Source of the DNA: Micavibrio sp.
Lineage (GTDB): Bacteria; Pseudomonadota; Alphaproteobacteria; Micavibrionales; Micavibrionaceae
Direction of reading: 5' to 3'
Assembly: GCA_012960155.1 (NCBI GenBank)
Contig: DUBU01000003.1
Span: 1 to 64,000, forward strand
DNA: 64,000 nt
Below the pieces are notes generated by a model. The model saw only the letters and a list, made by a program, of their open reading frames with translations. It did not search any database and was not told where the DNA came from. A program made the translations under genes and the position numbers. Within the stretch, counting starts at the first letter, position 1. Every line of letters starts with the position of its first letter. Shown here piece by piece: positions 1 to 64,000 of the stretch.

Positions 1-1
1 C

Positions 2-445
2 GAGATCGGCGGCCTGATGGACGCCGAGTTCATCGGCCAGGGCTGGTCCTGGGCCAAGGTCGTGTCGATCCTCGAGCATTTGTGGATTCCCGTGATCGTC
101 ATCGGCACCGCCGGCACCGCCGGCATGATTCGCCGGCTGCGCGCCAACATGCTCGACGAGCTCGAGAAGCAATACGTGGTCACCGGCCGGGCCAAGGGTT
201 TGCCGCCGCTCCGGCTGTTGCTCAAATATCCCTTCCGGGTGGCGCTTAACTTCTTCATCGCCGATATCGGGTCCATGCTGCCGGCGATCATTTCCGGCGA
301 GGCCCTGGTCGCCGTGGTGCTGTCGCTGCCGACCACCGGGCCCATGATGGTGTCGTCCCTGCAGAGCCAGGACATGTACCTGGCGGGCTCGTTCCTCATG
401 TTCCTCGCCACCCTCACGGTGGTCGGCGTACTGATCGAAGTGCCG
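2..445 (+). pseudogene. peptide ABC transporter permease fragment (DppB-like), fused to cysD
   Basis: The reading frame is open from the window edge. It encodes the C-terminal part of a binding-protein-dependent permease of the DppB/OppB type, an inner-membrane subunit for di/oligopeptide uptake. Family hallmarks are visible: WSWAKVV, HLWIPVIVIG, the cytoplasmic coupling loop with VVTGRAKGLP, then SGEALVAVVLSLPTTGP and SQDMYLAGSF. The family normally continues into an ISD..L..LDPRIR tail, but here the frame runs directly into cysD. The first 60 bases are 68% G+C, well above the rest of the window. Neither a true start nor a true stop is present. The exact joint lies somewhere in about 434-470. 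An assembly chimera is the likeliest explanation. Confidence 0.7.
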
Positions 446-1135
446 GTCATGCTCTGGCTGGTGCGCAAAGCCTTTTACGGGCGCATCCCGTTTGATATCT
501 GCCAGCTGGACACCGAAATGGAGCTGCCTGAAGTCTATGAATTCCGCGATATGCTGGTCAAAGAGTGGAATATCCCGCTCAAAATCGAGCTATGCCCGCC
601 TGAAAAAGACATGGATCAAACCCTGCCGCCCGCAACCCGCGCCGCAACCCGCAAAACCGAAGGGCTGCGCAACCTTATGAAGCGCGAGAAATATTCAGGC
701 ATTATTGCAGGTATTCGCCGTGACGAGCAGTCCATGCGCGCCAAAGAACGTGTGTTCTCCCCACGCACACTAGACGGTGACTGGGACTTCAAAGACCAGC
801 CTGCCGAGTTCTGGGATCAATATAAAACCGAATTCCCCGAAGGCTGTCATGTGCGTATCCATCCACTGTTGCACTGGACTGAGGTTGATATCTGGCGTTA
901 TACCAAGCGCGAGAATATCCCTGTCGTGCCGCTCTATTTTGCCAATGCGGAGGGCAAGCGTTACCGCTCGCTCGGTGAGAAGAACATCACGGCGCCGATC
1001 GATAGCAAAGCCGCGACCATTGACGAGATTATTCATGAGCTGGAAACCACAAAGACATCCGAACGCGCGGGCCGCGCCATGGATAACGAGACAGAAGACA
1101 GCTTTGAAAAGCTGCGCGCACACGGATATATGTAA
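446..1135 (+). pseudogene. cysD: sulfate adenylyltransferase subunit 2, N-terminally truncated
   Basis: CysD is the PP-loop ATP pyrophosphatase subunit of ATP sulfurylase; with CysN it makes APS from sulfate and ATP. The visible part starts near the family's RKAFYGRIPF segment and includes LDT, KTEGL, RRDEQSMRAKERVFS, the WTEVDIWRY motif, ENIPVVPLYFA and the C-terminal TSERAGRAMD region. The N-terminal tail with the SGGKDS pyrophosphate loop is missing because the frame is fused to a permease fragment, so this copy as written could not bind ATP properly. It ends TAATG, overlapping the next start. CysNC lies two genes downstream, so the intact genome surely has a normal cysD here. Confidence 0.8.
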
Positions 1136-1578
1136 TGCATTGGCTGATCTGGGTTTTCATCGCCGTTAGCTTTAGCAGCGCCTATCGTCTGGGCTATAAA
1201 ATGCTGTCAGGCGAATTTACGGCGCTGTTCAATGTTGCCGTGATTACCCTGATCGCCAGCCTGACATGCTTTATGCTGTATTTTCTGCGCGAACATAATG
1301 CGACGAGTTTTGAGAATTTATCCGCTAAATCAATCGCGCCGCTTATTCTGGTCGGGATCGTTCTGGCGGGGCTAGAAGTTTCGATCATGATGATATACCG
1401 CGTTGGCGGCCCCTTAAGCATCTCACAAAGTCTTGCCAGCAGCATGACAGGCATTATCATCTTTGGGGTTGGCGTGTTATGTTTTAAAGACCAGCTTAAC
1501 TGGGGGCAGATCACCGGCTTTTTTCTAAGCCTTACAGGCGTCAGCCTTCTAACCTATTACAGTGCCGCGAAATCATAA
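1135..1578 (+). CDS. half-size EamA/DMT-family membrane protein
   Basis: This 147-residue protein has four to five hydrophobic segments (about residues 1-20, 30-50, 67-90, 95-117, 122-142). It ends in a typical EamA-type last helix ([17 protein letters not shown]). Full EamA transporters carry two such repeats and about 280-300 residues, so this is a single-repeat version that would have to dimerise. Its ATG overlaps the cysD stop (TAATG), and cysNC begins 13 bases after its stop, so it is embedded in the sulfate-activation operon. Substrate is unknown; the location suggests a sulfur compound, but that is inference only. Confidence 0.65.
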
Positions 1579-1591
1579 GGACAGAATAACT

Positions 1592-3511
1592 ATGAGTGAT
1601 AGCACACAAAAACATCAGCAGCTGCGTGTCGTGATTGTCGGTCACGTCGATCACGGTAAATCCACACTGATCGGGCGTTTACTGCACGATACAGGCAGCC
1701 TGCCCGAAGGCAAGCTGGAAGAGATCAAGCGCGTCTGCGAAAAACGCGGTACGCAGGCGCTGGAATGGTCTTTTGTGCTGGATGCGTTTCAGGCCGAACG
1801 CGATCAGGCGGTTACGATTGATTCAACGCAGATCTGGTTTTCTACACAGCTGCGCGATTATGTGATCATTGATGCGCCGGGCCACCGTGAGTTTTTGAAG
1901 AACATGGTATCAGGCGCGGCAGCGGCCGATGCGGCCGTACTGGTTGTCGATGCCACAGAAGGCGTGCGCGAGCAAACCCGCCGTCATGCGTATCTGCTGC
2001 ATCTTTTGGGCCTGCGCCAGATTGCCGTTGTCATTAACAAGATGGATGCCGTTGATTACGATCTGGAGCGCTTCAACGAAGTCGCCAAGGAAGTCCGCGT
2101 TTATCTGGATTCATTGGGCTTGCAGCCCCAGCACATTATTCCGATGTCTGCCCGCGAAGGCGATATGCTGGCCGCCCGCGGTGATAAAATCAACTGGTAT
2201 CAAGGCAAGACCCTTGTCGAGAGCCTTGACGGGTTCGAGATTACACCGCCGCCCACAGCCCGTGCGCTGCGCTTTGCCGTGCAGGATGTCTATCGTCAGG
2301 ATGAGAAACGCATTCTGGTCGGGCGCGTTGAAACGGGCATTATGCGCAAAGGCGATAAGCTGCTGTTCTCGCCGACCAACGAGATAGCAGAGATCAGCTC
2401 GCTCGAAGTCTGGCCGCCGAACCCCGATAAAGTCGAAGCCCATGCGGGCGAGGTCATCGGCATTACGCTGGATGAAAAAATCTTTGTCGAGCGCGGCCAT
2501 ATTGCCAGCCATGAGAAAAATCCGCCGATGCTGTCTAACGTATTTCGCGCGCGTATGTTCTGGCTGGGGCATGAATCCCTGAAGGTCGGTAATAGCTATA
2601 AAATCCGATATGCCACGCACGAAGCGATGGTGACTGTGCAATCTATCGAGCGCGTGATTAACACCGAAGACCTTGACCATGACGGTGATAATAAGGAAGT
2701 CGGCCGTAATGCCGTGGCGGAAATCACACTGCGTGCGCGCAACTTGTTGCCGATTGACCCGTATATCGACAATTTCCGTTTAGGACGCATCGTTCTGTAT
2801 GACGGTTACGATATTGTTGGCGGCGGCACAATCAGCATGGAAGATTATGCTGACCAGCGCCGTATGATGAAGCCCAAAGCGCAGAACCTGTATGAAGTTG
2901 ATCATCTGACAAGCTATAACGAGCGTATCAAACGTCAGAAGCACCATGGCGGTGTGTTCTGGTTCACAGGGCTATCTGGCGCGGGTAAATCAACGCTCGG
3001 CATGCTGGTTGAAAAGCGTCTATTCGAGCTTGGTTACCACACATATGTACTGGATGGTGATAACGTGCGTCACGGCCTATGTTCGGACCTTGGCTTTTCG
3101 CCTGAAGACCGCGCAGAGAATATCCGCCGCGTTGGTGAAGTCGCCGCGCTGCAGGCTGATGCAGGCTTGATTACGATTACGGCCTTTATTTCACCATACC
3201 AGGATGACCGTGATCGTGCGCGCCTTGCCTGCCCTGACCGCTTCCATGAAATTCATGTGAAGGCCGATCTGGCGACCTGTGAGAGCCGCGACCCGAAAGG
3301 TCTGTATAAAAAAGCGCGTGATGGTAAAATTCCTGACTTTACTGGGATCGACTCGCCCTATGAGCCGCCCGTAAATCCAGAGCTTGTGGTTGATACGCAG
3401 AGCTATGACATTGACGAATGTGTTAATCAGGTCGTCGCCTATATCGAACGTGAAGCAGCATTGGAAGAAGACTCCGAGAAAACCAGTAAGGAGAAGGCAC
3501 TTGCCATCTAG
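1592..3511 (+). CDS. cysNC: bifunctional sulfate adenylyltransferase subunit 1 / adenylylsulfate kinase
   Basis: This fusion of the CysN GTPase (ATP sulfurylase large subunit) and CysC (APS kinase) makes PAPS from sulfate together with CysD. The CysN part shows an EF-Tu-type G domain with GHVDHGKST (residues 17-25), DAPGH and NKMD. The CysC part starts near residue 450 with the P-loop GLSGAGKST (460-468), then DGDNVRHGL and [13 protein letters not shown]. It is 639 residues long, normal for the fusion. I chose the ATG at 1592 because AAGGA sits at 1577-1581 and the family starts close to the first beta strand; an in-frame ATG at 1562 lies inside the upstream gene. The C-terminus overlaps cysQ. 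Confidence 0.95.
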
Positions 3512-4325
3512 TAAACTTTTGGAACACCTGCCCGCGCTGTGCAACATTGTAAGGCGTATCGCAACAGAGGCAGGCGAGGTTACGCTCGAGCATTTCGAAG
3601 ATTCAGGCTATCAGGGTGTGCAAACCAAAGGTGACGGATCACCCGTAACCGAGGCGGACCGCGCTGCGGAAAACGTTATCAAAGCAGGACTTAGCAGCGT
3701 TCTGTCAGACATTCCGATGATTGGTGAAGAAAGCTTTGCCGCAGGCGATATTCCAAGCCTTTCCGAGTCAGAATATTTCTGGATGGTCGATCCGCTGGAC
3801 GGCACGAAAGAGTTCATTTCAGGTAGCGGTGATTACACCGTCAACATTGCCTTAATCCGCAATAAAACCCCTGTTCTGGGTGTTGTATACGCCCCTGTAA
3901 AAGGCGAGATGTTTTACGGCTGTGAGGATGGCGGCGCCTTCCGTTACATGGAAGATTCAGACCGCGAAAAACCCATTCAGGTACGCACGCCCCCTGCCAA
4001 GGGCCTGACAATTGTGGCTAGTCGCAGCCATGGTGATGCCGATAAAATGGATAAATTCTTGCAGGACTTCAAAGTCGAAAAACTCGTGAAACGTGGCAGC
4101 TCCTTAAAAATATGCGCTGTCGCTGCCGGCAAGGCCGATATCTATCCGCGCTTCGGTCCTACTTGTGAATGGGATACAGCAGCGGGTGACGCTGTGTTAC
4201 GCGCGGCTGGCGGCATCATGACATATGTCGATGGCAGCCCTATGACTTACGGGCACGCAGATCGCAAATTCTTAAATCCGGAATTTATCGCCTGGTCAGA
4301 ACAATTCTTGGAAGAGATGGAATAG
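3501..4325 (+). CDS. cysQ: 3'(2'),5'-bisphosphate nucleotidase CysQ
   Basis: CysQ hydrolyses PAP to AMP and phosphate, removing the inhibitory by-product of PAPS-dependent sulfation or reduction. It is an inositol-monophosphatase-fold, magnesium-dependent enzyme. Metal-site motifs are present: GEES (residues 75-78), DPLDGT (97-102) and [15 protein letters not shown] near the C-terminus. I placed the start at TTG 3501, preceded by AAGGAG at 3488-3493; this gives 274 residues, the usual size, and overlaps the cysNC stop. That tight overlap supports co-translation with cysNC. No ATG lies in a suitable place, so the TTG start is fairly secure. Confidence 0.9.
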
Positions 4326-4333
4326 CCGCAGGA

Positions 4334-5155
4334 TTATTCTTCAAAATCCTGCGTGACGCCATCATTAGATTCGTCAGATTTTATGCCGTAGCATTCACGG
4401 ACAATAAGGCCTAGCGCGTCCTCGAGACCATCAATCTCATGCACGATAATCTGTGTTGGCTCGTTATGCGGCGTGACTGTGACCACAAAACGTCTGAAAT
4501 GCTGCAAGTTGCGCAGGAACGGAATAGGTTCAGGAACGAACAGTGCGTTACGGTCTGTTGATAGCTCCCACTCAGCAGCCTTGCGACGTTTACCATCGAA
4601 CTGATAGGTCACGACCATGGAATTCTTGTTATTCTGCCCAAGTGGCAGCAAACGGGACTTCCAGTCTAAATAAAGATCTGTCACACCGTATTTACATTGC
4701 ACGATCAGTGTCGCTTTACGCTTCATACCCGAACGCGACATGATGTCTTCGACCGAGTCATTCTTTAGGTAGTAAATTTCTTCGCCAGCCTGATTACGTT
4801 TCTTGGTTGCTTCCCAGAAACCATAGGTCGCCAGAATAATTTCTTCACGGTCGGCTTCTTCGGGCGGAATAAAGCCCAGATGCTGGGATAAGTTATCGTA
4901 ACAAATCAGGCGTGAAATGCGACCCGCTGTTTCAGAACATGTTTTGATTTCATCTTCCAGATCATAGACATCGAACTGTTTCGTTTTACCGACAGTGTGT
5001 GCTGATTTAGGCTTATCTTCTTGTTTAATAAGCTCTCCGGATTGCACAGCTTCACTTTGCGCGAAAGTATCACTGACAGAGATAAAAGTAAGAGCAGAGG
5101 CGCAGCTTGCAACCATCAATGCCATTTTAATTTTATCTTTAAACGTAACCTTCAT
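4334..5155 (-). CDS. exported VasI-like (TIGR03360-type) protein
   Basis: The 273-residue protein has a signal peptide (KMALMVASCASALTF, probable cleavage after DTFAQ). Residues 85-265 resemble the type VI secretion accessory family VasI/TagO as I know it: a cysteine followed by RLICYDNL, then CKYGVTDLYLDW, VTYQFDG, AEWELSTDRNALF and a final GLEDALGLIVREC. No type VI secretion genes are in the window. It begins four bases after the pleD stop on the same strand, so it is probably co-transcribed with divK-pleD. Periplasmic or surface location is inferred; the molecular function is unknown. Domain assignment is from motif memory only. Confidence 0.6.
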   Translation of the reverse strand: MKVTFKDKIKMALMVASCASALTFISVSDTFAQSEAVQSGELIKQEDKPKSAHTVGKTKQFDVYDLEDEIKTCSETAGRISRLICYDNLSQHLGFIPPEEADREEIILATYGFWEATKKRNQAGEEIYYLKNDSVEDIMSRSGMKRKATLIVQCKYGVTDLYLDWKSRLLPLGQNNKNSMVVTYQFDGKRRKAAEWELSTDRNALFVPEPIPFLRNLQHFRRFVVTVTPHNEPTQIIVHEIDGLEDALGLIVRECYGIKSDESNDGVTQDFEE

Positions 5156-5159
5156 TTCC

Positions 5160-6587
5160 CTATTTTCCTACTTCACGAGGACTTTGCATATATTCCTCAG
5201 GATTCAAGCGCCCGACACTTTCGAAAATACAACAATTCCTTCCACCATTTTTGGCTTCATAAAGGAATTTGTCAACGCGATCCAAAATTTCCTGCACTTC
5301 ATAGTCGCCCGGTTCAATCACAGCGCCGCCAATCGATGTGGAAATCGAAATCTCGCCTTCAGGCACCGAACATTTCACAGGCTTATCCGCAACAGCGCGA
5401 CGCAGGCGCTCGGCAATAAAATATGTCATATGCGGCGTTGTATCGGGCAAAACCACCACAAACTCTTCACCGCCCAGACGCGCCACCATATCAAAGCTTC
5501 GCAGATTATCCTGCAAGCGGTGGGCAAAGACTTTCAGCACCTCGTCCCCGGCAACGTGACCGTGCTTGTCATTTACTTCTTTAAAGTGGTCGATATCCAA
5601 AATCATCACACTCAAATTCTTTGCAGAGTCTTTGTGCGTTTTCAGCATTTTCTGCAAGTGAACGTCAAAATAGCGCCTGTTATAAAGCCCTGTCAGACTA
5701 TCTGTCAGCGCCATCGACAAGCTGTACTCATAAGATGTACGCAGACGTTCCTGAAACCTTTTGCGACGAATTTGTGTTCTGGCACGCGCCAATAGCTCAT
5801 TACGATCAACAGGGCGCAGAATATAATCATGGGCGCCAATCTCCAGACCGCGCGCAATACGATCCATATCTTCTTCGGAGGCTACCATCAAAATCGGAAT
5901 AGCGCGCGTTCTCTCATTCGAGCGCAGATGAGAACACAGACGCAGACCATCTTCATTTTTCAAATTCAAGCTGATGATCAGAAGATCAAAATCATGCTGT
6001 GATACGTATTCCATAGCATTCATGCCGCTATCGACAGGTATGACGTTATCATTATCCTGATGCAGGGTTTCAGCGATTTTATCGGCTTCGAAATTCAAAT
6101 CTTCAACGACGAGAACGCGGGCATTCTCAGTCGGCTCGTTCATCACATTGGCGTTATCATCTACCACACCCAGCTGCGTTGCCGTGCTTTCGCGGGCGCG
6201 CCACTCGTCTACGGTCATTTTCAAACGCACTAGTGAGCTCACGCGTGCCATAAGGGCTGTATCATTCACAGGTTTACTCAAGAAATCATCAGCGCCCGCT
6301 TCCAGACCACGCACTTTATCAACGCTATCTGTTAGAGCTGTCACCATAACTACAGGAATATGGGCTAGTTCCGGATTACCTTTGATACGTCGACACACCT
6401 CAAAGCCGTCCATGCCGGGCATCATGACGTCGAGCAAAATCAGATCAGGGCGATCAGAATCAGCAAGCTTTAACGCCTCTTCACCGCTCGTTGCGGTCAA
6501 AACATCGTAATACTCGCTGCTCAGCTTGGCTTCCAGCAGTTTTACGTTCGGCAAAATATCATCTACGACCAGTACGCGTGCAGACAT
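5160..6587 (-). CDS. pleD: PleD-type response regulator diguanylate cyclase
   Basis: The order is receiver, receiver-like adaptor, GGDEF, in 475 residues, as in Caulobacter PleD. Phosphorylation of the first receiver (D53 in LILLDVMMPG) should drive dimerisation and synthesis of cyclic-di-GMP. The second receiver lacks the phospho-acceptor aspartate (LLIISLNL) and probably serves dimerisation. The active site is GGEEF at residues 372-376, and the inhibitory RxxD site (RSFD) lies five residues upstream, so product feedback is expected. It follows divK on the same strand, the classical divK-pleD arrangement, and precedes the VasI-like gene. Confidence 0.95.
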   Translation of the reverse strand: MSARVLVVDDILPNVKLLEAKLSSEYYDVLTATSGEEALKLADSDRPDLILLDVMMPGMDGFEVCRRIKGNPELAHIPVVMVTALTDSVDKVRGLEAGADDFLSKPVNDTALMARVSSLVRLKMTVDEWRARESTATQLGVVDDNANVMNEPTENARVLVVEDLNFEADKIAETLHQDNDNVIPVDSGMNAMEYVSQHDFDLLIISLNLKNEDGLRLCSHLRSNERTRAIPILMVASEEDMDRIARGLEIGAHDYILRPVDRNELLARARTQIRRKRFQERLRTSYEYSLSMALTDSLTGLYNRRYFDVHLQKMLKTHKDSAKNLSVMILDIDHFKEVNDKHGHVAGDEVLKVFAHRLQDNLRSFDMVARLGGEEFVVVLPDTTPHMTYFIAERLRRAVADKPVKCSVPEGEISISTSIGGAVIEPGDYEVQEILDRVDKFLYEAKNGGRNCCIFESVGRLNPEEYMQSPREVGK

Positions 6588-6603
6588 TCGTTTTCATTAT
6601 CCC

Positions 6604-6956
6604 CTAGTTCAAATGTTTACCGATGGTTTCCATGAAATCAGTCACGGAAATCGGTTTGGAGATGTAGTCTTCACATCCCCCTTCCCTGATTTTTTGCTCG
6701 TCACCCTTCATGGCAAAGGCTGTTACAGCAATAACAGGGATCTTCTTTAATTCTTCGTCGCCCTTCAGCCATTTTCAGGCAACTGAATATCCATCAAAAT
6801 CAGGTCAGGCTTATTCTCACGCGCGAGTTCCATCACATTCACGCCGCTGCGTGTCTGGATAGTTTCAATGCCGTGCGCTTCGAGTAGATCATGAAAGAGC
6901 TTCATGTTTAGCTCATTGTCCTCGACGATAAGTACGGTTTTAGCCATATTCGCCAT
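6604..6956 (-). pseudogene. divK: single-domain response regulator DivK, frameshifted
   Basis: DivK is a single-receiver polar cell-fate regulator. The first part is intact from the [11 protein letters not shown] start (ATG at 6947, or 6956) through [10 protein letters not shown]. The frame then stops after NG at about 6765. The remainder ([22 protein letters not shown], then [12 protein letters not shown]) continues in another frame to a stop at 6604-6606. Compared with Caulobacter DivK the segment ISGLEVTK is missing; two nucleotides remain where 24 are expected, so 22 nt are lost. Both halves are otherwise very well conserved, which argues for a recent event or an assembly error, not old decay. 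Confidence 0.85.
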
Positions 6957-7044
6957 TTCCCCTTCTATTATGATCCTAACCCAACAGGTTTTTCTAAAAC
7001 GTTAACAATTACAATATTTTAGGCTTTATCGCCCGAATGCCTCT

Positions 7045-7926
7045 TTAGCGGTCTGTACAGTCATTTTCCGGCAGTTTTTCTAGGGCTACCAGCTTTTGTG
7101 TGACAGAGAAGTCACGATATTCGACTAGCATATCACTGATTATACCGTTGTCGTGAAATACTACATCCATCTCGTATTCCGCATCAGCGTTTGGTTCTGC
7201 CAGCGGAAAGAATGCCATACGCACCTTACGCGCGGGCGTGTTAATCAAGGTCGTATCCATGTTTTTATTGGTATCATCCAGACGTGCCATGGCATTAACA
7301 CGATCGCCGATGAAAGTATTGATCTCAACAGGGCCTTCTTCATCACTGCCATCAAAGATCGTGGCATGAAAAAATCTTTTGCCCGCTTCTGCGTATTCCA
7401 GCACCTTCACCGTATGTGCCATCGGGAACAGAACGCCTTGGTCCAGATCAAAAATCAGACCGTCAGGCATTGAATACACAGCCTCACCCGTTGAGACTTC
7501 ACTTTCTTCTGCGGCAACTGGAAATTCTCCGATGCCGCGCAGCTCTTGATAGAGCTCGCCATTACGCTTACGACGGGAGCTGAAATTAAACTCTTTGCCA
7601 TCAAAGGTTTCATAGGTCGAAAAGTCGCTAGTGATTTTCATCGGCGCGCTATCGGCATATTCATACATCAGATTAAAGCGATGATCAGTCACCCAAGCTT
7701 CGCATTCAGGGCGCCATTCATAAAACATCTGGCCGCTGATATTCAAAATCTGGCTGCCGCTATCTTTAGAGACCATCTTGATTTCGTAGAGTGCTTTGTG
7801 CGGCACCAGCGCATCCATTACCTTCTGATCCAGCGCTTGTGCCGGAGATGCCATGGACGAAAGAGCTGCCATAGCAACCAGGGCGGAGACTTTTAAAGCC
7901 TTAAATTTTGTAACCGTAGCGTTCAT
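7045..7926 (-). CDS. eipB: EipB-like envelope integrity protein (DUF1849)
   Basis: A signal peptide (ALKVSALVAMAALSSMASPAQA) leads into a domain matching the DUF1849/EipB family: LVPHKALYEIKM, a cysteine in PECEAW, SDFSTYETFDGKEF, and a second cysteine in NDCTD at the C-terminus. The family's pair of cysteines forms a disulfide in Brucella EipB, a periplasmic beta-spiral protein needed for envelope integrity. I chose the ATG at 7926 so that the signal peptide has a normal length; in-frame starts also exist at 7938 and 7974. It is probably monocistronic, facing the same way as divK-pleD 89 bases downstream. Confidence 0.8.
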   Translation of the reverse strand: MNATVTKFKALKVSALVAMAALSSMASPAQALDQKVMDALVPHKALYEIKMVSKDSGSQILNISGQMFYEWRPECEAWVTDHRFNLMYEYADSAPMKITSDFSTYETFDGKEFNFSSRRKRNGELYQELRGIGEFPVAAEESEVSTGEAVYSMPDGLIFDLDQGVLFPMAHTVKVLEYAEAGKRFFHATIFDGSDEEGPVEINTFIGDRVNAMARLDDTNKNMDTTLINTPARKVRMAFFPLAEPNADAEYEMDVVFHDNGIISDMLVEYRDFSVTQKLVALEKLPENDCTDR

Positions 7927-8158
7927 AGCAGTAATCATAGTGCATCGCGATGGGCTAGCCAATGCCAAACGCATGAAAACTATATGAAAACGACTATTTT
8001 TGGAGCCAAAAGAGCTCAGGCAGGCAAAGATTGTCCCCCCAGCTAGGCAAAAAATGTCACGGGCAACATTTTCTGCCCTGCGCCACCCCCATCATCAGCA
8101 CCTGCTAAAATTCCATCAAAACACTGATTTTATTAAATTATTTTTACTTTCTACAAAC

Positions 8159-8174
8159 TGGCACGGGACTCGCA
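8159..8174 (+). promoter_or_regulatory. possible sigma-54 promoter (-24/-12)
   Basis: TGGCACG at 8159-8165 is followed after four bases by TCGCA at 8170-8174. This keeps the GG-N10-GC spacing of sigma-54 promoters, with one mismatch in the -12 box (TCGC for TTGC). It lies 91 bases upstream of the diguanylate cyclase start at 8266. It was found by eye; no enhancer site was identified. The rest of 7975-8265 shows no convincing gene. Confidence 0.35.
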
Positions 8175-8265
8175 ATACTGTTATTCGGGTATCACAATCT
8201 CCAATCACAAACACGATACCTTGGGTTGAATAAAGAACGTAATCAAAAACTATAAGGGTGGGTCA

Positions 8266-9081
8266 ATGACAACTGAATTGATCAAAAACACAGAAATTGA
8301 AAAAGCACTCGCCACGGCGGGCGAAGGTCTTTTTCGCCATATCTTCAGAGAGGTTAATGTCGAAGACCAACAGACGAAGAACGAGCGTCTGAACGGTTAC
8401 AAGGGACAAAGCTCTGATGAACGTATGAACGAGCGTCTTGCCGCTATCAATAGTGCTTACGAGCATGATCGTGATGGATGGCAAAGGTGCATGGATGCCA
8501 CGGTTGCCCTCCTAAACCACGCGCATCGCATGATCGAGACGGCCGAGAACACCATTAAAGAGCAGAACAAACGCATTCATTCGCTAGAAACAATTGCGAC
8601 GACGGACGAGCTGACAGGCATCAAAAACCGTCGCGGTTTCTTCGAAGCGTTTGCCGGCGAGCTGGACCGCTGTGATCGCGGCCTTAGCGAAGGCGGGCTC
8701 TTGATGCTGATCGATCTTGATAATTTCAAAGCCATCAATGATACGCACGGCCACCAGGCTGGTGATGCCAGTCTGCGCCTTGTAGCAAGGACGCTACAGA
8801 ACGAAGTCCGCATGATGGACACGGCCGCGCGCTTAGGTGGTGATGAGTTCGTTTTGATTTTCTCAAACACGAACAAACAAAGCATTGCTCCGCGCGCTCA
8901 AGCGCTTGCGTGGCAGCTTAATCACCTGAGTCTGGCCTGGTACGGGGAAGAAATCCCCGTCCGGGCCTCCCTCGGGCTCCAGCCTTATAAGGCCGGTGAT
9001 GACATGGACAAGATTTTCAATGCTGCGGATAGTGCGCTGTATGCCGATAAATTCCGCAGAAAGAGAGCTAAACGCGCTTAG
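8266..9081 (+). CDS. cytosolic diguanylate cyclase (GGDEF)
   Basis: The 271-residue protein has no membrane segment. Residues 1-105 are helical and charged, ending in a probable coiled coil, and carry no domain I recognise. Residues 108-268 are a GGDEF domain with the conserved DELTGIKNRRGF entry motif, DLDNFKAINDTHGH metal site, intact GGDEF at 191-195 and an RxxD inhibitory site (RMMD, 182-185). It should convert two GTP into cyclic-di-GMP under product feedback. The start has a good ribosome site (AAGGGTGGG just upstream). It is transcribed away from eipB and ends at a strong terminator. Confidence 0.9.
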   Translation: MTTELIKNTEIEKALATAGEGLFRHIFREVNVEDQQTKNERLNGYKGQSSDERMNERLAAINSAYEHDRDGWQRCMDATVALLNHAHRMIETAENTIKEQNKRIHSLETIATTDELTGIKNRRGFFEAFAGELDRCDRGLSEGGLLMLIDLDNFKAINDTHGHQAGDASLRLVARTLQNEVRMMDTAARLGGDEFVLIFSNTNKQSIAPRAQALAWQLNHLSLAWYGEEIPVRASLGLQPYKAGDDMDKIFNAADSALYADKFRRKRAKRA

Positions 9082-9160
9082 CACGTGAACATATAGAACA
9101 AGTTTCGTCTGCCACCCTCCCTAACCGTGAACCCAAAACCCAATGGCAGGCGTTCCCCCC

Positions 9161-9199
9161 GGCCTGGTTCGTTCCCCAAGCGAGCCAGGCCTTCTTTTT
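9161..9199 (+). terminator. rho-independent terminator after the diguanylate cyclase gene
   Basis: An 11-bp stem (GGCCTGGTTCG paired with CGAGCCAGGCC, one wobble) encloses a 9-nt loop and is followed by TTCTTTTT. It lies 80 bases after the stop at 9081. Confidence 0.85.
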
Positions 9200-9367
9200 A
9201 GGCGCATTCATTCGCGCAATATTTGTACACAAATAGGTTTTTTCCTGAAATTTTCGAAATTTATCCTTGTCATATCTCGGTAAGACATCTAAGCTACTTT
9301 CAATAACCAATAAAAATAAAGCGTCACAAGACGCGCGCTTATAATGAACATACAGGGAGAGTAACCT

Positions 9368-9814
9368 ATGCAAGCTTTTGCAGAAGCCAGCCGTATTAAA
9401 TCCAATTCAAAAGCCGACACGGAATTTGACCTGAGTCGTAGCGCTTTGATGAGCGAAAATCCGCTGAACATGAAATCCCAAAAAGCGATTGCGATCGTTC
9501 ACAAGCTGATGACACGCGCCATCAATGAAGGCCGCGAAGCAGAAATGATCGAAAAGATTGCGCGCCGAATTACAAAAATCAAAAACTGGGCAGCACAAGA
9601 CGCAGGTCACATTGCCGCTTCTCGCGAAATGGACAAGCTGACAAAGTCGCCGACATTGCGCGTATTCAACTTCAATGCGATGGCCGAAGGTCGTAAAGAA
9701 TTACTGGCTGATGATACAGGAACAAACGCCCAGCTGCGCAAGCAAGAAGCAAGCATTGCCGAGCAGGTTGCTTCACGCACTATTGCCGTCGCAGTATCAC
9801 CACGCTTGAACTAA
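9368..9814 (+). CDS. unknown small helical protein
   Basis: I do not recognise this 148-residue protein. It is rich in lysine, arginine, alanine and glutamate, with predicted amphipathic helices around residues 36-90 and 110-142, and no signal peptide, membrane segment or cysteine. The start at 9368 has GGGAG about ten bases upstream. It stands alone between two terminators (9161-9199 and 9841-9868), so it is its own transcription unit. A small cytosolic or nucleoid-associated role is possible, but nothing specific supports it. Confidence 0.7.
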   Translation: MQAFAEASRIKSNSKADTEFDLSRSALMSENPLNMKSQKAIAIVHKLMTRAINEGREAEMIEKIARRITKIKNWAAQDAGHIAASREMDKLTKSPTLRVFNFNAMAEGRKELLADDTGTNAQLRKQEASIAEQVASRTIAVAVSPRLN

Positions 9815-9840
9815 ACGTTTAATCGTCAGAACAGAATTAA

Positions 9841-9868
9841 AAAAGGGAGGCACAATGACCTCCCTTTT
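9841..9868 (+). terminator. bidirectional terminator
   Basis: AAAAGGGAGG at 9841-9850 pairs perfectly with CCTCCCTTTT at 9859-9868 around an 8-nt loop. It separates the convergent unknown gene (plus strand) and aspS (minus strand) and has U-tracts in both directions. Confidence 0.85.
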
Positions 9869-9891
9869 CTTATGAACTATAATTCAGGGCC

Positions 9892-11715
9892 TTACGCCGC
9901 TTCTTCTTTTTTCACCAGTTCTTTAGGCATATTGACCTTCAAATGCAGGTCTTTTAGCTGCTCTTCCATAGCCGGTGTCGGGGCACCCATCATCTGGTCT
10001 TCGTATGCGCCGTTCATCACGAACGCGTATACTTCGCGCAGGTTAGGTTCGTCAGCCAGCAGCATCACGATACGGTCAATACCAAAGGCCAAGCCGCCGT
10101 GTGGCGGCGCGCCAAAGCGCATAGCGTTCAGCATACCGCCGAATTTTTCTTCCAGCGTATCCATGCCATAGCCTGCAATACCGAAAGCTTTTTCCATGAT
10201 TTCAGGCTTGTGGTTTCTGATCGCGCCTGATGCCAGTTCAAAACCGTTACAGACACAGTCATACTGGTTTGCCATGATGGTCAGAGGGTCCTGATTTTCA
10301 AGCGCATCCAAACCGCCTTGCGGCATTGAGAACGGGTTGTGAGAGAAGTCGATCTTCTGTGCTTTTTCGTCAAATTCATACATCGGGAAGTCAACAACCC
10401 AGCAGAATTTGTAAACGCCCTTCTCGCGCGTTTCGATACCAGCTGCATCCATGGAGTCACAGATCGCATCACGGGCTTTGCCTGCCATATTGGCGGCTTT
10501 GCCTTCCATGTCACAGACAAAGAAGACAGCATCGCCATCTTCAAGACCTGCGATTTCACAAAGTTGTTTTGTAGCTTCGGCAGAAACGAATTTAGCAATC
10601 GGACCTTTACCCTCGCCGCCTTCGATCACAATATAACCCAAACCTGGTGCGCCTTCTTTCTGCGCCCAGCCATTCAGCTTGTCAAAGAAGCTACGAGGCT
10701 GTTCTGAAACCTTAGGGGCACGTATCGCGCGGACAACGCCGCCCTTTGCGATTACGCCTTTGAACGCCTTGAACTCAACATCATCGCGGTTGAAGACTTC
10801 GGTGACATCCACAATTTCCAGCGGGTTACGCAGGTCCGGCTTATCGGAGCCGTATTTCAGCATTGCTTCTTTGTATGGCAGGTTAGGCAGCCATTCGACT
10901 TTGCGCTCTTCACCAGTGAAGTTAGCATGCTCGCGGAATGTTTGTTCGATAACAGGCTGGATAGTGTCATGCACGTCCTGCTGTGTAACAAAGCTCATCT
11001 CCACGTCGAGCTGGTAGAACTCTGCCAGACGGTCAGCGCGGCCATCTTCGTCACGGAAACATGGCGCAATCTGGAAGTATTTATCAAAGCCTGACATCAT
11101 CAGCAGCTGTTTGAATTGCTGCGGCGCTTGTGGCAGGGCGTAGAATTTACCAGGGTGCAGACGGGACGGCACCAGATAGTCACGTGCGCCTTCCGGAGAG
11201 CTTGCTGTCAAAATCGGTGTCTGGAATTCCTGGAAATCCTTGTTCCACATTTTCTCGCGCAGGCTGCGGATCACGTTGTTACGCAGACGGATGTTTTTCT
11301 GCATTTTCTCGCGGCGCAAATCAAGGTAACGGTATTTCAGGCGGTGGTCTTCGCCTGTGCCGTCATCTTCGGCAACCTGAAACGGAATAACATCGGCAGC
11401 AGACTGCATGTCCGCACCTTCGATGTAGACTTCAATCGCACCTGTTGCCAGACGGTCATTGGCTGTACCTTCGGCGCGCTTACGCACTGTGCCTGTGATC
11501 GTGATCACTGACTCATTACGCCATTTATCGATTTCGTTAATCAGCGGGGAGTCTTCATCCACCACGCATTGGGTCATGCCGTAAGTATCGCGCAAGTCGA
11601 TAAATAATACGCCGCCATGGTCGCGTTTTCTGTGAACCCAACCTGACAGTTTTACAGTCTCACCGATCTGTGCTTCGCCAAGCTGGCCGCAAGTATGTGT
11701 ACGAAAATCGTGCAT
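9892..11715 (-). CDS. aspS: aspartyl-tRNA synthetase
   Basis: AspS charges tRNA-Asp (and in many bacteria lacking AsnRS also tRNA-Asn). The 607-residue protein starts with the OB-fold anticodon domain ([19 protein letters not shown]), followed by a class II catalytic core: motif 2 [18 protein letters not shown], the bacterial GAD insertion, and motif 3 [14 protein letters not shown]. Length and domain order are normal. It lies 91 bases downstream of an unknown gene on the same strand and converges on the gene at 9368. I cannot tell by eye whether the enzyme is discriminating. Confidence 0.97.
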
Positions 11716-11806
11716 AGTCTTTCATCCTTGTTTTATATCAATGGGAAACTATCGCCCTATGCCGCAAAAAACAAGGGAATAATGGTTATATAACCGCTAA
11801 AAATGC

Positions 11807-12310
11807 TTATTGTGGAGCCGCGTCCTGCGCTTGCTGCGCGCGTCTTTTCAGACCGTAATGTCGTTTAAGCTCGTACTTATCCGTATCTGATAATACGTCC
11901 ATCATTTCATCAACCATCATATCACGGGCCGACTGGGCGCCATCCAGCGTAAAGACAGTATAGATTTCATCAGGATCGGTTTTAATGTCAGGCAACTCGC
12001 CCCAGTCATCTTTACAGATGACAATCTCGGCGCTACGCATCGGGAATTCAACATACAGCATACGAGAAGAACATGTTGTGCCACTATTATTTGCAAAACC
12101 TGATTCAAAGCGCAGCTGGTAACTATGGACACTGCCGCCGCGGCCGCCCGTAAAACGGAAACGCAGACCGCTATTGATCGCTTCCAGATCGGCATTAATC
12201 TGCTCGATATCGTTAAACATGGACTCAATAATTGCGCTACGCTGCGCCGCCAGAGCACCCTGATCAGGCTTTAATACGCGCTTTGCAAATGTCTCGGCTA
12301 ATGTCGGCAT
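11807..12310 (-). CDS. unknown conserved-looking cytosolic protein
   Basis: This is a 167-residue protein without signal peptide or membrane segment. The N-terminal half is helical (LAETFAKRVLKPDQGALAAQ and following); the middle has a glycine-rich turn (FTGGRGG) then beta-like sequence. The C-terminal helix is basic and glutamine-rich. I chose ATG 12310 because AGGGAGGG lies just upstream; the frame is open 21 codons further. It is divergent from rnd (start 12419), so the 108-bp gap must hold both promoters. It may be co-transcribed with aspS. No function can be assigned. Confidence 0.65.
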   Translation of the reverse strand: MPTLAETFAKRVLKPDQGALAAQRSAIIESMFNDIEQINADLEAINSGLRFRFTGGRGGSVHSYQLRFESGFANNSGTTCSSRMLYVEFPMRSAEIVICKDDWGELPDIKTDPDEIYTVFTLDGAQSARDMMVDEMMDVLSDTDKYELKRHYGLKRRAQQAQDAAPQ

Positions 12311-12418
12311 AAAGCCCTCCCTTAAATTACGTAAATTTTCACGCTTTATACGAACACTGGCGGGCTTTGTCAAAAATCTTTCTTGGCTTGGGCAGGAATT
12401 AGTCGCATAGTGTTTACC

Positions 12419-13564
12419 ATGAGTTTGATTACTACCACCAATGCCCTCGCCAAAGCCTGTAAAGTGCTGGCCAAAAATGATTATCTAACCATTGATACGG
12501 AGTTCCTGCGCGAACGTACCTATTACCCGAAGTTGTGCCTGGTACAGCTCGCGGGTCCGGGCATCGACCCTGTCGCGGTTGATCCGCTGGCCAAAGGCAT
12601 TGACCTTAAACCGCTTTACGACTTAATGGCCGACAAGTCCGTCATAAAAGTCTTTCACGCCGCACGTCAGGATCTGGAGATCTTCTATAATCTGACAGGC
12701 ACAATCCCCACTCCGCTTTTTGATACGCAGGTTGCCGCCATGGTTTGCGGTTACGGCGAACAGGTCGGCTACGGGCCGCTGGTGCAAGATATCTGTAACG
12801 TGCAGATTGATAAAGGCGCGCAGTTTACCGACTGGTCGCGCCGTCCGCTTTCTGATCGCCAACTTTCCTACGCGCTGTCCGATGTGACGCATCTGCGCGA
12901 TGTTTACACGCATCTGGTTAGCCAACTGGAAAAGCAAAAGCGTAAGGAATGGGTTCTGGAAGAGATGGAAGTCCTGACCAACCCTGACACCTATCGCAAC
13001 CCGCCCGAAGATGCGTGGCAGCGAATCAAAATCCGCACCAACAAACCCCGCGTCCTTGCGATCTTGAAAGAGGTTGCGGCATGGCGCGAAGCCGAAGCGC
13101 AGCGCCGTGACATTCCGCGCGGCCGTGTGTTCCGCGATGAAACGCTGGCTGATATTGCCATTCATCCCCCCAAATCCCCCAAGGATCTGGAAAAAATCCG
13201 CAGCATGCCTAAAGATATTGCCCACGGCAAACACGGTCAGGCGATCCTGAAAGCCGTTGATAAGGGGCTATCCATAAAGAGCGTACCCGTTGTCGAAAAC
13301 AAAAAGCGCCTCCCGCAAGAAATGGGGCCTACGCTTGAAATGCTGAAGATGCTGCTGCGTATCCAGTCTAGCGAGCACGGTGTTGCCGCCAAGCTGATCG
13401 CCAATAGTGACGATCTACAAGAGATCGCTATGGATGATAAAGCCAATGTCATGGCGCTGAAAGGCTGGCGTCGTAAGGTGTTCGGAGATGAGGCTTTGCT
13501 GCTAAAAAGCGGTAAACTAGCGCTTGGAATCAAGAAAAACAAGATCCATAAAATCAAGCTATAA
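12419..13564 (+). CDS. rnd: ribonuclease D
   Basis: RNase D trims tRNA 3' ends as a DEDDy exonuclease. Motifs are visible: DTEFLRERTYYP (ExoI, D and E), HAARQDLEIFY (ExoII) and YALSDVTHL (ExoIII, Y...D), followed by HRDC helices that include EEMEVL and VLAILKEVAAWREAEAQRRDIPRG. It is 381 residues from ATG 12419. An in-frame ATG 36 bases upstream would add residues unlike the family start (SLITTTNALAKAC). No strong ribosome site precedes 12419, and the CATAGT at about 12404 could be a -10, so a leaderless mRNA is possible. Confidence 0.93.
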   Translation: MSLITTTNALAKACKVLAKNDYLTIDTEFLRERTYYPKLCLVQLAGPGIDPVAVDPLAKGIDLKPLYDLMADKSVIKVFHAARQDLEIFYNLTGTIPTPLFDTQVAAMVCGYGEQVGYGPLVQDICNVQIDKGAQFTDWSRRPLSDRQLSYALSDVTHLRDVYTHLVSQLEKQKRKEWVLEEMEVLTNPDTYRNPPEDAWQRIKIRTNKPRVLAILKEVAAWREAEAQRRDIPRGRVFRDETLADIAIHPPKSPKDLEKIRSMPKDIAHGKHGQAILKAVDKGLSIKSVPVVENKKRLPQEMGPTLEMLKMLLRIQSSEHGVAAKLIANSDDLQEIAMDDKANVMALKGWRRKVFGDEALLLKSGKLALGIKKNKIHKIKL

Positions 13565-13673
13565 CAATACTTTAAATGCAATATTGCGCTGCAGAAGCGA
13601 TTTTTATAGAAAATGTTACGGAAATAGAGTATTTTCATCACTTTCTCAAATTAAATTGAAAGGATGTACTGAA

Positions 13674-14135
13674 ATGTCATCTAAATCTTTTAACGACCAT
13701 GCTTCACTCTTCGCAGAGTGCGGTAAAATCCTGAACGACACTATCAACACTATGGAACAATGCTGGCTGGATTGCGAAGGCGACCCGCTGCAAGGCTACT
13801 ATGATGATGACAATCAAATTAGCGCAACGATTGCTCCATTGAAAACAAGCCTGCTCCCTCACCTGGAAGCCTCTGGCGACACAGGTGCAAAATACCTACA
13901 CGATATGCTGGACCTTTTAGAAAAGCACGCCGGTAGATCTGTCGAAGGTGTTAAAGCTGATCAGGAAGCATACATGGCTGACCATGCTGCTTACTCACAA
14001 GCACATAAAGCACTTTTGGCAGCTGTACCTGCCTTGGCCGAGCAAGCTGTTGATTTCAACACATGGTTCAGAGCCCAACGTGAACGTGTTCAAGCCGCTC
14101 ACGCTGCGCGCGATGAAGCTAAGCTAGCGCTTTAA
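13674..14135 (+). CDS. unknown small acidic helical protein
   Basis: This 153-residue protein is not recognised. It is mildly acidic, almost wholly helical by composition, with cysteines at about residues 14, 32 and 35, no signal peptide and no membrane segment. The start at 13674 is set by GAAAGGAT about ten bases upstream. The frame is also open upstream, but that sequence is low-quality coding. It ends 15 bases before the HAD phosphatase gene, so the two are probably one transcript. Confidence 0.65.
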   Translation: MSSKSFNDHASLFAECGKILNDTINTMEQCWLDCEGDPLQGYYDDDNQISATIAPLKTSLLPHLEASGDTGAKYLHDMLDLLEKHAGRSVEGVKADQEAYMADHAAYSQAHKALLAAVPALAEQAVDFNTWFRAQRERVQAAHAARDEAKLAL

Positions 14136-14150
14136 TGGACCGCGTGTCTC

Positions 14151-14978
14151 ATGAGCATAATCGACGACATCTTTGCCCGCCAGAACGCGGCGGGCAAGGC
14201 TGCGCTTAAAGATATTTTCGAGTTAGCGCAGCAAGGACAGCTGGCAGTCATGTATGATCTTGACGGAGCCTCTGGCGTGTTTTCGCCCGGGCAACATGAT
14301 GGATTTGCACCTGACCCAGAGCTGATCGAAATCTACAAAGGGCTGGATGCCGCTACCGGCGGCGCTGTTGCGCCTGTTACAGGACGCCCGCTTAAATTCA
14401 TTGAAACTTTGCTGGACGGCTACATGCCTTATTGCGCGGTCGAGCATGGTTCACTGATTTTCAATCGCGGTGATGCCGCGCTCATCCACACACTTTCTGT
14501 TCCCGAGCTTGAAACGCTTCACGCCAAAGTCGAATCGCTGATCGAAGGCATTGAAGGTGCACAGGTTGAAAAGCACAAACTTGGTACACTGACAGTCGAA
14601 TTTACCCGTGCCGCCAATAACATGGCTTTGGGTGAGCGTCTGGAAGCCGAGATCAAGGCAGCGGTTGCCGATAACCCGGATATCCATGTTAAGAACGGAT
14701 CTATTCCGATTAACTGCTATATCGAGGTGATGCACCGCGAGTCAGGCAAAGGTCAGGCGGTTGACGTTCTGATGGAACAGCCTGAATTCCGAGGCAAGCG
14801 TCCGATCTTCTTTGAAGATACAGAAGCAGGACGCAGCGGTATGGAATCTGCACAGAAGTGGAACGGCTACGCCATCGGTGTTACCGAACACGCGCCTGAT
14901 TGCAGCGATATCCGCCTGAAGGATCACACAGAGACACGGGCGCTGAGCCACTATCTCATCAGTTTGATGCCTAAATAA
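14151..14978 (+). CDS. HAD phosphatase resembling trehalose-6-phosphatase (OtsB)
   Basis: The 275-residue protein fits the OtsB-type Cof-like HAD fold. Motif I is YDLDGA (D36 and D38, with alanine where the family has threonine), followed by APVTGRPL and the VEHG strand-end. Motif IV is FFEDTEAGRSGM, in the place of GDDxTDE. OtsB dephosphorylates trehalose-6-phosphate, but no otsA is nearby, so the substrate is uncertain. It lies 15 bases after the small acidic gene and ends at a terminator. The motif I change may mean altered activity. Confidence 0.7.
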   Translation: MSIIDDIFARQNAAGKAALKDIFELAQQGQLAVMYDLDGASGVFSPGQHDGFAPDPELIEIYKGLDAATGGAVAPVTGRPLKFIETLLDGYMPYCAVEHGSLIFNRGDAALIHTLSVPELETLHAKVESLIEGIEGAQVEKHKLGTLTVEFTRAANNMALGERLEAEIKAAVADNPDIHVKNGSIPINCYIEVMHRESGKGQAVDVLMEQPEFRGKRPIFFEDTEAGRSGMESAQKWNGYAIGVTEHAPDCSDIRLKDHTETRALSHYLISLMPK

Positions 14979-14986
14979 TTATTGGT

Positions 14987-15033
14987 CGTCACCGTGCCGC
15001 TTTTCGCAGGCGCATGGTGACGGCTTTTTCTTT
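14987..15033 (+). terminator. rho-independent terminator
   Basis: The arms CGTCACCGTGC and GCATGGTGACG form a stem with an internal mismatch, followed by a T-rich run at 15024-15033. It lies just after the HAD phosphatase stop. Confidence 0.7.
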
Positions 15034-15051
15034 TGCTGCTAATATCCCGCT

Positions 15052-15540
15052 ATGACACTGACCGTATACGTATTGCGCCATGCCCAAGCCGGCAGCGCCC
15101 CCGAAGACAAACAAAGACCGTTGACAGAGCAAGGCCTGCTAGACATGGCAAAGCTCGGCAGTTACATGCAGAAAAACAAGCTTCTGCCGCCTTACTGTGC
15201 GTGTTCTGCTGCCAAGCGCACGCGTCAGACATTCGTTGCCTTAACGGCCTTATTGGGTAATGTGCCCGTTCAGTATGATGATGACCTTTATAACTCGAGC
15301 ACGGGGGCATTATTCAGCGCCGTGCAAAACACGCCTGCAGAGCATAAATCCATGATGATTGTGGCGCATAATCCGGGTATTCACGGCCTTGCTATGTTTT
15401 TGGCGAATGAAGAGTCCAAGAGAAGTTTTGTGACGGGCTACGCCCCGGGCAGTCTAACAGTTTTAGAACTGCCAGCAGATAACTGGCCAAACATCCAGCC
15501 CGGGACAGGCGTTATCAAGCATTTCTGGAGTACGCGCTGA
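15052..15540 (+). CDS. sixA: SixA-type histidine phosphatase
   Basis: This 162-residue member of the histidine phosphatase branch has the RHA motif at residues 9-11 (RHG in most relatives), SAAKRTRQT and the second catalytic histidine in VAHNPGIH. SixA-type proteins remove phosphate from phosphohistidine, for instance on Hpt domains; the actual substrate here is inferred. No ribosome site is seen. TAATAT stands six bases before the ATG, which would give a nearly leaderless transcript. The gene converges on hdaA with four bases between the stops. Confidence 0.8.
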   Translation: MTLTVYVLRHAQAGSAPEDKQRPLTEQGLLDMAKLGSYMQKNKLLPPYCACSAAKRTRQTFVALTALLGNVPVQYDDDLYNSSTGALFSAVQNTPAEHKSMMIVAHNPGIHGLAMFLANEESKRSFVTGYAPGSLTVLELPADNWPNIQPGTGVIKHFWSTR

Positions 15541-15543
15541 TTA

Positions 15544-16239
15544 TCAGGCCTCGTCGCGCGCCATCAAAACACGTCTTACCAAAGGCACAGAAATTCCGCG
15601 TTTTTCAGCCAGCGCCAGTTTATCCGCCGCCTCCACCAATTCATAAGCAGCCGCAAAGGAGCGTTCCATACGGGGCAGGATATAGTTCAATACATCAGCA
15701 CCAATCTGCAGCTGACGATCCGCAAATAGCTTGACCAGCAGCACCGCGAGCAAGGTATCATCTGGCGGATGAATAGCGGCGGCAGGCGCGGCGCGCAAAC
15801 GTGAGGCTAGATCAGGTAAGCTGAACTCCGCGTGCTGGGCAGCCATACGGCAAGTCAGCAGCAGCGAGCGATGCCCATCATCACGCATGTGGTTATATAG
15901 GTGAAACAGCGTCGTTTCTGCTGTACGGTCACCGAACCATAAATCGGCATCATTAATGACAATATTCTGCCCCAGCGCCGCAATTTCATCGGCTGTTTTA
16001 TCGCTGAGCATTTTGCTGTCGACAAAGGCGGCTTTTGCCATCGCACCCCATACAGCTGCCAAATGGCTTTTGCCACTGGCCACAGGGCCGTGAATAATCA
16101 AGGCAGGCGCGGGCCATTCCGGCCAGCGATCAATCCAGCGCACAGCATCCTGATTACTTGGCGCAATCAAAAAGTCCTCACGTCCCAGCGCGGGACGATG
16201 CGATAAATCTAACGGGATTTGTTTACTCAGTGCGGACAT
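15544..16239 (-). CDS. hdaA: HdaA, DnaA regulatory inactivator
   Basis: HdaA is a DnaA-like AAA+ protein that promotes DnaA-ATP hydrolysis after replication starts, acting on DNA-loaded beta clamp. The N-terminus carries the clamp-binding motif QIPLDL (residues 7-12), and a P-loop GPVASGKSH follows (51-59). The 231-residue length lacks the DnaA DNA-binding domain, as expected for Hda. It follows the AI-2E transporter gene by 16 bases on the same strand, an arrangement common in alphaproteobacteria. Confidence 0.9.
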   Translation of the reverse strand: MSALSKQIPLDLSHRPALGREDFLIAPSNQDAVRWIDRWPEWPAPALIIHGPVASGKSHLAAVWGAMAKAAFVDSKMLSDKTADEIAALGQNIVINDADLWFGDRTAETTLFHLYNHMRDDGHRSLLLTCRMAAQHAEFSLPDLASRLRAAPAAAIHPPDDTLLAVLLVKLFADRQLQIGADVLNYILPRMERSFAAAYELVEAADKLALAEKRGISVPLVRRVLMARDEA

Positions 16240-16255
16240 TAGCTGTTATTTCTTC

Positions 16256-17389
16256 TTATGCCTTTTTCTTGGCTTTAGAAGCCGCTTTCTTTTTCGGTTT
16301 AGCCGCTTTTTTCTCGCCATCCTTGTAATACGGGCTTTCGCGGTATTGTTTAATAGCAAAGCCCAAAAGCACGCCCACAACAGCGGCCACAGGCACTGCG
16401 AGGAACATACCGACAATCCCGAACAAACTGCCGCCTGCCAGCAAGGCAAACAAGATCCAGAGCGGGTGAAGACCTACAGAGCTACCCAGCAGTTTCGGCG
16501 TTAGGAAATTACCTTCGACGAACTGGCCGACAAGGAAGATCGCGGCGATAATACCGACATAGCTCCACTCACCTGACTGGAACCACGCCACCAGCACACT
16601 GACCACAAGGCCAACCGTTGAACCGCTTAGCGGGATCACGGACAGAACGCCAGCCATAATACCGATCAGGAAGCCGAATTTCAGACCGGCAACCGTCAGC
16701 GCCAGCGCATAGATAATAGCCAGCGCAAAGGCCACAGAAATTTGCCCGCGAACAAAACCAGAGAGCTTTGTGTTAATCTGGTGCAGTAATTCCTTGATCG
16801 TGTCATAGCTACCGCGCGGGATCAGGTCATCTGTCCATTTCGTCATATTCTGCCATTCCTTCATCATGAAATAGGATGTCAGCGGTGTTAAGACCAGCAC
16901 AGAGATTGTTCCGATCGCCGCCTGACCACTGCTGAGAACGCCGCCGACAACACCGACACCGACATTCAATGCCTTGCCGATGTTCTGTTGCAGCACCTTT
17001 TTGTAATCTTCCATATCGCCATTGCCAAAACGCTCCTGCAGCCAGACAAGATATGGTTCAACCATGTTGTAAAGCTTATCTGCGTAATCAGGCATTGTGT
17101 TTGCCAGTTGCAGCGCTTCGCGATAAAGCGGCGGGCCGATCAGCATCAGCATCGTTGCTACAAATACAAAGAAACCGCCCAGAATAATAAGCGCTGCAAT
17201 CCAGCGCGGCACTTTATTCTTGCCCAGAAACTGCACTAATGGTTCCAGCAAATAGGCAATCGCCAGACCGAGTACAAATGGCAATAGCGTATCGCCGAAC
17301 AGCCAGACAAATCCTAAAAACAGAACAAAAGTACACGCCCAGAAAATCATGTGTTGGCGCATTGTAATCATGGCTGATGAGGCACTCAT
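16256..17389 (-). CDS. AI-2E family transporter (PerM/TqsA-like)
   Basis: The 377-residue inner-membrane protein has about eight hydrophobic segments typical of the AI-2E exporter family, with FVWLFGDTLLPFVLGLAIAYLLEPLV near the start and LIGIMAGVLSVIPLSGSTVG and a conserved GNFLTPKLLG stretch in the second half. It ends in a lysine/alanine-rich cytosolic tail of about 30 residues. Substrates vary in the family, from AI-2 to ions; none is indicated here. It sits between a DUF2066 gene and hdaA in one orientation, probably an operon. Confidence 0.85.
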   Translation of the reverse strand: MSASSAMITMRQHMIFWACTFVLFLGFVWLFGDTLLPFVLGLAIAYLLEPLVQFLGKNKVPRWIAALIILGGFFVFVATMLMLIGPPLYREALQLANTMPDYADKLYNMVEPYLVWLQERFGNGDMEDYKKVLQQNIGKALNVGVGVVGGVLSSGQAAIGTISVLVLTPLTSYFMMKEWQNMTKWTDDLIPRGSYDTIKELLHQINTKLSGFVRGQISVAFALAIIYALALTVAGLKFGFLIGIMAGVLSVIPLSGSTVGLVVSVLVAWFQSGEWSYVGIIAAIFLVGQFVEGNFLTPKLLGSSVGLHPLWILFALLAGGSLFGIVGMFLAVPVAAVVGVLLGFAIKQYRESPYYKDGEKKAAKPKKKAASKAKKKA

Positions 17390-17419
17390 CGGCAGGTCTC
17401 CCTCGTTTTTTCTAACGTT

Positions 17420-18598
17420 TTACTGGTACAGTTTCAGCTTCAACTCATACATAGGCTGCAGTGATTGTGACGTATCAAAATCGGCATAGCCATAGTTATA
17501 ATCAGGTTGCTGCGGCGCTTTCAGGTCTATATCGGCCTGCGCCAGTGAAATCTGCAAGCGTCTTGTCGAGCCTTGATAGGCCAGCTCCACTGTCGCCGTC
17601 GATGGCGTAATTGATTTTACGTCGACCTTGTCTATACCCTGAACACGGTTTAGCGCCTTACGAGTTTGCAACCATTCCTGCATAGACGTAAAGCGTACGA
17701 TCGCGGTTAAGACTGTAGCGTTCTCCGCTGAAGCCGCCGTCTGTTTTTTCCATGCTTCCTGCAAAACCTTGCGGGACTGGGCCACAGCCGCATCGAAAAT
17801 TGTCTGATCACCATTGATATCTGACGGCAGAACCGTAATACGGCGCGCAAAATCAGGGCGACCACGATCTGTGCGGTACAGGTTTACAATCAGCTGATCA
17901 GGGTCGCGGCCTGTTTCATTGCTGCCTGACCATTCAGGCACAGCGACCATAATGATCGCCTCGCCGACATTGTAACGAATGACCATGTTCTCCAGATCAT
18001 CTGCGTTAAACGTCATGGCTTCGTTATCGCCGATATCAGACACATCCTGCACATCGCCGATTGGCGTAATCACAGGCACAAGCCCCGTATTAGTGCGCTT
18101 GCTCTGCCAGGCTTTCAGCCACGGGTTACGGTCATCCCATAAAATGGTATCGGCGCCATATTGATAAAAAGGCAATACCAACACAGGCTTGCTGGACACA
18201 TCAGAATAGCTAATTCCTTGCCCGCCAACGTATTGTCTTACTGCTTCTTTTTTGAAACGAAACGTATAGGTTCCTATATATCTAACAGATGATAGCTGCT
18301 CGTTAGTGATCTCAAAGTCGCGTACCAGGCTGGATACAGTGATGTAATCAGGTGGTGTGATATTGGCGGCCTCGCCGGAACTGGCCAGACGCTCGACCAG
18401 AATTTCAAAAGCCTTCATCTGCGCTTTACCGAAGGCTTCTTCGCGGGCTTTCGCGGCATTTTCCGACGTCACATCAACCTTGACGTCCAGCACTGTAAAA
18501 AGTGAGTCGACTTGTGCATGAGCCGTTGCACTCATTACGGTCATGATGCATAAAGAGACTAGCAAAATGAAAACGTTTTGCGCTTTGAGTTTGGCCAT
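17420..18598 (-). CDS. DUF2066 exported protein
   Basis: A signal peptide (VFILLVSLCIMTVMSATAHAQ) is followed by a DUF2066-like sequence: VDVTSENAAKAREEAFGKAQMKAFEILVERL and later PVLVLPFYQ, then WKAWQS. The family is of unknown function and is usually found beside purM, the AI-2E transporter and hdaA in alphaproteobacteria, as here. The protein is 392 residues and periplasmic by prediction. It diverges from purM across a 71-bp gap that must hold both promoters. Confidence 0.8.
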   Translation of the reverse strand: MAKLKAQNVFILLVSLCIMTVMSATAHAQVDSLFTVLDVKVDVTSENAAKAREEAFGKAQMKAFEILVERLASSGEAANITPPDYITVSSLVRDFEITNEQLSSVRYIGTYTFRFKKEAVRQYVGGQGISYSDVSSKPVLVLPFYQYGADTILWDDRNPWLKAWQSKRTNTGLVPVITPIGDVQDVSDIGDNEAMTFNADDLENMVIRYNVGEAIIMVAVPEWSGSNETGRDPDQLIVNLYRTDRGRPDFARRITVLPSDINGDQTIFDAAVAQSRKVLQEAWKKQTAASAENATVLTAIVRFTSMQEWLQTRKALNRVQGIDKVDVKSITPSTATVELAYQGSTRRLQISLAQADIDLKAPQQPDYNYGYADFDTSQSLQPMYELKLKLYQ

Positions 18599-18669
18599 GT
18601 TTCACCTGTTTGTTTGATATGGTTGGACTATAGCGTTTTGAAACCCGATCGACAACGATGGAATTCCAA

Positions 18670-19746
18670 ATGACAGAAAATGCCTACAAAAAAGCTGGTG
18701 TTGATATCGAAGCGGGCGCAGCCCTTGTAGAAGACATCAAACCCTTGGCCGCGCGCACGAAACGCAGCGGCGTTATGAGTGGCCTTGGCGGCTTCGGCGC
18801 TTTCTTTGATGTTAAGGCTGCGGGATACGAAGATCCTGTTATCGTATCTGCTACGGACGGTGTTGGCACCAAGCTGAAAATCGCCATCGATAGCGGTATT
18901 CACGATACTGTAGGTATTGATCTTGTCGCGATGTGTGTGAACGATCTGGTCGTTCAGGGCGCAGAGCCGCTGTTCTTCCTTGATTACTTTGCCACAGGCA
19001 AGCTGGAAAACGGTGTTGCGGCAAAGGTTATAAGCGGTATTTCCGAAGGCTGTCTGCAGGCGGGCTGTGCGCTGATCGGCGGCGAAACGGCCGAGATGCC
19101 CGGCATGTATAATACCGGCGATTACGATCTGGCTGGCTTTTCTGTCGGTGCGGTTGAGCGTGATGATATCCTCGATGGTTCTGCCATATCCGATGGCGAT
19201 GTTATTTTGGGGCTAGCCTCTAGCGGCGTTCACTCCAATGGTTTTAGTCTTGTACGTAAAATCGTGGCAGATCATTTGGAAAATGATTTCGATGCGCAGG
19301 CACCGTTTGAAGATGGCAAGAGCATGGCGCAGGTTCTACTGACCCCGACGAAAATCTACGTAAAGCCTTTGCTGGCGGCTCTGAAATTAACGGATTCATA
19401 CGGTGATAAGGCCATCACAGGCCTTGCCCATATTACGGGCGGCGGTTTGATCGAGAATATGCCGCGCGTTCTTCCTGAAAACATGGCCGTACACCTGAAC
19501 GGCAGCACATGGGCGATGCCGCCTGTGATGCGCTGGATGCACGATGTTTCTGACCTAACCGAGCACGATATGCTGACCACGTTTAACTGTGGTATTGGCA
19601 TGGCCGTCATGTGTAAAGCAGACAGCGCCGCCAAGGTCATCGAGACACTGCGCCAAAACGGCGAAACCGTGTTCGAGATCGGCAAAGTGGTTCCGCGCAA
19701 AGGCGAGGCCTTTATCATTGATGAAGCTGCCGCCCTATGGTCTTAA
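18670..19746 (+). CDS. purM: phosphoribosylformylglycinamidine cyclo-ligase
   Basis: PurM (AIR synthetase) closes the imidazole ring in purine synthesis using ATP. Recognised motifs are YKKAGVDIEAG at the N-terminus, SGLGGFGAFFDV, DGVGTKLKIA, GGETAEMPGMY and GLASSGVHSNGFSLVR. I set the start at ATG 18670 (MTENAYKKAG), which matches the family; the upstream ATG at 18658 would add four residues. It is 358 residues long. The last codons overlap the purN start. Confidence 0.96.
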   Translation: MTENAYKKAGVDIEAGAALVEDIKPLAARTKRSGVMSGLGGFGAFFDVKAAGYEDPVIVSATDGVGTKLKIAIDSGIHDTVGIDLVAMCVNDLVVQGAEPLFFLDYFATGKLENGVAAKVISGISEGCLQAGCALIGGETAEMPGMYNTGDYDLAGFSVGAVERDDILDGSAISDGDVILGLASSGVHSNGFSLVRKIVADHLENDFDAQAPFEDGKSMAQVLLTPTKIYVKPLLAALKLTDSYGDKAITGLAHITGGGLIENMPRVLPENMAVHLNGSTWAMPPVMRWMHDVSDLTEHDMLTTFNCGIGMAVMCKADSAAKVIETLRQNGETVFEIGKVVPRKGEAFIIDEAAALWS

Positions 19747-20345
19747 AGCTCGCTATATTCATATCAGGGCGCGGCAGCAACATGGAAGCCCTGCTGCAAG
19801 CTTGCGCGAGTGCCGATTATCCTGCCGAGGTTGTGTTGGTGCTCTCCAATAATCCTGACGCCAAGGGTCTTGAAACAGCTGCATCGGCAGGCATTGCGAC
19901 CGAAGTCGTTGATCATCGCAACTTCAAGGGCGATAAGGCCGGATTTGAAAACGCTATCCTTACAACGTTAGACGGCTATGATATCGACCTGATTTGCCTT
20001 GCGGGTTTTATGCGCCTTTTGAGCGCAGACTTTATAGCCCATTGGACCGATAAGATCATCAATATCCACCCTTCGCTATTGCCTGCCTATAAAGGACTGG
20101 ATACTCATGCCCGCGCGATTGCTGACGGTGCGCAGAAAGCAGGATGCAGCGTACATTTTGTTGTGCCTGAAATGGATGCAGGCCCGATTATCCTGCAGAA
20201 AGAAGTCGCAATCGATGACGGCGAAACTGCCGATAGCCTTGCCGCCAAGGTTCTGGTGCAAGAACATACCGCCTATCCCGAGGCTGTCAAACTAGTTGCG
20301 GAAGGGCGTATAAAAATTATAGATGAACAGGTCAGAATTGTTTAA
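19737..20345 (+). CDS. purN: phosphoribosylglycinamide formyltransferase 1
   Basis: PurN transfers the formyl group of 10-formyl-THF to GAR, the step preceding FGAM formation. The 202-residue protein shows ISGRGSNMEAL at the phosphate-binding loop, CLAGFMRLL and the HPSLLPAYKGLDTHARAI signature with the catalytic Asn-His-Asp set (INIHPS and later EMDAGPII). The ATG at 19737 lies inside the last codons of purM (overlap of ten bases), a typical purMN coupling. Confidence 0.96.
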   Translation: MVLKLAIFISGRGSNMEALLQACASADYPAEVVLVLSNNPDAKGLETAASAGIATEVVDHRNFKGDKAGFENAILTTLDGYDIDLICLAGFMRLLSADFIAHWTDKIINIHPSLLPAYKGLDTHARAIADGAQKAGCSVHFVVPEMDAGPIILQKEVAIDDGETADSLAAKVLVQEHTAYPEAVKLVAEGRIKIIDEQVRIV

Positions 20346-20393
20346 ACTGGCGTTCAGTTTGAGTTAAGCACCAAAATTTGCAAGAGAATAGAC

Positions 20394-20537
20394 ATGGCAA
20401 ACCAACAGACACCTAAAGTGACAAAAGCAGAAGTACAAGAGAGCCAGGCACTCTGGGAAGGCTTTACAGCACTTATGAAATACAGCATTTACAGCGTCGT
20501 TGGCATTCTGGTTTTAATGGCAATTTTCCTGCTGTAA
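20394..20537 (+). CDS. aa3-type cytochrome c oxidase subunit IV
   Basis: This 47-residue gene has an N-terminal soluble stretch (MANQQTPKVTKAEVQESQAL), then WEGFTALMKYSIYSVVGILV and a single membrane helix ending LMAIFLL. The pattern of WxGF followed by one transmembrane segment fits the bacterial aa3 oxidase subunit IV family. Spacing after purN is 48 bases, with AAGAG about ten bases before the ATG. The other oxidase subunit genes are not in this window. Because the gene is so short the assignment rests on the motif only. Confidence 0.7.
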   Translation: MANQQTPKVTKAEVQESQALWEGFTALMKYSIYSVVGILVLMAIFLL

Positions 20538-20686
20538 TCAGCGTCTTATATTTTCCTTAACACTTTGAAAAAACACGTTAAAAACATCGTTTTTTTCACC
20601 ATATCGTAACCTTTTCAGGCGATCATAGTGCAGGCAGGGTAAAGCCGGCTCTATAATGATTGAAAAACAAAGGGTTACATAGAAAA

Positions 20687-23600
20687 ATGCGCCGTGGTCT
20701 AAACCGCAGTGACAAAGGATTTAATAGCATATCGACATATGCTAGCGCCTTTCTATTACTCTTTGCGGTGCTGACTGTTTGCTTGCTTAGCCCATTTTCG
20801 TCTGCACGCGCGCAATCCGATGCGTTATCAAACGCCGTTACCCTAAATAATGATTCCTTACGTTTTGATATTGGCCCTTATGCCTATATGACACGCGATC
20901 AAGCGCAGTCCCTATCTCTGGAAAGCTATCGCTTACTCGTCGAACGTCATAACAAAGGTATTCGTGGCAACCTGGCTGATAATACAATTATTGCGCTTGG
21001 TGCCGGCACAACACCACAGTGGATGATTTTTGAGATCAATAACGAAAGCTGGCGCGAAGACTGGGTCCTGTCATTCGGTGAACATATGGATGGCCGATAC
21101 GGGCTCGTGCAGGATGTCTTTATCTATGATGACACAAACCGCAAAAAAATTGCTGATACAATTACGGCACAGACAAATCCGTACCTAGATAGCAGGACGC
21201 CGGCAGGCACAAGCTTCCCCATTACATTACCTCGCGGCAAACGCTCATTAGTAGTTGCCTATATCGTTCCGACAGCGGGGGTTGCCACAACCTTAGTACC
21301 GCGGATTATCAGCCCTGAATATAAAAACAGTGTCAACTTCTGGCAGGACACGGATATCATACTGCGCAGCTTTCTGGTCGGCTTGATCGGTCTGTTTATC
21401 GGCGCTGCGATCTTCAGAGGCCAGCTCGGCGCCCTGAGTTTTGCTATTTACTTTACCCTGATGCTCAGCGCCTATGAGTATAGTGACTCGCGATTTATGA
21501 TCGACACCGCATATGCGGCCAAACTTCCGACTTTCTTATATAGCATGGCGATTGTTATGGGGCTTATCCTAAGCAAACACTTCCTATCAATCGACCATCG
21601 TCTGCGTGGTAATGCTCGACTCATCTGGCTTTTTGCAGCTGTTCTCTTGATTATTGAATCCCTGTTCCTATTCGCCTTTAATATTGAAGGGTTATTGCAG
21701 GTCGTCATTATGAACATCCCGCCATTACTCGTGATCATGTTCCTGACAGCGCTCTCTTTCGCACGCGCTTACAGTCATCAGCCCGGTGCCTATTGCATGG
21801 GCATTGGCTGGGGCTTGTTGATTATCGGCACAGGGGTCAGCCTTGTTGCCGTGAACGGGTTCTTATCCCCCAGCGCCCTGACAACAAACTTCTTCTGGAT
21901 TACACTTTGCTTGCAGGGCTTGCTGTTTATTTGCGCCGATTACCTTAAGCTTGAGCGCGAGACACGCGATTCTTACATAGCTTACGAAAATCGTAGGGAA
22001 GATCTGGAAGCTGCTGACGAAATCCTTAAGACACGCGAGGCTTCAGAAAATTCACGGCTGGTCCGCATGATCGAGCATGAGCGCGAAGCCATTAACGCTA
22101 TGCGAGAGCGCGAGGTAGAACAAAACGAAGCCATGCGCCGTGCCAAAGAAGAAGCCGATGATGCCAATAATGCAAAATCCGCGTTTCTGGCGGTGATCAG
22201 TCACGAAATCAGAACACCCATGACAGGTATATTGGGCATGGTGCGCCTGCTATTGGAAACATCACTTGGCAGAGAGCAAAAAGAATATGCCTCTACCATC
22301 AAGGAATCAGCCGATGCCATGATGGCCTTGCTCAATGACATTCTCGATTTCGAGAAAATCGAGGAAGGCAAAATGGATCTGGAGCAGATCGACTTCGATC
22401 TAAAACGTATGGTCAACGGCATCTGTACCTTGATGACAGGCCATGCTGAAGCCAAACGTAACAGGCTGGTTGCCAATATCGCCCCTGACGTGCCGCAATA
22501 TGTTGTCGGTGACCCTGTGCGCCTTCGCCAAGTCTTGCTGAATCTAACAGGTAACGCCATCAAATTCACCGAAGGCGGCACGGTCACACTCCATGTGAAA
22601 ATGATCGAAGCCGATGATGAACGCGTCAAACAATCAAACGCCAAGCGCATTCACTTTGCCATCGAAGATACAGGCGTCGGTATTTCCAAAGAAGCCCAGC
22701 AGAACTTGTTTAATCCCTTCTCACAGGCTGATGAAAGCGTGTCCCGTAAATTCGGCGGTACAGGTCTGGGGCTTGCGATTTCGCAAAAGCTGATTGAAGC
22801 CATGGGCGGCAAGATCGAAATCGATAGTGTTGAAGGTCGCGGCAGTACATTCTTCTTCACTGTTATCATGCAGGAAGGCAGCGCCGCAGCCGTTGAATCC
22901 CAGCAAACAACAATCCAGCAAGTTTCTGACAAGGCTATCAACATCCTTCTGGTCGAGGATAACGAGATCAACCAGCGCCTGCTAAAAGAGCTGATTAGCC
23001 GCGCAGGCCACGCGGTCAGCGTTGCCGGTACCGGTGAAGATGCTATCGAGCAAGTCAAAGCCAATGATTTTGACATGGTTCTGATGGATGTCGAATTACC
23101 GGGTATCAGTGGTAAGGGCGCGACCAAAGCCATTCGTTCGCTTGATGATGAGACGAAGGCACGCATTCCTGTTATTGCCTTAACGGGTAATGTGCGCGAC
23201 GAAGATATTCGCAGCTGTTATGCGGCCAATATGAACGGCCATCTGCCCAAGCCTGTTGACCCTAAAAAGCTGCAAATGCAAATCCAGAAGGTAATCGCCG
23301 ATAAGCTGGACAATCCTGTGGATATGTCTGAATTTACAAGGTCAGAAGGCGTTGTCATGAATGATGTAACCAAGATTGCCGCCCAGCAGCCAGCCGAGGC
23401 TGAAGCCAAACCTGAGCCTGAGGCTGCCACCACTGAAATAGCAGAGCCGCCTCAACAGACGCCGCCGCCAACCAGCAGCCCGATTGAACGGCCATCCCTT
23501 ACGGATTACGCTGCCGAAGCCGAGCTGGATGATAACGATACAGATAGCTTTGAAGCTAGTGCCATGGAAGTGACCGCCCTACGCGCTCACGCGCTTAGTA

Positions 23601-24073
23601 TTGAAGATATGCAGTTCTCAGAAGAAGAATTAGACGAAGACACATTTGAGTCCGCCATGGGCTTTGATGATGACTATGAAGAATTTGCGGCACCTATTCC
23701 GAACGTTAAGACGGATATGATCCTTGATATCAAGATGCTCGATGATCTTCGCGGCAATATCGGCCTAGCACAAATGCAGGATCTACTTGGCGGCTTTCTG
23801 ACCAAGGTCGATGAAATTCTGGATGACATAGAAAAAGCAGAGCGCTCTGGCGATTTGGAAACTATTCGCGGGCGCTCCCATGAATTAAAAGGCATGGCGG
23901 CTAATTTCGGCTTAAACCAGTTAAGCCAGAGCGCTGCCGAACTTGAAGCAGCCTTGAAAGGCCAGAGTGATGGGAATGTCAAAGCCCTGATAGACAAACT
24001 GCCCGACTCGCGTCAGGCAGTTAATGATGCTGTACATCAATGGCTGGATCAGGGGCAAGCCACCCAATCCTAA
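20687..24073 (+). CDS. 7TMR-DISM hybrid histidine kinase with receiver and Hpt
   Basis: The 1128-residue membrane sensor has a signal peptide (ending SSARAQ), a periplasmic 7TMR-DISMED2-like domain (about 50-190) and seven membrane helices (about 225-430). A long coiled coil (430-500) leads to HisKA with H506 in SHEIRTPM and an HATPase with [10 protein letters not shown] receiver with D801 in LMDVELPG follows, then an acidic, proline-rich linker, and an Hpt with H1065 in [12 protein letters not shown]. All relay residues are present, so an internal His-Asp-His relay is predicted; the signal and output regulator are unknown. I chose ATG 20687; TTG 20660 is an alternative. Confidence 0.9.
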
Positions 24074-24084
24074 CCTGTTATATT

Positions 24085-24504
24085 TTAGCCAACGATTTCG
24101 TTATCGTTGAAGAAGAAGCCGATCTCAATCGCGGCGTTCTCTTTGCTGTCTGAACCGTGCACTGAGTTCGCGCCGATGTTTTCAGCGTATTCAGCGCGGA
24201 TTGTGCCTTCAGCCGCTGTTTCAGGGTTTGTGTCACCCATTACTTCGCGGTATTTCGCAACAGCGTTTTCGCCTTCCAGAACCTGAACAACAACAGGACC
24301 TGATGTCATGAATTCAACCAGCTCACCATAGAATGGGCGCTCTTTGTGAACTTCATAGAATTTGCCAGCTTGCTCTTCTGACATGTGAATGCGTTTCTGG
24401 CCGACAATGCGCAGACCGCTCTCTTCGATTTTCTTGTTGATGGCACCTGTCAGGTTGCGACGTGTGGCATCTGGTTTAATGATTGAAAATGTACGTTCAG
24501 CCAT
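24085..24504 (-). CDS. ndk: nucleoside diphosphate kinase
   Basis: Ndk equalises nucleoside triphosphate pools through a phosphohistidine intermediate. The 139-residue protein has the N-terminal [11 protein letters not shown] and the active site NSVHGSDS with its catalytic histidine. Length is normal. A GGAGT ribosome site precedes the start. It converges on the hybrid kinase gene with 11 bases between stops and diverges from the cassette at 24645. Confidence 0.97.
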
Positions 24505-24607
24505 GGTTTTACTCCGTTTTTCCTAAGCCAAGCTTGTTACCCAAGCCATTATATTCCGTGGAATTGGGTTATACCGTTGCGCGCTCTTATACGCAAGCAT
24601 GAAATAA

Positions 24608-24637
24608 TTGACATAATCAATAAATATGCGGTATAAA
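24608..24637 (+). promoter_or_regulatory. promoter of paralogue A, probably leaderless
   Basis: TTGACA (24608-24613) and TATAAA (24632-24637) are 18 bases apart. The -10 box ends seven bases before the ATG at 24645, and no Shine-Dalgarno site is seen, so transcription should start at or next to the start codon. Confidence 0.65.
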
Positions 24638-24644
24638 ATCTGGC

Positions 24645-25928
24645 ATGATTTACACCGATCCTGAAATCTTTGGTAACAACGATACCCATAGGGCGCTTGG
24701 CTTTTTATGTCGCTTGGCTGCGACCCCTCTAATGGAACACGTTGCGGCTGAGTCAGGCAAATTAACCCCTATTTTCGATGCTGCCGCCAAGGCATTACAG
24801 CCTTATGAGCGTTCCAACGAATTTTCAGCGTCACGCCTTAGACATATCTTTACCGATACCGCTGCCACATTCGGCTTTATGACTTATGGTCAGCCGCTTA
24901 TGATTGGCGAAAACCTGCTCCCGACTCTTCAGAATTTTATCAGAGAAAACGATATCGACATTTCATATCAAGTCGTCATTCCTGATGGCGGCAAACACAA
25001 AGATCGCATGTTCAAGACGGCGACGTTCGGGTTCTTTTCCCTTAACAGCCAGACTGAAAAAGACGCTTATCCTAAAAAAATCATGTGTCCGTTTTATATT
25101 GTGCCTGATGAATTCCTGCATAATCCCGCGGCCAAAGACCTGCTGAAAGAAGCAGCGCAAATGTCATATTGGTTTAACCATGACTACTTTCACCAGATGA
25201 TTTACGTCGCCTTTGATAAAGGCTCATTCGCCCATAGGCATAGCACAGCGCCTGGTGAAAGCTGCCTTTTACCGCCGGGCGGCCGCGATGTTTTTGGTAT
25301 AGACCCCTTAGGGCCTGTAACGCGCCGTTTTGAAACCGCTTGGGATGAAGGGAAACTATGCCGTAAATTCCGCATGGATACGCATATTGAACCATGGGCC
25401 ATGCGTTTTCACCGCGAAGTTCTTTTACAGATGGATGATCCTGAAAGCGTTATGCATAAGGCCATTGACCGCTTTATAGAGTCTTATGCTGCATCTACCC
25501 TGCCTCAAGCCCAAACCAAGATGAGCGACCCTACAATATACCCGCAAGAATATGCCATGCGCCTTGTTGCTTTTAACATGGTGCGTTATGCCCCGCTTCA
25601 TCACCCCGCAGTTGAAGCTGTCATGCAGCGCTTTTCTGAAATTGCAGATAAGTGCCCTGAAACACCGATCGATTTAAAGCATCCTCGCGATGTGTTTCAG
25701 GCGATCTACAAAACACCTTTCACATCAACATTCTTTGGATGTGGCTATAATGAAGATGCTGGAATGCGTGGCATTTACGGTAGTCCGGAAAACTACACCG
25801 CCAAGGTTATGGGAGCTTCAGCAGAGAGTCTCGACCTTGTCGAAAAAGACACGCGCAGTGCGCTTCGTATTGCTCGCTATACACCGTTGAAATACACTAT
25901 GCTGCGCGGTGATCACACACTGGATTAA
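24645..25928 (+). CDS. unknown cytosolic protein, paralogue A
   Basis: This 427-residue protein has no signal peptide or membrane segment and I do not recognise its family. It is clearly paralogous to the product of 26585-27928. Shared motifs include PxAKxLLK, WxNHDxFH (about residues 177-183 here), an EPWAMRFHREV segment, KMSDP, the APLHH pair, ICDK/IADK and an FGxG...GIY stretch followed by PExY. The repeated histidines (NHDYFH and PLHH) are conserved in both copies and might bind metal, which is inference. It forms a likely operon with a pyroglutamyl peptidase gene 26 bases downstream. Confidence 0.75.
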   Translation: MIYTDPEIFGNNDTHRALGFLCRLAATPLMEHVAAESGKLTPIFDAAAKALQPYERSNEFSASRLRHIFTDTAATFGFMTYGQPLMIGENLLPTLQNFIRENDIDISYQVVIPDGGKHKDRMFKTATFGFFSLNSQTEKDAYPKKIMCPFYIVPDEFLHNPAAKDLLKEAAQMSYWFNHDYFHQMIYVAFDKGSFAHRHSTAPGESCLLPPGGRDVFGIDPLGPVTRRFETAWDEGKLCRKFRMDTHIEPWAMRFHREVLLQMDDPESVMHKAIDRFIESYAASTLPQAQTKMSDPTIYPQEYAMRLVAFNMVRYAPLHHPAVEAVMQRFSEIADKCPETPIDLKHPRDVFQAIYKTPFTSTFFGCGYNEDAGMRGIYGSPENYTAKVMGASAESLDLVEKDTRSALRIARYTPLKYTMLRGDHTLD

Positions 25929-25938
25929 GACATCCAAG

Positions 25939-25953
25939 CTGCTATGATAGCAG
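25939..25953 (+). promoter_or_regulatory. inverted repeat overlapping an extended -10 box
   Basis: CTGCTATGATAGCAG is a perfect inverted repeat with a TGA centre. It contains an extended -10 (TGCTATGAT), which ends six bases before the pcp start. It could be an operator for a near-leaderless internal promoter, or a small hairpin at the start codon. Confidence 0.4.
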
Positions 25954-25954
25954 T

Positions 25955-26557
25955 ATGTCAAAAAAGATTCTTATTACAGGGTTTGGCCCGTTTCCGGGTG
26001 TAGATGAAAACCCGTGTACAGCACTGATAGACAGTCTGGCCGCGTATTTTAACGGCAGTGTCAACGGGCATCAGATTGAATGTATGCACCTTGAAACATC
26101 GTATCATGATGGCTTGAAAAGCTTTCGGGCAAAGCTAACCTCCTACAAACCTGACCTAACAATTTGTTTCGGGGTACATGGCGGTGCAGACGGGTTCAGG
26201 CTAGAGCGTGTGGCCCGTAATCAGGTCAATATTGATAAACCCGATCAAGCTGGCTATACCCCTATACTGCCCATACTGGAACAAAACGGTCCCAAGCAAT
26301 ATGAATCTACATTGCCGCTTGAGGTACTACTAAACGCTCTTGCGGCTGAAGACCATCAGGTAATAATTACCGAGGATGCGGGCGGGTATCTATGCAATGC
26401 GAGCTTCTATTATCTGATGCAGCATCTCCATGCAAACAAATGCGATTCACACGCTCCTAGAATGGGAGGATTCATCCATATTCCGCAGGGTCAGCCTGAC
26501 ACCTTATTCAAAGCCGCAAAAACCCTCATTAAAACTGCCGCAAGAAATTTGACATAA
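25955..26557 (+). CDS. pyroglutamyl-peptidase I-like cysteine peptidase (C15)
   Basis: The 200-residue protein matches the C15 family, which removes N-terminal pyroglutamate from peptides. The catalytic triad is in place: E84 in FRLERVARN, C147 in DAGGYLCNASFYY and H175 in GGFIHIPQ. The N-terminal GFGPFPG loop is also typical. No signal peptide, so it acts in the cytosol. It is inserted between two paralogous genes of unknown function with gaps of 26 and 27 bases. Its 3' end also carries the -35 box of the next gene's promoter (26549-26554). Confidence 0.88.
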   Translation: MSKKILITGFGPFPGVDENPCTALIDSLAAYFNGSVNGHQIECMHLETSYHDGLKSFRAKLTSYKPDLTICFGVHGGADGFRLERVARNQVNIDKPDQAGYTPILPILEQNGPKQYESTLPLEVLLNALAAEDHQVIITEDAGGYLCNASFYYLMQHLHANKCDSHAPRMGGFIHIPQGQPDTLFKAAKTLIKTAARNLT

Positions 26558-26577
26558 TTATGTAAATAGTATAAAGT
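26549..26577 (+). promoter_or_regulatory. promoter of paralogue B, probably leaderless
   Basis: TTGACA at 26549-26554 overlaps the pcp stop codon; TAAAGT at 26572-26577 follows after 17 bases and ends seven bases before ATG 26585. The ten bases TTGACATAAT are identical to those in front of paralogue A, and the distance from -10 to ATG is the same. An alternative -10 is TATAAA at 26570-26575 with a 15-base spacer. Confidence 0.55.
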
Positions 26578-26584
26578 CCTGCGC

Positions 26585-27928
26585 ATGCTTTATACAGAAC
26601 CGAAAATATTTAGAAAAAATGGTATCAAACATTTTGCCAAATTTATCGGCGAGATCATGGAGACCCCGTTTTCAGCCCATGTTAATCAAGAATGTCGTCA
26701 GCTTATGCCGACCTTTGGCGCTGCCAGTGCTTTATTGCAGCCTGTTGCCTTTGGTGGTCTCGAGGAAAAACTGCTGACACAAGGCGGCATTGCCAAGACC
26801 CACCGCATGACTGCTATGGCGTATGGCTCTTTAATGTTTAATATGCCTCTTATCCTGGAAGAAGGCTTTGCCGGACTAGGGCCACGCGACACCACTTATT
26901 CATGCAAGCCAATTATGCAGGCGCTGAAACGTGCCGAGCTGGGTAACGTCCAATCGGTTGCCTATGTAGAGCCTGGCGGCGGCAGCCGTAAGACCAACCG
27001 TATGTTCGGTGTCGGTCGTTTTGGTTTTATTACCGTTCAATATGATGACGGTAGCGATTACGCAAAAGCGCTGGTTTTTCCGTATATGACGGCCCCTCAA
27101 GAAGTTTTCAAACAGCCGGGCGCCAAGCAGCTATTGAAAGACTCTGCCCGTATCGGCTTCTGGCAAAACCATGACTGGTTCCACAATATTACAGCAGGCT
27201 GCATTAATAGCCGGATTACCGGCACAACATTTGATGCCCCTATTCACAAAGCAGCCCAAAACCGTGTGTCGAATGCCTATCAAACAAACGGTTTTCGTAA
27301 TCAGGGGCCGATCAGTTTTGGATACTTTGATAGCAATCTTGAAAGATGGGCGATGCGTTTTCAGCGCGAGGTAACGGCCGTATTGATGCGTCCTACCGAT
27401 AATCCTGTCTATAAGGATATTCTGCGCTATTTGAAGACTATGGAACAAACAGGCTTTGCCGCAAGCAAGATCAAGATGAGCGACCCTAATCTTACCTCGG
27501 CCGAATACGCTGCCCGTATATTGGCAGGCAGCCTAGTACGTGCGGCACCGCAACATCACCGTGATACACAAAGAACACTACGCCGCTGCCTTAGCATCTG
27601 TGATAAAAGCGATCATCCCGAGGCCAAAGATGGTGTCAAAACCGCCTTTGATAAAATTTACAGCGGTGGCTGGGCAAAAAGTATCATTTTTGGTGGCGGC
27701 GGCATTTACGAGCGCCCCGAACACTATGCCGCACACTTCAAAGATATGTCGGCCAGTGCAATCAGATTAGCGTATACAGAATCAATGATATCCCTGCAGG
27801 AGTTCTTTGACAGAAAAGCAGAGGCGCCTGACACACAGGTACCTGACTTAACTGCCGCGTTTGCTGCTGCCGCTGCGGCCTGCAATGATAATTACGGACA
27901 AGGCGCGCCAGCACCACGTTTAGGCTGA
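26585..27928 (+). CDS. unknown cytosolic protein, paralogue B
   Basis: The 447-residue protein shares the PxAKxLLK, WxNHDx[18 protein letters not shown] and APQHH motifs and the FGGGGIY...PEHY stretch with paralogue A (24645-25928). It extends further at the C-terminus, with an alanine-rich tail ([13 protein letters not shown]). It lacks a signal peptide and is not recognised. Two genes from one duplication kept around a peptidase suggest a heteromeric or sequential function; this is inference. Its stop lies inside the 3' end of the convergent alaS gene (nine-base overlap). Confidence 0.75.
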
Positions 27929-30604
27929 TAGCGCGCTTTCAATCGCAGAGACCGCGTCATTGGCTGTGCTGCCATCTGGGCCGCCGGCCTGCGCCATATC
28001 AGGGCGACCGCCGCCGCCTTTACCGCCGAGCTTTTCAGCGCCGACACGTACCAGATCAACCGCGCTGATCTTGCCTGTCAGGTCTTCCGTGACGCCCACA
28101 ACGATCGAGGCTTTGCCTTCGTTTGTGGCAATCAAAGCTACAACGCCGGAACCAAGCTTTGCTTTAAGATCATCGGCCATCGGCTTTAGATCTTTGGCTG
28201 GGAAGTCCGACAGAACTTTGGCTGCAAACTTGATACCGCCAATATCTTTCACATCATCTTCGCTCGTATCATCAGCAGCGTTTTGACGACGCAAATCACT
28301 GATCTGCTTTTGCAGAGACTTGTTATCCTTGATGATGCTTTCTGCGTCATCAGCAGGAGCGGCAGCCGCTTCACCACCGATTGCAGCCAGCTCTTCGCGC
28401 AGTTTTGCGTTTTCGCCTTTCAAACGGGCGATTTCTTCGGCTGCGGCCGCACTCTTTTGTGCTTCGAACGCATCAACGCGCGCGCCTGTCATGGCTTCGA
28501 CACGTCGAATACCTGAAGACAGTGCCCCTTCGGAGACAATCTTGAACTTTTCAATATCGCCTGTCTTTTTGACATGCGTGCCACCGCAAAGCTCGACAGA
28601 GAATTGCTTGCTCTCGCCTTGTGTGCCCATGCAGACAACGCGCACTTCATCATCGTATTTCTCGCCGAACAGCGCCATAGCGCCTGTTTCGCGCGCTTCA
28701 TCTAGCGCCATCAAACGTGTAACGACTTCTGTATTGGCCGCGATCTCTTTATTGACGATCTCTTCAACCTTGGCGATTTCGGCTGGCTCGATGCCTTTGG
28801 GGTGCGAGATATCAAAGCGCGTGCGGTTGTCATCCTGCAGCGAGCCTTTCTGTGTCACATGCTCACCCAAAACCTGACGTAGCGCTTCATGCATCAAGTG
28901 CGTAACAGAGTGGTTAGCGCGGATTGCACTGCGGCGATCATGGTCGACAACCATTTCAACGCTGTCGCCTGTATTTAATGAACCGCTTTCGATCTTGCCG
29001 ATATGCGCCCAGATTTTACCTAGCTGCTTTTTCGTGTCCGTTACCGTAAAGGCATTTGACTCGCCGCTGCGGATCATACCCGTATCGCCGACCTGACCAC
29101 CTGACTCGCCATAGAAAGGTGTCTGGTTCGTGATCACGATACCCTCTTCGCCTGCGTCAAGTGACTCGGCCAGCGCGCCATTTTTTACGATCGCGATGAT
29201 TTTTGCTTCGGCCGCTTCGGTCTCGTAGCCCAAAAACTCGGTAGAACCGTGCTGCGCTTCGAGGTCAAACCACAGTTTATCAGTCGCCGCATCCCCGCTG
29301 CCTGACCAACTGGCACGCGCCGTTTCGCGCTGTTTTTCCATGCATATGTTAAATCCATCCAGATCAACCTCAATGCCCTTGGAACGCAAGGCATCCTGCG
29401 TTAAATCCAATGGGAAACCGTACGTATCGTATAGCCTAAATGCGGTATCGCCGGGGAATTTCTTCCCTTCGGAAAGCTGTTCTGTTTCCTCATCCAGCAG
29501 CTTGAGGCCGCGATCGAGAGTCTTTTTGAATCGGGTCTCTTCAAGCTTTAGCGTTTCAGTGATCAGCGCTTCGGCACGTCCAAGCTCGGGATACGCTTCG
29601 CCCATGAGTGATTTCAGTGTTGGCACTAATTTGTACATCAGCGGATCTTGCGCGCCCAGCAAGTGAGCGTGCCTCATGCCGCGGCGCATAATACGGCGCA
29701 GCACATAACCACGACCTTCGTTCGATGGCATGACACCATCAGCCAGCAAAAAGGCGCTGCAACGTAAATGGTCTGCAATGACTCGGTGTGACGCGGATTG
29801 ATCACCGTCAGGACTAACCCCTGTCATATCGGCGGTCTGTTCGATCAGCGTGCGCATGATGTCGATGGCGTAGTTATCGTGGCTGCCCATCAGTGTGGCC
29901 GCAATACGTTCCAGACCCATGCCTGTGTCTACGCTTTGGGCTGGCAGATCGATACGTGTATCAGCATCAACCTGTTCATATTGCATGAAAACATTGTTCC
30001 AGATTTCGATGAAGCGGTCACCGTCTTCTTCAGGGCTTCCCGGCGGGCCGCCCCAGATGTGTTCGCCGTGATCATAAAAAATCTCGGTACATGGGCCACA
30101 CGGGCCTGTATCGCCCATACGCCAGAAGTTATCATCACTGTTGATGCGGATGATCTTGTGATCTTCAAAGCCAGTGACCTTCTTCCAGATCGCCGCCGCT
30201 TCTTCGTCAGTGGCGTGAACTGTGACGCATAGCTTATCCGCGGGCAGGCCGAAGTTTTTCGTGACCAGTTCCCACGCCATAGCAATGGCATCGTCCTTGA
30301 AGTAATCACCGAAAGAGAAGTTGCCCAGCATTTCAAAGAATGTATGGTGGCGCGCTGTGTAGCCGACATTATCAAGGTCGTTATGCTTACCGCCGGCACG
30401 CACACATTTCTGGGACGTTGTAGCGCGGCTGTAATCGCGCTTTTCCTTGCCTGTGAAGACATCTTTGAACTGCACCATGCCCGAGTTTACGAACATCAAT
30501 GTCGGGTCATTCTGTGGCACGAGCGGGCTGGACGGCACAATCTGGTGGCCGTTCTTTTCAAAGAAGCCAAGGAATTCGCTGCGAATATCTTTTACGGTTT
30601 TCAT
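27920..30604 (-). CDS. alaS: alanyl-tRNA synthetase
   Basis: AlaS charges tRNA-Ala and edits Ser/Gly mischarging. The N-terminal class II core shows [13 protein letters not shown], the [11 protein letters not shown] segment and [16 protein letters not shown]-type motif (as [18 protein letters not shown]). The editing domain has [12 protein letters not shown] and CGGTHV, its zinc ligands. The C-terminal domain ends [12 protein letters not shown]. From ATG 30604 the protein is 894 residues, a normal length; the frame is open upstream but MKTVKDIR is the family start. It converges on paralogue B with a nine-base overlap. Confidence 0.97.
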
Positions 30605-30681
30605 GGATCTGTCCCAATTCTGTATCTTGTAAAAATCAGGACTCAATTTATGACGGGAAACCCGCAAGATTCAAGTGTTAT

Positions 30682-32670
30682 TTAGTTGCTGGAGGCCAGC
30701 GCATAGGAGTTATCTGAACCAGCAGAAGCGTGGCGCTTATCGTCCAATGATACATAACGCGCCCAACCACCCTCAACAACGGCATCGAGTGACGGTGTCG
30801 GCTGATCCATACGCATGCGGTAAATCCAGTAATTGGCCATGACACGCTCCACAAAGGCGCGCGTTTCACGCATCGGGATGCTTTCTACGAATAGCAGCGG
30901 GTCAGCCTGCATGCTGGCCAATTCACGCTTCCAGCGACGCAGATTACCCGGGCCAGCGTTGTAGGCGATTACAAGCGAGAACAGCTCTGTACCGACGGAG
31001 TCCTGATACAACAGGTCCTCAACGTAACGCTGGCCGATATCCAGATTTGTCTGGGGATCTTTTAGGACATGGTGTCCTGCCAGATTGCGAAAGTCACGGC
31101 GACCTGATACGTAGGTTGCTGTCTGTGGCATTAATTGCATCAGACCTGTTGCCCCACTACGATTGGCTGCCAGCGGATTGAATTTGGATTCCTGACGGAT
31201 CAGGGCATGGATCAAGGCGCGATCCACCTTATAGCCGCTTTGCGGCGTCCATGGTGACATAGGGTATAGCGCCGCATCATATAAACGCCCATCAGGCGTC
31301 CGCACAGCAGCCGCCAAACGCATCGCGTATGACGGTAGACCCACATGACCCGCATATGCCATCAAGGCCTGTGTCATTTTACGATCTTTTGGCGGAATAC
31401 GGCGTAATTCGGCTTCGGCCAGATGATACTGCCCTGACTGCGATAATAGCATCGCACGCTGCGCACCCTTCTGGTTTTTCAGCACTGTTGCGTGCGCCTG
31501 ACTGTATTCAGGCATATCCCAGTTAAAATCAAAATCCCAGCCCAATGCGCGCGTCGCAATCAAACCGTAAAAGGTTCGCGGATGCGACGCTGCTGTTTTT
31601 AGCCATTTCTGCGCTTCTTGGATTTTACCATCTCGCATATAAGATCGCGATGCCCAGTAAGAGCTTGCCGACACCATCCATGCCGATGAATAGCGTGACT
31701 TTGCTGCCACTGCAAATAGAGGCCCAGCATTGCGGTAGTCACCTTGGCGCCATGCGCTTAAGCCAGCTACCCAGCCTGCCTTCGGCACAACAGAACCTGA
31801 GCGGCGTGCTGCGGCATTGGCTAACTCACGCGCCTTTGGCAGATTGCCCGCAAGCATATAGCTATTGGCAATCTCTGCCAGCTGCTCGTCATATTCAGCA
31901 GCATCCATTTTCTGTGAGATCGGCTCAGATTGCAGCTTGGCTAGCGCGGCTGTCGGGCCGCCATTGGAAATGTTACTGGCGATCGCGCGGGTCAGGGCTT
32001 TAATAGCGGCCTTCTCTTCTGCTGTTCTGCTTTGTGCAGAGACATAGCTGCGATCATATTCATTCAGCGCGTCCAGATATCCTGTAACACCACGGGCATT
32101 GACAGGCTTGCGGATTGTACCGCTGTAACCTGCAGGCATACGCGCCATCGCCAATTTGTAGATTTTGTCAGCATTCGGGTAATCCGCATAAGCATTCGCC
32201 CAACCTGCCAGCTCATCAAAATCTGCCGTATACGCCGTCGGGTGCATGTAGCGCTGATACATGACATGACCACGCAAGCGATAATCAGAGAGCAACCCGA
32301 TCAGCTCATCTGCTTTTTTCCAATTAGCCTGCGATTGCAGTGCGAAGATTTTCTTGTAAAGCAATGCATCCGCGTTACTTAATGGCTGGCCTTCCTTGCC
32401 CATAGGCTTTGCTTTCGGGAAAGGCGCCTTGCCTGAATATACAATCCTTGTCGCGCTGGCTGTTTCCGTTACAGGTTTGCGCGCAGGAACAGGAAGATTT
32501 TCATGGGATATAGATACGTCGATTCGCGAGGACTCCAGCGCCACCGGCTTAACAGCAGGTAGGGGCACTTGGATGTCGGCTGAGGCTGGATAAAAAGGCG
32601 CTGCTATACACGCCGTACCCAACGCCACCGGAATAATCCGGGCCATCTTTTTTTGCCATGATGTAAACAT
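30682..32670 (-). CDS. soluble lytic murein transglycosylase (Slt70-like)
   Basis: The 662-residue protein has a signal peptide (ALGTACIAAPFYPASA). A proline-rich linker then leads into the long helical superhelix typical of Slt70 (about 100-480), and a C-terminal SLT domain follows. The SLT domain has the catalytic glutamate in IRQESKFNP, GLMQLMPQTA and IAYNAGPGNLRRW. It cleaves the glycan strands of peptidoglycan, making anhydro-muropeptides, in the periplasm. It lies upstream of alaS in the same orientation, with 77 bases between them. The proline linker with PLPAVKP and LPVPARKP repeats may span the envelope or bind partners. Confidence 0.92.
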   Translation of the reverse strand: MFTSWQKKMARIIPVALGTACIAAPFYPASADIQVPLPAVKPVALESSRIDVSISHENLPVPARKPVTETASATRIVYSGKAPFPKAKPMGKEGQPLSNADALLYKKIFALQSQANWKKADELIGLLSDYRLRGHVMYQRYMHPTAYTADFDELAGWANAYADYPNADKIYKLAMARMPAGYSGTIRKPVNARGVTGYLDALNEYDRSYVSAQSRTAEEKAAIKALTRAIASNISNGGPTAALAKLQSEPISQKMDAAEYDEQLAEIANSYMLAGNLPKARELANAAARRSGSVVPKAGWVAGLSAWRQGDYRNAGPLFAVAAKSRYSSAWMVSASSYWASRSYMRDGKIQEAQKWLKTAASHPRTFYGLIATRALGWDFDFNWDMPEYSQAHATVLKNQKGAQRAMLLSQSGQYHLAEAELRRIPPKDRKMTQALMAYAGHVGLPSYAMRLAAAVRTPDGRLYDAALYPMSPWTPQSGYKVDRALIHALIRQESKFNPLAANRSGATGLMQLMPQTATYVSGRRDFRNLAGHHVLKDPQTNLDIGQRYVEDLLYQDSVGTELFSLVIAYNAGPGNLRRWKRELASMQADPLLFVESIPMRETRAFVERVMANYWIYRMRMDQPTPSLDAVVEGGWARYVSLDDKRHASAGSDNSYALASSN

Positions 32671-32785
32671 GATGGGTCTTAATTAAAGCATCTCAAAAAA
32701 AGAGTCTATCAAAACCGCATCATCACCCGTCTGTTTTCAACAGATACGGCTCATTTGTATAGTTATATCAATTGGTTATGATAAA

Positions 32786-33643
32786 TCAATTTTCTAACAG
32801 AAATTGCTGTAACCGCAGCATATCCTGCCAGACTAGACGCTTTTGACCCGGGTTCAAAAGTAGCTGTTCAGGGGTATAAGTGGCAATCGCGGGTATCGCC
32901 TGCGGCGTATCCAAAAGACCATCGGTAAGGGTCTTGTAATCCTTCATCTTGCCACGCAGTTTTGACATACCCTCTGAGGAATTCAGCAAGGCCTTGGCTG
33001 TACCGCCGCCGCAGAAAATCAGCACTTTAGGTTTTACCAGCGCGATATGTTTTTCTATAAAAGGCAGACTTACCTCTATTTCCGCGGGGTTCAAGCTACG
33101 ACCGCCCGGCGGACGCCAGTTCAAAATATTGGTGATGTAAACTGCTTTTTCCAGATCTTCTGCTGTGCGTGACAGGCCGATACTGCCTAGAATTTTGTCT
33201 AGTAACTGTCCGTTTGCGCCGGCAAACGGTTTGCCCTGACGATCTTCATCGGCACCCGGCGCCTCACCGATCAGCATAATCTTTGCCTCAGGATTTCCAT
33301 CGCTGAACACCATATTAGTGGCAGTCTTTTTCAGCGGGATACCATCAAATCCCGCAATGGCCTCGCGCAGGCTTTCGACCGAATCAACTTCACGCGCCAA
33401 TGCTAAAGCGGCCTTAGCCGCATCTGAAGTCCCTGTGACCTGTGATCCTGCGCCCAAACCCGCAGCAGAAGCCGATTGATTCGCCTGTGCGCCGCCTGTG
33501 ACTCGCCCCTGACTCGCGTCAGCAGGTTCATGCCTTGGAATCTCTGGCATAGCGGTCGCATCGACCGGCGTGTCTTCCAGTGCCTCTGTCGCACCGACAT
33601 CGACGTGCCATTGCAAGGCTGCTATATAGGCGTTTGCGTTCAT
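32786..33643 (-). CDS. family 4-like uracil-DNA glycosylase without cluster cysteines
   Basis: The 285-residue protein has a disordered, alanine-rich N-terminus (about 1-85), then a UDG-superfamily core: FDGIPLKKTATN, GEAPGADED (motif A), GKPFAGANGQLLD, TNILNWRPPGGR and the C-terminal NPGQKRLVW region. Related alphaproteobacterial proteins usually have cysteines in FDGCPLK and near CLPF. Here these are I and S, and the whole protein has one cysteine (IFCGGG), so a 4Fe-4S cluster is excluded. The usual HPxxLLR active-site loop reads TPEQLLL. Uracil excision is therefore uncertain. It diverges from the ETF-QO gene. Confidence 0.75.
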   Translation of the reverse strand: MNANAYIAALQWHVDVGATEALEDTPVDATAMPEIPRHEPADASQGRVTGGAQANQSASAAGLGAGSQVTGTSDAAKAALALAREVDSVESLREAIAGFDGIPLKKTATNMVFSDGNPEAKIMLIGEAPGADEDRQGKPFAGANGQLLDKILGSIGLSRTAEDLEKAVYITNILNWRPPGGRSLNPAEIEVSLPFIEKHIALVKPKVLIFCGGGTAKALLNSSEGMSKLRGKMKDYKTLTDGLLDTPQAIPAIATYTPEQLLLNPGQKRLVWQDMLRLQQFLLEN

Positions 33644-33752
33644 ACCTGATTATCATTTAGGCGGGGCATTCGCGCCCGCAATATAATTTCTACTTCGGAA
33701 TTAGCCTTATAGTAGTTAAACTATCCGCCAGAAACAAGGAGGAAGCAAAGAA

Positions 33753-35384
33753 ATGTCAGACTCTATCCGCGAAGACAGAGAAGTAATGCCTTATGATGTG
33801 GTGATCGTCGGCGGCGGGCCGTCAGGCTTGTCCTGCGCCATCAGGCTGAAACAAATCAACCCCGCGCTAGAGGTTTGCGTTCTTGAAAAAGGCTCCGAGA
33901 TTGGCGCGCATCTGTTATCAGGCGCCGTGTTCGAGACCCGTGCGCTGGATGAGCTGATCCCTGACTGGAAAGATAAAGGCGCGCCGCTGCGCGTAAAAGC
34001 AGGCAAAGACCGCTTTGTCTTTATGACCGATAAAAAGGCGATGACCTTGCCCACTCCGCCGCAAATGAAGAACCACGGCAATTACATTATCAGCCTTGGC
34101 GAGCTAGGGGCATGGCTGGGACAGCAGGCCGAAGCGCTTGGCGTTGAGATCTTCCCCGGTTTTGCAGCCGCTGAAATTCTATACCGCGATAACGAGGTGA
34201 TCGGCGTTGCCACAGGTGATATGGGCATCGGCAAAGATGGCGAAAAAACGCCGCAATTCGAGCCTGGTGTTGAATTGCACGCCCGCCAGACCGTGTTTGC
34301 CGAAGGTTGTCATGGCAGCCTGACCAAGCAATTGATCGCGCATTACGACCTGCGCAAGGATAGCGATCCGCAAACTTACGGCCTTGGTATCAAGGAAATC
34401 TGGGAAATCGACCCTGCCAAGCACAGCGAAGGCAGCATCATGCACTCTGTCGGCTGGCCAATGGATAGCCAGACCTATGGCGGGTCATGGATTTATCACC
34501 TTGATAACAACCAGATTTCAATCGGTTTTGTGGTCGGGCTTGATTACAAAAACCCGTATCTGTCACCGTTTAACGAGATGCAGCGCTTTAAAACGCATCC
34601 TGAAATTGCCAAATTGCTGGAAGGTGGCCGCCGTATAGCATACGGCGCGCGCGCATTGGTGGAGGGCGGATACCAGTCCCTGCCCAAATTATCCTTCCCC
34701 GGCGGTATTCTGATCGGTGATACGGCAGGATTTTTGAATGTTGCCAAGATCAAGGGCAATCATACTGCCATGAAATCAGGCATGGTGGCCGCAGATTCAC
34801 TTGCGGCGTTTTTGGGTGAAGACGGTAAAAATGATGCTGAATGCCACCTGTACCCTGAAAATATGAAGAAAAGCTGGGTTTGGGATGAGCTTTACAAGGT
34901 ACGCAATATTCGCCCGGGCTTCCATAAAGGCATGTGGTTTGGCCTTGCGCACGCGGCGTTCCAGACTTTTGGCGGCTGGCGTTTACCGTATACATTATCC
35001 AACCACGCAGACCATAAGTCATTGATAACATCTGATAAAGCAGCGCCGATTGATTACCCGAAGCCTGATAATGTGCTGACATTTGATCGTTTAAGCTCTG
35101 TCAGGCTGTCGAATACCATGCATGAAGAGAACCAGCCTGCGCATTTGAAGCTGATTGATCCTTCAATTCCCGTTAACCAAAATCTGCCACAATATAGTGA
35201 ACCGGCACAACGATACTGCCCTGCAGGCGTTTATGAGCTGGTTGAAGAGGCAGGCACACAGAAATTCGTGATTAACGCGCAGAACTGTGTTCACTGCAAA
35301 ACATGCGATATCAAAGATCCGGCGCAAAATATCGTCTGGACTGTACCGCAAGGCGGGGGCGGGCCGAATTATCCTAGTATGTAG
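33753..35384 (+). CDS. electron transfer flavoprotein-ubiquinone oxidoreductase
   Basis: ETF-QO passes electrons from reduced ETF (fatty-acid and amino-acid dehydrogenases) to ubiquinone at the inner membrane. The 543-residue protein begins with an FAD-binding VIVGGGPSGLSCAIRL, carries GDTAGFLNVAKIKGNHTAMKSG in the middle and ends with a 4Fe-4S domain (CPAGVYE, then NCVHCKTCDIKDPAQNI). AAGGAGG lies at the expected distance before the ATG. The next gene (TPR, then ispE) is on the same strand but separated by 69 bases. Confidence 0.96.
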   Translation: MSDSIREDREVMPYDVVIVGGGPSGLSCAIRLKQINPALEVCVLEKGSEIGAHLLSGAVFETRALDELIPDWKDKGAPLRVKAGKDRFVFMTDKKAMTLPTPPQMKNHGNYIISLGELGAWLGQQAEALGVEIFPGFAAAEILYRDNEVIGVATGDMGIGKDGEKTPQFEPGVELHARQTVFAEGCHGSLTKQLIAHYDLRKDSDPQTYGLGIKEIWEIDPAKHSEGSIMHSVGWPMDSQTYGGSWIYHLDNNQISIGFVVGLDYKNPYLSPFNEMQRFKTHPEIAKLLEGGRRIAYGARALVEGGYQSLPKLSFPGGILIGDTAGFLNVAKIKGNHTAMKSGMVAADSLAAFLGEDGKNDAECHLYPENMKKSWVWDELYKVRNIRPGFHKGMWFGLAHAAFQTFGGWRLPYTLSNHADHKSLITSDKAAPIDYPKPDNVLTFDRLSSVRLSNTMHEENQPAHLKLIDPSIPVNQNLPQYSEPAQRYCPAGVYELVEEAGTQKFVINAQNCVHCKTCDIKDPAQNIVWTVPQGGGGPNYPSM

Positions 35385-35459
35385 ATTTTTCGAACTATTT
35401 TGCCCTTAATCACATGAACGTGACTGTCAAAAACTCTAAAACGTTGTATATTTATGGTT

Positions 35460-37199
35460 ATGAGCATTTTCAGTAAAAAAAGTCTTTTTGTTGTCCCTGT
35501 AATCGCCGCTATGACTGCCATTGGCTGCTCTGCCTCTAATGCCGAGCAAAATGCGCCGCTTGTTTATCAGGATATTGAACCAACAGGGTTTGCAGGCAGT
35601 TACCTTGCCAGCCACCATGCGCAAAACAGTTACGACTGGAAAGCCGCCAGCGGTTTTCTGGATCAAGTTCTGGCACTGGACCCTGAAAATGCCGAACTCA
35701 TCCGCCGTTCAATGATTTTAGCCATTGGGACAGGCGATCTGGAGCTTGCCGCTAAACGCGCTCAAACCTTGATTGTGACAGACCCCACCAATGATCTGGC
35801 CTACATATTAATGACGCTTGAGAATATCAAAGGCGAAGAATTTGATGCGGCGTCAGAAACACTGGCGCAGATGCCTGAAGGTGATATGGGCGATTTCATC
35901 AAGCCCTTGTTGACCGTCTGGGTTAGTGCCGGCCAAGGCGCACTGGATACTACATCCTTGCAGGAAAACAGTATCCATAGATATCACGGCGCTCTGGCAG
36001 CCTTTTATTTAGGTGATTTTGAAAAAGCAAAAGCCTTGGCCACAGAAATATTGGCCAGTGGCACAATTTCAAACCATGATGCTGTGCGCGTTGCCGATAT
36101 TCTGGCCGTCACAGGTGCGCATAAAGACGCCCTTGCCTTATACGAAGGCGTGATGGTGCAGGATAACGAAAATAATATTCTGGCCGAGAAAATCGCGGCC
36201 GTTAAAGCCGATCAAGAAAAAGATACGAATGAGGCTATCAAGGCGCTTGTGCCTGATGCCAATATTGAAAGTGCTGTCAAAGGTACAGCTGTGGCTATGT
36301 ATGATATGGCCTATATCCTGCACCGTGAATATAGCGATAGCAGCACGAAGCTGTTTGCCAATATGGCGCTGGCGCTTGACGGTCATATGACCAGCGCCCG
36401 TTTGCTGCTGGCGGATACGCTGACCCGTAATGGCCGTTACAAAGATGCGATCACACAGCTTGCTGATATTGACCCGTCACATCCGTCTTACCTGCCTGCC
36501 CAGCGCCATGCTGCGGAATTAATGGCAGAAGCCGGTGATCTGGACGGCGCGCTTGCCAAGCTGAACACCTTATTTACACAATATAACGATATCGAAGCGC
36601 TGATCCGCATCGGTGATCTGTATCGTCAGGAAGAAAACTTCAAAAATGCGCTAACGGCCTATAATAAAGCCGCCAAGCAACTTGGTGGTGACACTATCCC
36701 AGCTGAATACTGGCATTTGCTGTATGCGCGCGGCATGGCGTATGAGCGCGAAGGTAAATGGAATAATGCCGAAGCCGATTTGAAAGCGGCGCTGGTGTAT
36801 CAGCCAAACCATCCTTATTTGCTGAACTATCTCGGTTATGGCTGGGCTGATCAGGGCATGAATTTGCAGGAGTCTCTGGAGCTCATTAAACGCGCTGTCG
36901 CGCTGCGCCCCTATGATGGTTACATCATCGACTCACTAGGCTGGGTGCAATACCGCATGGGCTTATATGATGAAGCTCTGCCTAATCTTGAAAAAGCTGT
37001 ATCACTGCTGCCTTACGATTCAACGATCAATGACCATCTCGGCGATGTTTACTGGCAACTAGGTCGTCACACCGAAGCCCGTTTCCAATGGGAGCGCGCC
37101 GTGAATTACAGTGAAGGCGAGACAGATATTTCCCTGATCGAGCAAAAGCTGAAATTCGGCATGGATGGCGTTAAAAACAGCAAACAGGCCAGCAAGTAA
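35460..37199 (+). CDS. TPR-repeat lipoprotein
   Basis: The 579-residue protein starts with a signal sequence (SLFVVPVIAAMTAIGC), plausibly a lipobox with a lipidated cysteine. It has tetratricopeptide repeats throughout, best seen in the second half (for example GKWNNAEADLKAALVYQPNHPYLLNYLGYGWAD, split here as GKWNNAEADLKAAL and YQPNHPYLLNYLGY). It is likely periplasmic and a scaffold for other proteins. I chose ATG 35460 over 35454 because TATATT (35447-35452) with CTGTCA 17 bases upstream would start transcription at 35460, a leaderless mRNA. ispE follows after 20 bases. Confidence 0.8.
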   Translation: MSIFSKKSLFVVPVIAAMTAIGCSASNAEQNAPLVYQDIEPTGFAGSYLASHHAQNSYDWKAASGFLDQVLALDPENAELIRRSMILAIGTGDLELAAKRAQTLIVTDPTNDLAYILMTLENIKGEEFDAASETLAQMPEGDMGDFIKPLLTVWVSAGQGALDTTSLQENSIHRYHGALAAFYLGDFEKAKALATEILASGTISNHDAVRVADILAVTGAHKDALALYEGVMVQDNENNILAEKIAAVKADQEKDTNEAIKALVPDANIESAVKGTAVAMYDMAYILHREYSDSSTKLFANMALALDGHMTSARLLLADTLTRNGRYKDAITQLADIDPSHPSYLPAQRHAAELMAEAGDLDGALAKLNTLFTQYNDIEALIRIGDLYRQEENFKNALTAYNKAAKQLGGDTIPAEYWHLLYARGMAYEREGKWNNAEADLKAALVYQPNHPYLLNYLGYGWADQGMNLQESLELIKRAVALRPYDGYIIDSLGWVQYRMGLYDEALPNLEKAVSLLPYDSTINDHLGDVYWQLGRHTEARFQWERAVNYSEGETDISLIEQKLKFGMDGVKNSKQASK

Positions 37200-37219
37200 G
37201 CTGAGATCTTCGTAGCATC

Positions 37220-38113
37220 GTGAGCATTTTATCATCCATATCAGTGGCCGCCCCTGCCAAAATCAATCTTTACCTGCATATCACAGGAAAGCGTGATGAC
37301 GGATATCACACGCTTGGTTCCCTAGTGGCCTTTGCCGAAATTGGTGACCGCATTGATATCAGCGAGCACGAGACACTAGCACTTCATATAGACGGCGCCT
37401 TTGCCGATCGGTTCAGTGGTGCCGAAAAAAGCACAAAGCCGGATTCGGCCAATATCGTGATTAAGGCTGCTCGCGGTTTATCTACTCTTTTGGGCATAGA
37501 GCCCAACTTCAAAATTAACCTGCATAAAACCCTGCCTTTAGCGGCGGGCATTGGCGGCGGATCAGCCGATGCCGCCGCCACGGTCAAAGCCATCCTGCAA
37601 TTTCATGATATAGCCCCTGCTTCCGTCAAAGAGCTGGACGCGTTTTTACTATCTCTGGGCGCGGATGTGCCCGTATGTTTTTACGGTCAGCCCTGCCATA
37701 TGAGCGGGATTGGCGAGATTATCAGGCCTGCCGCTGGCGTGCCGCCTCTACACATGGTGCTGGTTAATCCGTTAGAAGCGTGCTCGACGGCCGAAATTTT
37801 CAGGCAGCTTAATGGCAAGTTCACCCCTGACGATGATTATGCCGCCGCTTGGGATGATGCGCGGTCTTTTATCAGCTTTCTGCAATCACGCGGAAATGAC
37901 ATGGAAGATGCTGCGGTATCCGTCACGCCCGTCATTGCCGATATTTTATGCGACATTGCCGCCAGCGCGAATTGTTTGCTTTCGCGCATGTCAGGCAGCG
38001 GCGCCACGTGTTTCGGCCTCTATGAAACAGCAGCCGATGCCACAGCGGCTGCCGCACAAATCCAGAGTACACACCCGCAATTCTGGGTTAGAAAAACAAC
38101 CCTGTTAACATAA
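37220..38113 (+). CDS. ispE: 4-diphosphocytidyl-2-C-methyl-D-erythritol kinase
   Basis: IspE phosphorylates CDP-methylerythritol in the MEP isoprenoid pathway. It is a GHMP kinase with APAKINLYLHITGKRDDGYH at the N-terminus, the ATP loop PLAAGIGGGSADAAA and a C-terminal RMSGSGATCFGLY. The start is GTG at 37220, 20 bases after the TPR gene stop, and the length (297 residues) is usual. The TPR-ispE pairing recurs in alphaproteobacteria, which supports co-transcription. Confidence 0.95.
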   Translation: MSILSSISVAAPAKINLYLHITGKRDDGYHTLGSLVAFAEIGDRIDISEHETLALHIDGAFADRFSGAEKSTKPDSANIVIKAARGLSTLLGIEPNFKINLHKTLPLAAGIGGGSADAAATVKAILQFHDIAPASVKELDAFLLSLGADVPVCFYGQPCHMSGIGEIIRPAAGVPPLHMVLVNPLEACSTAEIFRQLNGKFTPDDDYAAAWDDARSFISFLQSRGNDMEDAAVSVTPVIADILCDIAASANCLLSRMSGSGATCFGLYETAADATAAAAQIQSTHPQFWVRKTTLLT

Positions 38114-38219
38114 GATTCTGGTTTTCTTGCATCGCCTTCGCACTATATGGAATAATGTAGAAATAGATGGTGTGTGAGACAGCGAAAACGCTGCAGTAAA
38201 GCAAGAAAGACGAGGATTA

Positions 38220-40274
38220 ATGAACTCATCTTCAGATAGTCACGAAAAGAAGATTTCCAGCATAATCGAAGACTATAAAACGGCGAGCCGCGAACTCGAA
38301 GCGGCGCAAAAAAATAACGAATCCGGCGATAAAATTGAAAGCCTTTATAACAAAAAGGTCGAAGCGGCGCGTGCGCTCATTGCGCTGACCCCTGATGCAG
38401 CGGCCAGTGCTACGATCATGGAACATGGTATGTTCCGCTGCGAGCGTGCCTATAGTGATTACATCCATAGTGGTAATGAAAAAGACCGCAAATCTTATGA
38501 AGATTTGACGGCAAAAATTCTGCCTGAAATTATCGAGATTGCCGAAAAAGTCGAAGATGCTGCCGATGGCAAAGTCTACATGATTCTGGGTAAGCTGTAT
38601 TCAGGGTCTTATACCCTGCCTTATGATTATCGCCGCCCGTCAATGGCGCTGCATTATTTCCGCAAGGCTGCGGAATGCGGCAATCGCGCTGCTTCTATGG
38701 AAGTCGCGCTATATGCCTATCAATATGCGCGTTTTGATAAAGACAAAGATCATTATCTGAGATTTCTACGTCAGGCGGCGCGCCGCGGACATAGCCCTGC
38801 CATGCTGCGCTTAGGTTTGCACTACCTCCAAGGCGAGTACGTGAAGCAAAGTTACGATGAGGCGGTTGCTTTATTCAAAGACGGTTTATCTGCTGCCGAC
38901 AAGGACCCTGCGGGAATTGGTTTTGTTAAGGCCGAATTGAAATATCAAATCGGGCGCTGCCTATATTACGGGCTGGGCGTTAAAGAGAATAAAGATGCAG
39001 GTCTGTCACTGATCCGTGAGGCTGCCAACTTTGACCGTGATGCGGCGGACTTTGTCCGTAAATGGGAAAAAGGCCATCTGGAAACCTGCTGGAAACCTTT
39101 ATCCTTTCAGGATAGTCCGTTTTACCGCAACGCCGGTGAAACCAAGACAGAGAGTAAAGAAAATAGTGCCAAGACCAAGAGTGCAGCGCCTTCTTCTGAG
39201 GATAGCGGCTCCTTTAACCCGATGGGGATTTTTGCCAATAAAGAGCACAAAGCCAAAATCTTTGAAGATGACCCTAGCTCTATTTTCTCTGATCAGATGG
39301 CGGTCGAACAGTTTCTTGCTGATCAAGGCTTGCTTCATACCGAAGATCAGGATGTCGGTTTTACAGTTGCGAAAACCAACGAGCCTTTGCCTGATTTAAC
39401 CGATCAGGAAATTGAAGAGCTTCTGCAGCCTTTAGAACACATGATCGGCCTGCACCGTGTTAAGAAAGAAGTCCGCAATCTGGTGGCCCTTATGAAAGCG
39501 CGTAAGATGCGTGAAAATCAAGGTTTGCCATCGCCATCGATCAATATGCATAGCATCTTCATGGGTCCGCCAGGCACAGGTAAAACAACGGTTGCCCGCG
39601 TTTTAGGCGAGATACTGGCGCGTATGGGTTACCTTGCCAACGGCCATGTGATCGAAGTTGATCATACAGATTTGATTGGCGAATATGTCGGCCAGACAGG
39701 TCCGCGTACAGCCGCCAAAATCAAAGCGGCGATGGGTGGCATTCTGTTCATCGACGAAGCCTATATGCTAACCCATGACAATAATTTCGGTCCCGAGGCG
39801 ATCGCGACCATCTTGAAAAAGATGGAAGACTTCCGCGATGATTTTGTTGTAATTGCCGCAGGCTACACGAACGAAATGAAATCATTCTTGGCTGCTAATA
39901 GCGGCTTCCGTTCCCGTTTTGCCAATACGATTGAGTTTGATTCCTATAAAACCGAAGAGCTGGTCGAGATTTTTGCCGTTATGTGCGAAGACCAGTCCTA
40001 CAAACCGACCGACGAAGCGTTGGAGCGTGTCACACGTATTTTGAAACGTGAGAAACGTAACGCAAATATCGCTATCTCTAATGCGCGCGGCGTTCGTGAT
40101 TTACTGGAAAAAACGATCCGTAAACAAGCCATCCGTATTGCCCAAGGCGGCGCCGAAGATAAAGACGCGCTGATGGAAATTCGCGCTGAAGATATCTATG
40201 ACATTTCAGGGTCATCAGATTCTTCCAGCAATATCGTTTATCTGGGCGATGGCGATAAGGATGGCAAAAAGTAA
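38220..40274 (+). CDS. Sel1-repeat / CbbX-type AAA+ fusion protein
   Basis: The 684-residue protein begins with a charged coiled coil (1-60), has Sel1-like helical repeats (about 95-290, with LGKLYSGSYTLPYDYRRPSM and MLRLGLHYLQGEYVKQSYDE), a disordered acidic linker (about 300-400) and a CbxX/CfqX-type AAA+ domain. The P-loop GPPGTGKT is at 449-456 and the Walker B strand ILFIDEAY starts near 507. CbbX is known as a rubisco activase, but this organism shows no rubisco here. A remodelling ATPase with a Sel1 recruitment arm is the reasonable reading; the client is unknown. Confidence 0.85.
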   Translation: MNSSSDSHEKKISSIIEDYKTASRELEAAQKNNESGDKIESLYNKKVEAARALIALTPDAAASATIMEHGMFRCERAYSDYIHSGNEKDRKSYEDLTAKILPEIIEIAEKVEDAADGKVYMILGKLYSGSYTLPYDYRRPSMALHYFRKAAECGNRAASMEVALYAYQYARFDKDKDHYLRFLRQAARRGHSPAMLRLGLHYLQGEYVKQSYDEAVALFKDGLSAADKDPAGIGFVKAELKYQIGRCLYYGLGVKENKDAGLSLIREAANFDRDAADFVRKWEKGHLETCWKPLSFQDSPFYRNAGETKTESKENSAKTKSAAPSSEDSGSFNPMGIFANKEHKAKIFEDDPSSIFSDQMAVEQFLADQGLLHTEDQDVGFTVAKTNEPLPDLTDQEIEELLQPLEHMIGLHRVKKEVRNLVALMKARKMRENQGLPSPSINMHSIFMGPPGTGKTTVARVLGEILARMGYLANGHVIEVDHTDLIGEYVGQTGPRTAAKIKAAMGGILFIDEAYMLTHDNNFGPEAIATILKKMEDFRDDFVVIAAGYTNEMKSFLAANSGFRSRFANTIEFDSYKTEELVEIFAVMCEDQSYKPTDEALERVTRILKREKRNANIAISNARGVRDLLEKTIRKQAIRIAQGGAEDKDALMEIRAEDIYDISGSSDSSSNIVYLGDGDKDGKK

Positions 40275-40325
40275 TTTATGACTGACTACCTCCTCTAAGA
40301 CTATGACTAGATAACTCCAGCTACA

Positions 40326-40357
40326 AAAAAACCGCCGATCAATTTCGGCGGTTTTTT
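40326..40357 (+). terminator. bidirectional terminator
   Basis: A 13-bp stem (AAAAAACCGCCGA with TCGGCGGTTTTTT) around a 6-nt loop lies between the convergent Sel1-CbbX and FadL-type genes. Confidence 0.9.
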
Positions 40358-40375
40358 AATTCTATGACGGACGCC

Positions 40376-41674
40376 TTAGAACTTGTAGTTCAGGGCCACC
40401 GCACCGATCAGAACGCTTGGGCTTTCTGTACGAGCAGACACTGTCGTTGTGTTTGTCGTACCGGCACCGCGCTGCAAATTGATATCTTCTTCTTCAATGA
40501 AGATGTATGTTGCGGCTAAATCGAGTGAAAAACGATCATTGATGTCATATGTCGCACCAGTTGAGATCCAGTGACGGTCACCATCAGGCGTCAATGTTGT
40601 TCTATACTCATCCGTTGTCGGTGTTTGGTCGAATTGGTAACCGGCGCGCAGCACCCAGTCATCATTCAATGTGTATTCACCACCAACCGCGATTGCGAAT
40701 GTATTATCGTAATCCTGCAAAACAGGCGATAGAGCCGTACCATTTGCCAATACAGGCTGGATCTGGTCAAAGCTACTCCAACCGAACCATGTCCCTTGCA
40801 GCAAACCTGTCCAACGATCGTTGAATTCATGTGTTACACCAAGTGTTGCAATATCAGGAAGCTCAAGCTCGGCTGTACCGCGCGCATTCACCTGACCTTG
40901 CAAGTAAATCTGGCCTTCTAGATTTTGCTGCACGTTACTGCGGTAGTTCGCACCGAATACAGTGCCATCCCATGGCTCGTACATTACGCCAACGTCAAAG
41001 CCCATGCCCCAGTCATTTCCTTTCAGAACGCTGTCTAGCTCGGCCACTGTGTTCAATGCAACTTGCGCAGGTGCGCTTCTTTTCAGGTCAGCATGGGCAT
41101 ATTCGATGATCATAGAGGCACCGATCGAGAAACGATCATTTGGCGCATATGAGATGCTTGGCAAAAAGTCGATGGTTTGCAGATCTGATTCTGTTGAATC
41201 GAAACGGGCGAAGTAATCGTCATGGTATTTAGATCCCAGACCGAATGGCGCCGCGACACCTAGACCCAGCCACAATTTTTTGTCTTCTGTGATTGGTGCT
41301 ACGATGTGCAAGTTCGGCACAGGCGATAGAGAACCAGGGTTACCGCCGTTATCTGTACCGATCGGGCCGCTACCGGGTGCAAATGCGTTCGCACCGTTTA
41401 GGGCAGTACCTGTGTCTTTTAACTCAAGTTCAGGGTACAGGAAGTTTACACCAATATTGACCTGTGCTGAATCCAGACGAGAAATACCCGCCGGGTTGAA
41501 ATACAGGATACTCGCGTCACGCGGTGTTGAGACCTGACCCGCGAAGGCGGCACCCAAACCTGATACGGATTGTTCCTGAATGTAGAAGCCCGCGGCGTCT
41601 GCCGTCTGGCTAAATGTTAGAAGACCGCATAAAGCGGCTGAGCAAGTCAGTAAACGCAATGATAGGTTTTTCAT
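40376..41674 (-). CDS. FadL/TodX-family outer membrane transporter
   Basis: The 432-residue protein has a signal peptide (cleavage after TADA), then the FadL hatch start AGFYIQEQSVSGLGAAFAG with the family's conserved glycines. Long alternating beta strands follow (for example LYPELELKD and WISTGATYDINDRFSLDL), and the chain ends in an aromatic residue (NYKF) for BAM insertion. FadL proteins carry long-chain fatty acids or other hydrophobics across the outer membrane. It is convergent with the Sel1-CbbX gene and upstream of nothing else in its own direction. Confidence 0.9.
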   Translation of the reverse strand: MKNLSLRLLTCSAALCGLLTFSQTADAAGFYIQEQSVSGLGAAFAGQVSTPRDASILYFNPAGISRLDSAQVNIGVNFLYPELELKDTGTALNGANAFAPGSGPIGTDNGGNPGSLSPVPNLHIVAPITEDKKLWLGLGVAAPFGLGSKYHDDYFARFDSTESDLQTIDFLPSISYAPNDRFSIGASMIIEYAHADLKRSAPAQVALNTVAELDSVLKGNDWGMGFDVGVMYEPWDGTVFGANYRSNVQQNLEGQIYLQGQVNARGTAELELPDIATLGVTHEFNDRWTGLLQGTWFGWSSFDQIQPVLANGTALSPVLQDYDNTFAIAVGGEYTLNDDWVLRAGYQFDQTPTTDEYRTTLTPDGDRHWISTGATYDINDRFSLDLAATYIFIEEEDINLQRGAGTTNTTTVSARTESPSVLIGAVALNYKF

Positions 41675-41751
41675 GATTATTATCCCCGTTAGATATTTCC
41701 TTTATCCAACGGTCATCATAGCTTTTATTGAGCTTCATGAATAGTGCAAGC

Positions 41752-41772
41752 CTATGCTGCAGCACAGCATAG
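41752..41772. repeat. short inverted repeat between SCO1 and fadL-type gene
   Basis: CTATGCTG and CAGCATAG form perfect 8-bp arms with a 5-nt loop. There is no U-tract on the minus strand, so it is more likely an operator or mRNA structure than a terminator. It lies in the gap after the SCO1 gene and upstream of the FadL-type gene. Confidence 0.4.
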
Positions 41773-41782
41773 ATTGCGAATT

Positions 41783-42415
41783 TTAGCTATGGCTTAATGC
41801 ACTTTTGATATCACGGACGATTTCAGCAGGGCTATCCGTGCTGGAGAACAATGAGATCAGGTCATCATTAGGGCCCATCAAAAAGATGAAAGATGAATGA
41901 TTCATGCTGTATCCGTCTGGGGCGCTTTCATCATCCATACGCGCGGCATAAACTTTATATTGCTTCTCAACGGCATCGATGTCTTCTTCAGACCCTGTCA
42001 GGCCGATAAAACTATCGTGATAGCTTTTTAAATACACCTGCATGACTTCGGGGGTATCACGGGCCGGATCAATGGTAATGAAAACAGGCTGAATTTTTGC
42101 AGCGTCTTTTGTTTCGAGCGCTTCCATTGTCTGCGTCATCTTTTGCAAGCCCGCAGGACATACATCAGGACAGTATGTGAAACCGAAAAAGACCAGCTTG
42201 TATTTATCAATATCGCTACTGGACAGTGTATTACCGTTTTGATCTGTCAGTGTGAAGCTACCGCCGATATCAGCGCCGCCTGCCACGCCAGCCGCAGGTT
42301 CAAGGGATGCCAGGCTGCCTGCCTGATCGTTCTGGGCATTAACCCAAGTATAAGCTGTTCCCAGCCCCATACCGAGTAGACAAAGTAGTGCAATCGTAAG
42401 AAATCTGCCGCCCAT
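41783..42415 (-). CDS. SCO1/SenC copper chaperone-like protein
   Basis: SCO1-type proteins deliver copper to the CuA site of cytochrome oxidase or act as thioredoxin-like redox proteins. A single N-terminal membrane segment anchors a thioredoxin-fold domain with the copper motif YCPDVCP (C82 and C86) and the distal histidine in MNHSS (H173). All ligands are present. I chose ATG 42415 because AAGGGG lies six bases upstream; a TTG at 42433 is the alternative. The length (210 residues) is normal. Confidence 0.93.
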   Translation of the reverse strand: MGGRFLTIALLCLLGMGLGTAYTWVNAQNDQAGSLASLEPAAGVAGGADIGGSFTLTDQNGNTLSSSDIDKYKLVFFGFTYCPDVCPAGLQKMTQTMEALETKDAAKIQPVFITIDPARDTPEVMQVYLKSYHDSFIGLTGSEEDIDAVEKQYKVYAARMDDESAPDGYSMNHSSFIFLMGPNDDLISLFSSTDSPAEIVRDIKSALSHS

Positions 42416-42490
42416 AACGCGCCCCTTTTTCAAATATCAAGAATAAGGGTTATATAGCACCTAAGACAGCAGGTTTCAAATTTATATGAC

Positions 42491-43177
42491 TTAAACGGGC
42501 GCTAAAGCAGCTTGCTGCGCAGTGCCAGCAGATTTCATACCAGCCTGCACTTTTTCCAGCAATTTGCCGGCATAATCCATGGAGGCTGTCCACACGCATT
42601 CATGCTCGTATCTGCTCATATCCGGTAGTTCGTCCTCAAACCAATTCCACGAATGTTCTTCGTCAGAGCTATACTCCTCAAGACCACCCAGAATGGTACT
42701 TTTCGCAGTTTCCAGACCCAAAGTGTACATCGCCTGATCATCAAGAGTGCCGATATAGTCAAGGGCTTGTCCGACCTCGAACTGGCCTGCAATATCGTCG
42801 GATCTGCCAATATATTCATAATAGCTATCTGCAACAGCACCTTCCCCTAGGGCGAATGTACTCAATACATAGTCTTTGGCGGCCTCACGCAATGATGGTG
42901 CCTGCTCCGCGCTTGCCTTGGTATAAGATAGACTTAGTCGCCATTTACCGCCTGCGGGCTCAATTTCCGAGATATTGACGGCTTTGTCTACATCGCCTAC
43001 GGCTGCCCGCAGCTGCGCTATGCCTTCATCGACACCACGTCTGAACTCTTCGTTATTAGCTAGAAAACGTCCGACAGCATATTCTTCACGGCGGCTTATT
43101 TTATTAAACGCTTCGCTATAGCCTTGGTTACGGCCTGATGCTCTGCCTGTCGGCACTAAAATAGGAACAAAACTCAT
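42491..43177 (-). CDS. unknown acidic protein
   Basis: I do not recognise this 228-residue protein. It has no signal peptide or membrane segment, and is acidic, with tryptophan- and tyrosine-rich segments (SWNWFEDELPDMSRYEHE, YYEYIG). The start ATG 43177 has a good AAGGAGAG ribosome site. It follows SCO1's upstream region and precedes none in the same orientation, so it is probably monocistronic. Confidence 0.65.
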   Translation of the reverse strand: MSFVPILVPTGRASGRNQGYSEAFNKISRREEYAVGRFLANNEEFRRGVDEGIAQLRAAVGDVDKAVNISEIEPAGGKWRLSLSYTKASAEQAPSLREAAKDYVLSTFALGEGAVADSYYEYIGRSDDIAGQFEVGQALDYIGTLDDQAMYTLGLETAKSTILGGLEEYSSDEEHSWNWFEDELPDMSRYEHECVWTASMDYAGKLLEKVQAGMKSAGTAQQAALAPV

Positions 43178-43275
43178 ACACACTCTCCTTTTTCTATTAC
43201 CTGTTAGAGGTAAAACAAAAAGAAGTTATGTAAAACTACTATATTATAAGCGATCTGTCAAATGCCATTTGCCCA

Positions 43276-43306
43276 AATAAAAATCGGGCCTCTGACGAAG
43301 CCCGAT
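43276..43306 (-). terminator. terminator of the phoH gene
   Basis: ATCGGGC (43283-43289) pairs with GCCCGAT (43300-43306) around a 10-nt loop. On the minus strand it is followed by a run of uridines, 23 bases after the phoH stop. Confidence 0.75.
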
Positions 43307-43328
43307 CTTTGTAGCGGGGGTATTCGGT

Positions 43329-44087
43329 TTACAGGACGTCGAGCATTTCGGCGACCAGCGGGTGTCTTACGATATCACCTGATTTCAGTCTGACGACCGC
43401 GATGTTGGAAACAGCTTCGAGCTTATTCGCGATATCAGCCAAACCTGACATACCTTCGAGCAAGTCAGACTGCGCAGGGTCACCAGTGACCACCATTGTG
43501 GAGTGCCATCCCAAACGTGACAGCAACATTTTCAGCTGCACATAGGTACAGTTCTGCGCCTCATCAATCACCACGAAGGCGTTGTTCAACGTTCTACCAC
43601 GCATGAACCCGACAGGGGCGATTTCAATTGTGCCATCATCCATATATTGGCGCACTTTCTTACCGCCGAGGCGATCACCAAGCGCATCATATAGAGGGCG
43701 TAAGTAAGGTGCCATTTTCTCATGCATATCGCCCGGCAAGTAACCGAGGCTCTCGCCAGCTTCCATGGCAGGACGGGACAGGATGATCCGCTCTACTTCG
43801 CCTTTTTCCAAGGCGTCGACCGCGGCTGAAATGGCAAGGTAGGTTTTACCCGTACCGGCAGGGCCCATAGCGAGTGTTAGATTCTTTTCGGCAATTTGCT
43901 TCATCAGCAGCTCTTGCCCTTCTGATCTGGGCTTTACCTTTTTGATGAATTTCTTATCACGGCGCCCATCTATTTCCTCATCCAGCGGATGCCAGCTCAT
44001 ATCATCAAAGACGCTGTGAACAACGTTGCCCTTGGCGCTTTGTTCGTGCGGCGTGTTGCGTTTTTTAATGCGTTTTTTCTGTGACAT
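43329..44087 (-). CDS. phoH: PhoH-family ATPase
   Basis: PhoH-like proteins are RNA-associated ATPases of unclear exact role (often beside ybeY). The 252-residue protein has a basic N-terminus (QKKRIKKRNTPHE), a P-loop GPAGTGKTYLA, RPAMEAGESLGYLPGD, VIDEAQNCT (Walker B) and VTGDPAQSDL. It is the short form with no RNA-binding KH domain, in contrast to PhoL/YbeZ context. A possible attenuator sits 50 bases upstream of the start (44139-44164). Confidence 0.85.
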   Translation of the reverse strand: MSQKKRIKKRNTPHEQSAKGNVVHSVFDDMSWHPLDEEIDGRRDKKFIKKVKPRSEGQELLMKQIAEKNLTLAMGPAGTGKTYLAISAAVDALEKGEVERIILSRPAMEAGESLGYLPGDMHEKMAPYLRPLYDALGDRLGGKKVRQYMDDGTIEIAPVGFMRGRTLNNAFVVIDEAQNCTYVQLKMLLSRLGWHSTMVVTGDPAQSDLLEGMSGLADIANKLEAVSNIAVVRLKSGDIVRHPLVAEMLDVL

Positions 44088-44138
44088 GGTCAGACTCCTT
44101 CATTGAGGGGTGGGTTGAACAAAAAGAGGAAAAAAGTC

Positions 44139-44164
44139 AAAAAAAACCGCGCTAAAAGGCGCGG
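44139..44164 (-). terminator. terminator-like hairpin in the phoH leader
   Basis: CCGCGC (44147-44152) and GCGCGG (44159-44164) form a perfect stem with a 6-nt loop. On the minus strand it is followed by eight uridines. No minus-strand gene lies upstream, and phoH begins about 50 bases downstream, so it is either an attenuator in the phoH leader or the end of an unannotated small RNA. In the rest of the 327-bp gap 44088-44414 I see only the palindrome at 44286, a hairpin at 44394 and a weak TTGACT box (44364-44369). Confidence 0.6.
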
Positions 44165-44285
44165 CGGTAAAGAGAGAGAAAGCAGGAAAACATCCATACG
44201 CGATACTGCGTCTATTGGTCTTCCCGTTGTGGTAAATATTTTTAATCTTGGCAAGTCGTGCAAGGAGAACCCTTTGCTAGAGAAT

Positions 44286-44301
44286 TACTATGATCATAGT
44301 A
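44286..44301. promoter_or_regulatory. 16-bp perfect palindrome
   Basis: TACTATGATCATAGTA is a perfect palindrome in the gap between divergent phoH and the AAA+ gene. It holds a TATGAT box on both strands. TTTGCTA...TAGCAAA arms lie around it. It is a candidate operator. Confidence 0.45.
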
Positions 44302-44393
44302 GCAAATTTTCCATGCCCCGCATAGGGGGATTTATATTTTATACATTACTGGCCTTCAAAAAATTGACTTCGGTTATGAAAATATTGTAGAGC

Positions 44394-44411
44394 TTTTCTC
44401 TCGGGAGAAAA
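44394..44411 (+). promoter_or_regulatory. hairpin covering the ribosome binding site of the AAA+ gene
   Basis: TTTTCTC (44394-44400), loop TCGG, GAGAAAA (44405-44411) form a perfect 7-bp stem. The GGGAG ribosome site for ATG 44415 lies in the loop and 3' arm, so translation could be controlled by melting this weak, mostly A-U stem. Confidence 0.45.
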
Positions 44412-44414
44412 CGT

Positions 44415-45668
44415 ATGTTAATAATGATTACGGCACGGATTAGCACGAAAGAACAGCTAGACGAACTACACGCAATTATCACCAAGCACCCCAAAATATC
44501 TGACTGGTATCGCCATATGGGTAACCAGTGGATTGTAGAGTTCGACGATAAATCGTTATCAACTCTCAATAACTATCTCGGAGCAGCCTTTGAAGACGGT
44601 AAACGGCCTACTATGTTGGTGAATACGCTTCACCATTACAATGGCTGGCACAGTCAAGAATTCTGGAATTTTATACAAAAACACAAAGCCCTGCCGGAAC
44701 CCGAGGCCAAACAAGGCGCAGGTAAAGCCAAAGCAAAGCCCGACGACGAATATGCATTAAACCCAAAAGATTATGAGGTAACAGACGCACTTACCCTGGA
44801 AGACCTTGATCTTGATGAAGTAACATCAGAAACAGTGAACCGCTATTTTCAGCGCATGGCATTTTTCCGTCAAGCCGAGGCGCAAGGCATTACACTGCCT
44901 GAGAATCACCAAAATCTGATTATTAGCGGCAAGACCGGTGTTGGCAAATCGACACTGGCAAAAGCCATTGGGTTAGCTTTTGCTGCACAAGATGGCACCC
45001 GTAAAGTCCCTGTGTATTTTGTAAAGCCTGCCCATATCATCGGACGTTTCCGCGGCCATACGCAAAAAAATATGCAAGCACTTCTGGATATGGCCGAAAA
45101 AGGTATCATCATCTTTGATGAGCTGGATACATTGCTGGATATTGATTCCGACGACAAAAATGCTTTGAACGTATTGAATACGCATTTAGGTGATAAGCCT
45201 AACGAACCCCACGTGATAACAACAATTTATGGACATAACCGCGCACGGTTCTTAAGTTTCAACACGGGTATGCAATCCCGTTTTCCAACTACAATCAACG
45301 TGCCTGAGCAGGGTTCAGGCAAACTCAGTCAGATTTTTGAATCTGCTGTCAAAAACACGGGCATGGCCTATGACCCTGCCATCGTTGCCGAAGTTGAAAA
45401 TCTGGTACAGCAAATTCGTACGGCGCAGCGCGGCAATTTCGGTCATATTCGCGAGATAGATAATATCCTGGGTGCGGTCATAACTAATATGGCGGCTCGC
45501 CATGCAGCTAATCCGGATGACTTTGCTTTCGAAGTGACGCTAGCCGATATTCCCGTACGCGATCGTCAAACCGGTGAATTAGTGCAGCGGCCTATTCGTT
45601 TAAGCGAACCTAAAATTGAGACATCGCCGTCTGGTGTCGTATCCTTCCCTAATCTTAAAAAGGACTAA
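44415..45668 (+). CDS. stand-alone AAA+ ATPase of unknown role
   Basis: The 417-residue protein has a unique N-terminal region (about 1-95) and an acidic/basic linker (95-130). A single AAA+ domain follows: Walker A SGKTGVGKST near 171-180, Walker B IIIFDELDTL, then sensor-like YGHNRARF and an arginine in QSRFPTTI. Substrate is unknown; I would compare it with CbbX-like or SpoVK-like ATPases. It heads a tight set: the next gene starts three bases after its stop. The ribosome site is inside a hairpin. Confidence 0.75.
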   Translation: MLIMITARISTKEQLDELHAIITKHPKISDWYRHMGNQWIVEFDDKSLSTLNNYLGAAFEDGKRPTMLVNTLHHYNGWHSQEFWNFIQKHKALPEPEAKQGAGKAKAKPDDEYALNPKDYEVTDALTLEDLDLDEVTSETVNRYFQRMAFFRQAEAQGITLPENHQNLIISGKTGVGKSTLAKAIGLAFAAQDGTRKVPVYFVKPAHIIGRFRGHTQKNMQALLDMAEKGIIIFDELDTLLDIDSDDKNALNVLNTHLGDKPNEPHVITTIYGHNRARFLSFNTGMQSRFPTTINVPEQGSGKLSQIFESAVKNTGMAYDPAIVAEVENLVQQIRTAQRGNFGHIREIDNILGAVITNMAARHAANPDDFAFEVTLADIPVRDRQTGELVQRPIRLSEPKIETSPSGVVSFPNLKKD

Positions 45669-45671
45669 GTC

Positions 45672-46448
45672 ATGCGTATTATTTTAGGCCGTCACGGGCA
45701 ATCCGAAGGTAATATTAGCGAACCGTTTTACGCTAAGAAGGGTGACCCGCATATCGAACTGACCCGCGAAGGCTGGGAACAGGTCATTGGCTCAGGACGC
45801 TTTTTAGACGGTTATTTACGAGAGCATAAGATTGATCCGCCCAAGCGCATATGGGTCAGCCCGTTTATGCGCACACGTCAAACGCTCCGCGGTATGATCG
45901 AAGGGTTCAGTCGTGCGGGATATTACATTCGCGCCGCGCATACCGATATCCGCGAGCACTTCCTTTTGGCTGAGCAAACTTTCGGCATTCTTCCTTATAT
46001 GAAATACAGCAAAGGCATCGCCAGACGTGCGTTCAGCAAGCTGTTCAGTGATTTTTCAGCAGCTGCATATAAACACAACCCATTTATGTCGGTCACACCA
46101 CTCGGTGAATCGCCGATGGATTTGTTCAAGCGTATTGACGGCTTTGTCGGGCGTTTGTTGGACGAGGAAAAAGAACAAGGCATTGATAATGTTTTGATCG
46201 TGGCTCATGGCGCGACTATCAAAGCCTTCATGATCCGTCTTTTTGATCTGCCAATGGATGCCTGGAAAAAGCTGGATACCCCCGGCAATGGCGATCTATA
46301 TATGCTGGATGATGAAAGCGGCAGCTGGCGCGTGACCCGCATTTATGACGGTGAGAAAGGCGTTCCTGTCAACGAGAACCCGATCAAGGATCTATCCAGC
46401 AAAGTTGATTTAAAAGATCTGCCGGCCCTGCCCCCGCGTTATCGATAA
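45672..46448 (+). CDS. histidine phosphatase family protein
   Basis: The 258-residue protein has the RHGQSEGN motif at the start (LGRHGQSEGN), the TRTRQT-like FMRTRQTLRG, and the second histidine in IVAHGATIKAFM. It is a phosphoglycerate-mutase-fold phosphatase of unknown substrate. The start comes three bases after the AAA+ stop and a further small gene follows after eight bases, so the three are one operon. Nothing in the window identifies the substrate. Confidence 0.85.
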   Translation: MRIILGRHGQSEGNISEPFYAKKGDPHIELTREGWEQVIGSGRFLDGYLREHKIDPPKRIWVSPFMRTRQTLRGMIEGFSRAGYYIRAAHTDIREHFLLAEQTFGILPYMKYSKGIARRAFSKLFSDFSAAAYKHNPFMSVTPLGESPMDLFKRIDGFVGRLLDEEKEQGIDNVLIVAHGATIKAFMIRLFDLPMDAWKKLDTPGNGDLYMLDDESGSWRVTRIYDGEKGVPVNENPIKDLSSKVDLKDLPALPPRYR

Positions 46449-46456
46449 GGTGTATC

Positions 46457-46789
46457 ATGGATAAAGAACAGCTCAGCCGTCATATTTTCGAAACTGTCAG
46501 AACGTTACAGCCCGTGCGCAGCATAGTGGTTGCCCGCAACCTGCGCGAGAAGTTCAAATTGGCCAGTTCTGATCAGGATGTATCAGATGCGCAGGTGCTA
46601 TCCTGTATGAACCGTATGGAAGCGCAAGGCTTGCTGCATAAAGAAAGCCGCGAGATTACAGATAGTCGCCGCACAAAACGGAATACAACAGAAGTTGTAT
46701 ATTCTATACGCAGTGGCGGTGGTAAGAAACAAGATGAGGGCAGCCAGACAAGCGCGGCTGTAAACCTTGGCGGCTTTAAACCTGCTTGA
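46457..46789 (+). CDS. small protein, possible winged-helix fold
   Basis: This 110-residue protein has two helices and a recognition-helix-like segment (VRSIVVARNLREKF, then VLSCMNRMEAQGLLHKESRE), giving a plausible winged-helix pattern of about 75 residues. A basic, disordered tail follows (IRSGGGKKQDEG). I do not recognise a family. It ends one base before the convergent lipoprotein gene's stop. Its place at the end of the AAA+/phosphatase operon suggests a regulatory or adaptor role, which is inference. Confidence 0.55.
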   Translation: MDKEQLSRHIFETVRTLQPVRSIVVARNLREKFKLASSDQDVSDAQVLSCMNRMEAQGLLHKESREITDSRRTKRNTTEVVYSIRSGGGKKQDEGSQTSAAVNLGGFKPA

Positions 46790-46790
46790 A

Positions 46791-47150
46791 TTATTTTATG
46801 GTCGGGGCTGATTTATAATCTACGAATGATCCCTCGGCATCACGGCATACCCAGCGATCATGATCATACATTCTGATCTCGACTTCTGTATTCACGGTCG
46901 TTGTAAAAGCGCGATCGACTTCAATTTCTTCGGTTTTGCGGGTTAGGCCGTAATAAGGCTGGCCATCATTTGTATCGTAGCTATATAGCGTTTCGCCTTC
47001 GTGCAATGTCAGCGTCTGGTTCAACACACTGCTTTCGCAATCCAGATCCATCGCCAGTGTGCCATCCGCCGTGCCGACAGTCCATTTGCAGCCTGCCAGC
47101 GCCAATGCACCGAACAATGCGGCGAGTGCGCCTTTTCTCATCAATGTCAT
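46791..47150 (-). CDS. small putative lipoprotein
   Basis: The 119-residue protein starts with a lipoprotein signal (ALAALFGALALAGC, lipobox LAGC), followed by a soluble beta-rich domain with two further cysteines (DCESS and WVCRDAEG) that could pair. I chose ATG 47150, with GGGGAGAG upstream; upstream codons would not be part of a signal peptide. Its function is unknown. It converges on the small winged-helix-like gene. Confidence 0.65.
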   Translation of the reverse strand: MTLMRKGALAALFGALALAGCKWTVGTADGTLAMDLDCESSVLNQTLTLHEGETLYSYDTNDGQPYYGLTRKTEEIEVDRAFTTTVNTEVEIRMYDHDRWVCRDAEGSFVDYKSAPTIK

Positions 47151-47213
47151 AGAATCTCTCCCCAATTTCTTATGCTTTGTAGAACCTGCACCACGCGCTG
47201 TCAAATATGAAAA

Positions 47214-47240
47214 AGGAGCCTTACGGCTCCCTTTAAATTT
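47214..47240. terminator. hairpin with T-run after nrdA
   Basis: GGAGCC (47215-47220) and GGCTCC (47225-47230) form a stem with flanking A- and T-rich sequence in both directions. It lies 26 bases after the nrdA stop, and the minus-strand side gives the U-tract. Confidence 0.65.
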
Positions 47241-47255
47241 TTATCATCTCTGCTC

Positions 47256-49094
47256 TTATTGGCATGCGAGGCATTCTTCGTACTCAGGCTGCGGCGCATC
47301 GCCCAGCTCTGGTTCGCGGTTACCTTTTGGTTTCGCGCCTTCCATGGTGCGCTTCCAGCTCGCATCACTTTCAGCACGCTGAATGGATTTGGAGCGGCAG
47401 TAGTACAGAGACTTAACGCCTTTCTTCCAAGCTTCCCAGTGAATGCGGTGCAGATCGCGCTTATGCACGTTTGCGGGCAGGAACACGTTCAGTGACTGTG
47501 CCTGACAGACAAACGGCGTACGGTCGGCGGCGTGATCGATCAGCCAGCGCTGGTCAATTTCAAACGCCGTCTTGAACACGTCTTTCTCATCCTGTGTCAG
47601 GAAGTCCAAGTGCTGTACAGAGCCTTCGTTTGTAAAGATTGATGACCATACTTCTTCTGTGTTCTGGCCTTTTTCTTCCAGCAGTTCTGTCAGATATTTG
47701 TTGCGTACCGCAAATGAACCGGACAGTGTTTTGTGCGTGTAAGCGTTCGCCGCGTTCGGCTCGATACCTGGAGAAGACCCGCCACAAATGATCGAGATAG
47801 AGGCTGTCGGGGCAATCGCCATTTTATTGGAGAAACGCTCCATCACGCCATAATCAGCCGCATCAGGACACGCACCGCGCTCTTCAGCGAGTTTCACTGA
47901 CGCATCATCAGCCTGACGTTTAATGTGCTGGAACATACGGCGGTTCCAGACCTTTGCCATCACAGATTCCATCGGGATCATTTTTGATTGCAGGAAGGAA
48001 TGGAAGCCCATTACGCCCAGACCCACAGAACGCTCACGCATTGCGGCATATTTCGCACGTTTCATGCTGTCAGGGGCTTTATTGATAAAGTCTGTCAGAA
48101 CGTTATCCAAAAAGCGCATCACATCTTCAACGAAAGTCGGGTGGTCTTGCCATTCTTCGAACTTATCAAGGTTCAGCGACGACAAGCAGCACACAGCCGT
48201 ACGGTCATTGCCCAGATGGTCACGGCCTGTCGGCAATGTAATCTCTGAACATAGATTAGACATTTTCACATTCAGGCCAGCCATCTTGTGGTGTGACGGG
48301 ATCTGGTCGTTTACGTGATCTTCGTAAATAATGTATGGTTCGCCCGTTTCGATACGCGCTGTCAGCAAGCGAATCCATAGGTCACGCGCGTTCACGCGGT
48401 CAACAACGTGTTTGTCTTTCGGTGATTTCAGCGCCCATTCTTCGTTACGCTCTACCGCTTCCATGAAGCTATTGCTGATCAGAACACCGTGGTGCAGGTT
48501 CAGTGCTTTACGGTTCGGGTCACCACCAGTCGGACGGCGGATTTCAAGGAATTCTTCAATTTCAGGGTGCCAGATCGGCAGGTAGATCGCAGCAGAACCG
48601 CGACGCAGTGAGCCTTGGGAAATCGCCAGTGTCAGTGAGTCCATCACGCGGATGAACGGCACGATGCCTGATGTTTTGCCGTTACGGCCCACTTTTTCAC
48701 CGATAGAGCGGACGTTACCCCAATAAGAGCCGATACCGCCGCCCAGTGAGGCCAGCCATACGTTTTCGTTCCACAAGGATACGATGTCTTCTAGGGAGTC
48801 ATTTGTTTCATTCAGGAAGCAAGAAATCGGCAGGCCGCGATTTGTACCGCCATTGGACAGGATCGGCGTTGATGGCATGAACCATAATTTGGAGATGTAG
48901 TCATAAATACGCTGAGCGTGCGCGCTATCGTCGCCATAGTACATTGCTACACGCGCGAACAGATCCTGAAAATCTTCTTCAGGCAGCAAATAGCGATCTT
49001 CCAATGTAGCTTTACCGAATTCTGTCAAATTGGAATCGCGGGAACTATTAATTTCAACCCTGTTGCCTCTTTCCATCTGCGCGACGTCAAACAT
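47256..49094 (-). CDS. nrdA: ribonucleoside-diphosphate reductase alpha subunit, no ATP cone
   Basis: NrdA is the catalytic subunit that reduces ribonucleotides. The 612-residue protein shows FMPSTPILSNGGT, the SLGGGIGSYW loop, NLCSEITLP (the catalytic cysteine), the NKMAIAPTASISIICGGSSPGIEP region and the C-terminal redox pair CLACQ. The N-terminal ATP-cone domain that regulates overall activity is absent, as in short class Ia enzymes. The beta subunit nrdB is not in the window. It has a strong ribosome site (AAGGAG). Confidence 0.92.
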   Translation of the reverse strand: MFDVAQMERGNRVEINSSRDSNLTEFGKATLEDRYLLPEEDFQDLFARVAMYYGDDSAHAQRIYDYISKLWFMPSTPILSNGGTNRGLPISCFLNETNDSLEDIVSLWNENVWLASLGGGIGSYWGNVRSIGEKVGRNGKTSGIVPFIRVMDSLTLAISQGSLRRGSAAIYLPIWHPEIEEFLEIRRPTGGDPNRKALNLHHGVLISNSFMEAVERNEEWALKSPKDKHVVDRVNARDLWIRLLTARIETGEPYIIYEDHVNDQIPSHHKMAGLNVKMSNLCSEITLPTGRDHLGNDRTAVCCLSSLNLDKFEEWQDHPTFVEDVMRFLDNVLTDFINKAPDSMKRAKYAAMRERSVGLGVMGFHSFLQSKMIPMESVMAKVWNRRMFQHIKRQADDASVKLAEERGACPDAADYGVMERFSNKMAIAPTASISIICGGSSPGIEPNAANAYTHKTLSGSFAVRNKYLTELLEEKGQNTEEVWSSIFTNEGSVQHLDFLTQDEKDVFKTAFEIDQRWLIDHAADRTPFVCQAQSLNVFLPANVHKRDLHRIHWEAWKKGVKSLYYCRSKSIQRAESDASWKRTMEGAKPKGNREPELGDAPQPEYEECLACQ

Positions 49095-49466
49095 GTCCTA
49101 CTCCTTATTGGTAAGGTAAGATTATTGTGGTTTTGTGTGAATGGTTGGCTGTGGATAAAATGTGGGTAAAACCACTATCCGTTGCGGTTATTCTTAAATC
49201 AACATACTAGATGCTGTGGTTGGTGTCATCATGACTTTTTTCCTAACAGCCCTAAAAATAGAATACAAATGTACGCCAAGCCCCTGATTTTAAAGGTATG
49301 ATTTCAAGTCATACACGAGGTTATACTTTTGTGAAAAAGTCAGGATATTATAATATTACCGAAAATAAAGCGCGCCTGCGCCACATATAGTGCCCATAAC
49401 GCAGACGCGGAATTGGAGCGCTATACCCTGTAAATCTTCCGATTCCCCCAAAAAGAGAATCGATTC
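49095..49466. other. 372-bp intergenic region upstream of nrdA
   Basis: No gene is visible. The nrdA promoter must lie here on the minus strand. I see a hairpin GTATGA...TCATAC (at about 49298-49316) and a partial NrdR-like sequence on the minus strand near 49385-49398, which I do not consider convincing. Confidence 0.6.
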
Positions 49467-50564
49467 TTAAAACTTGAAAACGGGGAAACCCCTTTTTTGT
49501 GGTGATTGCGCGGCATCTTGCAGATCACGCACCAGATTTTGCGCGGTCATTAATATTTGATCGATAGCACTTTGCGACATGGTTACTTCTTTAAAGCCAC
49601 TCGATAAATATGATGCATAGCCGTTCACGGCATTTTCAAACATGGCGACAGCCGTTTGTCTGGGGATGGCAGATCCTGATTTCAGATTTCGCGCGGTTGT
49701 TTGCAACATGGATAGGTATCCGCCCTCACCCCTTAATACGGCGGGACTATCAAAATACCGTGTGCTGTAACCGGGCTTTTTACCTAGCAACGCCCCGTGC
49801 AGGGCTAACAAATTCAAATAAACTGGACTATATGGCGCGTGAAGATTAAGGCGCGGCTCTATGGTCAGGCACTGACCCGCCGCTTTTTTAAAACGCAGCG
49901 AATATTCGCTGCTTGTCCAACTAGTCGTTTCGTAGTCCGCGGCTAGAAATGTACGAGGACCACAGTATACACGACGGCTCTCGATACTCTCTGCCAAGTA
50001 TGGCTTTACAAAGAATGCAGGAAAAGCCCGCTGCATGTCGATGACGTGTTTTGCCGTTTGGTCACGCAGACTTTTCTTCAGACAAGATACGCTGTTCTGC
50101 ATCACACTGAAGTGCCAATGCCCTTCGCCCGGGAAAACATCACAGCCAAACTGGTTTGCATGATCTCGCAAAATCGCTGCATATGACTGATAGGCAGTAC
50201 ATTGTTTTAAGGGATGTGTAGGTTTAAAGCGCGTTTCGACGACATTGCCATCCATGTCACAGCCTTCGTCATCATCAGGGTCAATGACATCTGCGGCAAT
50301 CAGCTGCGCACGCAAAGGCTGCAAAAAATACTCTTCGATTTTATCCATTGTTTCAAGATTAAGCGCCTTTAAAATCCACGGCTGACCAAACACATTCTGG
50401 CCATCGCGGACAAAATAACTTTCTATATCAGGGCCGAACTTGATATCCAGCGCTGTGCCTTGCGCCAAGCCATACTCCTCGCAAGCAAAAGCGGGCGGTG
50501 CAGCAAAAAATTGCTCCAGCCCCCGAATTTCCTGTATTAGTGTTTCTTGCAAGTCGCCGTTCAT
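49467..50564 (-). CDS. glutamine-synthetase-fold-like protein of unknown substrate
   Basis: The 365-residue protein has a pattern reminiscent of the GS/GCS carboxylate-amine ligase fold: DIESYFV, VETRFKPTHP, GEGHWHFSV (HxH) and IEPRLNLHAPYSPVYLNLLALHGALLG. In glutamine synthetase the corresponding parts bind metals and glutamate. No family could be named. No signal peptide. It diverges from pyk (starts 58 bases apart). TATAAT lies only four bases before its ATG, on the minus strand, suggesting a leaderless transcript. Confidence 0.5.
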   Translation of the reverse strand: MNGDLQETLIQEIRGLEQFFAAPPAFACEEYGLAQGTALDIKFGPDIESYFVRDGQNVFGQPWILKALNLETMDKIEEYFLQPLRAQLIAADVIDPDDDEGCDMDGNVVETRFKPTHPLKQCTAYQSYAAILRDHANQFGCDVFPGEGHWHFSVMQNSVSCLKKSLRDQTAKHVIDMQRAFPAFFVKPYLAESIESRRVYCGPRTFLAADYETTSWTSSEYSLRFKKAAGQCLTIEPRLNLHAPYSPVYLNLLALHGALLGKKPGYSTRYFDSPAVLRGEGGYLSMLQTTARNLKSGSAIPRQTAVAMFENAVNGYASYLSSGFKEVTMSQSAIDQILMTAQNLVRDLQDAAQSPQKRGFPVFKF

Positions 50565-50622
50565 GGCATTATACCAGTGGTTAAATAATTATCCGCAACA
50601 CCATAGCACCAACACATATATT

Positions 50623-52105
50623 ATGGCAAAAAAAGCAGCACAAATTATCCGTACCCGTCAGACAAAAATCGTTGCCACGCTCGGCCCTGCGTCAAGCGAT
50701 GAAGACATGATCCGCAAACTTTTCGAGGCGGGCGTTGATGTGTTCCGCATGAACTTCTCTCACGGTAGCCACGAAGACCACCAGAAGCGCTTTGATATTG
50801 TGCGCAAGCTGGAAAAAGAATTTTCACGTCCGATCGGCATTCTGGCCGATTTGCAAGGACCCAAGCTGCGTGTCGGCAAATTCAAGGACGGTTCTATTGC
50901 CTTGAAGAAAGGCATGGAGATTACTTTTGATCTGGATAAAACCGCAGGTGATGAAAAGCGCGTGAATTTGCCGCACCCTGAAATTATCGAAACGCTGGAT
51001 AAGGGCGATAAAATCCTGATGGATGACGGTAAGGTGCGCATGGAAATTACCGATAAAGGTAAGGATTTCCTGAAAGCCAAAGTCATTGCGGGGCAGAAGC
51101 TATCCGATAATAAAGGCCTGAACGTACCGGGCGTAGTACTGCCGATTGCTGCACTCACAGCCAAAGACCGCAAGGATTTAACGGCTGCCCTTAAGATGGG
51201 GGCGGACTGGATTGCGCTAAGTTTTGTGCAGAAGCCCGAAGATGTTGCCGAGGCGCGTAAGCTGATTGGCGGTAAGGCTGCGCTAATGGCCAAGATTGAA
51301 AAGCCGTCCGCGATTTTACACTTCACTCCTATTCTGGATCTGGTCGACGGTATCATGCTTGCGCGTGGCGATCTGGGCGTTGAAATTCCGCCTGAAGAAG
51401 TGCCTGCAGTTGTGACAGTGGTGGATCAGCAACTCCCCGTTTTGCCCGCCTGCAGTACAGAAAAAGATCGTCCGTCAGGTGCGTCACGCGGGTAAGCCGA
51501 TTATCGTGGCCACACAGATGCTGGAATCAATGATCGACAGTCCCGCGCCGACCCGCGCCGAAGCATCAGACGTAGCCACAGCTGTTTATGACGGTACGGA
51601 TGCCGTGATGCTGTCTGCTGAAACGGCGGCCGGTAAATATCCGCTGGAAGCTGTCGGCATTATGGACCGTATCTGTAAGAACACCGAAAAAGACGAAGTT
51701 TATCGCCGTAACATTGAGGCCGATGATATGGAGCAAGAGGGCGATTCATCCGACGCCATCACAACATCCGCCTATTACGTTGCCAAAAGCATTAACGCCG
51801 CTTGTATCGTGAACTACACAACATCAGGCTCAACGGCACTGCGTATGTCGCGTCAGCGCCCCGGGCGTCCGATTATGTGCCTGACACAAAACAATGACGT
51901 GGCGCACCGTTTGTGCCTGTCTTATGGCGTGCACCCCGTCCATGTCACCGATGTCGATGATACAGGCAGTGCCGTGCGCAAAGCATCCGCTCTTGCGATC
52001 GCGCAGCAGCTTGCCAAAACAGGCGACCGTCTTGTTCTAACCGCAGGCGTACCTTTCGGCACCCCTGGCAGCACGAATATCCTCCGTGTTGCGTGGGTTG
52101 AGTAA
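50623..52105 (+). pseudogene. pyk: pyruvate kinase, disrupted by a 46-nt insertion
   Basis: Pyruvate kinase makes pyruvate and ATP from PEP in glycolysis. The first part (TKIVATLGPAS, FRMNFSHG, the MAKIEKPSA and DGIMLARGDLGVEIPPEEVPAV motifs) is intact from ATG 50623. The frame then runs into unrelated codons to a stop at 51495. The second part, from [19 protein letters not shown] to [18 protein letters not shown] and the C-terminus, is in another frame ending at 52105. Removing 46 nt between two GCCTGCAGT repeats (51402-51410 and 51448-51456) restores one continuous reading frame. Recent insertion or assembly error is likely. Confidence 0.85.
51402..51456. repeat. 9-bp direct repeat flanking a 46-nt insertion in pyk
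   Basis: GCCTGCAGT occurs at 51402-51410 and again at 51448-51456. The 37 bases between show no match to a known element and no clear terminal inverted repeats. The repeat offset of 46 bases causes the pyk frameshift. Confidence 0.85.
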
Positions 52106-52108
52106 CCC

Positions 52109-52765
52109 ATGAATACGGACGCGTTTAAGGATATCCTTCTTAAACATTGGGCATCTATGCCCGAAGACAGCGCGCATGACCTTGCCCATGTGCAGCGCGT
52201 TGTGCGTATGGCACAGCGCATTGCGGCTGATGAGGGTGGTGATCTATCCATTATTCTGCCTGCTGCGTGGCTGCATGATCTTGTGAACTTGCCGAAAAAC
52301 CACCCTGACCGTGCCAAGGCTTCGGTTCTCGCGGCAGATCTTGCGGTAAAGGAGTTGGAAGCCATAGACTACGATGCCGATAAGCTGCCCGCCATTCATC
52401 ACGCCATTGCCGCCCATAGTTTTTCTGCTGGTATACCCGCCGAAACCTTAGAGGCCAAAATTGTGCAGGATGCTGACCGCCTTGATAGTCTGGGCGCAAT
52501 CGGTATGGCACGCACATTTGCTGTATCAGGTGCGCTAGGCCGCGCGCTGTTTCACCCCGAAGACCCGCTGGCCACAGAGCGCGACGCCGATGATAGCGTT
52601 TACGGGCTGGATCATTTTGAAATCAAGCTGTATCGTATTGCTCAGACACTACATACAAAGTGTGCGAAACTTATTGCCGCCCAGCGCGTTAGCTTTATGA
52701 AAGAGTTCTGTGCACAAATCGCGGAGGAAGCAACGCCTGCCGATACACAGGGCCAAGCCGCATAA
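52109..52765 (+). CDS. HD-domain hydrolase (YedJ-like)
   Basis: The 218-residue protein has the HD metal motif set: HDLAHVQRV, WLHDLVN, HAIAAHS and QDADRLDSLGA. HD-family enzymes are metal-dependent phosphohydrolases, often on nucleotides or phosphonates; the substrate here is unknown. There is no membrane segment. It starts three bases after the pyk stop, so the two are likely co-transcribed. It is followed after 26 bases by the DUF2254 gene. Confidence 0.85.
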   Translation: MNTDAFKDILLKHWASMPEDSAHDLAHVQRVVRMAQRIAADEGGDLSIILPAAWLHDLVNLPKNHPDRAKASVLAADLAVKELEAIDYDADKLPAIHHAIAAHSFSAGIPAETLEAKIVQDADRLDSLGAIGMARTFAVSGALGRALFHPEDPLATERDADDSVYGLDHFEIKLYRIAQTLHTKCAKLIAAQRVSFMKEFCAQIAEEATPADTQGQAA

Positions 52766-52791
52766 CCAGACGGCACAATTAAGGACAAGAT

Positions 52792-54141
52792 ATGATCTCT
52801 AAAATTCTAAATCTCTGGCACTTTATTCGCAGTAGTTTGTGGTTTGTGCCGGCGCTATTCTGTCTTGTGTTTTTCTGCGCCACAATGGGCATCTATAGCT
52901 TTGAGTTAAGATATCTGCACGATGTGGAATTACCGGCACTGTTCTTTAACGGCGATATTGATGATGCCAAATCCATTACGATTGCGCTGCTCTCATCCAT
53001 GATCACCATGGCAACGCTCGCCATTTCAATAACAATGATCGTGCTCTCTCTGTCGGCATCACAACTTGGCCCGCGCCTGATCCGCACCTATATGTCCGAC
53101 AGCAAGACCCAGAATTATATCGGGCTGTTTTTCGGTACTGTTATTGCCTGTTTCGTACTGACGGTGATTTTGCATGATATCCAGACCAATACCTTAAGCG
53201 AAATTCCGCACGTTACGATCACAGCTGTCTTGATTATATGTTTTGCCAATCTGTTTGTGTTGCTCGGCTTTGTGCATCACGTAGCACAGTCCAGCATTGC
53301 CGATAACGCCATCGTCAGCGTGACCAAAAGCCTGATGAACGCCATTAATCATCTACCTGATCATAACGATAGCAAACTACAGAAAAAAGCCGAGACACAT
53401 ACGCTATACGGTGATAAGCCCCCTAAAGATTGGCCGAAGAACTTCGAGACCAAGAAGCACGAGATTGCTTTTGATCGCTCCGGTTATATTCAATATATCG
53501 ATTACAAAGGCATGGCCGAAGTTGCCGCAAAGCATAATCTGTATATCGAGCTTAAAATCCGCGCGGGTAAATTCGTGGTGGAGAGCGAGAACGGCGTTTT
53601 CATCTATGTCACCAATACAAAGCTGGATGATGACATCAAGAAAAGCGTTCTGAAATGTTTCGGTGTGGGCGCAACACGCACACCAACACAGGATATTGAA
53701 TACTCAATTCGCCATTTGGTGGAGATCGGTTTGCGCGCCCTCTCACCGGGTATCAACGACAACTTTACCGCCATTACCGTGCTTGACCGCCTAACAGCGG
53801 CACTAGTGAATTTGTTCAAGAAGCAGCTGCCGCAGGAATGGTACTACGATTCACAAGACCGCGTGCGCATTCACGCCCAGCAAAGCGACGAACAGCGCAT
53901 TGTCATGCAAGCCTTTAACCAGATCCGCTTTGCCGCAGTTGATAAGCCAGACATCATCTATCATATGCTGCGCAAAGTCGAAACGCTGGTTGAACTGGCG
54001 CATACCAAAGCCCAGAAAGAAGGCCTGAAGAACCAGCTCACCGAAATCGCCTATATTCTAGACCGCATGGATGGAGTACTGAAAAACACCAAAGGCATGA
54101 AGGCACACTGTAAAGAGTTGCAGGATAGATTATCTGCCTAA
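52792..54141 (+). CDS. DUF2254 membrane protein
   Basis: The 449-residue protein has four membrane segments in its first 190 residues and a soluble C-terminal half. The family hallmarks are visible: SLSASQLGPRLIRTYMSDSKTQ and IRHLVEIGLRALSPGINDNFTA. DUF2254 has no established function. The start follows AAGGAC upstream. It is the last of the set pyk, HD, DUF2254. Confidence 0.8.
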   Translation: MISKILNLWHFIRSSLWFVPALFCLVFFCATMGIYSFELRYLHDVELPALFFNGDIDDAKSITIALLSSMITMATLAISITMIVLSLSASQLGPRLIRTYMSDSKTQNYIGLFFGTVIACFVLTVILHDIQTNTLSEIPHVTITAVLIICFANLFVLLGFVHHVAQSSIADNAIVSVTKSLMNAINHLPDHNDSKLQKKAETHTLYGDKPPKDWPKNFETKKHEIAFDRSGYIQYIDYKGMAEVAAKHNLYIELKIRAGKFVVESENGVFIYVTNTKLDDDIKKSVLKCFGVGATRTPTQDIEYSIRHLVEIGLRALSPGINDNFTAITVLDRLTAALVNLFKKQLPQEWYYDSQDRVRIHAQQSDEQRIVMQAFNQIRFAAVDKPDIIYHMLRKVETLVELAHTKAQKEGLKNQLTEIAYILDRMDGVLKNTKGMKAHCKELQDRLSA

Positions 54142-54145
54142 AATT

Positions 54146-54163
54146 CTGCTACAATCATAGCAG
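54146..54163. repeat. inverted repeat overlapping a -10-like box
   Basis: CTGCTACAATCATAGCAG has perfect 6-bp arms around CAATCA and contains TACAAT (54150-54155). It stands in front of the Sel1 gene and resembles the repeat at 25939-25953 and the palindrome at 44286-44301. Confidence 0.35.
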
Positions 54164-54184
54164 ATAATTAGTTCAGCCTTTCAA

Positions 54185-55726
54185 ATGCATAAGCTCATAA
54201 AATTTTTCATTCTGCCATTAGTTGTTGTTATCGCCCTAACAGCAACACTGGCTATTGTTATCGCTACCGACCCGGCCTGCAGATTAGCAAACCGTTGCGA
54301 CCTGCTTATTCGAGCCTATATGGGACAGGCTGATCCGCAGAACAGGGTGGGTTTTATCTATTCCATGGAACGACACAACGTTCCTAAAGATACTCAGCGT
54401 GCGATCAAATGGTACAAAAAATCAGCAGCCCAAGGCCATGCAAAAGCGCAATACAATATGGCAGGGTATTATCTTAGGGGAGAGGGCGTTCAACAAGACT
54501 ACCTCAAGGCTATTAACTTGTTCACCATGTCTGCCGAGCAAGGATATAGCTGGGCGCAAAATAAACTCGCCAAGCTATACGAAGAAGGATTGGTTGTAGA
54601 GCAGGACATTCAAAAAGCTAAAGAATGGTATAGCAAGGCAGCCGCGCAGGATTATGTATGGTCGCAGATTGCCCTTGGGCTAATGTACGCGGAAGGCAAA
54701 GGCGTAGATCAAGATTATAAGAAAGCCAGAGAATGGTATTTAGAAGCTGCAGAACAAAACAATGCCCTAGCCTTCAATCACCTCGGCTTTATGTATGAAA
54801 ATGGTTGGGGCGTGGATACCGATCTTAATGAAGCTGTTAGATGGTATCAAAAATCTGCCGCGCAAGAAGACGAATGGGCTAAAGAACGACTTGAAAGCCT
54901 TCTTGGACAAGCCGCAGAAATATCCTCGAATTATCAAGAAACCCGAGAGCAAATATTACGATCAGCCGAAGCAGGAGACGCCAAATCCCAATACGAAGTA
55001 GGCATTTGGTACTATGGCGAAAATGGCATTAAACAGGATGGCCAGACCGCTTTTAACTGGTTTACCAAGTCGGCTAATCAAGGATACGCTGCCGCACAAT
55101 ATATGGTGGGCTCCTATTATGTTGACGGCGTTCTGTTCCCCGAAAATCCTCGCATCGCTAGAAAATGGTATTTTAAAGCAGCCCGACAAAATTATAGTGA
55201 TGCGCAGTATGCATTAGGGCTGATGTTTTTTAACGGTCAGGGTGTCTCAATCAATTACGATGCTGCATTTCACTGGTTTAAAAAAGCGGCGGATCAAGGC
55301 CTAGCGCAAGCTCAGCATAAAGTAGGCTATTTTTATGATATCGGTAGATACGTTGATAAGAACCCTCAGAAGGCCAAGGAGTGGTATCTTAAAGCAGCAG
55401 AACAGGATTATGGTTCGTCAGCCGCTAATTTGGGAATCATGTATGAGACGGGTTACGGCGTACCAAAAAATCTACGAACGGCAATCTACTGGTATCAACA
55501 AGCGGCTGAAAAAGACAACCCGTCAGCTCTATTCAAACTAGGCGTTCTATACGAGTACGGTACGGGTGTTCCTCAAAACTACGAGCTAGCGATGAAACTT
55601 TATAAAAAAGCGGGCGATAAAGGTTATAAAAAAGCTTTCATAAAAATAGGCAACATGTATGAAAACGGCTTAGGTGTCGATCAAGACTTAAAGCAGGCAG
55701 CAATCTGGCATGAAAAAGCACTGTAA
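54185..55726 (+). CDS. Sel1-repeat protein with N-terminal anchor
   Basis: The 513-residue protein has one N-terminal membrane segment (IKFFILPLVVVIALTATLAIVI), probably an uncleaved anchor or signal. About twelve Sel1 repeats follow, with the typical A..W..KAA.QG and YExGxGVxQD pattern (for example FMYENGWGVDTDLNEAVRWY). Sel1 proteins are adaptors in signalling and protein assembly. The gene looks more A+T-rich than its neighbours. The client is unknown. Confidence 0.85.
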   Translation: MHKLIKFFILPLVVVIALTATLAIVIATDPACRLANRCDLLIRAYMGQADPQNRVGFIYSMERHNVPKDTQRAIKWYKKSAAQGHAKAQYNMAGYYLRGEGVQQDYLKAINLFTMSAEQGYSWAQNKLAKLYEEGLVVEQDIQKAKEWYSKAAAQDYVWSQIALGLMYAEGKGVDQDYKKAREWYLEAAEQNNALAFNHLGFMYENGWGVDTDLNEAVRWYQKSAAQEDEWAKERLESLLGQAAEISSNYQETREQILRSAEAGDAKSQYEVGIWYYGENGIKQDGQTAFNWFTKSANQGYAAAQYMVGSYYVDGVLFPENPRIARKWYFKAARQNYSDAQYALGLMFFNGQGVSINYDAAFHWFKKAADQGLAQAQHKVGYFYDIGRYVDKNPQKAKEWYLKAAEQDYGSSAANLGIMYETGYGVPKNLRTAIYWYQQAAEKDNPSALFKLGVLYEYGTGVPQNYELAMKLYKKAGDKGYKKAFIKIGNMYENGLGVDQDLKQAAIWHEKAL

Positions 55727-55743
55727 GAACTCAAAGGATAGTT

Positions 55744-56598
55744 ATGCTCCTATCTAAAACCTCACTGCCGTGGATTGAAATTCATATTGCGACGCTGCTG
55801 TTCGGGGTGGCGGGGTTGTTTGGTAAGTTTGTGGCGCTGCCTGCGCTTTGGATTGTGTTCGGGCGGGTGTTGTTTGCGGCGGCGGCACTGGCGGTTGTCA
55901 TCAAGATCAAGAAGCGGCCTTGGCGGATTGCCTCGCGCAAGGATTTGGCCATTCTGTTTTTATTAGGCGGGGTGCTGGCGCTGCACTGGTTTACGTTTTT
56001 CCATGCGATCCAGATTTCTACGGTGGCGATCGGGCTGTTATCCTTTGCGACCTTTCCTGTATTTGTCGCCTTTATGGAGCCGTATTTCTTTAAGGAGCGC
56101 TTGCAGCTGCGGGATTTTATGATCGCGCTGGTGACTTTTGCAGGTGTGGCGCTGGTTGTGCCTGATTTTGATATCTCCAACCAGATGACCGCAGGCGTAT
56201 TATGGGGGCTGGCATCGGGGTTTACCTTTGCCGTGATTTCGCTAATTAACCGCAAATATGTGGCATCCTATTCAGGGTCGGTCATGGCGTTTTATCAGGA
56301 TCTGTTTGCCTGTCTTTGTTTGCTGCCCTTTATTGCGGTTTTGCACATCATGCCGAGCGCACAAGACTGGATGCTGCTGGCTGTCCTTGGTGTGCTGTGT
56401 ACGGCGCTTGCGCATACGCTGTTTATCAATTCGATGAAAACCATCAAGGCCGCGCAGGCCAGTATCATTGTCAGTCTGGAACCTGTTTACGGCATCATCT
56501 TTGCGCTGATCCTGCTGCATGAAATTCCTGATATTCGCGTAACCCTTGGCGGGCTTATCATTCTGGGCGCGGCCTATTACACAATGCGCCGTAAATAA
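55744..56598 (+). CDS. EamA-family DMT transporter
   Basis: The 284-residue protein has ten hydrophobic segments in two EamA repeats (about 10-140 and 150-280), with the typical LSFATFPVFVAFMEPYFFKERL end of the first repeat and IVSLEPVYGIIFALILLHEIP in the second. Family members export metabolites and amino acids; the substrate is unknown. It starts 17 bases after the Sel1 gene. Its codon use is richer in G+C than that of the Sel1 gene. Confidence 0.88.
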   Translation: MLLSKTSLPWIEIHIATLLFGVAGLFGKFVALPALWIVFGRVLFAAAALAVVIKIKKRPWRIASRKDLAILFLLGGVLALHWFTFFHAIQISTVAIGLLSFATFPVFVAFMEPYFFKERLQLRDFMIALVTFAGVALVVPDFDISNQMTAGVLWGLASGFTFAVISLINRKYVASYSGSVMAFYQDLFACLCLLPFIAVLHIMPSAQDWMLLAVLGVLCTALAHTLFINSMKTIKAAQASIIVSLEPVYGIIFALILLHEIPDIRVTLGGLIILGAAYYTMRRK

Positions 56599-56629
56599 AA
56601 AATGCCGCCATCCTCAAGAATAGCGGCAT
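56598..56629 (-). terminator. minus-strand terminator of the protease gene
   Basis: ATGCCGC (56602-56608) pairs with GCGGCAT (56623-56629) around a 14-nt loop. The minus strand continues into TTTTTTATTT. It lies 21 bases beyond the protease stop at 56651. Confidence 0.65.
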
Positions 56630-56650
56630 CTGTAAATATGTTTTGAAACC

Positions 56651-57574
56651 TTAACGGCTGGCAACCACCGTGTTTTGAGGGGCTGTGTGCAGCCACCAAG
56701 CATCGCGGTTGATCGAGAAGATCGGGCGGTAGTTATCGACGTAGCGCGCGTCTTCGGCTTTCGGGTTTTGATTATCCAGAATTTTAGCACCTGTATCTGT
56801 GTAAACGATCAGTACGGCGTGCGGGATATCTTTTTGAATATCGTGAACAATGGCCACGCGCATACGGTTTTCAGGGAAGCCCAGTGCCCGCAATGATGCA
56901 TATTTGGCAATCGCGAAGTCTTCGCAGTCACCGCCGCGCTGGAAAAACTCCACAGGCGTTGACCAGTAATCGCTTTTGCCCCAATTGCGGCTGTCGACGA
57001 TATAATCAGTTTGGTTCACGAATGTATTGACGCGTTCCACCATTGTATCCATCGGCAAGTCCTTGAATTCGGACAGGCTGCGTTTCCACGCATCAATCGT
57101 GCGCTTATTTAATGGCTGTTTCATGGCGACTTCGTAACGATCAAACATGGATGTCCATTTGGTGAAGGCTTTCAGGTCAGAAGAGCGGCGTTCATCACTG
57201 CCGAACAGGGCAGGATAAGAGCTCACCTTTGTGAAGGCCTCTGATACCACACTCATTTGACCGGGAATGTCCTTAATAGAACCTGCGCGGGCAGGTTTAA
57301 TGCCAAAGCTGGAGAATGTTAAGAAGATGCCCAGTGTCCAGGCAAGGCAGCGCAGCGAGAATTGCTGGCCCAATGTATTATATAAGTCGCGACGTGTTAC
57401 AAGATTTTGAGAGAGGAGAATACGGCCCAGATTACGGCCATCGGTTTTCTGAGTATGCAGCGCGTAACGCAGTTCTTTTGGTGTAAGCACACCGTTCATA
57501 ACCAGAAGTTCGCCCAGACGCTTACGCGCTAACAGAGCCTTCATTTTTGTCATCAACCCGCGATTTTTTGGCAT
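56651..57574 (-). CDS. MshEN-domain / LapG-like transglutaminase-fold cysteine protease fusion
   Basis: The 307-residue protein starts with a tandem MshEN-like motif. The first copy, R19-L-G...G28...L35...L39...Q42, fits the cyclic-di-GMP-binding consensus; the second, L49-G50...L64...L68...Q71, lacks the first R and the G at motif position 10. A hydrophobic segment follows (74-93). The C-terminal domain is a bacterial transglutaminase-like cysteine peptidase of the LapG type with C217 (RGGDCEDF), H252 (IPHAVLIV) and D267 (ILDNQ), all present. LapG cleaves periplasmic adhesins and is normally held by the separate receptor LapD. Here sensor and protease seem to share one chain. It is monocistronic. 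Confidence 0.78.
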   Translation of the reverse strand: MPKNRGLMTKMKALLARKRLGELLVMNGVLTPKELRYALHTQKTDGRNLGRILLSQNLVTRRDLYNTLGQQFSLRCLAWTLGIFLTFSSFGIKPARAGSIKDIPGQMSVVSEAFTKVSSYPALFGSDERRSSDLKAFTKWTSMFDRYEVAMKQPLNKRTIDAWKRSLSEFKDLPMDTMVERVNTFVNQTDYIVDSRNWGKSDYWSTPVEFFQRGGDCEDFAIAKYASLRALGFPENRMRVAIVHDIQKDIPHAVLIVYTDTGAKILDNQNPKAEDARYVDNYRPIFSINRDAWWLHTAPQNTVVASR

Positions 57575-57694
57575 TTACTCAGTCCCTCTTTAATTGTCCT
57601 CAACACGTCTTTTTTTCTTTGTTTCCACCATTAAACACGACAAAGATTGACGAAACCTAAACAAACGGGCAAAAAAGCGGTAAAATGTTAACAA

Positions 57695-59191
57695 ATGGCG
57701 GAAAAAATGTCGGTAGCCCCTGAAAATCTTGGCAAAATCGTAGACTCCATGGCCGGTAAAACGGTTGTGGTTATCGGCGATATCATGCTGGATTCCTTTA
57801 TATATGGCTCAACTGACCGTATGTCCCCCGAAGCACCCGTTCCCGTGTTGCTGAAGAGCCGCGAGAAGACCATGGCGGGCGGCGCGGGTAATGCCGCGGC
57901 CAATTTGCAGGCTTTGGGCGTTACCACGCAAGTGATCGCGCTGATCGGTAATGATGCGCATGGTCAGACTGTCCGTGATTTACTCGGTAGCGCTGCGGCA
58001 GGTTTGATTGCCACCGATTCGCGCCCGACCGCTATTAAAACCCGCTACGTTGCGGGACATCAGCAATTATTGCGCGTTGATGAGGAGATCAGCGGCGATC
58101 TGGACGCCGGCCTTACCGCCGAGATTATCAAACGTGCCGAATCACTTATCCCGTCTGCAGATGCGGTGATTTTATCGGATTACGGCAAGGGCGTCTTAAG
58201 CGCAGCGGTCATTAAAGCCGCCATTCAAGCTGCGCAAAATGCGGGCATACCTGTGCTGGTGGATCCGAAGAAGAAGGATTACAGCCTTTATAAAGGGGCG
58301 GATATTGTCACGCCGAATAAGAAAGAGCTATCCGAAGCTACAGGTGGCATGGCTGTGAATAGCGATGACGAGGTCATTGCCGCGTCCAAAGCGCTGCTTT
58401 CGGCATCGGGGATTAAAAATGTAGTCGCGACCCGATCGGAAAAAGGTATGAGCCTGACATTGCAAGATGGCGATACGGTGCATTACGGCGCAACAGCGCA
58501 GGAAGTATTCGATGTTTCTGGTGCTGGCGATACGGTGATTGCAACTTTGGCTGGGGCATTAGCGGCAGGTGCCGATCTTGAGGCAGCTGTGGCGCTAGCA
58601 AACGAGGCAGGCGGTGTTGCTGTTTCCTATGCGGGCACGACAGCCGTTAAAGCAGCGGCGTTAAAAGACGTATTAAATAAAGGCGCGCAGACTAGTTTTA
58701 CAGCAAACGTGCGTAATTGGGATGATGCGGCGGCGCAAATTAAGGACTGGCAGTCTCAGGGTCTGAAGGTCGGTTTTACCAATGGCTGTTTTGATATTGT
58801 GCATTTCGGGCACGTAAACTATCTGGCACAAGCCCGCGCGCGCTGCGATAAGCTTGTTTTGGGGCTGAACCATGATGCGTCTGTGCGCATTCTCAAAGGG
58901 CCTGAACGCCCGCTACATGATCAGAATTCCCGTGCTGCTGTCATTGGTGCACTGGCCAGTGTCGACATGGTTGTCTTCTTCGGTGCCGAACAAGACGGCG
59001 AAGACAACACGCCGTCCGCCGCACTGGATGCCATTCGTCCGGATGTGATCTTTAAAGGTGGTGATTACACGATTGATCAACTGCCCGAAGCCCAAGTTGT
59101 TCTGGCCTATGGCGGTGAAGTTGACATTATGCCGCTCTATGAAGGTCACAGCACCACAAACACCATTAATAAGATGAAGCAAACGGGCTGA
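57695..59191 (+). CDS. hldE: bifunctional heptose-7-phosphate kinase / heptose-1-phosphate adenylyltransferase
   Basis: HldE makes ADP-heptose for the LPS inner core: the kinase domain phosphorylates heptose-7-phosphate and the nucleotidyltransferase adds AMP. The N-terminal ribokinase fold shows VVIGDIMLDSFI, GGAGNAAAN and the GAGDT catalytic loop; the C-terminal domain begins FTNGCFDIVHFGHVNYL. The 498-residue length is typical. TAAAAT stands eight bases before the ATG. It diverges from the protease gene with a 120-bp gap. Confidence 0.95.
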   Translation: MAEKMSVAPENLGKIVDSMAGKTVVVIGDIMLDSFIYGSTDRMSPEAPVPVLLKSREKTMAGGAGNAAANLQALGVTTQVIALIGNDAHGQTVRDLLGSAAAGLIATDSRPTAIKTRYVAGHQQLLRVDEEISGDLDAGLTAEIIKRAESLIPSADAVILSDYGKGVLSAAVIKAAIQAAQNAGIPVLVDPKKKDYSLYKGADIVTPNKKELSEATGGMAVNSDDEVIAASKALLSASGIKNVVATRSEKGMSLTLQDGDTVHYGATAQEVFDVSGAGDTVIATLAGALAAGADLEAAVALANEAGGVAVSYAGTTAVKAAALKDVLNKGAQTSFTANVRNWDDAAAQIKDWQSQGLKVGFTNGCFDIVHFGHVNYLAQARARCDKLVLGLNHDASVRILKGPERPLHDQNSRAAVIGALASVDMVVFFGAEQDGEDNTPSAALDAIRPDVIFKGGDYTIDQLPEAQVVLAYGGEVDIMPLYEGHSTTNTINKMKQTG

Positions 59192-59323
59192 TTTTATCCC
59201 CTTATTACGCCCGCAAGCACGCCCAATGCATTTCAGGGCGAATTGACTCTATATTTTTTGCAGGAAAGTTGGTAGCATAGCATTATCTGAATTCTTTCCT
59301 TTACCACATTCGCGGTGTTTATC

Positions 59324-59971
59324 ATGATTTCTAAGACAAAAACTCGTTCACACTTAATTCGTACTGCTATTCTCGGTGTTTCTCTCATTGGCCTTTCCGC
59401 TTGTACGGATTTCGGTCCTCATCCTTTGGCCACTGGTTACAAATACCAGCAGAATGAATATAAATCTGCAGCGGGTCCTGAGCCTGTTATCGAGAAATAC
59501 ACACGCCGCGATGATAAACGCACCGTTGTGAATATCGATGAAAACGGCCAAGGCACAATGGCGCCAGCACCTGTCAGTATGGATAACTGGGGTTCGGCTG
59601 CTGATGAGCTAGTTGCCCGTATGGTTCAGAATCTGGGACTGCCGGCAGAGCCTGTTTACATCGTCGAACACACAGCGATGACTCATGAAGAAGTCAGCTT
59701 TGCCGCAGCCTTGCGCGAAGCCATGCTAAGAAACAATATTCCAATGGCACCACGCACATCAGGCGCGCCGTTTGGTATGGAATACGCCATCAGCATCGTT
59801 GATGTCGGCAGCGATGATCGTCGTCTTATCACAATTCAGCTGATCAGCGCGGGCGATGTTGTCCATGAAGAAAGCGGCATTTACACCGTATATCACGGTT
59901 CACACACTGCTGCGACCGTACCTATGGTGCAAACTGTTCCTAATGATGAACCTGTATCCATCACACCATAA
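59324..59971 (+). CDS. lipoprotein of unknown function
   Basis: The 215-residue protein begins with a lipoprotein signal (LGVSLIGLSAC, lipobox LSAC) and then has a soluble domain with no recognised family. The domain shows a beta/alpha pattern (YIVEHTAMTHEEVSFAAALREAML, split as VEHTAMTHEEVSF and AALREAML). ATG 59324 is chosen over the GTG at 59315 as it is nearest to the signal peptide. It is followed after 12 bases by a FlgO-like lipoprotein, so the two are likely partners. Confidence 0.7.
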   Translation: MISKTKTRSHLIRTAILGVSLIGLSACTDFGPHPLATGYKYQQNEYKSAAGPEPVIEKYTRRDDKRTVVNIDENGQGTMAPAPVSMDNWGSAADELVARMVQNLGLPAEPVYIVEHTAMTHEEVSFAAALREAMLRNNIPMAPRTSGAPFGMEYAISIVDVGSDDRRLITIQLISAGDVVHEESGIYTVYHGSHTAATVPMVQTVPNDEPVSITP

Positions 59972-59983
59972 GGTGGCTTGGTT

Positions 59984-60568
59984 GTGAGCGTTCTGCCTAT
60001 TCGCCTTCGTTCTGCGAAATCATTTAAAGTCCTTTTGTTAAGTGCTGTCTGTGCTTGCAGCCTGTCTGCTTGTGCTGCGGCACTGACCAGTATGGATTCG
60101 GGCAACGATAACGTTGCGACACTGGCACAAGACAGTTACGGTGCGGCGGATATGCTGATCCAGCAGTCACGCAGCTTTATTGACCGTGATACCAAGTTAG
60201 AGATCACACCGCTGACAGACCTTGATAATCCGGGCGAAGTCACGAATTTCGGGCATATGATTTCAAGCCAGATCGCCAGTCGCTTTGTGCAGCTGGGTTA
60301 TAATGTGGTACTGAGCCCCATGGAACCAGGATTTGAAAACGCTGCTGTGCCGATGCAAACCGCGCAGCCCGGTAGCGGCGTTGCCGATAAAACGATTATC
60401 GCAGGCCGGTATGCCCGTGCGAAAAACGATGTGCTGATTAATCTGCGATTGATTGAAAACGGTACAGGCCGCGTTCTGGCCTCTTACGATTACGCCGTAG
60501 ATTACACGCGCGATGTCAAAGAGCTGAGCCAGACACACGCCGAGAAAACCGATAAATCGATTTTCTAA
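59984..60568 (+). CDS. FlgO-like lipoprotein
   Basis: A lipoprotein signal (VCACSLSAC) is followed by a domain of about 150 residues that fits the FlgO pattern: GAADMLIQQS at the start, ITPLTDLDNPGEVTNFG, SSQIASRFVQLGYNVV and a C-terminal GRYARAKNDVLINLRLIENGTG. FlgO is an outer-membrane flagellar accessory in Vibrio, but no flagellar gene is in the window. The start is GTG 59984; a TTG at 59978 lies too close to AAGG. It is 194 residues. Confidence 0.7.
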   Translation: MSVLPIRLRSAKSFKVLLLSAVCACSLSACAAALTSMDSGNDNVATLAQDSYGAADMLIQQSRSFIDRDTKLEITPLTDLDNPGEVTNFGHMISSQIASRFVQLGYNVVLSPMEPGFENAAVPMQTAQPGSGVADKTIIAGRYARAKNDVLINLRLIENGTGRVLASYDYAVDYTRDVKELSQTHAEKTDKSIF

Positions 60569-60589
60569 TTCCTTTATATTTTTGAAATT

Positions 60590-62659
60590 CTACTCGCGGG
60601 AGCCGTATTCACGGTCGCCCATATCGCTTGTCATCATATGAACCAGCAGCGCTTGCGTTGGTCTGCCGTCAGGCGTTAAAGCAAATTCGGCCTGATACGC
60701 ACGAATAGCATCTTCTGTCAGGCCGTTGTAATCGCCATCAGGCGGCCCCGGGTATAGGCTCAAACGCATTAACTGTTCCTGGATTTGCGCCACCGTCGCA
60801 GCGTCTACCGCTCTGACTTTGGAGTTATAGTCCTCATCAAAACTTGCCAGATTGGGGACATGACGGTCCGGACTAAAATTTTCTTCTATAGCCGCACCGA
60901 CGGATGTTTCACCAGCAAGCTCTGATTCTTGCGGCGTTAATGTGCCGGCAGTAATCGTATCCATTTTATCGTTAGAGCCTGTCGGTTCTTGCGGAATGAT
61001 CGATGTCGCGCCTGTTTTCTGTGGCTTAGGATGCTCGCCGTAAATACGCTCGATATCGGCAGGGAATAGACCCATAGTCTTGGATAGCTGATCTAGCGCT
61101 GTTTGCGCTTCGCTGCTGCCCATATCAGCGGCGTATTTGTACCAGAACAAGGCTTCGTTAGGCTGTGATGCGCCAATCAGGCCGTTTTCATGGATTAGGC
61201 CCAGATTATAAGCCGCTTCCAGAACACCGCCATTGGCCGCTTCTTCGAAGTAATAAGCAGCTTGCTCAGGCGAGTAGTTCGTCCCGATCCCTTCGATATG
61301 GGCGATACCCAGATTATATTGGGCTTCGGGGTGACCAAGCTCGGCTGCCGCACGGTACCAATTCACCGCTGTATTGATATCTTGATCTACACCCAGACCC
61401 TGATGGTAAAGAACACCAAGGTTGTAACGCGCATTGGCAACGCCATTAACGGCAGATTCTTTAAACCATTGTGCCGCCCGTTCAAAATCAACAGGCACGC
61501 CGCCATGGCCAGCCGTATAGATCGCCGCGAGATCATGCTGCGCTTCGGGTACGCCATTATAGGCTTGTGTTTCTACTTCCTTGATCACGGCCGGCAGGGC
61601 TGTATCGGGCTTGATGCGATCGCGCAGAGAGCCGGATTGTGTTTGCGCCGTAATGAAATCCTTAGATGTTTGCGGTTTGATTTTCTGCGGTGTTGTCAGC
61701 GCCACTTCAACCTTTTCCTCGCGGACAGGTTCTTGGGCTTCGGCCAGATCCGCCAGATTTTCAGGCGCAGCATGACCGCTAACAGGTGCGATATCATTAA
61801 GCTGTGCTGCCAAGGCATTCGAATCTTCTTCGAAACTTGCAATCAACTGCTCATCATTCATATCCAGAATGTTTTCTGTCGCAGACTGCTCATCTTGCAT
61901 CCCCAGACCTGCGCGCTCTGCCGAGCGATTAAAGACAGATGTCTCGATCTGGCGATTCGCTTCAGAGACAAAACGGCTTTGGGCAGGTTCTTTTTGCGGT
62001 GTGGTTACCGATTCGGCAGATGCCACTTCGTATGATGCCGATGAAGATGCGCCTGTTTGTGAGGATGTCAGGCTTGTTGTGCTTAACGCCCAGCCGCCTA
62101 ATACGCCCAGAACGACCATTGCCGCGACACCTGCGATTCGTGCTGCAGGTTTCTGCAGCATCAAAGGCATCACAAATGGCTTATTATCTTTGGGCAGGCC
62201 GCCTCTTTCATATTTGCCGACCGGCACCATGGCCGTTTCACGCAAGGCTGTCTGCGTTTCAATCACAGTGTCTTCGATCTTTTCGAGCTGGCGGATGATG
62301 CGGATTTTATCCTGCGCAGCCTGATCCAGACGGCGGTTAATTTTGGCATGCTGTGCCATCGCTTCTTCGATGCGATCCGCCATTGCTGCCGCTTTTTCAA
62401 TACGGGCGGCTTGCTCTATTTGTGCGGCTTCAATAGCGTCCTGACGCTTGCCAAACTGTGTTTCCGTCTTGGATAGGCGGTCATGTACGCTTAGGAACAC
62501 GTTTTCGTTCTGGTCGAATCGATTCTCGAGATCATCCATGATCTCGCGCATTTGAATTCGTTCTTTTTCGCTTTTGCGCAGGCGCTCGCTTACATCGCGC
62601 AATAGTGCCACTATTGCGGCGCTTTGATCATCGCCTTGTTCCGTGCTTCTGTTGGACAC
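60590..62659 (-). CDS. PodJ-like polarity protein (coiled coil, membrane span, Sel1, PG-binding)
   Basis: The 689-residue protein has a cytoplasmic coiled coil (about 10-145), one membrane segment (AGVAAMVVLGVLGGWAL, about 178-195), a disordered linker, four to five Sel1 repeats (for example LGVLYHQGLGVDQDINTAVN), and a C-terminal peptidoglycan-binding-like region (VAQIQEQLMRLSLYPGPPDG). The order matches Caulobacter PodJ, which localises PleC and pilus proteins at the pole. I set the start at GTG 62659 with ACGGGG upstream; the open frame continues 31 codons further. Identity is inferred from layout. Confidence 0.72.
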   Translation of the reverse strand: MSNRSTEQGDDQSAAIVALLRDVSERLRKSEKERIQMREIMDDLENRFDQNENVFLSVHDRLSKTETQFGKRQDAIEAAQIEQAARIEKAAAMADRIEEAMAQHAKINRRLDQAAQDKIRIIRQLEKIEDTVIETQTALRETAMVPVGKYERGGLPKDNKPFVMPLMLQKPAARIAGVAAMVVLGVLGGWALSTTSLTSSQTGASSSASYEVASAESVTTPQKEPAQSRFVSEANRQIETSVFNRSAERAGLGMQDEQSATENILDMNDEQLIASFEEDSNALAAQLNDIAPVSGHAAPENLADLAEAQEPVREEKVEVALTTPQKIKPQTSKDFITAQTQSGSLRDRIKPDTALPAVIKEVETQAYNGVPEAQHDLAAIYTAGHGGVPVDFERAAQWFKESAVNGVANARYNLGVLYHQGLGVDQDINTAVNWYRAAAELGHPEAQYNLGIAHIEGIGTNYSPEQAAYYFEEAANGGVLEAAYNLGLIHENGLIGASQPNEALFWYKYAADMGSSEAQTALDQLSKTMGLFPADIERIYGEHPKPQKTGATSIIPQEPTGSNDKMDTITAGTLTPQESELAGETSVGAAIEENFSPDRHVPNLASFDEDYNSKVRAVDAATVAQIQEQLMRLSLYPGPPDGDYNGLTEDAIRAYQAEFALTPDGRPTQALLVHMMTSDMGDREYGSRE

Positions 62660-62774
62660 GCACTTAACCCCGTTTTTTATAATGCTGATAATATATGCAC
62701 TATAGTCAATTCCACGGATTAACGCCAATTCTGAATCAGCGCTTTTCCACAAGCGTTATGGGGCTAAACGTTAA

Positions 62775-64000
62775 TTATCGCGGTGTATGCGAGTCTTTTG
62801 GGCTCTGCGGAGGTGACTCTTCGGGTTTTGAAACAGGATTATCGTTTACAGCCACATCATTTGCCGCTCGCGATAGCCCAAATGCCTTACCAACTCGTGA
62901 TGCTGCCTGATCTGCCGAATCGACTACTTGCGTGCGCTTTGCCCAGACACGCTGGCCGAAGCTTGCCACATCGTTAAATGGTGCTTCGATGCTTGGTAGA
63001 TTGGCTGTAGCGCGCTCGCTGGCATCCAGCATTTTCTTATGATACGGCGCAACGGCATTCCATGCGGACTTCAAACCGCCGACAGAGGCGTTAAAGCCAC
63101 GCTCACCCAGCTTGTAGGCACGTGTGCTGACGACATAGTCTGTCATCCAGGCCTGATGCTCATCGGCGCGTCTGTAACCGGGAATAATTTTAGAACCAAG
63201 CTTGGCCAGCTTACCTTCGTATTTTTTAGGTTCCGGCTTGCCTTCTTTATTGGCCTTAAGCGCGTTCTTGGCAGAGGCATAAACCGTAATATGTTTTTCA
63301 AAGAAGTCATCAACCGTATCCAGCTTACCGCGGATCCAGCCCACAGCATCGGCAAATGGGTCATAGACTTTCTTGACCTTTTCAAAGCCTTTTGATTGCT
63401 TGGCCTGATCCCAACATAGATATGTTGTTGTGCCTGCGGTAACTTTCAGCGCCTTTGGCACCAGAATCGCGGCAGATCGTATCGCTTCGCTTGAGGCATA
63501 AATTGTATAATAACCGCCGACAATCGGGCTAACACAATATGCCAGCGCCGACATCACAGCGACCAACCCGAACGCTTTTTCAGGTGGCAAATTAGTGATG
63601 GTATCGCGCAGTTTATTGCGGGCAATATTATAACCATCCAGCACACTTTGTGATGTTTTCGGGAAATTATTGTAGATACGGCGACCGACAAAGCGAGCGC
63701 TGACATCCAGAACGCCATAAACAACTTTATAAGCGCCGCGGATACCCATATAAAGACCCGCCAGCGGATATGCGATCGCATCCACAGGGCGCAAATCACC
63801 AATAAACGCCGCAAATTTCTCGGCTTGTTCCGTCGTCTTGGGGAATTTGCGTTTACCGAATTCGTGAACAGGTTTGATCACAACATTCAGCGCACTTCCC
63901 ACGACGCCCGCAACGGCTTTGACACCTTGATATCCGTAGGATAAAGGCACGGTTACGATCGGTGATACGGCATTAATACCTGCTAAAATCCCTTTGGCAC
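62775..64000 (-). CDS. unknown protein, 5'-truncated by the window edge
   Basis: The protein has at least 407 residues; the frame is open to the window end, so the true start lies outside (a GTG at 63950 is in frame but need not be used). It has amphipathic or weakly hydrophobic helices with glycine-rich stretches (VVGSALNVVIKPVHEFG, LVAVMSALAYCVSPIVGGYYTIY), then a long basic and helical middle and a proline-rich end (PEESPPQSPKDSHTPR). I do not recognise it. It stands 115 bases upstream of the PodJ-like gene on the same strand, possibly in one unit with it. Confidence 0.65.
   Translation of the reverse strand, partial: AKGILAGINAVSPIVTVPLSYGYQGVKAVAGVVGSALNVVIKPVHEFGKRKFPKTTEQAEKFAAFIGDLRPVDAIAYPLAGLYMGIRGAYKVVYGVLDVSARFVGRRIYNNFPKTSQSVLDGYNIARNKLRDTITNLPPEKAFGLVAVMSALAYCVSPIVGGYYTIYASSEAIRSAAILVPKALKVTAGTTTYLCWDQAKQSKGFEKVKKVYDPFADAVGWIRGKLDTVDDFFEKHITVYASAKNALKANKEGKPEPKKYEGKLAKLGSKIIPGYRRADEHQAWMTDYVVSTRAYKLGERGFNASVGGLKSAWNAVAPYHKKMLDASERATANLPSIEAPFNDVASFGQRVWAKRTQVVDSADQAASRVGKAFGLSRAANDVAVNDNPVSKPEESPPQSPKDSHTPR

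Follow-up and report, generated by a model that had tools for sequence, protein, structure and literature searches.

One gene of Micavibrio sp. encodes both an MshE-related c-di-GMP domain (MshEN) and a LapG-type protease, and this fusion is, in the sample examined, a trait of the order. The gene lies in a stretch of 64,000 nucleotides that was analysed as a whole (the window) and specifies a 307-residue protein, P0001, the parts of which are set out in Table 1. The fusion had been proposed in an initial annotation; both profiles match within the single 307-residue frame, and it was thus confirmed as real. Direct reading of the DNA gave an ATG start codon with AGAGGG nine bases upstream. A chance frame or a wrong-strand artefact was rejected, since the plus-strand translation contains stops and the N-terminal part is conserved across the order. 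A structural model of P0001, built from 43 homologues, had a mean pLDDT of 83 and a pTM of 0.60, with residues 93–113 falling below 50.

Table 1. Positions in the window, strand and evidence for P0001, its parts and other features discussed in the text
Feature	Position	Strand	Evidence
Gene for the MshEN-leader BTLCP protease, 307 aa	56651..57574	minus	ORF, family profiles, conservation in the order
MshEN domain, aa 19-71 (motif 1 aa 19-42, 5-residue spacer, motif 2 aa 48-71)	57362..57520	minus	NF053729
R75 and weakly hydrophobic segment aa 76-92 (h-region)	57299..57352	minus	conservation, model, hydrophobicity
A95-x-A97, predicted signal peptidase I site, cut after A97	57284..57292	minus	conservation
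Predicted mature periplasmic protease, aa 98-307 (BTLCP / Peptidase_C93)	56654..57283	minus	PF06035, LapG folds
Catalytic Cys217, within G-D-C-E-D (D216, E218 calcium-site-type)	56924..56926	minus	invariant 64/64
Catalytic His252	56819..56821	minus	invariant 64/64
Catalytic Asp267	56774..56776	minus	invariant 64/64
Divergent neighbour, presumably hldE-like	57695..59191	plus	adjoins the fusion in 41/48 loci, window included (some flanks cut by contig ends)
FlgO-domain protein	59978-60568	plus	PF17680 E 1.5e-14; near the fusion in 22/48 loci, window included (some flanks cut by contig ends)
Response regulator with GGDEF	5160..6587	minus	PF00072, PF00990
GGDEF protein	8266..9081	plus	PF00990 E 7.1e-38

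The published MshEN consensus consists of two 24-residue motifs, RLGxx(LVI)(LVI)xxG(LVI)(LVI)xxxxLxxxLxxQ, with a 5-residue spacer. The NCBIfam model of the MshE-related c-di-GMP domain, NF053729, matched P0001 with E 7.2e-15 and 54.5 bits (cut-off 38), and matched the same place in the whole-genome search, while MshE (5htl), PilF (6f8l) and PilB chains were the PDB sequence matches of this part. Motif 1 is complete and the spacer is exactly five residues, which places the domain in the family. The initial annotation had the consensus matched twice; this held in full for motif 1, but motif 2 departs from it at N48 and at N57, which takes the place of the turn glycine. Measured against the relaxed motif (PMC5013675), only N57 departs. 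Motif 2 is the weaker motif, its first Arg being replaced by Pro in 38/64 relatives, a change that the relaxed motif of those authors tolerates (PMC5013675). The Pfam MshEN model PF05157 did not list P0001 at E 1, and its whole-genome match was only on another gene (C17).

The positions corresponding to the ligand contacts of MshE, as described in PMC5013675, are strongly conserved. G21, L35, G50 and Q71 are present in all 64 sequences, and L68, L39, L64 and Q42 in 63, 61, 58 and 54, respectively. Foldseek aligned the P0001 model with MshE carrying c-di-GMP (5htl_B) at an rmsd of 1.4 over 57 columns with 46% identity, the E value of 0.12 reflecting the shortness of the matched stretch. A value of 0.35 uM is given for c-di-GMP binding by MshEN_N alone, a 62-residue piece (PMC5013675), and we infer from the conserved residues that the MshEN domain of P0001 would bind it too.

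The second half of P0001 belongs to the BTLCP family, with PF06035 (Peptidase_C93) matching residues 178–273 at E 2.6e-20 and 73.3 bits (cut-off 27). Its nearest solved structures by sequence are those of LapG (4fgo, 4u65), and LapG structures matched the model in Foldseek at E 5e-11, with 32–34% identity in the alignments. The assignment of a LapG-type protease with an intact C217, H252 and D267 was thus borne out; these three residues, together with D216, E218 and D219, are invariant in the 64 distinct homologues. P0001 reached 106.4 bits with the LapG equivalog NF045674, below the cut-off of 320. It is the one Peptidase_C93 protein found in the window's genome.

A hydrophobic segment had also been noted behind the MshEN domain, and is present at residues 76–92. 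The junction has a regular layout: Q71, three residues, R75, the hydrophobic stretch, K/R, and then A/S/V/T-x-A. R75 is found in 64/64 of the counted sequences, with Lys in several more distant members, and the hydrophobic stretch has a median of 17 residues to the next charged residue (His counted). The best 15-residue Kyte-Doolittle mean has a median of 1.92, compared with 2.40 for the signal regions of plain BTLCPs and 2.21 for the peaks of a transporter, both small yardsticks (11 hand-picked signal regions; 10 peaks of one transporter). The segment is thus weaker than membrane helices, and weaker than plain BTLCP signal regions too. A membrane-insertion sum had a median of 5.7 over 19 residues, Lys included, and was left out of the argument.

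Behind this segment, residue counts give the features of a Sec signal: the n-region charge R75, an h-region, a small residue at −3 and Ala at −1. The −1 Ala occurs in 64/64 sequences and at the same place in further members read later, and position −3 is A in 40, S in 16, V in 5, T in 2 and P in 1 (A/S/V/T in 63/64). Between R75 and E128 no residue but this Ala is invariant, and it lies inside a stretch that is disordered in the model. The K/R at position 93, between the hydrophobic stretch and AxA in 57/64, is unusual for a signal peptide and counts against reading the segment as a Sec leader. Cleavage by signal peptidase I after A97 is nevertheless likely as a prediction, because the −1 Ala is invariant in a disordered stretch and two orthologues without MshEN have such a segment. 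Cut there, sensor and protease would separate, and c-di-GMP could therefore not act on the mature enzyme; any coupling would more probably take place when the protease is exported or released than through transmembrane allostery. The initial annotation had envisaged one intact chain with the sensor inside and the protease outside the cell. The weak hydrophobic stretch, the signal-peptidase-I-like site and the two relatives without MshEN argue against this. It had itself named a cleaved signal peptide separating the domains as evidence against its proposal, and such a peptide is now predicted from the A/S/V/T-x-A site with its invariant Ala (64/64).

The distribution of the fusion was followed across genus, family and order in 58 genomes, one of them that of the window. 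P0001 had a match in 54/58, and MshEN and protease were read in one frame in 50/58, so that the search for further MshEN-BTLCP fusions called for at the outset was productive. The eight genomes without a one-frame fusion (G017, G018, G029, G039, G004, G057, G034 and G041) comprise several cases. The first four had no P0001 match (G029 is 98% complete, the others 62–84%), the fusion of G004 is split by frame (L028), and that of G057 is cut by contig ends. G034 (L214) and G041 (L223) have an orthologous protease directly behind a signal-like hydrophobic segment, without MshEN, reflecting either natural loss or the ancestral state. These two genomes keep the protease and the secretion ATPase without MshEN, and the sensor is therefore dispensable in some lineages. 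A second collection contained 49 loci, 47 of them matching from residue 6 or earlier. The conservation alignment had 79 rows, of which 64 distinct sequences were counted; 11 duplicates were dropped, as were L028 and L070 (frame broken) and L079 and L080 (no fusion), and members read later stand outside the count.

At the level of the class, 127 of 385 sampled genomes had a BTLCP match, and among the matches listed MshEN with protease occurred only in the window's family (4 genomes). G332, considered as a fusion outside the order because its match to the query starts from residue 54, proved on reading to have an ordinary signal region, and those plain BTLCPs of other families that were read have no MshEN. 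Two further loci were recorded separately. L094 (G044:C9:500-9000) contains six BTLCP-like ORFs with no MshEN match, mostly with GDCKD or GDCQD at the Cys and one with AECKA. L097 (G051:C1:685000-687500) is a 102-residue ORF with MshEN and the hydrophobic segment and no in-frame cargo, either a free-standing leader or a broken gene; G051 also has an intact fusion.

The receptor that controls LapG elsewhere was sought with the profile LapD_MoxY_N. No LapD was found in the window's genome or its 57 relatives (0/58), as the initial annotation had asked to be checked; the 14 control genomes were silent too, and the profile's own control was positive, with a match at E 7.6e-30 in a genome with a LapG relative. 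HD_5 (HD-GYP) matched in 32/58 genomes, in ORFs of 215–451 residues except one of 731 residues in G041; the single match in the genome of the window is an ORF of 232 residues. A receptor of the size of DvhD (an HD_5 ORF over 500 residues) was thus not found in 57/58 genomes, the window's included. The receptor search consisted of these two profiles.

A Lap-type secretion system is widespread in the same genomes. The LssB/LapB-type T1SS ATPase scored above the curated cut-off in 54/58, many with a second copy, and in 0/14 control genomes; the window's genome (G000) has two, on C12 (918.6 bits) and C29 (882.2 bits). G029, G030, G039 and G054 fell below the cut-off, and in the last three the best match is a partial stretch, apparently from a contig fragment. 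G029 has neither a P0001 match nor an ATPase above cut-off, and a weak sub-cut-off match to Peptidase_C93; as a single case with that weak match, it was not used as an instance of co-loss of protease and secretion system. The operon on C12 runs adhesin, TolC family (TIGR01844), ABC, HlyD (TIGR01843). The adhesin (L160) has 2752 residues, with T1SS-143 repeats, a VWA domain and a T1SS_VCA0849 C-terminal target domain. In the two adhesins scanned, Pfam BapA_N gave 29.6 for L168, from a relative (cut-off 27), and 18.2 for L160, the window genome's own, and the NCBIfam model of the BapA-type N-terminus stayed below cut-off in both.

Three type 1 operons were seen in the window's genome. A second Lap-type operon with an RTX-type substrate lies on C29 (L161) and also occurs in G024 (L167), in both cases with what we take to be a CHASE2-like membrane protein. 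The third (L163, G000:C19:50000-69900) has a 1123-residue substrate, and the large ORFs beside it are presumably sensor-kinase-like and response-regulator-like.

LapG and DvhG act on a consensus of a targeting helix followed by [T/A/P]AAG, with the cut between the alanines (PMC13090378). The N-terminal part of the 2752-residue adhesin carries QELSDIE-PAAG-EGAGG, a LapG-type site (IEPAAG). Adhesin flanks were collected from 22 genomes, and the 16 with an N-terminus of 876 residues or more were counted. All 16, from 16 genomes, have [TPA]AAG within the first 300 residues. In every one of them at least one copy reads (I/V)E[PTA]AAG, and a stretch rich in glycine comes after it in most. When these 300 residues were shuffled, 1.7/16 were expected to have the motif, and the rest of the adhesins has 0.074 per 300 residues. 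Two adhesins added later and outside the 16 (G002, G024) both have (I/V)EPAAG, and that of G015, a 5′-open fragment, has PAAG without the preceding (I/V)E. No adhesin N-terminus was seen in the fetched flanks of G019, G023 and G009. The second T1SS substrate of G024 (L167, 1186 residues) has no AAG motif in its first 260 residues. With Lap-type secretion and the adhesin motif added to the similarity, the case for a LapG-like role is stronger, and the P0001 protease probably cuts the cell's giant surface adhesin.

The gene for P0001 is not linked to adhesin or secretion genes, and its neighbourhood was discarded as a clue to the substrate, the conserved neighbours being the presumed hldE-like gene, a 218-residue protein without a Pfam match and the FlgO-domain protein. 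We do not count the hldE-like gene as belonging to the mechanism. The two diguanylate cyclases reported earlier for the window were recovered as two GGDEF proteins by PF00990 (E 7.1e-38 and 8.5e-48) and are a possible source of c-di-GMP for P0001. Elsewhere in the window, two overlapping plus-strand frames (50440-51495 and 51479-52105) lie where the ORFs of relatives in the cluster have a median of 476 residues; the gene, which we take to be pyruvate kinase, appears split by either a frameshift or an assembly error.

We propose, with about an even chance of being right, that in P0001 the order has its own form of the Lap adhesin switch, in which a c-di-GMP receptor in the protease's own export leader controls its export or release. 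The proposal builds, at the level of sequence, on the fusion and its conservation, the ligand-type and catalytic residues, the search that found no LapD, Lap-type secretion with the adhesin motif, and AxA. The MshEN domain would fold in the cytosol, and the weak hydrophobic segment directly behind it would serve as the Sec signal. Signal peptidase I would then cut after A97 and free a 210-residue calcium-dependent LapG-type protease in the periplasm. There the protease would cut giant BapA/LapA-like adhesins, presumably including that of the window's genome, at [TPA]AAG behind the N-terminal retention region, releasing adhesin and cell. More speculatively, c-di-GMP bound to MshEN, whose last helix is continuous with the signal helix in the model, would hold back translocation or cleavage. 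At high c-di-GMP the adhesin would stay on the surface; on a fall, the protease would be exported and cut, and the adhesin cleaved. This direction of control follows the logic of the known systems, in which high c-di-GMP means a retained adhesin, and is as speculative as the gating. Several points count against the leader reading: a folded domain ahead of a Sec signal is unusual, motif 2 is imperfect, PF05157 is blind to the domain, G034 and G041 lack MshEN, the gene is unlinked to the adhesin, and one-way release would be less reversible than control by LapD.

An uncleaved N-in/C-out receptor-protease, in which c-di-GMP alters the reach or activity of the protease via the membrane helix, or by clustering, would account for the continuous helix of the model, which runs from the MshEN domain into the membrane segment (residues 61–88), and for the K/R after that segment in most members. 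There is also a precedent in DvhG, a Lap-type protease anchored in the membrane by an N-terminal helix and a long linker (PMC13090378). However, the invariant A97 with its small −3 neighbour stands in an otherwise variable, predicted disordered stretch, the segment is less hydrophobic than the helices of the one transporter compared, and allostery through a disordered linker is unlikely. The same unit also stands before proteins that do not look like enzymes, and we consider this explanation rather unlikely. The signal-peptidase-like site also fits an ordinary secreted protease, one in which, after cleavage, the MshEN of the leader has an unrelated or lost role, and control is by expression, calcium or another receptor. 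The imperfect motif 2 and the MshEN-less genes of G034 and G041 agree with this, as does Caulobacter HvyA, which is controlled by abundance (PMC4241560). A useless leader would not be expected to conserve its ligand-type residues like catalytic ones (64/64), however, and the searches for LapD and for an HD-GYP protein as large as DvhD found neither in the genome; this possibility appears improbable.

The protease might instead act on surface polysaccharide or other envelope targets, as an HvyA-like enzyme, and not on a giant adhesin. The gene has a neighbour that is presumably hldE-like, and the protease shares up to 48% identity with plain BTLCPs from the class, more than with LapG (32–34%). 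The close plain relatives include HvyA-type BTLCPs, and the spacings C-H 35 and H-D 15 are close to the 34/15 of HvyA (C192-H226-D241; positions from PMC4241560). Against this, [TPA]AAG occurs in the N-terminal part of every counted adhesin (16/16) and the Lap-type ATPase in 54/58 genomes, and we regard a polysaccharide or other envelope target as very improbable.

The leader arrangement recurs with other cargos, which bears on the proposal that the leader controls export. Three loci of the same class, L146 (L091; G393:C259), L124 (L145; G343:C69) and L131 (G251:C68), encode three MshEN units, a signal-like segment and a cargo without a Pfam match that is beta-rich by eye; in L124 a pilin-like gene, also without a Pfam match, follows. 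L148 (G117:C27), which has a single MshEN before a similar cargo, lies about 1 kb away from an usher gene (PF00577 E 1.6e-15), and L149 (G124:C5) has one MshEN and a weakly FecR-like domain (E 0.026, below cut-off). In an alignment with the protease family, MshEN, segment and AxA are in register. L124, L131 and L146 share with the protease family a distance of 26 residues from Q71 to the −1 Ala. In L148 this distance is shorter by three residues and the Arg stands at +2/+3, while L149 is without a clean AxA there.

In a phylum-wide search, 209/398 genomes matched the module, and among the matches listed most end near position 72 in longer ORFs (MshEN only). Ten regions were taken from this search, eight of which (L190–L197, from G444, G592, G559, G676, G493, G489, G566 and G607, in other classes of the phylum) encode proteins of 236–282 residues with the junction Q-x3-R, an Ala-ended signal-like segment and a related cargo. 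L193–L197 are alike (66–91% to L194), and all five have rplS- and trmD-like genes beside them, a gene order that we take to be that of P. aeruginosa PA3740. Wang et al. (PMC5013675) name PA3740 as a swarming protein in which MshEN is joined to a domain of uncharacterised function. That one unit precedes a protease as well as several proteins unrelated to it points to control of export, a step common to all the cargos, and away from enzyme-specific allostery. We tentatively suggest, while thinking it doubtful, a class of portable ligand-binding signal peptides, consisting of one or more MshEN units, a near-fixed junction (the motif-2 Gln, usually followed by x3-Arg, as judged from the sequences), a weak Sec signal and AxA, in which c-di-GMP would gate export or cleavage of the cargo. 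Such a class would perhaps take in the adhesin protease and PA3740-like proteins as cargos, along with a weakly FecR-like protein and those encoded close to an usher or pilin-like gene. If gating is true, the leader class would be new in kind, and since the unit recurs before other cargos, including the PA3740-like proteins, laboratory strains offer a way to test it.

In the literature searched, with most subscription papers outside its scope, no MshEN-BTLCP fusion, no MshEN signal peptide and no such second-messenger gating of cargo export was found. LapD-LapG is the textbook case of inside-out control of adhesion by c-di-GMP. P0001 and its partners resemble LapD-LapG-LapA of Pseudomonas fluorescens in the BTLCP C-H-D and calcium-site residues, the TolC/ABC/HlyD operon, and a giant T1SS adhesin with [T/A/P]AAG behind its N-terminal region. 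They differ in that no LapD was found and the receptor domain is an MshEN in the protease's own leader; in addition, the protease gene lies apart from the adhesin, and its product, at 106 bits, falls short of the 320 required by the LapG equivalog. DvhD-DvhG of Desulfovibrio vulgaris shares the cleavage consensus, an N-terminal membrane segment on the protease and, if our proposal is right, c-di-GMP control of a BTLCP by something other than LapD. DvhD, however, is a separate dCache/PAS/HD-GYP protein, whereas here 57/58 genomes had no HD_5 ORF over 500 residues, and DvhG, unlike P0001, has a linker of about 180 residues. The text of the DvhD-DvhG paper (PMC13090378) has 0 occurrences of MshEN. 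HvyA, the Caulobacter BTLCP of capsule restriction, has a signal sequence and similar catalytic spacing but, in PMC4241560, is described as signal sequence and BTLCP domain only, with no MshEN, controlled by abundance and acting on capsulation.

MshE, PilB, NfrB and PA3740 have the same two 24-residue motifs and 5-residue spacer, and the PA3740-like proteins, identified by gene order, also have the layout of MshEN and signal-like segment. The cargo of P0001 is a protease, unlike those of MshE, PilB and NfrB, and includes no ATPase or glycosyltransferase. Sensor and blade of a known two-protein switch are thus encoded as one gene. If the leader is indeed cut off, c-di-GMP would have to work at the stage of export or release, since the mature enzyme would be out of its reach; gating of a signal peptide by a messenger would add a new point of control. 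Micavibrio is a bacterial predator, and an order related to it seems to run a Lap switch without LapD, which would make a third solution besides LapD and DvhD.
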